Below are positions 1 through 32,992 of a DNA stretch of 32,992 nt, in pieces. Source of the stretch: a virus; IMG/VR virus record IMGVR_UViG_3300042566_001181, positions 1-32,992 of that record; one strand, given 5' to 3'. Each line of letters begins with the position of its first letter. The stretch's first letter is position 1. The translations under genes and the position numbers were made by a program. The notes below the pieces were generated by a model, which was given only the letters and a program-made list of their open reading frames with translations, made no database searches and had not been told where the DNA came from.

Positions 1-259
1 AGTTGGCATACACAATTCGTTTGTGTGGCTGGTTACATTCTCTAAATATTTTGGCGCACTCTAGTAAATTTTTCTCTTGTTCATCACTGATTTTTGAATT
101 GGTCCACTTCAAAAGATTGGCAAAATGAATAGCTGAGCGAATCTTTTCAGGGTCCAGGCTGCGACTGCGACCAGAATGACTGAGCTGAAAAGTCAAGCAG
201 TACTGATACTGATCGTAGTAGAGTCGGTCTCTTGGCTGTGGTTGGTATACTAGTGTCAT
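1..259 (-). CDS. Unrecognised phage protein, N-terminal part (runs off the left edge)
   Basis: An open frame on the minus strand starts with ATG at 259 and stays open for 86 codons to the window edge. It begins MTLVYQPQPRDRLYYDQYQY. The start codon overlaps the TGA stop of the clpA-like gene in an ATGA junction, which suggests translational coupling and supports this start. I see no signal peptide or membrane segment in the visible part, which is polar and rich in Arg, Gln and Tyr. I do not recognise a family. It probably belongs to the clpA transcript. Confidence 0.6.
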   Translation of the reverse strand, partial: MTLVYQPQPRDRLYYDQYQYCLTFQLSHSGRSRSLDPEKIRSAIHFANLLKWTNSKISDEQEKNLLECAKIFRECNQPHKRIVYAN

Positions 260-2520
260 GCTGGGAAACGAATAATTCCGTCACTGTCTAGCAAGCTGGT
301 CTCGTGTGTTGCAATATCAAACTTGACCCCACCTTCCACCAAGTCAGCTGTGATATCACAGTTGTCCAGGCGATCAAACAAGATACGCTTGCTGAGTGGC
401 ACACGCAGTAACTCGTCAATCTTGCGACCCAGAGGCCTCGCACCCATCTTGGGATCATAACCTTTTTCGGCCAAGTGTTCTACCATGGCTTCGGTCACAG
501 TGAGTCGTATGTTTTTGTTGCCAAGACTGGTTTGCAATTCAGCCACAAACTTCAGCACAATCTTTTTAATGGCCAGTTGGTCCAGGCGCCCAAACTTGCA
601 GATAGCATCAATACGATTTCGCAGTTCGGGGCGGAAGTGCTCTTTGAGTGCACGATCGTCCTCACCAGTTTTTTCTTGTGATCCAAAGCCAATTGCATTG
701 CTTTCACTATCACGTGCGCCCAGGTTAGACGTCATGATGATAATGGTGTTCTTGCAGCTGACTTTCTTGCCATTTGAACTGGTCAGCACACCATCGTCTA
801 GCATTTGCAGCATGATGTTGGCAACGTCAGGGTGTGCCTTTTCAATCTCGTCAAACAAGATAATTGAAAAAGGATTCTTGCTGATGTCTGCAATCAGCTT
901 GCCGCCGCCGATGTTGCCGTCTTCAAAGCCCACGTAACCTGGGGGAGCACCAATAAGTCCACTCACACTGTGACGCTCTTGGAACTCGCTCATGTCATAT
1001 TTCAACAGCTTCATGTCCAAGTTGTCGGCCAGCAGTCGAGCCAATTCAGTTTTGCCTGTGCCTGTGGGGCCCAAGAACAGGAATGATGCCATGGGGCGTC
1101 GCTCGTTGCCAATACCAGCAAAGTTAATGTACACACGTTCCAGCACAGTGTCCACAGCTGAATCCTGTCCATACAGCCGTTGCTTGATATTGCCTTCTAG
1201 CTCCACAATCTTGGCACTGCGCTCGTTCTGTAACTTGTCTACAGGCACACTGGTCACACGGCTCAGCTGTTCTTCAATCATGCCTTTGTTGATGGTTGTC
1301 AAGCCTGCATCTTTCACACGTTCCCGAGCACAAGCAGCATCAATCAAGTCAATACTTTTGTCAGGGTTCTTGCGATCATGAATGTAGCGATTGGCCAAGT
1401 CCACAGCAGCAGTAATAGCTTCAGTGTCAATCAACACATTGTGGAACTGTTCCAGGCGTGGACTGAGTCCAATAAGAATCTTTTCTGTGGTCGCAGCATC
1501 AGGTTCGTCAATGCTGAGACGATAGAAACGTCGCATCAGGGCACGATCCTTTTCAAAGCTTTCGTAATACTCTTCCCAGGTGGTTGACGCAATGATTTTT
1601 AAACTGCCCTTGGTAATAGCCGGCTTCAGCATGTTGGCAAAGTCCAGGCTAGAGCTAGATCCTGCACCAGCACCCTTCATGGTGTGCGCTTCGTCCACAA
1701 ACAAGATACAGTTTTTCTTGGCTTCCAGTGCTGACACCACGGCCTTGAACTTTTCCTCAAAATCACCACGATACTTTGATCCTGCCAGCAGCGAGCCAAT
1801 TTCCAAACTCCATACTTCGTGACCCTTGAGAAACTCAGGCACACGACCGGCTTGAATTTCCTGGGCCAGGCCTTCAATGATGGCAGTCTTGCCCACGCCA
1901 GGATCGCCTACCATGAGCACGTTGGCCTTGAAGCGTCGTGCCAGCACAGTGACCATTTCCTGTAGTTCAGTGTCTCGACCAATCATGGGCTCAAGTTCGT
2001 TCTTGGCAGCACGACCACTGAGATCAACGCAGTACTCGTTGAGAATGTCATTGGCTTGATTCACACTCATGCCAGTGGCACTGGCCTGGGCAGAATAGTT
2101 CTTTTGCCAGAACTCCACAAATTCCACTTTCTTCACACCGTATCTCATGAGATAGTACTGTGCGTGACTGTGGCCTTCAGCCATGATTGAAAGATAAACA
2201 TCAATCAGGGACATTTGTCTACGCCCGGTAAACATCACCTGCACATTGGCACGATTAAAAATACGCTCCAGAGCCGTGGTCTTTTTGGGTGTTAGATCTG
2301 AATTTTCTTTAACAAGATTTTGTAACCCACTCAGATAACTGGTTAGGTCTTGATCCAGCATGTCAATTTCTACACCAAAATTCTCCAGTGTTTTTCGAAA
2401 TGGTGCATATCGAACCATGGCCAGCAGCAGGTGCTCGGTTGTGACATATTCGTGTTGAAATGTTTGAGCAATTGCTACAGATTGTTCAACAATGTGTTCA
2501 ATTTCGGCGGTGGGATTCAT
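256..2520 (-). CDS. clpA: ClpA-type AAA+ unfoldase, ATP-binding subunit of Clp protease
   Basis: Two-domain (class I) Clp/Hsp100 ATPase of 754 residues, close to the length of bacterial ClpA. Residues 1-140 resemble the Clp N-domain used for substrate and adaptor binding. The first AAA+ module has Walker A GDPGVGKT near residue 206 and Walker B ILFVDEAH. The second has Walker A GPTGTGKT near 484, Walker B IILFDEIEKAH and sensor-2 region GARPLGRKI. There is no long ClpB-type middle coiled coil. An IGF tripeptide near residue 610 sits where ClpA carries its ClpP-docking IGL loop, so it may feed substrates to host ClpP. It would unfold proteins in the cytoplasm in an ATP-dependent way; target choice is unknown. 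AAGGAG lies four bases before ATG, and a consensus sigma70 promoter lies upstream. Confidence 0.93.
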   Translation of the reverse strand: MNPTAEIEHIVEQSVAIAQTFQHEYVTTEHLLLAMVRYAPFRKTLENFGVEIDMLDQDLTSYLSGLQNLVKENSDLTPKKTTALERIFNRANVQVMFTGRRQMSLIDVYLSIMAEGHSHAQYYLMRYGVKKVEFVEFWQKNYSAQASATGMSVNQANDILNEYCVDLSGRAAKNELEPMIGRDTELQEMVTVLARRFKANVLMVGDPGVGKTAIIEGLAQEIQAGRVPEFLKGHEVWSLEIGSLLAGSKYRGDFEEKFKAVVSALEAKKNCILFVDEAHTMKGAGAGSSSSLDFANMLKPAITKGSLKIIASTTWEEYYESFEKDRALMRRFYRLSIDEPDAATTEKILIGLSPRLEQFHNVLIDTEAITAAVDLANRYIHDRKNPDKSIDLIDAACARERVKDAGLTTINKGMIEEQLSRVTSVPVDKLQNERSAKIVELEGNIKQRLYGQDSAVDTVLERVYINFAGIGNERRPMASFLFLGPTGTGKTELARLLADNLDMKLLKYDMSEFQERHSVSGLIGAPPGYVGFEDGNIGGGKLIADISKNPFSIILFDEIEKAHPDVANIMLQMLDDGVLTSSNGKKVSCKNTIIIMTSNLGARDSESNAIGFGSQEKTGEDDRALKEHFRPELRNRIDAICKFGRLDQLAIKKIVLKFVAELQTSLGNKNIRLTVTEAMVEHLAEKGYDPKMGARPLGRKIDELLRVPLSKRILFDRLDNCDITADLVEGGVKFDIATHETSLLDSDGIIRFPA

Positions 2521-2544
2521 AAAGCTCCTTGAGTTACAGTGATT

Positions 2545-2573
2545 ATTATACTACTTACAGTCGTTGGTGTCAA
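2545..2573 (-). promoter_or_regulatory. Consensus sigma70-type promoter for the clpA-like gene
   Basis: On the minus strand TTGACA (2573-2568) is followed after 17 bases by TATAAT (2550-2545). Both hexamers and the spacer are perfect consensus for the bacterial housekeeping sigma factor. Transcription would start near 2538 and give a leader of about 18 bases carrying AAGGAG. This suggests early expression by unmodified host RNA polymerase. Confidence 0.85.
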
Positions 2574-2587
2574 GTGATCTACTGACA

Positions 2588-3349
2588 TTACGGGCAGTGT
2601 TGCTGTATTGCTGCCATGACTTCGGCGGGAATGTTCTGGGGAATTTGGGCCACAATTCTTACCATGATGTCGCCCTGCTGTCCAGACCTATGATGTACTC
2701 CATGTGCTCGTAGGCGCATCACAGTATTGGGTTGAGTCATTGGGGGCACTGTAATAGTAAGCTCATTGCCTGTGAGTGCAGTCATGGTGATTTCACTGCC
2801 CAGGATCAGTTGCCAAATTGACACTTGAACTTCGGTGTGCAGATTTATACCTTCTCTGCGCCAATTGGGCATGGGGTTGACTCTAAACTGTACCATGAGG
2901 TCTGAACCCCCGGGACCAATTCCGCCATACTGCACTGTGTCTCCGTTGTCAATACCCCGGGGTATAGCAATTTCCACTGTGTTGGAGCCCTGTGTTGTGC
3001 CCAGTTGCACAGTTCTTGTGCTGCCATTGATCACATCCACTAAGTCAACTCCAATGGTCATGCGTATGTGGCCACGACGTGGTTGTTGCCCAAACATCTG
3101 ACTGAAAATGTCATGGATGTTTTGGCCTTGTTGAAAACCAAATCCACCAAATTGCGGCTGTGGGTTGTCGTAAGCGGCACGTTTGGCAGCATCGCCTAGT
3201 GTGTCATAGGCCGCTTGAATCTGTTGAAATTGGGCAGTGTTGCCACCCCGATCAGGATGGTGTTGCGAAGCCAGTCGACGATAGGCTCGTTTGATTTCCT
3301 CGGCAGTGGCAGTTTTTGCAACACCCAGGGTGGCGTAGTAGTCAGTCAT
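2588..3349 (-). CDS. dnaJ: DnaJ/CbpA-type J-domain co-chaperone (Hsp40)
   Basis: The N-terminal 60 residues are a J domain (YYATLGVAKTATAEEIKRAY) with the HPD tripeptide that stimulates DnaK ATPase. A Gly/Phe-rich linker follows (FGGFGFQQGQN), then the beta-rich C-terminal substrate-binding domains. The CxxCxGxG zinc-finger region of true DnaJ is missing, so this is a class B (CbpA-like) protein of 253 residues. The start is set at 3349 rather than an in-frame ATG at 3367, because the promoter -10 box lies at 3371-3376 and transcription would begin after the first ATG; AGGA in the short leader precedes the chosen start. It probably recruits host DnaK during infection, for folding or assembly; that role is inferred. 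Confidence 0.92.
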   Translation of the reverse strand: MTDYYATLGVAKTATAEEIKRAYRRLASQHHPDRGGNTAQFQQIQAAYDTLGDAAKRAAYDNPQPQFGGFGFQQGQNIHDIFSQMFGQQPRRGHIRMTIGVDLVDVINGSTRTVQLGTTQGSNTVEIAIPRGIDNGDTVQYGGIGPGGSDLMVQFRVNPMPNWRREGINLHTEVQVSIWQLILGSEITMTALTGNELTITVPPMTQPNTVMRLRAHGVHHRSGQQGDIMVRIVAQIPQNIPAEVMAAIQQHCP

Positions 3350-3350
3350 G

Positions 3351-3383
3351 AAAAAGGTCCTGTACATTTAATTATACAGGACC
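3351..3383 (-). terminator. Hairpin plus U-tract between the 73-residue gene and dnaJ, with a promoter -10 box in its loop
   Basis: On the minus strand GGTCCTGTA (3383-3375) and TACAGGACC (3364-3356) form a perfect 9-bp inverted repeat with a 10-base loop. It is followed directly by TTTTT (3355-3351). This is a rho-independent terminator shape for transcripts arriving from the lysis genes. The same segment carries the dnaJ -10 box. Confidence 0.6.
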
Positions 3384-3400
3384 CAGGGGCACAAGGTCAA
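3371..3400 (-). promoter_or_regulatory. Sigma70-type promoter for dnaJ
   Basis: TTGACC (3400-3395) and TATAAT (3376-3371) on the minus strand are separated by 18 bases. The predicted start site is near 3364, inside the terminator hairpin, leaving a leader of about 15 bases with AGGA before ATG at 3349. The -10 box begins in the upstream stem arm and continues into the loop. Confidence 0.7.
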
Positions 3401-3403
3401 ATG

Positions 3404-3625
3404 TTACTTCTTCTTGCCGTCGGGTACTTTTTCAGCGCCTTCTAGTTTCTTGTGCTTTTTGACTTCTTTGCAGTTTTGTTTGGGCTGCTTGGTCTTGGGG
3501 TCAATGACTGTTTGGCCTGCTTTGTCTTTTACGTCAACGCAGACCTTGACAGTTTCTCGGGGCCCTTCGGCCAACACCAGCGAAGTACCTAGAGCCAGGG
3601 TGATTGCTAAGATTATGGATTTCAT
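3404..3625 (-). CDS. Small exported basic protein of unknown function
   Basis: 73 residues. Residues 1-19 are a Sec-type signal peptide (MKSIILAITLALGTSLVLA) with likely cleavage after VLA. The mature part is about 54 residues, very rich in Lys, with two Cys (VKVCVD and KQNCKE) that could form a disulfide in the periplasm, and it ends in KKK. AAGGAAA stands before ATG. It follows the holin-like gene on the same strand, nine bases downstream, so it is likely part of the lysis-region transcript. I do not recognise a family; a lysis accessory or envelope-acting role would be a guess. Confidence 0.7.
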   Translation of the reverse strand: MKSIILAITLALGTSLVLAEGPRETVKVCVDVKDKAGQTVIDPKTKQPKQNCKEVKKHKKLEGAEKVPDGKKK

Positions 3626-3634
3626 AATGTTTCC

Positions 3635-4141
3635 TTATAATACAGGGAATTCGGCTTCAGGCGGAGCCTTTTTGCCTCCCCAACCTGTTTGTACAGGTGC
3701 GCTGCCCCAGCTGTTGCTGGCCACAGGTGTTGATCCCCAGCTGGGTGCTGGAGTGTATGCAGCAGTTTGTGCACCAGGTGCGCTGCCCCAGCTGTTGTTG
3801 GCTACAGGCATTGACCCCCAGCCAGGTGCTGGCGCTGAGCCACCAGTCACACCAGCCATTTTCTCTTGTCCACGACTCCATGCACTAACGCCCAGTACAG
3901 CACCCATGGCCACGTGGAACAAGCCGCCGCCTTGCAGTGTTATTGGTGCCCACTGACGGAAGGCATCGTTGGCTGCACTGACTTCCCAGAACTGTACCGC
4001 AGTAAACATAATAGGGAAGAACACAAAGTCAAACAAACATGCGGTCATGTACATAATGGCCATCATGGGACGCCATTTCTTGGTCATCCAGTCTTCTTCT
4101 GATTTGGTAATTTTGCCGGGAGGTAATTGTTTTTTGCTCAT
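3635..4141 (-). CDS. Putative holin with a repetitive WGS-rich C-terminal tail
   Basis: 168 residues. After a charged N-terminus (MSKKQLPPGKITKSEEDWMT) there are two hydrophobic segments, about residues 24-47 and 70-88, separated by a short polar stretch. The pattern and the WRPMMAIMYM opening resemble small phage holins of the multi-TM class. The gene lies just downstream of the GH19 endolysin, which supports a role in releasing the endolysin through the inner membrane. The last 70 residues are unusual: tandem segments of the type SWGSAP/SWGSTP separated by Pro/Ala/Gln-rich linkers. An AGGAG site precedes ATG. Holin assignment rests on size, topology and neighbours, not on a diagnostic motif. 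Confidence 0.65.
   Translation of the reverse strand: MSKKQLPPGKITKSEEDWMTKKWRPMMAIMYMTACLFDFVFFPIMFTAVQFWEVSAANDAFRQWAPITLQGGGLFHVAMGAVLGVSAWSRGQEKMAGVTGGSAPAPGWGSMPVANNSWGSAPGAQTAAYTPAPSWGSTPVASNSWGSAPVQTGWGGKKAPPEAEFPVL
3695..3831. repeat. Two direct repeats of about 56 bp, 81 bp apart, in the holin tail
   Basis: The segments beginning at 3695 and 3776 share the start AGGTGCGCTGCCCCAGCTGT and remain alike for about 56 bases with a handful of substitutions, mostly synonymous. They encode the NSWGSAP and SWGS(M/T)PVA units of the putative holin. The in-frame 81-base offset (27 codons) points to a tandem duplication that could expand or contract by slippage or recombination. Confidence 0.75.
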
Positions 4142-4158
4142 GGTTGGCTCCTGTTATT

Positions 4159-4779
4159 TTAGTGTCCGGTCAGCACATGTAGTGCATGTTCGGTGTGTTT
4201 TTGTCTGTCTTCTAGGCCAATTGCGCCGCCATTGATGGCACGAGTTAGTCCCCGCACATCATTGACGTCAGCAAAGCGATTCAAGTTGTTTTGTTCCCAG
4301 AAGAAACAGGCTGACTGTGCTGCGCCTTCAAATGTGGCCAAGTATTCAGCAGCTTCTTCCACGGGAATGCCTAGGCTGCCCGCAAAGAATGTGTAGTTGT
4401 CTTTGCCTGTGAGCTGAATCAGCCCACGTCCGCAGTAGCGCCAGCCATCACCTGATGCTTCGTCGCCGTTGCCCATTCTGTTGGCATACACCCGGTTGGC
4501 AATCTTTTCTGGCTTGCGCTCATAGGAACGAGCTGATTCCAGTGTGGGGAAATACTTACGGAACGTGGTGTTGAGGCCGGCTGCACTGTAGTTCAAGTTT
4601 TCTTTGATGAACTTGAACCCACCTGATTCGTGGGCGCATTGTGCAACAAAGTGTGCCACCCGTTGTGGTGTGTTGATACCGTAGTCATCCAGCAACTGGT
4701 CCAGGGCCTCGTGCCAGTCTTCTATATACGGGTTTCCCGGTACCAGTTGTTTTAGTTGTTCCAGTGTTAATATGCTCAT
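4159..4779 (-). CDS. Endolysin, GH19 chitinase/lysozyme-like peptidoglycan hydrolase
   Basis: 206 residues, the usual size of a single-domain phage GH19 endolysin. Diagnostic parts are AHFVAQCAHESGGF, with the likely catalytic Glu of the family, then KENLNYSAAGL, and RYCGRGLIQLTGKDNY, with the GRG-IQLTG motif typical of GH19. It is expected to cleave glycan strands of peptidoglycan in the periplasm once the holin permits passage. No signal peptide is visible, in line with holin-dependent release. The start is well supported: GAAGGAG precedes ATG, which overlaps the stop of the lipoprotein gene in ATGA. Neighbours are the putative holin downstream and a spanin-like lipoprotein upstream. Confidence 0.92.
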   Translation of the reverse strand: MSILTLEQLKQLVPGNPYIEDWHEALDQLLDDYGINTPQRVAHFVAQCAHESGGFKFIKENLNYSAAGLNTTFRKYFPTLESARSYERKPEKIANRVYANRMGNGDEASGDGWRYCGRGLIQLTGKDNYTFFAGSLGIPVEEAAEYLATFEGAAQSACFFWEQNNLNRFADVNDVRGLTRAINGGAIGLEDRQKHTEHALHVLTGH

Positions 4780-5045
4780 TTGTTGGCTCCTTCAAATATT
4801 ATTTTTTGTTTTGCGTGCCACTCAATCCATGCGTCTAGTTTGACTGCGCATTCGTAGTACGCGGTGTAATTTTCAGTAATGGTACGTGCAATGTTGCTCA
4901 AGGCCGCATCATCATTTAATTTTTTAAGATTGGGACAAGGCTCACTTACCAGTTGGCCCGGTGCTTCGGGAAACTTAGCAACCACAGGCACCACAGTACT
5001 ACATCCTGACAGGCACAACAATATTGCAATAGCCCAATATTTCAT
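4776..5045 (-). CDS. Small lipoprotein, spanin-like (outer-membrane lysis protein candidate)
   Basis: 89 residues. The N-terminus MKYWAIAILLCLSGCSTVV is a lipoprotein signal with lipobox LSGC, so Cys15 should be acylated. The mature part has two more Cys and a helical C-terminal half. Its position next to the endolysin (4-base ATGA overlap) and holin suggests an Rz1-like o-spanin that helps breach the outer membrane. It lacks the strong proline richness of classical Rz1, so the spanin role is by context. Translation starts one base after the stop of the upstream gene, consistent with coupling. Confidence 0.68.
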   Translation of the reverse strand: MKYWAIAILLCLSGCSTVVPVVAKFPEAPGQLVSEPCPNLKKLNDDAALSNIARTITENYTAYYECAVKLDAWIEWHAKQKIIFEGANK

Positions 5046-5046
5046 T

Positions 5047-6225
5047 TTAGCAGTTCCATTTACGTAGGGCTAGAGCTTTGCGTGTGGGCTTGCCATTGGG
5101 CTTTTTCATTGGTCCTTTGACTCCGCCCATTCTTGCACAGAATGATTTACGGCGCTTGGCTGCTTTGGATCCTGGCTTGAGTTTGCTGGGCTTGGTTGTG
5201 ACTGCTGTTTGTAGTTTTGAACCAGGATTCTCTCTGCGATAGCTGGCCACACCCTTGGCGTTGAGTCCACCTTTGGCGCTTTTGCCTTCTTTGCGACGCC
5301 AAGCTGCTGTTTCGTACAGTACGTTATCCGGCATGGCTTCAAACTGTTCCCACACTAGATCTTCACTCACACGATTTTTCTGGGCCATTTCTGACACCAG
5401 GTCTTGCATGGCTTCAAACATTTCGTCCACTTCAGGATCTACTTCCTCAGAGTCTTCTTCACTTTCCATGTAGTCCCATACAGCCACCAACATTGACTTG
5501 GCCACTGCGATCTTTTCTTGACACCACTCTGGCAAGTTATCACCGGTTTGAATTAGGTCGTCAATACCTGCCACAGCACGTTCCAAGGTTTCAAGATTGT
5601 TGTCGGCCATGCCTGCTTCGTCGTTGTATTCAGGGTTGAAACCTTCAGCACTGACCACTGGCTTGCCACCTTTGGGATTGGTGTTAGCAGCTCGACCCGA
5701 CACTGTGCCTTTGGTACCTTTTCCGCCTGCTGCACCAATGTGTGATGATCCTTGCCAAGTTTCACCCTTGCGTGGTTTGTGTAGCTTGCCTTTTTGTATT
5801 TCTCCACCACGAGCCAAGAAATCTGCCACAGCATCTTCCGCCACACCTTGCTCGTCGATTACCCGTGCATCACGGAAGTCTACTGTGACTGTTCGGCCGC
5901 CAACTAGTAAAACTTCAATGCTGTCATCAAAAATATCAATGACACGACCTTGTTGACCATTGCCAAGTTTTACAGTTTGCCCTTTGCGATATCCGTAGGG
6001 ATTGTCTGTACCTTCCTTCAGACCTTGTTTCTTTTTCTTTTTAGCAATAGCAATAGCAGCCTGTTGTGCAGGATTTACAGCCTCTTCAACAGATTCAGCG
6101 GGCACACAGTTGTTGACTCTAACTCCACCCTTGACCTTGGTCTTGGGGTTGCCAATTTTTTTACCTGTCCAACACTTGGGATCCAAGCGTACTTTTTCTT
6201 CTGTTCGAAAGTCTTTGAATTTCAT
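5047..6225 (-). CDS. Basic modular virion-type protein with one QGVAE motif
   Basis: 392 residues of mosaic make-up. It starts MKFKDFRTEE, reminiscent of T4 capsid-targeting leaders. Residues 1-75 are Lys-rich and end in GLKEG. A short beta-rich module follows (GYRKGQTVKLGNGQQGRVID). Then comes EQGVAED, at DNA level the same 16-base repeat as in the giant gene at 14-17 kb. A Gly/Lys linker, an acidic helical segment (EEDSEEVDPEVDEMFEAMQD) and a very basic tail follow. The tail contains KRRKSFCARMGGVKG and ends RKALALRKWNC, a C-terminal motif I recall from conserved marine-phage structural proteins. It is probably packaged or virion-associated. LKE/G and VAE/D could be prohead-protease sites. 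Start ATG overlaps the upstream stop (ATGA). Confidence 0.72.
   Translation of the reverse strand: MKFKDFRTEEKVRLDPKCWTGKKIGNPKTKVKGGVRVNNCVPAESVEEAVNPAQQAAIAIAKKKKKQGLKEGTDNPYGYRKGQTVKLGNGQQGRVIDIFDDSIEVLLVGGRTVTVDFRDARVIDEQGVAEDAVADFLARGGEIQKGKLHKPRKGETWQGSSHIGAAGGKGTKGTVSGRAANTNPKGGKPVVSAEGFNPEYNDEAGMADNNLETLERAVAGIDDLIQTGDNLPEWCQEKIAVAKSMLVAVWDYMESEEDSEEVDPEVDEMFEAMQDLVSEMAQKNRVSEDLVWEQFEAMPDNVLYETAAWRRKEGKSAKGGLNAKGVASYRRENPGSKLQTAVTTKPSKLKPGSKAAKRRKSFCARMGGVKGPMKKPNGKPTRKALALRKWNC
5835..5850 (-). repeat. Ninth copy of the 16-bp CAAGGTGTGGCGGAAG repeat, outside the main array
   Basis: CAAGGTGTGGCGGAAG on the minus strand matches the consensus of the eight copies in the gene at 14151-17318 at all 16 bases, in the same reading frame (Q-G-V-A-E). 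The 17th base differs, giving Asp instead of Gly after the Glu. The distance to the nearest other copy is about 8.7 kb. Confidence 0.9.
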
Positions 6226-6689
6226 TTGGGTGGTGCCTCAGCGGCCTGATTGTGGGCCTTGATAAATTCTCGTGGTATTTCACACTGTCCGCCAGGAGCA
6301 AACTTGGTGTCATACCGGACGATTTCACGGTCAACATACTGAACAATATCTGATCCGCGACGTGTGATGTATTCGGTCTTTTTAACTACTCGAGTTTCTA
6401 TACGTGTGTTTTCTTGAGCTGATTGTTGTTCAGCAACTCGCAACTGGGCTTCTACTTCTGCCACACGCTCGCGCCAGGTTATTTCTATAGCATAGCCGCC
6501 ACGAAAATACACGCCCAGTACCAGCAGAACAACGCCTACTATTTTGAATGGCAATTGATACTGATATATCAACGGGGACGGAATTCGATGAATAAAAAAT
6601 CCAGCCACTGTGAGTGCAACCCCCGCAAACAGCAACAGGTTGGTGAACCACAGTATTACAGCGTCAGGAAGAAAGTGCAAAATCCACAT
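6222..6689 (-). CDS. Inner-membrane protein with periplasmic coiled coil, possible i-spanin-like
   Basis: 155 residues from ATG at 6689 (a GTG at 6704 would add five). Two hydrophobic segments (about residues 8-30 and 43-62) are followed by a helical heptad-like stretch (RERVAEVEAQLRVAEQQSAQ) and a C-terminal part ending CEIPREFIKAHNQAAEAPPK. The last part resembles C-termini of phage Rz-type proteins, and the lysis genes lie just downstream, so an inner-membrane spanin or similar envelope role is plausible. No Shine-Dalgarno precedes the start; instead CTAAATA ends five bases upstream. Its stop overlaps the next gene in ATGA. Function is inferred from topology and context only. Confidence 0.62.
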   Translation of the reverse strand: MWILHFLPDAVILWFTNLLLFAGVALTVAGFFIHRIPSPLIYQYQLPFKIVGVVLLVLGVYFRGGYAIEITWRERVAEVEAQLRVAEQQSAQENTRIETRVVKKTEYITRRGSDIVQYVDREIVRYDTKFAPGGQCEIPREFIKAHNQAAEAPPK

Positions 6690-6694
6690 AGAGA

Positions 6695-6701
6695 TATTTA
6701 G
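6695..6701 (-). promoter_or_regulatory. Late-type TAAATA box five bases before ATG at 6689
   Basis: CTAAATA (6701-6695) is followed by TCTCT and then ATG. It resembles the core of T4 late promoters (TATAAATA). With usual -10 to +1 spacing the transcript would begin at or next to the start codon, and there is no Shine-Dalgarno, so a leaderless mRNA is suspected. Confidence 0.5.
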
Positions 6702-6713
6702 CACTTCTTACAA

Positions 6714-7508
6714 TTAGGCTAGTCCAAGATCTCGTCTGATTTGTGTGGCGCTGATAGCATGGGTGGCTGCATCAAAGACTTCTTGCTCTATGCGATAGCC
6801 AACATCACGCCCATATGTGATGTTAACAATATTAGGAACAACTTGAATTTCGTATTGGCCTTGATAAACCATATCTAAATCACGGCGAATAAATGATTTG
6901 ACTTTTTCAATTTCAAATGGGTTACTGCCCTGCCAACCTTGACAGTCGCGGATCTGAATAACAACTTGTCCTGTCTTTGCAATAGCACGTTCAAACAGCG
7001 CACGATGCCCAGCATGCCACGGTTGCCAACGCCCTAACATCTGAACAGTTTCTTTTTGCCAATCAAACACAGGTCTGCGACGATTATCTAAAATATGTGC
7101 GGCAACAAATTCACCCCACTTTTCGCTATGCTGTTCTGTGATGCGGAAGTCGTAAACTTCAGGTGGAATAAAGGCTTTGTTAGTATCTTCGTAACGGCCT
7201 TTGTCGATAGTGTCAACCCAAATAGTCCAATCAGCTTTGAAGTTATTACGCATTTCAACTAAAGGCGCAACAAAGTCGCAAATTACGTAATCACAGTCAG
7301 TCATTGCGTCTGCAAGTTCACGCATACGCAGACTTTGTCTGATACGACCTTCGGAACTAAAATCCCAGTCGTTGTATTTTTTGCGTACATCATCAGCATT
7401 GAGCCAACCCACTCGTTTCTTGTCTGCTTGCAAATGGTCCACAATGTGTTGTGCCAGATATGTTTTGCCGGCCCCTGGAAGGCCCATGATTAAAATACGT
7501 TGTGTCAT
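6714..7508 (-). CDS. Bifunctional APS-kinase-like / nucleotidylyltransferase fusion
   Basis: 264 residues in two domains. Residues 1-150 form a P-loop kinase: Walker A GLPGAGKT, then NADDVR and FSSEGRIRQSLRMRELADAM, then VDTIDKGRYEDTNKAF and PPEVYDFRI. This order and these motifs fit the adenylylsulfate (APS) kinase CysC family, which makes PAPS. Residues 155-264 are a HIGH-superfamily nucleotidylyltransferase, with GRWQPWHAGH and ISATQIRRDLG (the ISxTxxR motif). The second domain is too short for classical ATP sulfurylase; a cytidylyl- or NMN-adenylyltransferase-like activity is as likely. It may supply activated sulfate or another nucleotide-linked donor to the P-loop transferases next to it. 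GTAAATA lies five bases upstream of ATG and no Shine-Dalgarno is visible. Confidence 0.82.
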   Translation of the reverse strand: MTQRILIMGLPGAGKTYLAQHIVDHLQADKKRVGWLNADDVRKKYNDWDFSSEGRIRQSLRMRELADAMTDCDYVICDFVAPLVEMRNNFKADWTIWVDTIDKGRYEDTNKAFIPPEVYDFRITEQHSEKWGEFVAAHILDNRRRPVFDWQKETVQMLGRWQPWHAGHRALFERAIAKTGQVVIQIRDCQGWQGSNPFEIEKVKSFIRRDLDMVYQGQYEIQVVPNIVNITYGRDVGYRIEQEVFDAATHAISATQIRRDLGLA

Positions 7509-7513
7509 ATTGT

Positions 7514-7526
7514 TATTTACTAAGTA
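7514..7526. promoter_or_regulatory. Back-to-back late-type boxes in a 23-bp divergent gap
   Basis: On the minus strand GTAAATA (7520-7514) ends five bases before ATG at 7508. On the plus strand CTAAGTA (7520-7526), one mismatch from CTAAATA, ends five bases before ATG at 7532. Neither gene has a clear Shine-Dalgarno. The two boxes share base 7520, giving a very compact bidirectional late-promoter candidate. Confidence 0.45.
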
Positions 7527-7531
7527 ATTTT

Positions 7532-8773
7532 ATGAACGTATTAATTTTAACCCCTGACGCAGTAGGCAGCACACTGCTTCAACGAATGATCACTATATAC
7601 ATGCAATTTCATGAGTTTGATCGTCCAACTATTAATTTACACGAATTAACAAACGGGTTGTCAACATACTACAGCCCCGAATTCAATAGAGAGCTAATTG
7701 GTAAAAAGCATACCAAATGGGGGTATCATCAGAGTCTTCAAGAAATAGCTGAACTACTAGACACTGTTGATCACTACAAAACATCAAGACTTGCACATTA
7801 TCATATTAAACAACGCGGCGACAGCGTTGAACAACAGATTCCATTTTACAAGTATATCAATGAAAACTTTTATATAATTGCTTGCAAACGTGCCAATGTT
7901 TTTGAGCACGGAATCAGCATGACACTTAATAAAATTACCAAAAAGTTAAATGTATACGATGCGTATGAAAAAATTGATGCTTTTTACGAAATATACAAGT
8001 CAGGAGTAACACTAGATCCTCAGGTATTTGTCACTCAATTAAATGCTTACAAACAGTATATCCAATGGAGTAATCAGTACTTTGACGTTGGAACATACTT
8101 TAATTACGAACAAGATGTTCCTAGACTAGAACAGTTTATATTGGACCTTCCAATATTTTCGAGTCAATCCAATAAAATTACCTGGCAAAAGAATTTTGGA
8201 ATAAGTTTTAATTCCTGGAATCAAATGCATTATGTTCGCAGTGATATAAACAGCCTGCCACTGGGTACCAACAGCACCGCAAACAAACTCATATCGTCAG
8301 ACCTAGACCTAGTCAATGACTATCAACAACATGCTCATGCCCAGTGGCCGGCAGTTCATTCATCTACTGATATTGATAATCTTCCGGCTACTATTAAACA
8401 ACAGTGGACACAAGATATTGTACGTCGAGAAGGAATAATTTCTGTACTAAGTCAAGAAACACAACAGTGCTTGGAGCCTTATAAACCTGGATATGCGTTG
8501 GCTCAAAAAACTATAAATCAAATGATTGAGCTGGGCATTATGATAAACGGTCCGCCTATTAAAAAACAAACATTGACCGAAAAAAGAAAAATAATAAAAA
8601 ACTTTGATGCGCTAGTCGAGGTTTACAACAAATGGGCCAGCTGTAACACAGACATTGCCTCACCTATGACTGATCAGACGTTTGAAGACTGCACACAAAC
8701 TGAAGATCAATTTTGGAAATCTATTATCACTCCAGGCAATACACAGCTTGTTGCGCCACCCAGTCAGCAGTGA
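7532..8773 (+). CDS. Sulfotransferase-like P-loop protein
   Basis: 413 residues from ATG at 7532; an upstream in-frame ATG at 7502 lies inside the divergent gene and is not preferred. The N-terminus MNVLILTPDAVGSTLLQRMI matches the PAPS-phosphate loop of sulfotransferases (xGSTLL). I recall similar proteins from marine T4-like phages. The remainder is mostly helical, Tyr/Asn/Gln-rich, with no clear second motif. It stands alone on the plus strand between minus-strand genes and its bases look more AT-rich than the neighbours, which suggests separate acquisition. Its last 47 bases overlap the convergent SGNH hydrolase gene. The substrate is unknown; the kinase next door could provide PAPS. Confidence 0.72.
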   Translation: MNVLILTPDAVGSTLLQRMITIYMQFHEFDRPTINLHELTNGLSTYYSPEFNRELIGKKHTKWGYHQSLQEIAELLDTVDHYKTSRLAHYHIKQRGDSVEQQIPFYKYINENFYIIACKRANVFEHGISMTLNKITKKLNVYDAYEKIDAFYEIYKSGVTLDPQVFVTQLNAYKQYIQWSNQYFDVGTYFNYEQDVPRLEQFILDLPIFSSQSNKITWQKNFGISFNSWNQMHYVRSDINSLPLGTNSTANKLISSDLDLVNDYQQHAHAQWPAVHSSTDIDNLPATIKQQWTQDIVRREGIISVLSQETQQCLEPYKPGYALAQKTINQMIELGIMINGPPIKKQTLTEKRKIIKNFDALVEVYNKWASCNTDIASPMTDQTFEDCTQTEDQFWKSIITPGNTQLVAPPSQQ

Positions 8774-9599
8774 TTTTGTCAAAATGATGACCATCTCGTG
8801 CAATATCCAGCCGCTGAACCGGCATAATATTATGTTGAGTTTTTAAAAAGTGTGCAAACTCCAGGGTGTTTTGAATATCATCCTGGAGTTTATGTAAATT
8901 TTTTATTTCTAGCAATATGTCTGAAGGCAATGCCATAAATTCAGCCGCAGTAGCAGGAGCGTCAACGGGCCAGCTGGGATCTCGAATTTTATTCCAACAC
9001 TCTGTTACACTAAACAACACGCCCGAATGTGCGCCGGGGATTGCAAAATTCACAACAGCATTGCTGGCCACCAAATCAACTTGCTTTTTACAAGCTAACA
9101 AATTGTCCAGGTCTTCTTGAACAGTTGCTTTTATAAACTGTGTTCTACGATGTTCGTCGTCTAGTAGCATATTACTGTGTTCTCGACGGTGAGTATAACT
9201 CCACATGATTACTATTTTCTTAGGGTCAACAGCCGAGATAATATGTTGTGCAATTCTTGCTATCCACTGGTTACTGGCGCCATCCATGCTGACATTTATA
9301 GTGCGTTTATTAATTGCAACTGACAACCGATGGGGCCAAGTAAATTCCACCGGACTACCAATACCAACCGTAAAACTGTCCCCTATACACCAAACAGCTT
9401 CTTTGAGTTCAAGCATATCATCGGGCCATTCCGCATCTCTGAATCCTCGACTGTTATAATGATATTCAACCTGGTGTGGGTATGACAAAAAATGTTCACG
9501 ATCCCTGCACCATTTAATGTTGTCTATTCCAGACTCGTTCCAGTGCTGATCGACTCTCGAAGGCAAATATAACTCTGGTAAAAAAGTTGGTTTAGTCAT
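8727..9599 (-). CDS. SGNH/GDSL-type hydrolase
   Basis: 290 residues from ATG at 9599, chosen because it overlaps the upstream stop as ATGA; an ATG at 9605 is also in frame. Block I of the SGNH family is visible as WCIGDSFTVGIG with the nucleophilic Ser. A later Gly and Asn could come from SMDGASNQW, and a C-terminal DGHHFDKITADWVA supplies the catalytic Asp-x-x-His. Such enzymes are esterases or deacylases acting on sugars, lipids or esters. No signal peptide is seen, so it is probably cytoplasmic. Together with the sulfotransferase-like and oxygenase neighbours it suggests a small-molecule or glycan modification pathway. Confidence 0.8.
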   Translation of the reverse strand: MTKPTFLPELYLPSRVDQHWNESGIDNIKWCRDREHFLSYPHQVEYHYNSRGFRDAEWPDDMLELKEAVWCIGDSFTVGIGSPVEFTWPHRLSVAINKRTINVSMDGASNQWIARIAQHIISAVDPKKIVIMWSYTHRREHSNMLLDDEHRRTQFIKATVQEDLDNLLACKKQVDLVASNAVVNFAIPGAHSGVLFSVTECWNKIRDPSWPVDAPATAAEFMALPSDILLEIKNLHKLQDDIQNTLEFAHFLKTQHNIMPVQRLDIARDGHHFDKITADWVAQQAVYCLE

Positions 9600-10222
9600 C
9601 GCCATTTTCTTGAAGTATGTCTTGCTAGATCATCAGTGGCATGATGTAGCACTGGCTTAAAATATTTACTGTTTGTGTCATCCTGCAGAATAATATCCAC
9701 AGCAGGATTGTCATAATCAATAGGAAATTCCAATTGATCACTTAACTGTTGTAGATAAAGATCTCGATAAAGATGCAGTAATTCATAACTTAAAAACACT
9801 GGGCTCCAAGTGCGCAAAAGTTCAAATTCTTTTTGAGCAATTTCAAATGTAGTCTCACCACGCACACGAGTTTCCTGGTATGTTAATATGTTGCGGTCAC
9901 GGCCAATAATAGCAATTTTTACACGGATACCCTGGCCCATTACAGTGGCAGCAAAGCGCACAATGTCAGGCACTGTGCATTCACCGTTGAGCATGTAGGG
10001 TGTGCTTACGCCTGTTACATAATAATTGCTAGAACTCCAATCCCGTTGCTGTAACAAGTCAGGATCGGCCCAGCAGTCTGCAAAAGGTTCTTGATCATGC
10101 CCTATCCAGTATGTGCTGTTGAGTTCGCTCCAGCCTTGTACTTGAGGATGCAGGGCAAATATCTTGCTCCACAAATGATTTCCTGACCCCTGAGGGCCTG
10201 TTAAAATCAACATTGTTTTCAT
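9596..10222 (-). CDS. P-loop sulfotransferase/kinase-like protein
   Basis: 208 residues. The N-terminus MKTMLILTGPQGSGNHLWSK carries a GPQGSGNH phosphate-binding loop like those of nucleotide kinases and PAPS-binding sulfotransferases. A second typical region is VKIAIIGRDRNILTYQETR, where sulfotransferases have an Arg/Ser 3'-phosphate site. No Walker B acid stretch stands out, which favours the transferase reading. The gene overlaps both neighbours by four bases (ATGA) and so belongs to a tightly coupled operon with the SGNH hydrolase and the 2OG oxygenase. Substrate unknown. Alternative: a small nucleotide kinase. Confidence 0.65.
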   Translation of the reverse strand: MKTMLILTGPQGSGNHLWSKIFALHPQVQGWSELNSTYWIGHDQEPFADCWADPDLLQQRDWSSSNYYVTGVSTPYMLNGECTVPDIVRFAATVMGQGIRVKIAIIGRDRNILTYQETRVRGETTFEIAQKEFELLRTWSPVFLSYELLHLYRDLYLQQLSDQLEFPIDYDNPAVDIILQDDTNSKYFKPVLHHATDDLARHTSRKWR

Positions 10223-10878
10223 AGTGTGGCTAAAAAGGCTCGAGTCTGATCAGTAATAACCCCAGTTAACTGAAATGTAACTCTGGGGTGATGTCCAGCA
10301 TTGGCAGTGCTGTGTGGCATGTTGGCCCAGTCAAATGTGCTGACATCTCCGGCACGCCATTGATTCCAGTGATAGTTACCATACTCCCAAAACTGTCCTG
10401 GTTGCCAGTCTGTGAGCTGAACAAAATAGCGTCCTACTTTAGAAGGATCTTCCGGTGACCACTTTTGCAGTTTATCTATATGCAGATTCCACACTTCGCC
10501 AGGCTGTTGTACGTGTATGCGTTCCATGCAGTCATCTAATGCAAATGCTTCAGTGATCCATTTCAATGAATCAGGTATGCGCCAATTCAGATGCGTAATG
10601 ATCATTTTGGGATCTGCACCCACACGCTCAATGTCATACTCTTCGGCAATTAAATCTTCACGCGGTGGAGGCACACCCTCGCCTTTGTAGCCACGTGTTT
10701 CCCAGGTGGCAGGCCGCGAGTTAGCCACTACGTCAGCAATGTCATCCAGCCATGTGGGGTTTATACGCCCTAGCTGTGTGAACGCTGATTGCTGTGTGTC
10801 TTTAACTGTAGGGTCAAAATGGTATGTACTGTAGCTCTTGGTAAAGTCCCAACTGCTTTTGAATTCTTCTGTTATCAT
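10219..10878 (-). CDS. 2-oxoglutarate/Fe(II)-dependent oxygenase (Asp/Asn hydroxylase-like)
   Basis: 219 residues. A beta-rich core holds HVQQPGEVWNLHIDKLQKW, with an HxD iron-binding pair. A distal histidine follows in NMPHSTANAGHHPRVTFQLTG, where the downstream Arg could hold 2-oxoglutarate. The order HxD...H...R fits the double-stranded beta-helix of 2OG-Fe(II) oxygenases, closest in feel to aspartyl/asparaginyl hydroxylases. It probably hydroxylates a peptide or small molecule in the cytoplasm. ATGA overlaps with both neighbours place it in the sulfotransferase-like operon. The exact substrate cannot be read from the sequence. Confidence 0.75.
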   Translation of the reverse strand: MITEEFKSSWDFTKSYSTYHFDPTVKDTQQSAFTQLGRINPTWLDDIADVVANSRPATWETRGYKGEGVPPPREDLIAEEYDIERVGADPKMIITHLNWRIPDSLKWITEAFALDDCMERIHVQQPGEVWNLHIDKLQKWSPEDPSKVGRYFVQLTDWQPGQFWEYGNYHWNQWRAGDVSTFDWANMPHSTANAGHHPRVTFQLTGVITDQTRAFLATL

Positions 10879-11504
10879 ATTACTTTTACGCTCACATTTG
10901 ATACCACATAGTCCTGGGAATATTCCGTAGGTGCCGCTTCAATTCGTAATGCCTGGGCAAGTTGAAGATTGTCTGTGACTACTTTGCCTTCGTGTTTCCA
11001 CCATGCTGATAAGATACCAGCATTTTGTTTTTTAATTATTTGTGCCATGTGTTTCAGGTCTTGATAGTACTCTGAATAGTCAGGATAGGTAATGTCAAAA
11101 TGTCCACATTTTACCCACCAACCCAGGCAAGAATCATCGCCGCGGTGAACCAGTACAATGGCACAGTCAGGCCATTGTTTTCTAAGGTATTCCAGGTTTT
11201 CTTTATACGAGAAAATATGACTCTTGATAATTCTAACTCCTTTAGAGTTCAGGTTAAAAGGATAATCAAAACTGGCCTCCGCTTCTTTTTTACTCATCAC
11301 TGATAGATCATCAGGCAGTGGGCAAGCCATACCAGGATCAAAGTATGCACCTAAATGCATGAGCTCTTCTTTGCCTGATGCATCGTGGTAATAAGTCCAT
11401 TCATCTCTATAATCACTGCGATCAATGTCTGGACTGTAGTAAATGTTTTTAACTACACTGCTCCATTTACTGCCTGGTGCACCGGCTACAAAAATATATT
11501 TCAT
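10875..11504 (-). CDS. Sulfotransferase-like P-loop protein
   Basis: 209 residues. The start MKYIFVAGAPGSKWSSVVKN has a phosphate loop (GAPGSKWSS) placed as in PAPS-dependent sulfotransferases. The middle has RIIKSHIFSY, like the KTH/KSH strand of that fold, and AIVLVHRGDDSCLGWW, where the family places its 3'-phosphate-binding Arg/Ser. I recall this type in T4-like marine phages. The ATG overlaps the stop of the solute-binding-protein gene as TAATG, and the stop overlaps the oxygenase gene as ATGA. It is one of three P-loop transferase-like genes within 4 kb. The acceptor is unknown. Confidence 0.7.
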   Translation of the reverse strand: MKYIFVAGAPGSKWSSVVKNIYYSPDIDRSDYRDEWTYYHDASGKEELMHLGAYFDPGMACPLPDDLSVMSKKEAEASFDYPFNLNSKGVRIIKSHIFSYKENLEYLRKQWPDCAIVLVHRGDDSCLGWWVKCGHFDITYPDYSEYYQDLKHMAQIIKKQNAGILSAWWKHEGKVVTDNLQLAQALRIEAAPTEYSQDYVVSNVSVKVI

Positions 11505-12472
11505 TAATCTAACTTCATTTTCTTCACATATGGGATCCAGGTTTCTCGAATACTCATTATGAACTTTCGAGCTCCTTCAGGACTCTGCTCAGCAGGTACC
11601 GGAAACATCAAGTTTGAATCAAAAAACTGTTTGGCGTCGGCTGATCTAATGGCTGGCACAAACAAGTCCTGATAATACTTTACTATTTCCTTAGGAGTTC
11701 CCGGTGGTAGTGCAATCATCCAAGCACCATAAATGTTCAGACCGGGCATGCCAGAATCTTTCCACAGTGGCACGTTAGGCAGTTGAGTCAGTTTAAATTC
11801 TGATGCTAATGCAATATACTTGATTTTTCCTGCTTTATAAAGACCATAGGCCACTGCTGTAGGCATGATTCCAAACTCTACCTGATTGCCAGCCACGTCC
11901 TGTGCGGCTTGTGCAGGACCACGATACATCACAGACTTGACTTGATTGTGGTTGCCTTGGCCTCGATCCATCAAGTATTCAAACACCAGCTTGTGAGCGC
12001 CAGCACCTAGACCAAATGTAATAGGCTTGTTAGTGTTCTTGAGACGTGCTAGTAATTCTTGCGGAGTGTTAGTAGGAGAATCAATATTGGCAATCACAGC
12101 CAATGGAGATTTAGCAATAGTTGTGACCAATTCCATGTCCAGCGGGTTGAATTTGATCTGATCCGGATACCACTGTTCGATAGTGGTAAAAACCCCTTGC
12201 TGACTACTAATATACAGATTGTGTCCATCACCAGGCAGTTTCATAAAATGGTTTAGTGCTACTACTTCGTCAGCGCCTGGGCGATTTGTAACTACAAATG
12301 TGATGTTTGGGTTGGCTTTTTCTACAATGGCTGCAACTCCCCTAAATGAGGTTTCGTTACCAGATCCGGGTGCATATCCCACAGTGACGTTAACCACTTT
12401 GGGCGGTGTAAATGCTAATGCTAGCATCGGAAGTGCAACAGCAAATGTTGCTAATAATTTTTTGAGGTTCAT
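11504..12472 (-). CDS. TctC/Bug-family periplasmic solute-binding protein
   Basis: 322 residues, full length for the tripartite tricarboxylate transporter receptor (TctC/Bug) family. Residues 1-20 are a Sec signal peptide (KKLLATFAVALPMLALA). Family features include VTVGYAPGSGNETSFR at the first ligand loop, NRPGADEVVALN, ITFGLGAGAHK and a conserved C-terminal lobe. The protein binds small acids in the periplasm and hands them to TctAB permeases; no such permease genes are here. Bug proteins are hugely expanded in Burkholderiales, so this looks like a gene taken from a betaproteobacterial host. It has AAGGAA before ATG and a possible promoter of its own. Confidence 0.87.
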   Translation of the reverse strand: MNLKKLLATFAVALPMLALAFTPPKVVNVTVGYAPGSGNETSFRGVAAIVEKANPNITFVVTNRPGADEVVALNHFMKLPGDGHNLYISSQQGVFTTIEQWYPDQIKFNPLDMELVTTIAKSPLAVIANIDSPTNTPQELLARLKNTNKPITFGLGAGAHKLVFEYLMDRGQGNHNQVKSVMYRGPAQAAQDVAGNQVEFGIMPTAVAYGLYKAGKIKYIALASEFKLTQLPNVPLWKDSGMPGLNIYGAWMIALPPGTPKEIVKYYQDLFVPAIRSADAKQFFDSNLMFPVPAEQSPEGARKFIMSIRETWIPYVKKMKLD

Positions 12473-12507
12473 GTTGTTTCCTTAAATATAATAAATTATC
12501 CAGGGAG

Positions 12508-12535
12508 GTTATAATTTTTTACTATTCCCTGTAAA
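12508..12535 (-). promoter_or_regulatory. Possible sigma70-type promoter for the TctC-like gene
   Basis: TTTACA (12535-12530) and TATAAC (12513-12508) on the minus strand are 16 bases apart, each hexamer one base off consensus. The predicted leader of about 28 bases carries AAGGAA at 12483-12478, five bases before ATG. It lies in the 90-base divergent gap between this gene and the methyltransferase; I see no clear promoter for the latter. Confidence 0.45.
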
Positions 12536-12562
12536 ATTTCTACTGTATATACCAAAATATTT

Positions 12563-13297
12563 ATGAATAACAAAATTTTTTCTCTCTTAATAAAAAATTT
12601 GCAGACTGCATTTGCTTTACCCAAGTATGCAAACATTGCAATCGATGCAAATACTGTTGTAGATTCGTTGCCATGGACTCCGGCTCGATATCGCAAATTC
12701 AAAGACGCAGTAGAAGCAGAGCTACATCTGCCATGTGATTACGTGGGCACCCTAAAAGACATTGTTGATGATCTTAGCGAGCGTTACATATTGCGATTTT
12801 TTGCAGAAATCTGGAAGCCGCGTACAGGCGACTACGAACACACAGGCTGGGAACTAGCTGACGAAGTTAACAAGCTGAATCCAGAAAAAGTCTTAGATGT
12901 AGGTTGCGGCTATCATCCATTCAAGGGGCGTATCAACAATATTGTTGGCATTGATCCTTACAATGACGCTGCTGATTATGAAGTAGATATACTGGATTAC
13001 AAAGTAAAACCTGAGAGCTACGACGTGATCATTGCGCTGGGCAGTATCAACTTTAATTCACAGGATGAAATTGAAGAAAGATTCTCGCACTGTGTGAATC
13101 TCTTGCGCCCAGGTGGCAAATTCTTTTTGCGAGCCAACCCAGGAATTCCACACCGAACAGGCCCGTATGTGGATATCTTTCCCTGGAGCTTTGAAGTTGT
13201 TAATGCGTTTGCAGAAAAATACAACTTGAATCTAGACACATTCAAAAAAGAACCTACCGAACTGGGTAGGTTGTATTTTGTTTATACTCGACGTTAA
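12563..13297 (+). CDS. SAM-dependent methyltransferase (class I)
   Basis: 244 residues. The Rossmann motif I is KVLDVGCGYHPFKG near residue 110, followed by an acidic residue ending strand 2 (VGIDPYND). Motif II/III is SYDVIIALGSINF, and the later LLRPGGKFFLRANPG is the post-motif typical of class I enzymes. The N-terminal 100 residues are an extra domain I do not recognise. The acceptor is unknown; small-molecule, glycan or protein methylation are possible. It is a plus-strand singleton between minus-strand genes and overlaps the convergent 98-residue gene by four bases at the stop codons. No clear Shine-Dalgarno precedes ATG. Confidence 0.82.
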   Translation: MNNKIFSLLIKNLQTAFALPKYANIAIDANTVVDSLPWTPARYRKFKDAVEAELHLPCDYVGTLKDIVDDLSERYILRFFAEIWKPRTGDYEHTGWELADEVNKLNPEKVLDVGCGYHPFKGRINNIVGIDPYNDAADYEVDILDYKVKPESYDVIIALGSINFNSQDEIEERFSHCVNLLRPGGKFFLRANPGIPHRTGPYVDIFPWSFEVVNAFAEKYNLNLDTFKKEPTELGRLYFVYTRR

Positions 13298-13590
13298 TAG
13301 CCTGCTCGGGCTATTTCAGCACCGCGATTAAAGCTGTCGCTCCAGGACGCAGTGCTGACACCGCCGCGATCCTTGCTCCATTTGTAGCCTGCTCTGTGTC
13401 CCGAGCAGTCAGTTTTGCAGGGACTCATGTTCATGAACATCAGCTCGTCCAGTTGTTCCTGGTCAGGCTCGGCTTTTTTACTACGATAGCGCGGCACAGG
13501 GTTGTGCCCGCGTGGAGGTCTTGACCCTTGTCGGGCTGCTCTACGTGGGTTAGTACCCAGATCAGCTTCAACGAATTCTTGTGCTCTCAT
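13294..13590 (-). CDS. Small basic protein with capsid-targeting-like N-terminus
   Basis: 98 residues. It starts MRAQEFVEADLG, close in pattern to the T4 internal-protein leader MKTYQEFIAE-A, in which gp21 cleaves after the Glu. The following 40 residues are Arg/Pro-rich (NPRRAARQGSRPPRGHNPVP), a DNA-binding-like composition. The last part has two Cys and aromatic residues (SPCKTDCSGHRAGYKWS). I suggest a packaged internal head protein, an inference from the leader and basic character. It overlaps the upstream cysteine-rich gene by 23 bases and lies four genes downstream in the same operon as the giant modular protein. Confidence 0.68.
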   Translation of the reverse strand: MRAQEFVEADLGTNPRRAARQGSRPPRGHNPVPRYRSKKAEPDQEQLDELMFMNMSPCKTDCSGHRAGYKWSKDRGGVSTASWSDSFNRGAEIARAGY

Positions 13591-14002
13591 CTTTTTTATC
13601 TGTTACAGGGCCGCCTTCAACCCAGGCATCACAGGTGCGCAGTGCAGCACACTTGAATTTCAAAAACTTACAATAGCCTAAATCGCCAGCATCAATTGTG
13701 CCTTGTGGGTCTGACCCAGGCTCTGAGCCAATGCCTTTGGCAATACAGTCTAGCATTTTGTCTGTGATATCAAATGCAGCACAATTTCCGCAGCGGTTGT
13801 TTTTGACTGATTCAATGTCATTGGTGTTCCATTTGTCAGCCAATTCAGCCCAGTATTCTTGATTGGGCTCGTTGGGATTCAACGGACCATAATGGTATTC
13901 TTCAATGGCTTTTTGACGATTTTTTAGATTCAATTCAATGCTCTGGGTAGCTGGTGGGCAACCAGATTGCACTGCTTCTATTAGATTGATAAAATTTCTC
14001 AT
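13568..14002 (-). CDS. Cysteine-rich protein with capsid-targeting-like N-terminus
   Basis: 144 residues. It opens MRNFINLIEAVQSG; LIE followed by Ala fits the T4 prohead-protease consensus (L/I-x-E, then A/G) at residue 9. The C-terminal half holds CGNCAAFD, LDCIAKGIG, GYCKFLKFKC and RTCDAW: seven Cys in a pattern that could bind a metal or an iron-sulfur cluster, somewhat like high-potential iron-sulfur proteins. I recall similar GYCKF-type proteins among uncultured marine phages. ATG overlaps the stop of the 51-residue gene (ATGA). Likely virion-associated; the actual cofactor is unknown. Confidence 0.72.
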   Translation of the reverse strand: MRNFINLIEAVQSGCPPATQSIELNLKNRQKAIEEYHYGPLNPNEPNQEYWAELADKWNTNDIESVKNNRCGNCAAFDITDKMLDCIAKGIGSEPGSDPQGTIDAGDLGYCKFLKFKCAALRTCDAWVEGGPVTDKKDESTRIR

Positions 14003-14154
14003 GGGTTTAGTCTGAATCTATGACTTTGTAGTAGCGCTGCTATTGGCATAGCTCGTTTGATCCGGGCCTGGGGCTGCTGAGGTTGTACAGGAGCTTCAGG
14101 TTTTGTAGCGCCAGGCAGTGTTCTTATAACACGACCGTTAGCAGTGCTTCTCAT
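13999..14154 (-). CDS. Small basic proline/glutamine-rich protein, 51 residues
   Basis: A short frame exactly filling the space between two genes. Its ATG (14154) overlaps the TGA of the giant modular gene as ATGA, and its own TGA overlaps the ATG of the cysteine-rich gene, again as ATGA. This double junction is strong evidence that it is translated. The product begins MRSTANGRVIRTLPGATKPE, has a PQQPQ-rich centre and ends with a basic segment (RIKRAMPIAAL, then QSHRFRLNP). Net charge is strongly positive. I do not recognise a family; a small internal or virion protein is possible from context. Confidence 0.7.
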   Translation of the reverse strand: MRSTANGRVIRTLPGATKPEAPVQPQQPQARIKRAMPIAALLQSHRFRLNP

Positions 14155-17100
14155 TTTTTGGTACCTGGTTGAACTGCTGTGGGCACATTACGATACACAC
14201 GTTTGTTGGGGTCATAAACTGTTTTCATTGGTCCTGCGCCTGCTAGCTTTTTAAGGCGGGCCATGGCAGCATCAAATGCATCAGCATCCATGTTGCCAAC
14301 TTTCTCGCCTTCGTCCAAGCCATCAGTTTGTGTAGCACCTTCGCCGTCGGCATCAAAAGCTACCATTTCTACTTTGGGCCACAAACGTGCAGGCACATAC
14401 AGAATACCCGAAGTTTCGTCATGATCAATCTGGTCGCCAAAGCGAGCCATTACTGCATTGTATGCCCGTTCACTGTTGACGCTAAAGCCCACGGTGTCAG
14501 TATCGTCGATACCGCTGTATCCGCCTTCCGCCACACCTTCCTCCGGCAATACGCCTTTAGGACCTGCCATTGGTTTTGTTTGAATTCGCTTCTTAATTAA
14601 ATCGTGCTTGGTTTGGTCAGGTCCATCAGATGCCATTATATCATCAAAGTCTCTGGTAGCAACACGCAGCCTCTCCATGTCTTTGTTGGACCATTGACGA
14701 TCTTTCTCACCGCCTTCCGCCACACCTTGGTCAACGCTTTCTCTTTGTAAAGATTGATTATCCATTGGTCTAAAACCCATTATCATAATAGATGGAACAT
14801 TACCAGTAGAATCTAAAGGCATTGTTTGGGTTTTTTTAACAGCATCAATTACAGCCTGGTCCCACTCTGAGTTACCGCTTGATTTTTCTAATTTTACTCC
14901 GGTAATTGTACCATCAGAAGATACTCGAACTTCAATTTCTGCACGTGGATTACCTGAGGTGTCGCCAGAATAATGAATGTTTGGTCTTATTCTAGCTATA
15001 ATTCTTGATGCGTAATTCGGAGGTGTTTTTTGATTAGGAGGTTCTTTTACTACTGGTGCTTGAACGGGTTCAGGTTTGCCAATAGTGACAGCCACAGGCA
15101 TATTTGGATTTTGGCATCTATTAGAGACTCCGTGTATTTTTTGTATGACCTGTAATTCGTTTTGAAAATTTACCTGTTGTCCGACCTGGACAGTCGGAGG
15201 CATGCATGCATTTGCCGCTGCATCTGGGTTAGTGTTAGGTAATGGTATTATAAAGAAAAACCAGGCTTTCGCAGGCATAGGTGATAGTCCAGTGCCTGCT
15301 ACTGCCGCTGCACCCATGCCTTTTAAGAATCCTCTACGGTCTATTTCTTCCAAGGAGCCTTCCGCCACACCTTGCTTCTTATATCCAGCACGATATTGAT
15401 TATGGTCGTAGTTCACATCTGCGCCTGCTTTAGGATCAAACGGATGCGGATTCTTGTATGGCTTGCCCTGTGCTGCAACACCTTGTTGGTATGCTGTAAG
15501 TGGCTTGTCTTGACGACTTTGTTGTTTCTTAGGATTGCGAATATGAATAGGAGCCTGTGCCACTACAATAGGAGCACCTTCCGCCACACCTTGCTGACCT
15601 TGTAGTTTAGCAATACGAGATTTTAGTTGTGCTACTTCTTTAGGACGCTTGTATGGACCTGATGCAATTTGCGCTAAACGCTCTTGATACTTTTGAATCA
15701 AGTAATCAGGAGTCATATAACTATCGTTTCCATCTTGTCCTGTTTTTCCTCTGTAGGCAACTCCAGTATGCTGGTCACGATACATGCCGCTGGCAGTTTT
15801 CATTCTCTTGCCTTCCGCCACACCTTGTTTTAATGATTGTTGTAGGTATTGTTCGCCCTCACCAGTAACGTACCAATATCCATCATCATCTACAATATAA
15901 CTGTTGCTACTCAAACTGTCTAACACATTATCATACTCAGCAGTTCTTGATTCATCTTCTTGGAAATCTAATCCTAATTTGGCCGCGGTATAGATAGCAT
16001 GTAAAACCAATAATTTACCAAATCCTTTGCCCTTGAATTCTGGATAAACCTCGGCTATGCTACGACCTGTAGTAGCATCATATTGGTATACACCCACCTG
16101 CTCGTTATTAACTGTCATGGTAGTGACAAATTTATTTTTACCCTTTTGTACACGAAAACTAATTCCATTATCCTGTGAGCCTTCCGCCACACCTTGCTCT
16201 GCTACTTTGACAAACCCAATACCATCACATTTGCCACATTTGTATTTCTTGGCATCTGGACGATTCATAGGATGAACTTCACCGTCTGGTGTTTTATAAA
16301 CATAGCCCTTGCCGTGGCATCTTTTGCAACCAGTCTGTGTTCTCTTTATAGTGGGACCTGGCATATGGTCAACTTCAGGATATCCGCCTTCCGCCACACC
16401 TTGCTTGACAAAGTGATATCCGCCAAACTGTTCGGGATTGCGTTCCAAGAACTCGCCGGCTTTTTCGATAGCTTGGCGGTCACCCTTTACAACATAGGTT
16501 TGTATGTCATCATCTTCTGTGTAATCTTTGCTGACAATCTCCAAGCCAGCTTTGTTGAATACATTGACAGCACGACCTTGCATGTAGTTTCCGTATCCAG
16601 AGAACTCTGCGTACATGTTCTTGAAGCCTTCCGCCACACCCTGAGTTTCGCCTGGGCCGTATGCTGTGATCACAATGTTGCCACGCAAATCAGGTTGTTG
16701 TTTCAACAAGTCTTGTGCAGCAGCCACTGCGGCAGCTTTGCCCACAAACTCATCACTGATGTGTTCTTGTGTGTCTTTGCGCTTGAGCCAGAAGTTGCCA
16801 GTGCGTTCATATTCTTGGCGCTGTGCATTTTGTTGTGCCAGCTGGGCATCAATCTTTTCGCTGCCACCAGGTTCACGCTCACGACGCAGTGCTGCTTGAC
16901 GGTTAGCATCAATCTGTTGCTGCTCAGGTTCAGTTTGTGCTTCTGCCATGCTTTCATTTTGTGGCTCGTAGTACCAGCCCATGCCTGGGTCGTCGTCTCC
17001 GGTGCGTCGGGGATTGTCAAACTTGAAATAGGCAATCTGATCACGGCCCTCTTGATCGTCCCAGTAGCCCCGGAACTCGCCTGTGGCTTTGTCAAACTCT

Positions 17101-17318
17101 TCGTCGTCAAAATGATCTGCTTCAAACCGTCCAAAGAAGTCTATGCTACGGCTATAGTGGTCTGGCTGTGGATACTTGTAGGGATCATCACCGGCACCAT
17201 CGTCATCTCCGCCACCGCCAATACGACCACCACCCATGCGATTGCCACCACCACCTGCAGGTGCAAATTCGTTTAGTGTGCCCCCGGGGCGGTTTTCAAA
17301 CAAGTGGTTTAGTAACAT
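14151..17318 (-). CDS. Giant modular protein with eight GVAEG junctions, candidate prohead-processed polyprotein
   Basis: 1055 residues. After an N-terminus MLLNHLFENRPGG and a Gly/Asp-rich region, (Q/E)GVAEG occurs with its Glu at residues 230, 310, 379, 502, 580, 653, 868 and 931. The segments between are unrelated: 231-310 small alpha/beta; 311-379 two CxxCxGxG pairs (C331/C334, C361/C364) as in DnaJ zinc fingers; 380-502 GNAT-like with FKGKGFGKL; 503-580 and 581-653 unknown, charged; 654-868 a twin-arginine signal (DRRGFLKG) followed by a TolA/TonB-type C-terminal domain (about 767-860); 869-931 helical; 932-1055 alpha/beta. VAE-G resembles the T4 gp21 cleavage consensus, so I infer a polyprotein cut in the prohead. 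Start overlaps the upstream stop (TAATG). Alternative: an uncut beads-on-a-string virion protein. Confidence 0.8.
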   Translation of the reverse strand: MLLNHLFENRPGGTLNEFAPAGGGGNRMGGGRIGGGGDDDGAGDDPYKYPQPDHYSRSIDFFGRFEADHFDDEEFDKATGEFRGYWDDQEGRDQIAYFKFDNPRRTGDDDPGMGWYYEPQNESMAEAQTEPEQQQIDANRQAALRREREPGGSEKIDAQLAQQNAQRQEYERTGNFWLKRKDTQEHISDEFVGKAAAVAAAQDLLKQQPDLRGNIVITAYGPGETQGVAEGFKNMYAEFSGYGNYMQGRAVNVFNKAGLEIVSKDYTEDDDIQTYVVKGDRQAIEKAGEFLERNPEQFGGYHFVKQGVAEGGYPEVDHMPGPTIKRTQTGCKRCHGKGYVYKTPDGEVHPMNRPDAKKYKCGKCDGIGFVKVAEQGVAEGSQDNGISFRVQKGKNKFVTTMTVNNEQVGVYQYDATTGRSIAEVYPEFKGKGFGKLLVLHAIYTAAKLGLDFQEDESRTAEYDNVLDSLSSNSYIVDDDGYWYVTGEGEQYLQQSLKQGVAEGKRMKTASGMYRDQHTGVAYRGKTGQDGNDSYMTPDYLIQKYQERLAQIASGPYKRPKEVAQLKSRIAKLQGQQGVAEGAPIVVAQAPIHIRNPKKQQSRQDKPLTAYQQGVAAQGKPYKNPHPFDPKAGADVNYDHNQYRAGYKKQGVAEGSLEEIDRRGFLKGMGAAAVAGTGLSPMPAKAWFFFIIPLPNTNPDAAANACMPPTVQVGQQVNFQNELQVIQKIHGVSNRCQNPNMPVAVTIGKPEPVQAPVVKEPPNQKTPPNYASRIIARIRPNIHYSGDTSGNPRAEIEVRVSSDGTITGVKLEKSSGNSEWDQAVIDAVKKTQTMPLDSTGNVPSIMIMGFRPMDNQSLQRESVDQGVAEGGEKDRQWSNKDMERLRVATRDFDDIMASDGPDQTKHDLIKKRIQTKPMAGPKGVLPEEGVAEGGYSGIDDTDTVGFSVNSERAYNAVMARFGDQIDHDETSGILYVPARLWPKVEMVAFDADGEGATQTDGLDEGEKVGNMDADAFDAAMARLKKLAGAGPMKTVYDPNKRVYRNVPTAVQPGTKK
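14525..16643 (-). repeat. Array of eight CAAGGTGTGGCGGAAG repeats separating cassettes
   Basis: Copies lie at 14525-14540, 14714-14729, 15359-15374, 15578-15593, 15812-15827, 16181-16196, 16388-16403 and 16628-16643. Six match CAAGGTGTGGCGGAAG fully; 14525 has GAA for CAA and 16628 has CAG for CAA. The next base is G in all eight. Spacing is irregular (about 190-645 bases) but always keeps the reading frame. Conservation includes synonymous third positions (GGT, GTG, GCG, GAA), which protein selection alone would not require. Confidence 0.92.
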
Positions 17319-17884
17319 TACAATATCCCTGCTGCGGCCATTAATGCCTTGACATCACTCCGCGGAGTATGAATCTGCACTGGCTTCAAGCCGGCAGCAG
17401 CTCTCATTTCATTTAGATCAGATTCATTTCTGGCTCTATATGCGTCGGGTGTTAGTGGAATGCGTTTGATAAATTCATCCTGGTCCCAGCCAAAGTCACC
17501 ATCCTCATACACAAACTGCCAGTCTTCAGGCTCAAATTCTGTCAGGGTAGAAAGATCATCCAACAAGGTTTGAACATGGCGAGGTACTGCGCTGCGGCGA
17601 CGAATTTCCACATACACCAGATACCGGCCAGGCTTGATTTCACCGGGGCTGACATCAGCATCTAGTACAAAATCATAGCCTTTTTCAAACCAGCCCATTA
17701 GATCACGTGCTGCTTGCTTGTCGCGCACAAAAAAGCTGAGTACAATCACATCAGCATCTTCGCCCAGTTTGGCAGAAAATTCATCCACGTGCACTGTGGG
17801 TTTCATGATGCCGTCAAGATCTTTGTACTGTAGGCCTTCCAGCAGCAAGGGGCGGGCAGGGTCAAAAGGATTAAAAGTATTCAT
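17318..17884 (-). CDS. Conserved phage protein of unknown function with LLLEG near the N-terminus
   Basis: 188 residues. It begins MNTFNPFDPARPLLLEGLQY; LLE followed by Gly at residue 16 fits the T4-type prohead protease consensus, so a short leader could be removed. The core (DADVIVLSFFVRDKQAARDL, then FVLDADVSPGEIKPGRYLVY) has the alternation of an alpha/beta domain, and I have a weak memory of the DADVSPG stretch in T4-like marine phages. The C-terminal part is acidic and helical. Stop and next start overlap as TAATG; the upstream gene ends two bases before ATG. Likely virion-related by context, with no clear function. Confidence 0.72.
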   Translation of the reverse strand: MNTFNPFDPARPLLLEGLQYKDLDGIMKPTVHVDEFSAKLGEDADVIVLSFFVRDKQAARDLMGWFEKGYDFVLDADVSPGEIKPGRYLVYVEIRRRSAVPRHVQTLLDDLSTLTEFEPEDWQFVYEDGDFGWDQDEFIKRIPLTPDAYRARNESDLNEMRAAAGLKPVQIHTPRSDVKALMAAAGIL

Positions 17885-17886
17885 GA

Positions 17887-18495
17887 TTAAATCTGTGGTT
17901 GTCCTGGCGCAGCAGCTGGTGCGCCTCCAGGGTTGGGTGTGTCCAGGCTGGCCTGTGCATCATCGGCAGCCTCATCACTCTGATTGGCTTCCTGATCTAG
18001 ATCTTGCTCATAGGCCTGATCCAGTTCTTCAAGATCAATATCCTCATCTTCCATTTCAATTGATCCAGTGCGAATATCATTCATCAAGGCCTTGGGCATG
18101 ACAATTTCCACCAGCCACACTTCCTGTGTCATTAACTTGGCTTTTTTGGTGCCAGGGCGATAATCACTGGGGTCTGTGATCTTTACAGGAATCTTTATTT
18201 CTTTGCGTTGATAACTTATTTCGCAGTCGTAGTTCAACAGTCTGCGTCCGCCACGTGGATCGGGCATGAGTTTGAGTGGCCACATAAATGTGCAGCTCAC
18301 ACGATATCGGCCAATTTCAGGACCGGCCACAAGCTCGCCAATTTCCCAGTTTTTAAATGCGTAGATATCAACTTCGTCCAGCACACGCTCAAAATCCAAC
18401 AGCGTGGTCAAACTGCCGTCGCTCATGTAGATGTCGCGGATGTTGTCAGCAACTTGCCAGTAATCAGTGTGGTCTTTAAAGAGTTCTCGGTCCAT
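17887..18495 (-). CDS. Conserved phage protein, unknown function, acidic proline-rich tail
   Basis: 202 residues from ATG at 18495; a TTG at 18519 would add eight residues but has no ribosome site either. The N-terminal 140 residues look like a compact mixed domain (DRELFKDHTDYWQVADNIRD; EIGRYRVSCTFMWPLKLMPD). The tail (about 150-202) is acidic, then Ala/Pro/Gly-rich and likely disordered. It is first in the minus-strand run that leads to the giant modular protein, with a two-base gap or overlaps throughout, so it is likely co-transcribed with the virion-type genes. No Shine-Dalgarno; a CTAAATA box ends five bases before ATG. Confidence 0.72.
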   Translation of the reverse strand: MDRELFKDHTDYWQVADNIRDIYMSDGSLTTLLDFERVLDEVDIYAFKNWEIGELVAGPEIGRYRVSCTFMWPLKLMPDPRGGRRLLNYDCEISYQRKEIKIPVKITDPSDYRPGTKKAKLMTQEVWLVEIVMPKALMNDIRTGSIEMEDEDIDLEELDQAYEQDLDQEANQSDEAADDAQASLDTPNPGGAPAAAPGQPQI

Positions 18496-18500
18496 GCGTA

Positions 18501-18561
18501 TATTTAGTCGATTGACCAAGAGCAGGGTTTTTGTGGAATACGCCGCCAGGTCAGTATTTAG
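18501..18561 (-). promoter_or_regulatory. Two CTAAATA late-type boxes before the virion-type operon
   Basis: CTAAATA occurs at 18507-18501, five bases (TACGC) before ATG at 18495, and again at 18561-18555. The proximal box would give a leaderless transcript. The distal one would give a leader of about 55 bases, which however shows no obvious Shine-Dalgarno. The core matches the T4 late -10 box except for its first bases. Confidence 0.5.
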
Positions 18562-18610
18562 TGATCAGGTGTTGTTAAATCAATGTTGTGTTATCATGTT
18601 GCGCAGGCCC

Positions 18611-18641
18611 GTAAATAACAGGTCCGAGAGGACTAAAGGAG
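18611..18641 (+). promoter_or_regulatory. GTAAATA box and strong ribosome site upstream of phoH
   Basis: GTAAATA (18611-18617) on the plus strand is a late-type box. The downstream leader carries AAAGGAG (18635-18641), eight bases before a TTG codon at 18650. The ribosome site decides the start of phoH in favour of TTG over the next in-frame ATG at 18686. Confidence 0.55.
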
Positions 18642-18649
18642 AAAATACT

Positions 18650-19387
18650 TTGAGTAGAAACCGCGCTGCGAAAGCACAAAACAAGAGAATGAATCAAACT
18701 GTAGAAAACACCATAGCCTTTAACCCGGCACCTAAGGCGGCACAGCGCCGCATAGACTTGATCCCTCGAACACGAAATCAGGAACAGTTGGTAATGGCAC
18801 TGCAAGACCCAGGGCAGCACATTGTAGTTACTGCAGGGCCAGCAGGTACAGGTAAAACTTACTTGGCCATGTTGGCAGCAATCAAAGCATTAAAAGAAGG
18901 AGACTGCGAACGAATCATTATGACACGCCCAGCAGTGGGTGTTGAAGGCGAACAACACGGATTCTTGCCCGGCAACTTGGTCGCCAAAATGGAACCATGG
19001 ACTAGGCCTTTGCTAGACGTACTACGTGAACACTATAGACCACAAGACATTGTGGCCATGATTGAAGATCAAGTCATTGAAATTGCGCCACTGGCCTACA
19101 TGCGCGGCAGGACATTCAAACACTCGTGGATCATCGCAGACGAAATGCAAAACGCAACACCAGCACAGGCCAAAATGTTAATGACTCGTATTGGAGTCAA
19201 CAGTCGCATTGTTATCACAGGAGACGTAGAACAAGCTGATCGCGCCAATGGCGACAACGGCTTGATGGATCTTTGTGATCGATTGCAAGCACATCCGGTC
19301 AAAGGAATCGCTGTATGCCCACTAGAATCCAGGGACGTACAGCGACACAAGATCATTGGTGATGTTCTTAAATTGTATTCTCGCTAG
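18650..19387 (+). CDS. phoH: PhoH-like P-loop ATPase
   Basis: 245 residues from a TTG start with an ideal AAAGGAG eight bases upstream. The core is the PhoH ATPase: RNQEQLVMAL, Walker A GPAGTGKT, ERIIMTRPAVGVEGEQHGFL, Walker B SWIIADEMQNATPAQ, then TRIGVNSRIVITGDVEQAD. PhoH proteins are cytoplasmic ATPases, possibly RNA-linked, common in marine T4-like phages and in bacteria; their exact role in infection is unsettled. The N-terminal 40 residues are basic. It is a plus-strand singleton, divergent from the virion-type operon, and its last 20 bases overlap the convergent HAD gene. Confidence 0.93.
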   Translation: MSRNRAAKAQNKRMNQTVENTIAFNPAPKAAQRRIDLIPRTRNQEQLVMALQDPGQHIVVTAGPAGTGKTYLAMLAAIKALKEGDCERIIMTRPAVGVEGEQHGFLPGNLVAKMEPWTRPLLDVLREHYRPQDIVAMIEDQVIEIAPLAYMRGRTFKHSWIIADEMQNATPAQAKMLMTRIGVNSRIVITGDVEQADRANGDNGLMDLCDRLQAHPVKGIAVCPLESRDVQRHKIIGDVLKLYSR

Positions 19388-19982
19388 GAGCAATTATTGA
19401 ATAAATTTCACGCCAATTACGAACACGAGGAATAGCAGGATTTTCGTAGTCCAGGTTGTGCCCGTGTTCCATTAACAAGGGATAGAGTCCAAGATTGTAT
19501 CCAACTTCACAATTGACAATTTTGTCCTCAATCCACCATAGCCCTGAGTCACGATATGGCTCCAGGGCTTCATCTTTGTCTGCTCCAGTGTCCAAAAACA
19601 CAAATTTTTCAAATGTTGATTCGCCAAACAATTTCTTAATATTCATGCGGCGAAGTTCTTGTGCGTTTTCGTCTTTGCTCAATGAAGTAATTGCGTGAAA
19701 CACGTATCCGTGCTCTTCGTGCAGACGTTTAATATAATACATAGAATCACGCAAGGGTGGCAAAAATCCCATGTGTGCCGATTCATTAAAAATCTTGATC
19801 AGCTTTTTGCCTTGTTCTGTATCAATTCCGTAGCGTGTGCCAATGTTGTATTTGAATTGGCCGCCTTCTTGTTTGTTGAAACCGTGTTGCCGCATATACA
19901 CATCAAACGCATATTCCCAGTCAAGCGCGACACCGTCGATATCCGTTAAAATTATGCGTTTTTGATAAATATCTTTAGTCAT
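19368..19982 (-). CDS. HAD-superfamily phosphatase
   Basis: 204 residues. The HAD nucleophile motif is RIILTDIDGVALDW near residue 13, with Asp-x-Asp. Motif II is HAITSLSKDE and a later acidic pair appears in GLWWIEDKIVN. The small cap and length suggest a nucleotide or sugar phosphatase; 5'-deoxynucleotidase or polynucleotide-kinase-phosphatase-like roles are possible but not shown. ATG at 19982 has no Shine-Dalgarno; a fully consensus sigma70 promoter ends six bases upstream, so the message may be leaderless and early. The 3' end overlaps phoH by 20 bases. Confidence 0.82.
   Translation of the reverse strand: MTKDIYQKRIILTDIDGVALDWEYAFDVYMRQHGFNKQEGGQFKYNIGTRYGIDTEQGKKLIKIFNESAHMGFLPPLRDSMYYIKRLHEEHGYVFHAITSLSKDENAQELRRMNIKKLFGESTFEKFVFLDTGADKDEALEPYRDSGLWWIEDKIVNCEVGYNLGLYPLLMEHGHNLDYENPAIPRVRNWREIYSIIAPSENTI
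19964..19971 (+). promoter_or_regulatory. Possible late promoter box for the homing endonuclease
   Basis: GATAAATA on the plus strand differs from T4 late TATAAATA at the first base only. It lies inside the HAD gene, 39 bases before ATG of the GIY-YIG gene; a weak AGAAAGAA stretch could serve as ribosome site. Confidence 0.35.
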
Positions 19983-19988
19983 AGTATG

Positions 19989-20017
19989 ATTATAATAGAA
20001 AGAATAGTATATGTCAA
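19989..20017 (-). promoter_or_regulatory. Perfect sigma70 promoter for the HAD gene, covering the endonuclease start codon
   Basis: TTGACA (20017-20012) and TATAAT (19994-19989) on the minus strand are separated by 17 bases. ATG of the HAD gene follows six bases after the -10 box. The -35 hexamer lies on the first codons of the divergent GIY-YIG gene (ATG at 20011). ATTATAAT at 19989-19996 is a palindrome, so a -10-like box also faces right. Confidence 0.8.
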
Positions 20018-20880
20018 GTAAAATTTTTTATGTTTATGAGATTTTGAATCCACTAACTCAAACCGTTTTTTATGTAGGGATTACATCAAGAACAGCAGAA
20101 CTCCGATATAAAGAACATATACGGGAGACTAGAACTAAAATAGTAAATTTAGAAAAAGTTAACGAAATTAGCAACATCTTATCTGCAAACTTAGTTCCCG
20201 AAGTCAAGGTTGTATTTGAATCGTTAACTAAAGAAGAAGCAATTGACCGAGAAACACATCTAATAGATTTATACGGTAGAAGAAAAGACGGTGGTATCCT
20301 TACTAATATCTCCAAAGGGGGAGAACATCACACATTGTCTAATGAAACTAAAGAACAATTATCCAAAAACAGAAAAAACAAGACGTATGAAGAATTATTT
20401 GGAGACGAACGAGCCAAACAATTCAAGTCTGATATATCTAATAGAAATTCAGGCACAAATAATCCAATGTATGGAAAAACACATACTATAGAGTCAAGAC
20501 AAAAAATTTCTGCAAAACTTAAAGGAAATGTGTCTCATCCAATATCAGATTACCAAAAACAAAAAATAAGAGAATCTAATAGTAAGCGTATATGGACCGA
20601 CGATATGCGACAAAAATTATCAGAGTCTCAAAAACAAAGGAGATTAGAAAGACCTGAAAGTTTTAAAACTCATGCTTGGGCCTCAGAATCAAGAAAGAAA
20701 ATTAGCCATGCTACAAAAAGTCGTGCTATCAAATATAACTTTGTTCATCCTAACCACGGTACATTTTGCGGAACAACTGGAGATCTTGCCACCGCATATA
20801 ATTTTAGCAGTGGCTCCGAAGCATACAAACTAGTTAAAGGACTGTATAAAAGTTACAAAGGTTGGAAACTAATCAACTAG
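20011..20880 (+). CDS. GIY-YIG homing endonuclease with NUMOD repeats
   Basis: 289 residues. The GIY-YIG nuclease core is FYVYEILNPLTQTVFYVGIT, with the catalytic Arg in TSRTAELRYKEH and the Glu in EAIDRETHLIDLYG. The DNA-binding part has NUMOD3-type units (NPMYGKTHTIESRQKISAKL, then SDYQKQKIRESNSK and DDMRQKLSESQK) and a NUMOD1-like end (GTTGDLATAYNFSSGSEAYK). It is freestanding, on the plus strand between two minus-strand genes, and visibly more AT- and Lys-rich than its surroundings, as expected of a mobile seg/hef-type gene. It would cut cognate phage genomes lacking the insertion. Its stop overlaps the convergent 101-residue gene by eight bases. Confidence 0.93.
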   Translation: MSSKIFYVYEILNPLTQTVFYVGITSRTAELRYKEHIRETRTKIVNLEKVNEISNILSANLVPEVKVVFESLTKEEAIDRETHLIDLYGRRKDGGILTNISKGGEHHTLSNETKEQLSKNRKNKTYEELFGDERAKQFKSDISNRNSGTNNPMYGKTHTIESRQKISAKLKGNVSHPISDYQKQKIRESNSKRIWTDDMRQKLSESQKQRRLERPESFKTHAWASESRKKISHATKSRAIKYNFVHPNHGTFCGTTGDLATAYNFSSGSEAYKLVKGLYKSYKGWKLIN

Positions 20881-21178
20881 GATCAGTTTCTGCGGGTTGT
20901 GCTTGGGGTTCTTCAGATTTGACAATTTCGTATCCATTTTCTTTCAGTAGCCGATCTATTGTGTTGGCATAGTGTTGATAATAGTAAGCAACAATTCGAT
21001 CAAAATCTTTTGGTACTTGTTGCCCACTCATGCTAGATTTTACTACCTTGAGCTCACGAAAGTCAAGAATAACATTGCCTGTTTGCAAATCTCTGCGTTT
21101 GATATTTCGAGCCAGTTGCATTTGCTCGTCAATTTTGCCATTAGGCCTGGTCACGTAGGTTAGAATTAGGTATCTCAT
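20873..21178 (-). CDS. Small conserved phage protein, unknown function
   Basis: 101 residues beginning MRYLILTYVTRPNGKIDEQM. The pattern is a short beta-rich start, NVILDFRELKVVKSSM, then a helical YYYQHYANTIDRLLKENGYE and a Glu/Pro/Gln tail. I recall proteins of this type near replication genes of T4-like cyanophages but know no function; the clamp-loader region suggests a replication or regulatory role. It overlaps the end of the radical SAM gene by 38 bases, and its 3' end overlaps the convergent homing endonuclease by eight bases. No good ribosome site is visible. Confidence 0.68.
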   Translation of the reverse strand: MRYLILTYVTRPNGKIDEQMQLARNIKRRDLQTGNVILDFRELKVVKSSMSGQQVPKDFDRIVAYYYQHYANTIDRLLKENGYEIVKSEEPQAQPAETDPS

Positions 21179-22235
21179 ATTTTTTCATTATGTGGTTATA
21201 TGTATCTAGATCTGCTGCCTTGGGTGCACAAAGTCCACAATAGCAGCGTTGTTTGGCACACTGTATCACAGGACGATCATGATCTTGAGCCTGATCAATC
21301 ATGGGCTGAGTGTTTGATAAATGCCCAATTGGTCCCACGGTGCCATCAAAATTCATTTTGCAATCTTTGTTCACGTAGACTTCGCCGTTGACTTGCTTGA
21401 TATACAAAAAGAAATGATTTACACTACAGTACCAACCTGGGAATTTGTTTGACACAAACTTTTGCGGGTCTCGACGATTTTGATCCGCACACAAACTTCT
21501 GCCCCCGCAGCAGGCACGACCTGTGTCAGCCAGGTCCATTTTGTTGTCTCGTACCACAGCATGATCCAGGGATTTGTTGTAGAGTTTTTCAAACCAAATT
21601 ACCTGTTGTTGATTGTAGTTGAAATCATGCTCAATTGCATGATCCAATTGTCTCGGAAGATGTTTGATATCATTTTTCTTTAGCCATTCAATCATGTTTT
21701 GCGCATCGGCAAACTTGTCCGGCTCAGAATGCATGAGCACCACACACTTTAGTCTACCACCCGCAGATTTGATTTTTAACAAGTTATCTTGAAATTGATG
21801 TTTTTGTTCAGGAGTGTTGTCAGTGTGATAACTTACTGTAAACTCGTCAATCAAAGGAATGATTTTGTCCAAGCGGTGTGGCGCAATTATGGCATTGGTA
21901 GTTGTGGTAACAGTTAAATGCCATTGCTGTTTGTATTGCTCATGACGAGATCGCAGCACCGATAAAATTTCCACAATGTGTGGATGGTGCAAAGCTTCGC
22001 CGCCATAAACATTCAGGATCACATATCGAATGCCCTGGGGCTTGGTGCTCATGTACGCATCAGCGTACTCAAACATAAAGTCTATGGTTTTCAAGCACTC
22101 AGCCCTGGGCGGGTGTCGTGTGCTGTTGTCATGACCACCGTAGATACCAGTTTCACAATAGCTGCAATCCAGATTGCATTTCATTGTGAGTTCCCAATCC
22201 AACAGGAATGTGATCCTGTTGTTGGGATCAATCAC
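21141..22235 (-). CDS. Radical SAM enzyme with C-terminal cysteine cluster
   Basis: About 364 residues from GTG at 22235, placed four bases after the gp44 stop; a TTG at 22262 is an alternative start. The iron-sulfur motif is CNLDCSYC (CxxxCxxC), followed by VILNVYGGEALHHP, the Gly-Gly-Glu SAM motif. A TIM-barrel-like middle follows (TVSYHTDN; LKCVVLMHSEP). The C-terminal quarter has many Cys (CCGGRSLC, GWYCSV, KDCKMNF, CAKQRCYCGLC), as in SPASM/twitch domains that bind extra 4Fe-4S clusters. Such enzymes modify peptides or build cofactors by radical chemistry. The substrate is unknown. It sits inside the replication/chaperone operon, right behind gp44. Confidence 0.85.
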   Translation of the reverse strand: MIDPNNRITFLLDWELTMKCNLDCSYCETGIYGGHDNSTRHPPRAECLKTIDFMFEYADAYMSTKPQGIRYVILNVYGGEALHHPHIVEILSVLRSRHEQYKQQWHLTVTTTTNAIIAPHRLDKIIPLIDEFTVSYHTDNTPEQKHQFQDNLLKIKSAGGRLKCVVLMHSEPDKFADAQNMIEWLKKNDIKHLPRQLDHAIEHDFNYNQQQVIWFEKLYNKSLDHAVVRDNKMDLADTGRACCGGRSLCADQNRRDPQKFVSNKFPGWYCSVNHFFLYIKQVNGEVYVNKDCKMNFDGTVGPIGHLSNTQPMIDQAQDHDRPVIQCAKQRCYCGLCAPKAADLDTYNHIMKKYEIPNSNLRDQA

Positions 22236-22239
22236 AGGC

Positions 22240-23163
22240 TCAAGCGATGTTGCCAAGTTCAATTAAAGTAGCACTCAGGTTGATTTCTTGATCTGTGACC
22301 AAGGGAATGTTGGCAATGCCGTTGCGAATAATCACAATGGCTTGATCCTGCTGCTCAGCTGTTTTACCAAACAGTTCAAGGTTGTCGTACATCCAGCGAA
22401 AAATCTCATCTGATTCTTCGGCACTGGCACTTTGACACAGCAAAGTACGAGCTGCACGAATCTTGCCTTGTTTGAACAGATCCACACAGTCCAGCTTCCA
22501 GTCTCGAACAGCACGATCGCTTTCGCCCGGGGGTGCAAGTTTTCCAGTTACTGAATTGGGTTGTACCAAGTTCAAACACTTGCGTAGATCTGGATAAGTG
22601 GCCTTGACATAAGTATCCAAGGTGTCCAGATCAAATTCTACATTTTCTGACACCAGCACAGTGGCCACTCTAGCAGTGAACTCTGTATGATCTGTTTTGG
22701 TGATGTGAAAGCCTTGGCAACGTGAGTGCAAGGCCGGGATAATCTTGTTGGGATAGTTACAAGTAAGAATAAACCGCACAGTTTGGCTGTAGTCTTCCAT
22801 CAAGTTGCGTAGTGCGGGCTGTACCGAGTTGGGATTCATGTAGTCTGCTTCGTCAATCAACACCACTTTGAATGCACCAAATGGCATGGTTTGACAAAAG
22901 CTGATCAGCTTGTCCACCCACTCAACCTTGCGAGCTTCCTTTGAACCGTTGGCGTACATCACGTCATATTCGTCTACGCCTAGTTCATTGATCAACAGTT
23001 TGGCCAGGGTTGTTTTACCTGTACCAGCACTACCACTCAACATCAAGTGAGGAATACTTCCGTCTCGGATCCACTGTGTTACCTGCTCACGTTGCGCAGT
23101 GTCAACAAACACATAACCATCCACAGTGTTGGGACGATATTTTTCTACCCATAATTCTTTCAT
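22240..23163 (-). CDS. 44: Sliding clamp loader large subunit, T4 gp44-like (RFC small-subunit type)
   Basis: 307 residues from ATG at 23163, which overlaps the preceding stop as ATGA. AAA+ clamp-loader motifs in order: ELWVEKYRPNTVDGYV (RFC box), HLMLSGSAGTGKTTLAK (Walker A), VVLIDEADYMN (Walker B), RFILTCNYPNKI (sensor 1) and HSRCQGF (SRC arginine finger). The C-terminal third is the collar domain. With gp62 it would load the gp45 clamp on primed DNA for the phage replisome; gp62 and gp45 are not recognised in this window. It is part of a long minus-strand operon that probably starts at the promoter near 25.9 kb. Confidence 0.95.
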   Translation of the reverse strand: MKELWVEKYRPNTVDGYVFVDTAQREQVTQWIRDGSIPHLMLSGSAGTGKTTLAKLLINELGVDEYDVMYANGSKEARKVEWVDKLISFCQTMPFGAFKVVLIDEADYMNPNSVQPALRNLMEDYSQTVRFILTCNYPNKIIPALHSRCQGFHITKTDHTEFTARVATVLVSENVEFDLDTLDTYVKATYPDLRKCLNLVQPNSVTGKLAPPGESDRAVRDWKLDCVDLFKQGKIRAARTLLCQSASAEESDEIFRWMYDNLELFGKTAEQQDQAIVIIRNGIANIPLVTDQEINLSATLIELGNIA

Positions 23164-23378
23164 ACGTTTTCCAATCCAATTCGGCTGTAGCCAAGTTTGC
23201 TTTTGCTTTCCTGACAAGACTCGTCAAGTTCTTTATTATACGCTGCAATTACCAACTGAGCAAACTTTTCGGCATTGTCTATACTCATCCATTTGCCGCT
23301 GGTGTCAGTGCCTGCCTGTTGCATCAGTTGTTGTATTGTGGGATTCATTCCTAGATATACCTGGTTGAATAATTTCAT
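23160..23378 (-). CDS. Small phage protein, unknown function
   Basis: 72 residues starting MKLFNQVYLGMNPTIQQLMQ, followed by a mostly helical segment (SIDNAEKFAQLVIAAYNKEL). The ATG overlaps the upstream stop (ATGA) and the TGA overlaps the gp44 start (ATGA), so both ends are well set and the gene is translated with gp44. I recognise no domain. Position suggests a replication-linked accessory. Confidence 0.7.
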   Translation of the reverse strand: MKLFNQVYLGMNPTIQQLMQQAGTDTSGKWMSIDNAEKFAQLVIAAYNKELDESCQESKSKLGYSRIGLENV

Positions 23379-23569
23379 GTGCGCCCAGGTGGAAGTTTAT
23401 TCACACCCAGTTGCTGCTCAAACGAGCTTTTGATACCTTGCATGTCTTCGGGCAATGCTGGTGGTATCCAACGCTGTTTCTTTGGCTTTTCACCAAAGAT
23501 TGTATCTAGTCTATTGTTCAATTCCACAATTGGAATACTTAAAGGACGAGGTCTACTTCCTTTGCTCAT
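23375..23569 (-). CDS. Small proline-rich phage protein, unknown function
   Basis: 64 residues starting MSKGSRPRPLSIPIVELNNR, with a central KPKKQRWIPPALPEDMQ. GGAG stands eight bases before ATG. The stop overlaps the next gene in ATGA. No known domain; the Arg/Pro-rich head and short acidic helix suggest a flexible binding peptide. Co-transcribed with the clamp loader. Confidence 0.65.
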   Translation of the reverse strand: MSKGSRPRPLSIPIVELNNRLDTIFGEKPKKQRWIPPALPEDMQGIKSSFEQQLGVNKLPPGRT

Positions 23570-23684
23570 TTCTATTTCTCCACCATGTAATAAAAACGTC
23601 CCAGGTGCTGGGACGATGCGGACATCGGCCTTGGTGCCAGTCGCAATTAGAATCTATGTCTTTTCGACAAGTGTTGCACTTCAT
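23553..23684 (-). CDS. Tiny zinc-ribbon-like protein, 43 residues
   Basis: From ATG at 23684 the product starts MKCNTCRKDIDSNCDWHQGR and continues CPHRPST. CxxC plus later Cys, His and CPH form a likely zinc site. I recall very similar short CNTCKK...CDWxQGRCPHxP proteins in T4-like marine phages. An earlier in-frame ATG at 23744 would give 63 residues but overlaps the upstream gene by nearly 100 bases; the shorter form overlaps it by 38 bases, with GGA before the start. The 3' end overlaps the next gene by 17 bases. Function unknown. Confidence 0.62.
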   Translation of the reverse strand: MKCNTCRKDIDSNCDWHQGRCPHRPSTWDVFITWWRNRNEQRK

Positions 23685-23907
23685 TGAGTTTTTTCCAAAC
23701 TTGTTCTTTATCATGTTCTTCCAACCACTCTTGTTCACCAGCAAATTTGCTAGTGTTCTTGAGCATTTCGTCTACAGCAAATTTTACACGATATAAGTCT
23801 TGTTTGCAAGGCCAGTTGTTCCAACCGGTCACATATGGGTCATTTGCCCCATAATACATCTTCTGGCAGTCGCTAATAACTTTGTTTACGTCCCAGTTGA
23901 TTATCAT
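23647..23907 (-). CDS. Small helical phage protein, unknown function
   Basis: 86 residues beginning MIINWDVNKVISDCQKMYYG and continuing GWNNWPCKQDLYRVKFAVDE, with a charged helical C-terminus (EEHDKEQVWKKLNEVQHLSK). No known motif recognised. It follows the GroES-like gene with one base between stop and start, which implies coupling. Confidence 0.65.
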   Translation of the reverse strand: MIINWDVNKVISDCQKMYYGANDPYVTGWNNWPCKQDLYRVKFAVDEMLKNTSKFAGEQEWLEEHDKEQVWKKLNEVQHLSKRHRF

Positions 23908-23908
23908 A

Positions 23909-24310
23909 TCAGTTGTGCTGCATGTGGCTGGGTTTGGCTTCTACGTGAATGGCTGATGAGAAAGTCACATCATCTGGCCGCTCATCTGCACTCATCAAGA
24001 TATCCTTGGGATCAACTCTGCGCAGTGTATGTTTGCCAGCTTCGTCTTCAACTTCAAGACCTCGAGTCCAACGACCATGTTCTATACAAACCCATTCGCC
24101 TACACGCACTCCAGACTGGTCAGGGCCCACTGCATACACACGGCCCCAGCGGGGCCGAATACCACTGCTTTTACCATTGTCGTTTAACAGCACAATACCA
24201 CCAGTGCTGAGTCGTTCATCAAAAACCATGTCGCTCACAATCACTGCATCCTTGATGGGTTGCAACTGATGTCGGTTGATTTTGTGTGCAGAATACGCTG
24301 CTTTGGTCAT
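23909..24310 (-). CDS. GroES/gp31-like co-chaperonin
   Basis: 133 residues. The region LQPIKDAVIVSDMVFDERLS, then GGIVLLNDN, aligns by eye with the GroES N-terminus and mobile loop; GGIVL carries the hydrophobic tripeptide that docks on GroEL. It continues GRVYAVGPDQSGVRVGEWVC, then RRVDPKDILMSADE, matching the Cpn10 fold and its C-terminal strand. T4 gp31 plays this role for folding the major capsid protein with host GroEL; a similar job is likely here. The C-terminal 25 residues are an added tail. ATGA overlap with the upstream 73-residue gene. Confidence 0.87.
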   Translation of the reverse strand: MTKAAYSAHKINRHQLQPIKDAVIVSDMVFDERLSTGGIVLLNDNGKSSGIRPRWGRVYAVGPDQSGVRVGEWVCIEHGRWTRGLEVEDEAGKHTLRRVDPKDILMSADERPDDVTFSSAIHVEAKPSHMQHN

Positions 24311-24528
24311 ACTGGTCCTATATTGTTTTTTCCAGTAACTACTTGTTTTCGATACTGTTTGTTTACTTGTTCAGGCTTGGTGGCAATCACACGATTCATG
24401 TCGTCTACTTGATCTCCCCGAGCGTTGACTTTCATGTTGCCAACTGCTCGAACTTTTTCGTTTTTCAAACGCAGTGCGCCCATGTCAACGGGCTTGCCAT
24501 TGGCTGATCTATGTATTTGTTTGGTCAT
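24307..24528 (-). CDS. Small conserved phage protein, likely virion-related
   Basis: 73 residues starting MTKQIHRSANGKPVDMGALR and continuing NEKVRAVGNMKVNARGDQVD. The RAVGN and NARGD stretches are familiar to me from small conserved proteins of T4-like cyanophages, of unknown or structural role. The protein is basic and mostly extended or disordered. A good AGGAG stands before ATG and a GTTAAATA box lies further upstream, so it may head a late sub-transcript with the GroES-like gene. The stop overlaps the next gene in ATGA. Confidence 0.7.
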   Translation of the reverse strand: MTKQIHRSANGKPVDMGALRLKNEKVRAVGNMKVNARGDQVDDMNRVIATKPEQVNKQYRKQVVTGKNNIGPV

Positions 24529-24546
24529 AGCTATCTCCTAAAATTA

Positions 24547-24554
24547 TATTTAAC
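24547..24554 (-). promoter_or_regulatory. Late-type GTTAAATA box before the 73-residue gene
   Basis: GTTAAATA (24554-24547) on the minus strand lies 18 bases before ATG at 24528, with TAGGAG in the short leader between. It could give a late transcript for the 73-residue and co-chaperonin genes. The match is partial. Confidence 0.35.
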
Positions 24555-25068
24555 GCAAGAATTCAGCAGGATCTAATTCATAGTACAGGCTGTTGATTTT
24601 GTGTACACCCAATTTGTACAGCACATAACTGGCCACACTGCTTCCTCGTCCCACTCCCCAGATCAAACGATTTTCACGCATGACATCCACTAGATAAACT
24701 AGATAGCGCAGTAGGTCAAAAAGATTTCGTTCTTGAAACAACATGAGTTCTTGGCCGCAGCGTTGAAGTTCAACATCTGTTGTGCACAGGCTCAATACAT
24801 GTTCAGCGATGTCCAATTGCTTGTATTTTTCAGGCATGTACCAGTTGGCTTGACATCGATGATCCCATTCTTCTAGTGTTTGTTGTTGTGCCAGTTCATC
24901 ATAGCGCACAAATGCCGGCACATTTTCCAGTATGTGTGCAGCAGTTTCTAGATCAATGGTGTTGTCAACCAAGAGATGTTCTAGTACATTGATGTTGTGT
25001 CCTTGCAAATACAAGTTTACAACATCGTCTTGACTGAAAATCATCTGTCCAAATTTGTCAATTTTCAT
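24550..25068 (-). CDS. DnaE-like (Pol III alpha) fragment protein with GRGSS motif
   Basis: 172 residues from ATG at 25068, an 11-base overlap with the upstream gene. The C-terminal 45 residues (ENRLIWGVGRGSSVASYVLY, then LGVHKINSLYYELDPAEFLR) match the bacterial replicase DnaE segment around GRGSAxGSLVxYxLGIT and the following FERFL, and the protein ends right there. The N-terminal part is helical and resembles the region just before that motif. PHP and full palm/fingers domains are absent, so it cannot be a polymerase alone. It could be a domesticated fragment acting in replication or as a DnaE mimic. I recall similar short proteins in marine phages. Confidence 0.72.
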   Translation of the reverse strand: MKIDKFGQMIFSQDDVVNLYLQGHNINVLEHLLVDNTIDLETAAHILENVPAFVRYDELAQQQTLEEWDHRCQANWYMPEKYKQLDIAEHVLSLCTTDVELQRCGQELMLFQERNLFDLLRYLVYLVDVMRENRLIWGVGRGSSVASYVLYKLGVHKINSLYYELDPAEFLR

Positions 25069-25663
25069 TCTTGGGAAATTTTGCGTATAACACAGTATGC
25101 GGCTTTTTTGACTGTTTGTCAACCAAGTCAGGCCAAGTAAGTCCGTACTCAATCCAGGCACTGGGAGACACCTTGACTACTTTGCTGTTGTCTTTGTCAA
25201 TGTTCACTGTTGAATGTTTTACTGTGGGCTCGTTCCACCAACCATCTTGAGCAAACACACCTACACCTTCTTCTTCGTCAATGAGATACCAAACATTGTC
25301 TCCAATTGAGCTGGATATATCCAATTGTACAATATGTAGTCGACCCTCGAAGATAGCATTGAGCTTGCACATCAACATCAACCCAATCACTTGATCAACT
25401 GGATCTTCTGGCAATGTTGTAATATTAACACCCATCATGGCCAACAGTTCCGCTTGATCCTCAAGCTTTTGATTGATGAACACAGTGTTGTCTAGTTCGC
25501 CATACACAAATGCTTTTAGTCTTTCCCAGGCAATGTTGAGTTCAACAGGGTCAGCAGTTCTTGTTAGAATCTGCAGATTGATTGAATAACTGTTGAGTCT
25601 CAGAGCATTGTCGTAGTAAATCCCGCCCAGGAATTCTAAATCGTATTGTAATCTTATGTTCAT
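25058..25663 (-). CDS. Conserved phage protein, unknown function
   Basis: 201 residues starting MNIRLQYDLEFLGGIYYDNA. The core alternates beta strands and helices (INLQILTRTADPVELNIAWE; PVDQVIGLMLMCKLNAIFEG), with a strongly acidic loop (YLIDEEEGVGVF). I recall a weak similarity to hypothetical proteins of T4-like cyanophages but no function. It is the second gene behind the consensus promoter near 25.9 kb, so early expression is likely. ATG overlaps the upstream stop (ATGA). Confidence 0.7.
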   Translation of the reverse strand: MNIRLQYDLEFLGGIYYDNALRLNSYSINLQILTRTADPVELNIAWERLKAFVYGELDNTVFINQKLEDQAELLAMMGVNITTLPEDPVDQVIGLMLMCKLNAIFEGRLHIVQLDISSSIGDNVWYLIDEEEGVGVFAQDGWWNEPTVKHSTVNIDKDNSKVVKVSPSAWIEYGLTWPDLVDKQSKKPHTVLYAKFPKNEN

Positions 25664-25899
25664 TGGATATCAATCTTGCTAGAATCAATTTTTGCGTCGG
25701 CTAATTTCTTCTCATAGTCATTGCGCACTTTTTCATGATACTTGTTTCTAAAGCTTTCAATGGCCATGCGCAGTTGATTACAGAGATGTGCATTGCCAGT
25801 TGACATGGCAATGTTTAGTTTTTTGTTGAGTTCGGATATCTTAGAGTTGAGCTCATCAATTGAGTACTCATCTAGATCGCCAAGTAGTGGATGTTCCAT
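25660..25899 (-). CDS. Small coiled-coil phage protein, first gene of the replication operon
   Basis: 79 residues starting MEHPLLGDLDEYSIDELNSK, followed by a long charged helix (ISELNKKLNIAMSTGNAHL; QLRMAIESFRNKYHEKVRND). Similar short proteins occur in T4-like cyanophages with unknown role; its form suggests a helical hairpin or oligomer. A consensus promoter ends five bases before ATG; those five bases contain AAGG, too close for a normal ribosome site. The stop overlaps the next gene (ATGA). Confidence 0.72.
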   Translation of the reverse strand: MEHPLLGDLDEYSIDELNSKISELNKKLNIAMSTGNAHLCNQLRMAIESFRNKYHEKVRNDYEKKLADAKIDSSKIDIQ

Positions 25900-25904
25900 A
25901 CCTT

Positions 25905-25933
25905 ATTATAGTTGGAACTGTTTGTAAAGTCAA
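25905..25933 (-). promoter_or_regulatory. Near-perfect sigma70 promoter heading the replication operon
   Basis: TTGACT (25933-25928) and TATAAT (25910-25905) on the minus strand are 17 bases apart. ATG at 25899 begins five bases after the -10 box, so the transcript should start at or next to the start codon. It separates early replication/chaperone genes from the tail genes that end at 25942. Confidence 0.8.
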
Positions 25934-25941
25934 ACGGTTTG

Positions 25942-27441
25942 TTACCAATTGCCCACTGTGGTAACCGAACTTGTGCCAATTGGTACAAATTTAATGTAAC
26001 TGTTCTTTAACACAGTAGGCGAGCCACCGGGTGCAGTACTGTACTGGAATTGTGGTTGCAATGTGGTGCTTGAATTGGTGCGCAGTATACCTTTTACTGT
26101 AAACACTAGATTTTCAGTAGCCGATGTTGATGCACCGGTTGCTGTTGTGGCGTTGACTGACGTAGCATAAATTCTGTTCACGGCTGTGAGCGCAGCACCA
26201 GTTGACGTGGTACTGTCAATATGATAAGTGATGCTGGTCAAGGCATTACTTAATGCAAACAACAAACTAGTGGTGTGACTGGTTGTGCCCAGAGCACGAG
26301 TAATGTAGTAGGTGCCTTCAAACATGTATGTGGTTGAGCCAGCCAAGGTAACTGTTCCAGCTGAACTGGTGCCTACATCAAACACCTTTTGTGCAGAGCT
26401 AGAATCGTTTGCCAGGTAATCTGTACTCAGCGCCAGCACATACACTGTGGGCACAACACCACGTTGTGCTGTGGCCTGCGGAGTTGAATAAAATACTACC
26501 CCGTCATACTCAAATGCACCAGCTGCTGGTACACTTAAATTTGAACCTGAAGTGAGCACCAAGGGTGCTTGACTTGCTGACCCAGCTGGCGGCCTCACAA
26601 GGCCTACCAAGTTGGTACCAGCTATGTTGCCAACTGCACTGACAGTTCCTGCTGTGACAATGTTAGCACCAGACACATTACCAGTTGCCGAGACTGCGCC
26701 GCTGGCATTGATGTTGCCACCAGTTACGTTGCCCACTGCCACAATGTTTTGTGCAGCCAACACGTTTCCAGATGCTGATATAAATCTTGGATTGGCAATG
26801 TTGCCTGCACTGATATTGCCAGTGGCAGTGATATCGTCAAATTGAATGTCAGCGCCAGCAAAGTTTGTTAGGCCACGGTTCAAGTCAAAAATGGTTATTG
26901 TTGTGCCGCCATCGTATGTGCCAAATCCAAATTCATAAATGCCAGTTGCACTAAATGTTATTGTTCCAGCACTGTAGCCTTGTAGACCTGTTGTACCCAA
27001 ACTGACTGCACCAGGCAATGTCACAGTGTTACTGACGTTTTGAATGTTTATTTGCAGTTTGATATAACCGTAGCTGCCAGTGCCGGGCCAGTTGATAAAG
27101 CTCAACGAAATAGGTCCAGAAGTGGCAATGCTTTGATAGTGTCCACTGGTGTAATTGATAGCAATGGCGCCGCTGGTGTTTTCTACTGTGACCTTGGTGG
27201 CACTAAAATCTTGAATCTTTGCTGCCAACAACAGTGCATCATTCATGTTGTTGTCCAGTGGGATGCCAGTTAGTGCAGCCTTGAGAACTACCTTGTTTTG
27301 TAAATCAGTTATTTCAGCAGCAGCGTCTTGAAAGTTGACTTTGATGTTGGTAAAGTTGTCGCGAAATCCTTGGCTGTTGTTGTCTTGTCCAGCTACTGGA
27401 TATGATCCATCGATGTTGTTTGGGTTGATTTGACTGGTCAT
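25942..27441 (-). CDS. Tail-fibre or baseplate-associated protein with 17-residue repeats
   Basis: 499 residues. The N-terminal 50 (MTSQINPNNIDGSYPVAGQD, then QGFRDNFTNIKVNF) are shared with the next gene upstream and look like an attachment module. The middle (about residues 195-285) is a Gly/Ala/Asn repeat of the type GAVSATGNVSGANIVTA with 17-residue period, typical of beta-helical trimeric fibres. The C-terminal 200 residues are a beta-rich domain (STTYMFEGTYYITRALGTTS) that may be the receptor-binding tip. It is the last gene of the structural operon. AAGGAT precedes ATG. Exact place in the virion is not determinable. Confidence 0.8.
   Translation of the reverse strand: MTSQINPNNIDGSYPVAGQDNNSQGFRDNFTNIKVNFQDAAAEITDLQNKVVLKAALTGIPLDNNMNDALLLAAKIQDFSATKVTVENTSGAIAINYTSGHYQSIATSGPISLSFINWPGTGSYGYIKLQINIQNVSNTVTLPGAVSLGTTGLQGYSAGTITFSATGIYEFGFGTYDGGTTITIFDLNRGLTNFAGADIQFDDITATGNISAGNIANPRFISASGNVLAAQNIVAVGNVTGGNINASGAVSATGNVSGANIVTAGTVSAVGNIAGTNLVGLVRPPAGSASQAPLVLTSGSNLSVPAAGAFEYDGVVFYSTPQATAQRGVVPTVYVLALSTDYLANDSSSAQKVFDVGTSSAGTVTLAGSTTYMFEGTYYITRALGTTSHTTSLLFALSNALTSITYHIDSTTSTGAALTAVNRIYATSVNATTATGASTSATENLVFTVKGILRTNSSTTLQPQFQYSTAPGGSPTVLKNSYIKFVPIGTSSVTTVGNW
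26600..26843 (-). repeat. 51-bp-period coding repeats in the fibre gene
   Basis: Imperfect repeats encode units such as GAVSATGNVSGANIVTA and GTVSAVGNIAGTNLVGL, 17 residues (51 bases) each. The pattern recurs in the gene at the right edge of the window, so the two fibre genes share a repeat family. Confidence 0.75.
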
Positions 27442-27454
27442 TGTTTATCCTTGA

Positions 27455-28354
27455 TTAGGCAAAAGTGCATCCGTTGTTGCCAATTACAAACCATTTTGAA
27501 TTGATGTATTTGAGTGTGCATGCATCACCAATGGTGTCAAATGTAATAGTACCTGTGCCTGAAGTTTTCCAACCAGCATTTGTCACTGTGATTACCATGT
27601 CTCCCAAATCAGCATACATGGCCAAAACTTTTACTTGTCCGTTTACTCCAGCGCCCAGTGTTGCTGTCTCAGGCGCTGCGGTGCTGAAGTAGCTGTCGCT
27701 TATGCTTAATTTTACTGCGGCACCGGCTGCTACATCTTCTGCGCTGGCGTTGAGTGGCTGGGCTGAACTGTTTAAAGAAGTAATGGTCCAAGATGCCCCT
27801 TGATCATCTGTTATCAATTGATAGGTGTGCAGTCCGGCATCGGTATTATAAGCATTTGGAAAACTCAGCACATTGCCGTTCAAGCCAGTCAAGGTAACGT
27901 TGTTATTGCTTATTTGAGCATTGGCAATGGTCACAGTGTAAGGTGCAGCAGTGACGTTTGCAGCTTCGGCGTTTATGGCCAAGGTGATTACAGCAGTATT
28001 TCCTGCTGCTGGAAGATTTGAAAAATTCAGTACAGTATTTGCATTGGCTGTTACAGTTTGATAACTGGCCGCAGCATAGTTGATTGTAGTGCTTGGTGCA
28101 GCATCGCCAATGTTTATTTGAGCGTATCGTACATTTTGCAAGGTGGAATTGTAAAGTACTGCACCTTGCAAATCGTTGATTGTATTAGCCCCTCCAACCA
28201 CAGCATTGGCTTGTAGTGCAGAGATTTCTCCGGCTGCGAACTGAAAATTCAATTTGATATTCGTAAAGTTGTCACGAAATCCTTGAGTACTGTTGTCCTG
28301 GCCAGCTACAGGGTATGCTGTGTTTATGTTGTTAGGGTTGATTTGACTGGTCAT
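27455..28354 (-). CDS. Tail-fibre/baseplate-associated protein, paralogue of its downstream neighbour at the N-terminus
   Basis: 299 residues. The first 50 (MTSQINPNNINTAYPVAGQD, then QGFRDNFTNIKLNFQFA) match the 499-residue neighbour almost residue for residue; the rest differs. The middle is a beta-sandwich-like stretch with many Asn/Thr/Ala (NYAASYQTVTANANTVLNFS). The C-terminal 60 residues (KVLAMYADLGDMVITVTNAG, then GTITFDTIGDACTLKYINSK) resemble a surface domain seen at ends of phage fibre proteins. Likely a short fibre or adaptor built on the same anchor as its neighbour. AGGA precedes ATG; a GATAAATA box lies 47 bases upstream. Confidence 0.77.
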   Translation of the reverse strand: MTSQINPNNINTAYPVAGQDNSTQGFRDNFTNIKLNFQFAAGEISALQANAVVGGANTINDLQGAVLYNSTLQNVRYAQINIGDAAPSTTINYAAASYQTVTANANTVLNFSNLPAAGNTAVITLAINAEAANVTAAPYTVTIANAQISNNNVTLTGLNGNVLSFPNAYNTDAGLHTYQLITDDQGASWTITSLNSSAQPLNASAEDVAAGAAVKLSISDSYFSTAAPETATLGAGVNGQVKVLAMYADLGDMVITVTNAGWKTSGTGTITFDTIGDACTLKYINSKWFVIGNNGCTFA

Positions 28355-28366
28355 TGTGTGTCCTGG

Positions 28367-31300
28367 TTACACCAAAATATTTGCTTTGGGGAATACCAGA
28401 TATTTATCATACTGATCCGTTGGATCGTACATATCTACTGGCTCTTCAAACGCCACACTTCCCATGTCAAATATTGTTTCTTCGGTCACAACTGTGGTCA
28501 ATGGCAACCAACTTACTTGTGTAAGTCCGGTTCCTGGAGTGCTTGGGCGATACAGTTGAGCACTTCTGTAGAAGTTTCCGCGCTCAACTTGTACATAATC
28601 ATTTGCTGCGGTATTTTCTTCAATGGACAATGTGACTATTGTGGTAATAGGGTCCACTGCAATACGCCAAACAGCCATGCGCTCGTTTACCGGGGTAGTT
28701 GGGATCACCACAGATTCATCAAATTCTGTACCAGTCTGATCATATGGCGCAGAATCGTATAAGATCAAATAATCAGACCAGGCATCATTTATGGTTGCAT
28801 AGTTGCTGCCTGGCGGCCCACTGTAGTCTTCCTGTTTGACAAATATCAAGGTATTGTTGTTGATATTGGAGATCACGCCGTCTAGGCCGCCAAGAGCATT
28901 GATGTATTCCAGTGTACGATTGTTGACGTCAGCAAACGCTAGATCAGTTCCAATACTCACAGTACCAATAAAATTGTAGCCCGCAGTATCAAATCTATCA
29001 AATGTTGTAAGGTTTGCTTCTGGGGTCCAGTCTTGAGTAACTGTGTCCCAGTTTCTGCTGAGTTCTCGATCTAGAATATATCGATCAACTTTGAAATCAA
29101 CCTTGTTGAGTTGTTCGCCAAATTGACTTTGAATGTAATAAGCAATTTGTCTGCTGCGGCCAGGCTTGGCGTAGCAAAGTACCCAGGCAGGAGTAAAGCC
29201 CAAAACACGTCCGTCTGACTGCTTTGAAGTCATCCACAGTGGCAAGCTTGACGATATTTGTCCCACAACATCAATAACTTGATTTCGCATATCGATCAAG
29301 CTATTGGGATAGACCTGTGTAAGAACTGTTGATCCGTCGTTGGGATCAATTATGGGATACGCAAGATTTACAATTTTGCTTACACTTTCCCCGGCACTGT
29401 TTACCAAGTTGTCAATCACTTTGCTATAAACAACTTCATATATTACATTTCCGTTGGCATCAGTAGCTTGTGCAGTGGCAATTTCACCTAGCACCAAATT
29501 CTTCCAATAGTGATTTTCGTACAGGCTCTCAACATAGCGATCCAGAATGTCTGGCGCTAGACCGTATGCATGATCATAATTGACTCGTGTAGATTTTCCA
29601 AAATAAGGATCTGTTGGTCTAAAAATGTAGTCAGGTACAAAAATATTGTTGTTGGTCAACAAACTGTCAATTAACAATCTGTCGTTTAGCGGTGGCATTG
29701 CTTGCACTACTAGATTTTGATATGGTGCATTGTATTCACGAATCAGTCTGATTGTAAAAGTTTTAAAAACTGAAACAACATCTCTAACCCCAGTTGGTCG
29801 CATCACAGCTTGCAATTCGGCGCCCGAACCGCCAAAACCGGCAATTACTTCAACTGTGGCCGAACCTGACTGTCCGGTTGCACCAGTATATCCAGCGCCA
29901 GGATCTGCAACACTAACAAATGTAATTGCGCCACCACTTACCGTGACGTTGCCTGCCAGGGCCTGTACCGCGGTGGCACCAACTGGCGTAGAGAACTCTA
30001 TTACTGGTGTAGTAACTGCACTGTATCCAGATCCGCCATCTACAACTGTAATGCTTTCTACATCATAAACAATTTGTTGTGTGTCTTCAGCATAGGCATT
30101 TACTGTGAATGTAAATGAGCTATCCCACGTAGTAGAATTATTGTCAATTGTGGTAGAACCAAGATCAATTGCAAAAGTGTTAAAGCTGGCGCGACCTGAT
30201 ATTTCTCCTGTTGGCAACAGTTGTAGGCCCTGCGGCAATTCATTAAATGCACCGTCTTTGAGTCGATAAAACAAATTTCTTCCGCCGCGATTAACAGCTT
30301 CAACCTGAAACAAGCTGACTTCGCCATTGACAATGGAACCAAGATTGCTGTCAGTCAACCATGTAACTTCAGCGTCAACTGCACCAGACAACGTAATAGT
30401 AAACGGATATGGCTTGCTGGCCACAACCAGATTTGCAATCATTGATCCTGCTGATGTACTAAGCGATACTGGAGTGGTAGAGCTTAAATTATTTGTAATG
30501 GTAAACTGTGTGGCATTTACTACACTCAACACATAGTAAACTTGTATTGCAGAAGCAGACACACCGCCAAATGCAGTGCCGGTGAATATAATAGGCTGGC
30601 CTGTTCCCAGTTGTTCAGTGCTGTTACAGGTTATTCTATTGGTACCAAATGTGGTTGCTGTACAAGTGATAGGCGAGCCAACAAAGTCTGTTTGATAGGT
30701 AACAATATTAAAACTGTATTCTACTGAAGTTACACCTTGATCAGGCAAGTAACCATAGTACCATCCTGTGACTGTATCTAGTTCTAGTCCAGGCGGCAAG
30801 CCAGCGCCTTGGTTGACTCCAATAGCATATCTTATATCTGGAGTATCATAATCTCTACCAATAAACTGATAGGCATAATAGTTGTCACTGCGAACGATAC
30901 CAAGGTCGCTTGGCACAGCATTCAGCAAGAACGGTGCACGTTCAAGTCCTTCGTCAGCAGTAACTGCGGTGGTGTCAGCAGTTATTGTGGTGTTGTCTGC
31001 GGTTAGACTTGACCGATCGTATACAAAGAACTCAAATGTTCTCAAATTTGAACTCTTGCCGTCAGTGACTTCCAGTGTGAATTGGTAATTTCTACTGACT
31101 GAGCTGATTATAAAATCGTAAGGCTCGGTATAAATTGGCGTGAAATCATAACCAGGTGTTTCGTTGACGTTTGCCGCTGGCTGTATATAACCAGTGATCA
31201 AACCCCCTGGGGTGATAGTAACACCGCCAGGCAATTCGCCGCCTACTAATTTCACAATCACAGTGTCATCAGGATCTTGATTAGTGTATTGTATTTGATA

Positions 31301-31726
31301 ATTGATTTCACCACCATCATAATAGGTATCATTAACTTCCCATTGGCCGGTTATTGAATTATAAGTAGCCAAGGGACCTGCAGGAGTTGTAAATTCTGGT
31401 ACATCATTGCCGGTCACTGTAAGGGTGAATGTTCTGTCTCTTATAAGTAGTGGATTTTCTTCTGTGTAAATTCTTATGGTAAACTTACTGGTAACATCTC
31501 TACTGACGTCAAATGGGACACCTTGAAGACTGGCAATGGCCCTGGGTACACCTACTATTAAGCCATTGGCTAAACATTGAATACCAGGGGGCAATGATCC
31601 TGCTATTACAGCATAATAAATTTCGCCGCCATCAGGATCTTCTGCCAACATTGATAGTTGGTAGAAAACTCCTTCGGGTATAACTCCCAAACTACCAGCT
31701 GGTGTGATCCATACAGGTTGTGCCAT
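28367..31726 (-). CDS. Large tail/baseplate protein with Ig-like (He_PIG-type) domains
   Basis: 1119 residues from ATG at 31726, supported by a GTAAATA box and AAGGGC just upstream; an in-frame ATG at 31789 lies inside the preceding gene. The N-terminal 600 residues hold several putative Ig folds with the signature LPPGxxxxxxGxxxGxP: AGSLPPGIQCLANGLIVGVP, GELPGGVTITPGGLITGY, AGLPPGLELDTVTGWYYGYL and ELPQGLQLLPTGEISGRA. A Gly-rich segment follows (VESITVVDGGSGYSAVTTP). The C-terminal 450 residues are a distinct domain (YQNLVVQAMPPLNDRLLIDS; VLGFTPAWVLCYAKPGRSRQ) that I recall from large structural proteins of marine T4-like phages. Probably surface-exposed on tail or baseplate. Confidence 0.82.
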   Translation of the reverse strand: MAQPVWITPAGSLGVIPEGVFYQLSMLAEDPDGGEIYYAVIAGSLPPGIQCLANGLIVGVPRAIASLQGVPFDVSRDVTSKFTIRIYTEENPLLIRDRTFTLTVTGNDVPEFTTPAGPLATYNSITGQWEVNDTYYDGGEINYQIQYTNQDPDDTVIVKLVGGELPGGVTITPGGLITGYIQPAANVNETPGYDFTPIYTEPYDFIISSVSRNYQFTLEVTDGKSSNLRTFEFFVYDRSSLTADNTTITADTTAVTADEGLERAPFLLNAVPSDLGIVRSDNYYAYQFIGRDYDTPDIRYAIGVNQGAGLPPGLELDTVTGWYYGYLPDQGVTSVEYSFNIVTYQTDFVGSPITCTATTFGTNRITCNSTEQLGTGQPIIFTGTAFGGVSASAIQVYYVLSVVNATQFTITNNLSSTTPVSLSTSAGSMIANLVVASKPYPFTITLSGAVDAEVTWLTDSNLGSIVNGEVSLFQVEAVNRGGRNLFYRLKDGAFNELPQGLQLLPTGEISGRASFNTFAIDLGSTTIDNNSTTWDSSFTFTVNAYAEDTQQIVYDVESITVVDGGSGYSAVTTPVIEFSTPVGATAVQALAGNVTVSGGAITFVSVADPGAGYTGATGQSGSATVEVIAGFGGSGAELQAVMRPTGVRDVVSVFKTFTIRLIREYNAPYQNLVVQAMPPLNDRLLIDSLLTNNNIFVPDYIFRPTDPYFGKSTRVNYDHAYGLAPDILDRYVESLYENHYWKNLVLGEIATAQATDANGNVIYEVVYSKVIDNLVNSAGESVSKIVNLAYPIIDPNDGSTVLTQVYPNSLIDMRNQVIDVVGQISSSLPLWMTSKQSDGRVLGFTPAWVLCYAKPGRSRQIAYYIQSQFGEQLNKVDFKVDRYILDRELSRNWDTVTQDWTPEANLTTFDRFDTAGYNFIGTVSIGTDLAFADVNNRTLEYINALGGLDGVISNINNNTLIFVKQEDYSGPPGSNYATINDAWSDYLILYDSAPYDQTGTEFDESVVIPTTPVNERMAVWRIAVDPITTIVTLSIEENTAANDYVQVERGNFYRSAQLYRPSTPGTGLTQVSWLPLTTVVTEETIFDMGSVAFEEPVDMYDPTDQYDKYLVFPKANILV
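28401..28408 (-). promoter_or_regulatory. Late-type GATAAATA box upstream of the 299-residue tail gene
   Basis: GATAAATA on the minus strand differs from T4 late TATAAATA at one base. It lies inside the 3' end of the 1119-residue gene and would give a leader of about 40 bases containing AGGA before ATG at 28354. Confidence 0.45.
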
Positions 31727-31745
31727 TATTCTTTGCCCTTTTTCA

Positions 31746-31752
31746 TATTTAC
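31746..31752 (-). promoter_or_regulatory. Late-type GTAAATA box before the Ig-domain gene
   Basis: GTAAATA (31752-31746) on the minus strand lies 19 bases before ATG at 31726. The short leader would hold AAGGGC as ribosome site. The box overlaps the last codons neighbouring the 161-residue gene's end and supports the internal start over the ATG at 31789. Confidence 0.5.
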
Positions 31753-31758
31753 CGTGGC

Positions 31759-32244
31759 TTAGAATCCATTGCTCTTGGTGTTGTACCAATAGGTGCCGCT
31801 GGGCGGCGTCAATGAAAAACTTCCAGATGTGTCAAATCCAAAGAAACCACCGTCAAACGGGAAATAATAATTCCATTGCACTCTTATGGGATAGTATTGT
31901 CCGGCCACCAAAGTAGCAGAACCTGAGCCCGAGCTGTTGTCAGCTGCGGCCAAAGCATTGCCTGTGGTGTAACCAGAGAGTGCCAAGGCACCTACCCAGA
32001 CATAAGCTCTTGAATACTGGCCTTCGCCTGTGTCATCACTGGTCCAGGCAGCAGATATACCAAACGAATTTGAACCACCAGCAGTTGGCCTAAAATACCC
32101 AATCCAGGTCTTGGACTGAACCACTGAGTTGTTTAAGTCGCTGCCATTAATAGGAGCTTGGTCAACACCAGTTGGCCCATACAAGCCAGATGCATACACA
32201 ATGTTTTGTGCGTTGCCAGCAATGGCAGACATTATACCTGTCAT
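31759..32244 (-). CDS. Tail-associated protein with PA14-like domain
   Basis: 161 residues starting MTGIMSAIAGNAQNIVYASG. The body reads like a single beta-barrel of the PA14/GLEYA type: KTWIGYFRPTAGGSNSFGIS, then AYVWVGALALSGYTTGNALA, then LVAGQYYPIRVQWNYYFPFD, the last being the typical YYPIRxxY strand of PA14 domains. Such domains bind carbohydrates in several secreted proteins, so host-surface binding is plausible. ATG overlaps the upstream stop as TAATG, which couples it to the repeat-rich fibre gene. Confidence 0.7.
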   Translation of the reverse strand: MTGIMSAIAGNAQNIVYASGLYGPTGVDQAPINGSDLNNSVVQSKTWIGYFRPTAGGSNSFGISAAWTSDDTGEGQYSRAYVWVGALALSGYTTGNALAAADNSSGSGSATLVAGQYYPIRVQWNYYFPFDGGFFGFDTSGSFSLTPPSGTYWYNTKSNGF

Positions 32245-32992
32245 TAACTTAGTCCTGTTCCATTCACATACCAGGTGTCAGATGCAACCTTGATCACTGT
32301 GGCCATGCCATACTGTGCAAGAGTCCTTGAGCCACCAGTACCGGGACCAGCCCAGGTCAGTGTAACCCCAGTAGCATTGGCTATAGTAGTGCTACTACTT
32401 GCTATGACAAGAATGCTGGTACCAATTGGTAGTGCTACACTGCCGTTGGTGGGAATGGTAAGAGTCCCTGACCCGTAGTAGTGTTTGCCACCGTCAGTGA
32501 TGGCCAGGGTACCAAATGATGTCAACTGCGGAATGTCTCTGTAACCAATAGTGTAACCAGCACTGGTCACCGTAGCAGTGTTGCCTGAGATCACAAGGCC
32601 TGATCCTGACACTGCGCCTGCAGTTATTAGATTGCCACCAGTGACGTTTCCAGCTGCACTAACAGCTCCAGCAGTGTTAACAGCACTACCTGTTACAGTG
32701 CCAGCGGCGCTTACTAGTCCACCAGTTAATAAATTTCCACCAGTTATGCCTCCAGTTGCACCCACAGAACCAATAGTGGTCAAGTTGCCGCCAGTGATAG
32801 TGCCAGCAGCACTGATAGTTCCCCCTGTAGACACATTGCCAACAGTTACTGTTCCGCTAACACTGATTGTGACACCTTCCAACTGTCCAACAACAAAACT
32901 TCCAGCTGTGTCAATGGTCACAAGTTCGTTTGTGACAGTTGCTTGAGTAGCTGCTACTAGTTTACCAGTGCTGTTTTGATAGCCGATAAAAG
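32244..32992 (-). CDS. Repeat-rich tail-fibre protein, C-terminal part (runs off the right edge)
   Basis: At least 248 codons; the frame stays open through the right edge (FIGYQNSTGKLVAATQATVT before residue VTIDTAG), so a GTG at 32921 is not the true start. Five 17-residue units of the form GTISAAGTITGGNLTTI, GAVSAAGNVTGGNLITA are followed by a C-terminal beta-rich domain (GYTIGYRDIPQLTSFGTLAI, DGGKHYYGSGTLTIPTNGS, ending SDTWYVNGTGLS). The GYRDIPQ...DxGKH...ASDTWYVNGTGL ending is a common C-terminal module of phage fibre proteins. Likely a trimeric beta-helical fibre. Confidence 0.8.
   Translation of the reverse strand, partial: FIGYQNSTGKLVAATQATVTNELVTIDTAGSFVVGQLEGVTISVSGTVTVGNVSTGGTISAAGTITGGNLTTIGSVGATGGITGGNLLTGGLVSAAGTVTGSAVNTAGAVSAAGNVTGGNLITAGAVSGSGLVISGNTATVTSAGYTIGYRDIPQLTSFGTLAITDGGKHYYGSGTLTIPTNGSVALPIGTSILVIASSSTTIANATGVTLTWAGPGTGGSRTLAQYGMATVIKVASDTWYVNGTGLS
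32573..32853 (-). repeat. 51-bp-period coding repeats in the right-edge fibre gene
   Basis: About five tandem units of 51 bases encode 17-residue blocks with SAAGxVTGGNL cores. They are imperfect at DNA level, with runs such as CCACCAGT and GCAGCACTGA recurring. They match the repeat family in the gene at 25942-27441. Confidence 0.78.

Follow-up and report, generated by a model that had tools for sequence, protein, structure and literature searches.

The gene at 14151-17318 of the window encodes a mosaic of unrelated segments, joined by a short DNA word that is always read in the same frame. The best reading, and in our judgement a fairly probable one on sequence grounds, is that its product is a capsid-targeted polyprotein which would be cut at hydrophobic-x-Glu seams, the seam word also serving for cassette exchange. 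The observed base of this reading comprises the word, its frame, the mosaic, the turnover at a syntenic locus, the preserved P3 and P1 residues, the leaders, and the presence of a protease together with gp23 in related contigs. For a broader proposal the chances seem about even: phages may possess a gene-assembly system in which one DNA word is both exchange seam and prohead-protease site, so that in-frame recombination would create a new self-dissected, head-delivered effector polyprotein.

Dissimilar segments joined by one DNA word

The window, i.e., the whole stretch analysed, is 32,992 nt of viral DNA (positions 1 to 32,992 of IMG/VR record IMGVR_UViG_3300042566_001181). The same 1055-aa gene is found in contig G022 (209,543 bp), at positions 130847-134011. 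The motif (Q/E)GVAEG occurs eight times in this ORF, the first Gly of each copy being residue 227, 307, 376, 499, 577, 650, 865 or 928, and the segments between the seams are 63-215 residues long. The initial annotation had reported eight copies, these segment lengths and a lack of similarity between segments. The residue positions confirm the first claim, though the extent is larger than noted, and the other two hold as well. Comparing the nine segments with one another gives no convincing match (best non-self blastp E = 0.24), which rules out an array of tandem similar domains.

At the DNA level GGTGTGGCGGAAGG is identical in 8/8 junctions, and the 18-mer CAAGGTGTGGCGGAAGGC is exact in five of the eight, with one mismatch in the other three. 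When up to 3 mismatches are allowed, the window holds nine sites, whereas 100 shuffles gave 0.03 on average and never more than 1; a chance repeat as the origin of the seams is ruled out by this. The features are as follows:

14151..17318 (-), candidate cassette polyprotein gene, 1055 aa, eight seams and nine segments
17295..17318 (-), predicted capsid-targeting leader MLLNHLFE|N, TLNE|F at residue 17 being another possible site (from the sequence and leader statistics)
16626..16643 (-), seam 1, CAG GGT GTG GCG GAA GGC
16404..16628 (-), cassette 1, 75 aa
16386..16403 (-), seam 2
16197..16388 (-), cassette 2, 64 aa, DnaJ-type CxxCxGxG zinc motif (weak, below cut-off), relatives in loci L034 and L115
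16179..16196 (-), seam 3
15828..16181 (-), cassette 3, 118 aa, GNAT-like acetyltransferase, in 43 IMG/VR loci
15810..15827 (-), seam 4
15594..15812 (-), cassette 4, 73 aa
15576..15593 (-), seam 5
15375..15578 (-), cassette 5, 68 aa, relative in L117
15357..15374 (-), seam 6
14730..15359 (-), cassette 6, 210 aa, Tat-signal-like start (TAT_signal E 0.002, below cut-off) and TonB C-terminal domain (TonB_2 E 2e-17)
14712..14729 (-), seam 7
14541..14714 (-), cassette 7, 58 aa, relative in L151
14523..14540 (-), seam 8, GAA replaces CAA
14154..14525 (-), C-terminal segment, 124 aa, its last part kept in the syntenic gene of sister phage G001
5833..5850 (-), ninth seam, QGVAED, inside the ORF at 5047-6225 (-)

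The domains that Pfam recognises in the window protein are disparate: TonB_2 lies above the cut-off, the DnaJ-type and GNAT matches are weak, and cassette 3 has a GNAT-like fold.

Spread of the word and mosaic of cassettes

The initial annotation had proposed to search related genomes for the motif between other domains, and it is found there: 120 IMG/VR stretches carry 163 copies of the word, 163/163 of them in the QGVAEG frame, inside an open frame and in that one frame only. Among loci fetched by cassette, the exact 12-mer is present at 172/236 GVAE seams, while 0.9% is expected from codon usage; therefore, the seam is a DNA-level feature. Its DNA conservation is limited to about -6..+14. 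Two or more seams (maximum eight) occur in 83/140 motif ORFs, which suggests that such a gene would give several products; for the window gene the initial annotation had proposed about nine. The 26 matches of the 18-mer in a genome collection are single copies per locus, these loci have a G+C content of 53-74%, and the QGVAEG frame is the longest of three in 16/26; we read these matches as chance and reject a bacterial origin of the word.

The word separates interchangeable cassettes, and the same cassette recurs beside unrelated neighbours. Single-linkage clustering of all segments gave one cluster of 175, and later counts are restricted to segments flanked on either side by a seam, 85/171 of which have a relative in another locus. 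When two loci share a cassette, their left flanks mostly differ: unrelated left flanks, with less than 45% identity across 54 nt, were counted in 820/861 pairs for cassette H, 219/231 for G and 541/561 for W. In G001 the syntenic slot is occupied by a seam protein of 378 aa whose cassettes are different and whose C-terminal tail is the same. Recombination at the word is presumably the cause of this mosaic. In 16 long motif ORFs Pfam finds few domains (GNAT, cytidine deaminase, LysM, some DUFs), and 5'-nucleotidase and Tat signal below cut-off.

The initial annotation had none of the following: the DNA-level identity, the ninth copy at 5833-5850, the occurrence of the word in many phage contigs, and the leaders described below, which stand at the N-terminus.

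Candidate sites and leaders without the word

Repetition of VAEG is in itself no evidence of a protease site, because the junction is foremost a conserved DNA word between exchangeable cassettes, and exchange without any protease would yield the same identity. Therefore, evidence of a protease site has to come from word-free joints and leaders. The T4 prohead protease site is L/I-x-E. In the word-free contexts of cassette W, which follows internal joints or N-terminal leaders such as MKANEFITE, P1 is Glu in 35/35 and P3 is hydrophobic in 34/35. Where a G-V-A-E-like seam is missing, [VILMF]xE is present in 56/62 left and 59/71 right contexts, compared with 27.7% of random windows. Two results count against cleavage: the site stands at a fixed place in none of the word-free left contexts of GNAT (0/11) and H (0/4), and P1 is Glu in only 24/63 left and 7/58 right boundaries lacking the word, a wide and noisy set.

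A leader of the T4 capsid-targeting type, defined as [VILMF]xE ending at residue 7-15, begins 61/81 motif genes, where shuffled N-termini would give 19.6; for other genes the same test gives 271/1182 vs 166.9 expected. With a stricter regex the counts are 35/81 vs 3.6 expected in motif genes and 131/1182 vs 30.4 in other genes. The first leader regex, run over every gene of G022 and G001, gave counts little above those of shuffles (9 vs 6.1 and 15 vs 7.9). The motif-gene leaders resemble the capsid-targeting sequence of T4, where IPII/IPIII begin with MKTYQEFIAE|A. Further leader-like starts are found in the window:

13568..14002 (-), neighbour gene, leader MRNFINLIE|A
13294..13590 (-), neighbour gene, leader MRAQEFVE|A
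5047..6225 (-), second seam-bearing protein, leader-like start MKFKDFRTE (Arg at P3), C-terminal DUF6321

One would argue that the word is mainly a self-spreading DNA element, e.g., a homing-type nuclease target or the trace of a transposition-like process, with a neutral effect on the protein. The sharp DNA edges and the near identity across phages fit such an element, and an endonuclease gene lies nearby:

20011-20880, GIY-YIG/NUMOD3 endonuclease gene

However, each of the 163 copies keeps to one reading frame, the word sits mostly in leader-bearing genes (the 61/81 above), and W joints without it retain P3 and P1. Thus we hold this explanation to be quite improbable.

A packaged but uncut chain deserves more attention, although it too appears unlikely. 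The protease would then trim only the leader, the cassettes would be injected as one polyvalent multidomain protein, and the seam would be a recombination scar and linker. The conservation of the DNA word far beyond its protein agrees with this, as do the polyvalent phage proteins of 2-15 domains described in the relevant part of PMC5512222, and the phage SPN3US, for which the portion of PMC10052503 drawn upon here states that every identified cut, protease self-cleavage aside, concerns an N-terminal propeptide. Yet hydrophobic-x-Glu is kept at cassette ends without the DNA word, in a form resembling leader ends, and cassette relatives exist as stand-alone proteins, namely ORF93 of cyanophage S-SCSM1 and probably L173, whose contig starts one codon before Met.

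Head protease and virion relatives

A gp21-type S77 protease is encoded in 6/21 long contigs, and the same six, G001 among them, encode gp23. No S77 protease was found in 15/21 long contigs nor in the window's own 209-kb contig, which counts against cleavage, and a profile of the six proteases had no match in the ten contigs searched. The 209-kb contig does not include the region where G001 keeps its protease; contig ends may account for some of the absences, that in G010 (262 kb) not being explained by them. The presumptive gp23 cut in the six contigs is L(A/K/L)E|(N/S). Val at P3, as in the seams, also occurs in leaders (MKANEFVTE) but in none of the six major capsid proteins (0/6); the latter result and the L/I-x-E site of T4 count against cutting at VAE|G. 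The initial claim that VAE-G is a prohead-protease site has partial and indirect support: hydrophobic-x-Glu kept without the word and the joint occurrence of S77 protease and gp23 point to it, whereas the recurrence of VAEG does not.

Cutting by another protease, such as a Clp-type machine of the phage itself or, once the chain is injected, a host enzyme, could be proposed in view of one gene in the window:

256-2520, ClpA-like ATPase gene

The leaders, however, are of the T4 capsid-targeting type and the seam sites resemble those of S77 proteases, and we consider this proposal highly improbable.

Two genes next to the candidate polyprotein gene are annotated as head genes:

17318..17884 (-), upstream neighbour, virion structural, phrog_13138 (head and packaging)
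17887..18519 (-), virion structural, phrog_12928 (head and packaging)

Neither the whole 1055-aa protein nor the GNAT cassette had a match in 50,697 phage records (E 0.001 and 0.01). Cassette W had matches in 17 cyanophage records, which cover 30-42% of the cassette. Four of the six labelled virion proteins of S-SCSM1 that were compared (ORFs 29, 91, 92 and 93) have relatives in the seam loci, the matches of ORF92 being short, and ORFs 89 and 90 have none there. ORF91 (NMNAT) begins with MKSFLQFLKE|A. Capsid targeting, also claimed initially in the form of internal head proteins, has indirect support from the excess of leaders and from these virion labels, but the S-SM1 relative, T4-GC119, is labelled 'hypothetical' although the virion proteome of S-SM1 was measured, which counts against packaging.

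Proposed mechanism and significance

The capsid-targeted, seam-cut polyprotein that we favour would belong to the internal head proteins of a large T4-type myovirus. Its short N-terminal leader would take the chain into the prohead core, where the S77 protease would cut after the Glu of hydrophobic-x-Glu sites in the leader and in every VAE|G seam. The small unrelated domains freed in this way would stay in the head and be ejected with the DNA. Exchange or duplication at the ~18-bp word would allow cassettes to be gained, lost and reordered with the frame kept, each new joint being a cutting site.

If this is true, phages make polyproteins for injection, and a single gene of large uncultured phages could bring several different proteins into a bacterium. 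The cassettes would be interchangeable and joined by a short repeated DNA word that reads as a head-protease site; injected effectors would be easily shuffled because each joint is also a cutting site, and this could account for the quick change of early host-takeover proteins in large phages. One DNA word together with a leader would also be a handle for finding many injected proteins of unknown function, and the scheme might be used to load phage heads with several proteins that a single gene encodes.

Comparison with known systems

The closest likeness is with T4 IPI-III and Alt, whose capsid-targeting sequences are cut by gp21. Common to both are an N-terminal leader of about 10 residues ending in hydrophobic-x-Glu, T4-type head genes (here in part of the related contigs), and small, diverse, exchangeable proteins; T4, however, has one mature protein per gene, whereas the seam proteins have up to eight seams and nine segments in one chain. 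The cyanophage protein T4-GC119 (S-SM2, S-SM1) and ORF29 of S-SCSM1, encoded in the gp16-gp17 (terS-terL) region and labelled a virion protein in S-SCSM1, share cassettes with the seam loci, but GVAEG repeats are absent from these three sequences and their joints are diverse.

Polyvalent proteins, as characterised in the part of PMC5512222 considered, likewise bring numerous unrelated domains together in a single phage protein, and this protein is presumed to be injected. Of the marker domains named there, such as MPTase, ParB-like DNase, methylase-helicase and PBECR, Pfam reported none for the window protein at E 0.1 or for the 16 long motif ORFs at E 0.001, and the repeated in-frame DNA seam and the leaders are features of seam proteins that this part does not name for polyvalent ones. 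The PeSL elements of T4-type phages, in the corresponding part of PMC4503421, also use a repeated sequence as a seam for module exchange; they are a promoter with a stem-loop between genes, whereas the seam word is coding, in frame and inside genes (163/163). Finally, the prohead proteases of phiKZ and SPN3US, in the accounts drawn upon, cut after Glu in S/A-x-E or A-x-E, and ejected proteins are a further likeness. The SPN3US cuts remove N-terminal propeptides and free no set of mature domains, whereas the seam cuts proposed here would do so.

The seam-bearing genes and their syntenic slot

The seam, a (Q/E)GVAEG-type joint between unrelated protein segments (cassettes), occurs in the window in the following genes:

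14151-17318, minus strand: gene for a 1055-aa protein with eight (Q/E)GVAEG copies
5047-6225, minus strand: ORF with a ninth seam, QGVAED, found by searching the window for the word, the conserved in-frame DNA sequence encoding the seam

The initial annotation had described eight (Q/E)GVAEG repeats inside one protein whose intervening segments are unrelated, and both points hold: the repeats are present as claimed and the nine segments, when compared, have no convincing mutual similarity. All eight seams of this gene share the 14-base word GGTGTGGCGGAAGG, and the nine seam sites of the window compare with a mean of 0.03 in shuffled sequence. According to Pfam, one segment has a TonB C-terminal domain and a Tat-signal-like start and the others give weak DnaJ-type or weak GNAT matches or none; the protein has no match in PHROGs, and both genes upstream of it match PHROGs of virion structural proteins. 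The TonB segment (14730-15359) lies, with its Tat-signal-like start, mid-protein in a phage, and the single IMG/VR locus found for it is a near-identical contig.

The window corresponds to positions 115173-148164 of the 209,543-bp contig G022 (reversed, 99.997%), and G022 in turn runs colinear to the 83-291 kb part of the sister phage contig G001 (299,983 bp; 183 of 307 called genes match). Cassette turnover is seen directly at the slot of the 1055-aa gene: G001 has there a 378-aa protein with the joints DVAEG, QGVAEG and QGVAEG, different cassettes and the same C-terminal tail, and its start, MRANQFIS, is leader-like but without an obvious Glu.

Other genes of the window include a GIY-YIG/NUMOD3 homing-type endonuclease (20011-20880, plus strand among minus-strand genes), a TctC-type tricarboxylate-binding protein in a phage (11504-12472; a similar gene is at the syntenic place in G001), an adjoining ClpA-like ATPase (256-2520) and DnaJ-like protein (2588-3367) together spanning 256-3367, and a Radical SAM protein (21141-22262) whose Pfam match is slightly under the cut-off (E 1.2e-6).

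Spread of the word and the cassette mosaic

The initial annotation suggested looking in related genomes for the same motif between other domains, and an exact 17-mer search of IMG/VR gave at least 120 stretches, with the motif between varied cassettes. Among the matches listed, all 163 word copies are read in the QGVAEG frame, which is in every copy the longest of the three on that strand. The 140 seam ORFs among these matches (loci 1-120 and the window) hold one (57 ORFs), two (37), three (23), four (15), six (6), seven (1) or eight (1) seams and contain 171 segments with seams at both ends, 85 of them with a relative in another locus (at least 80% cover). In eight loci within the 163 copies listed (L037, L041, L063, L068, L087, L103, L109 and L114), SLNE, a second hydrophobic-x-Glu, directly follows QGVAEG, as if some joints were double-sited.

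Three recurrent cassettes, GNAT, W and H, were drawn from word-bearing ORFs as baits, so that the fetched loci (43; 80 kept of 280; and 53, respectively) were not selected by the word. Exact GGTGTGGCGGAA was present in 172 of 236 unique-context GVAE seams of these loci, against a codon-usage expectation of 0.9% in the same ORFs, and the conserved DNA is limited to about -6 to +14 of the seam, with background level on either side (319 unique contexts). Flanks were compared between pairs of loci with a common cassette, taking only full-length ungapped hits with flanks (H 42, GNAT 22, W 34 loci) and counting as unrelated those below 45% identity over 54 nt. The left flank was unrelated in 820/861 (H), 219/231 (GNAT) and 541/561 (W) pairs, and the right flank in 820/861, 216/231 and 534/561. 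Therefore, the cassettes behave as units that switch neighbours. Structure prediction gives compact domains for the GNAT and H cassettes (pLDDT 89.4 and 84.1), the first block being looser; the best PDB matches of the GNAT model, mostly named acetyltransferases, are weak (lowest E 3.6e-3; the top two have TM 0.43 and 0.57).

A probable site at the protein level

Directly observed are the seam, the cassette mosaic and the leaders, short N-terminal stretches resembling the T4 capsid-targeting sequence. Among the 81 seam genes whose start could be read, the pattern [VILMF]xE ends at residue 7-15 in 61, compared with 19.6 in shuffled N-termini; for other genes the values are 271/1182 and 166.9. 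In L173 the GNAT cassette probably stands alone behind a leader and is followed by a stop, the contig starting one codon before the Met.

Were the word a DNA scar alone, joints without it would be expected to be patternless. Across 35 unique word-free left contexts of W (at least five mismatches), the putative hydrophobic-x-Glu cut site has Glu at P1 in 35/35 and V/I/L/M/F at P3 in 34/35. Many are gene starts (MKANEFITE|KWSQ, MKINEVITE|EWSQ) and internal joints occur also (TLDE|AW, ALNE|KW). Where the three cassettes have no G-V-A-E-like seam, [VILMF]xE is found in 56/62 left and 59/71 right contexts, and in 27.7% of random windows of the same ORFs. The few word-free left contexts of GNAT and H have the site at the fixed P3-P1 place in 0/11 and 0/4, and a wide boundary set is weak (P1 Glu in 24/63 left, 7/58 right). 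The Glu beside W might instead be a residue of the W domain; a site is favoured by the hydrophobic P3 and by the leaders.

Relatives in isolated phages

In cyanophages the W cassette lies near gp22 and gp23 (P-TIM68), between gp16 and gp17 (S-SM2) or adjoining terS (DSL-LC02). The S-SM2 neighbour protein T4-GC119, with relatives in 488 of 50,697 records, has a C-terminal segment that by eye resembles the DUF6321 segment of the window. The labelling of the S-SM1 relative as hypothetical counts against virion presence, 41 proteins being reported from that virion (PMC3037559).

Mass spectrometry of the S-SCSM1 virion is reported to have given 45 proteins (PMC9602691). The record labels ORFs 29, 91, 92 and 93, among others, as virion proteins, and these labels were taken as the mass spectrometry result. 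A comparison of six labelled proteins to the ORFs from loci 1-311 gave hits for ORF29 (142), ORF91 (19), ORF92 (4, short, 26-28 residues) and ORF93 (4), and none for ORFs 89 and 90. ORF93 (69 aa) has a 73% match to the cassette behind QGVAEGSLNE in L037. The virion-labelled NMNAT (L372:38819-40048), with NMNAT-like matches in 19 loci, has a clear T4-type leader.

Searches for 'QGVAEG' and for phage polyproteins, prohead proteases, domain shuffling and capsid targeting found neither the motif nor such a design in the literature covered, most subscription journals being outside that coverage.

Prohead protease and comparison with T4

A gp21-type (S77) prohead protease is found in 6 of 21 long contigs, and gp23, the major capsid protein, in the same six. 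It was not found in the remaining 15 or in G022, and a profile built from the six proteases had no match in ten contigs. Five contigs have the protease upstream of the terminase, at a distance of 38-64 kb; G005 and G013 end 39-40 kb from the terminase on that side, so that the protease would be off the contig at four of the five observed distances. G022 lacks the part of G001 that holds the protease. The absence from the 262-kb G010 is not accounted for by the contig end.

The reading of the seam as a putative prohead protease site is well supported by sequence comparison. In T4 the propeptide of gp23 has 65 residues (PMC5694885). Where T4 gp23 is cut, LTE65|A, the gp23 of the six contigs reads L(A/K/L)E|(N/S)A; the T4 internal proteins IPII and IPIII begin with MKTYQEFIAE|A, and S-SCSM1 ORF91, the NMNAT, with MKSFLQFLKE|A.
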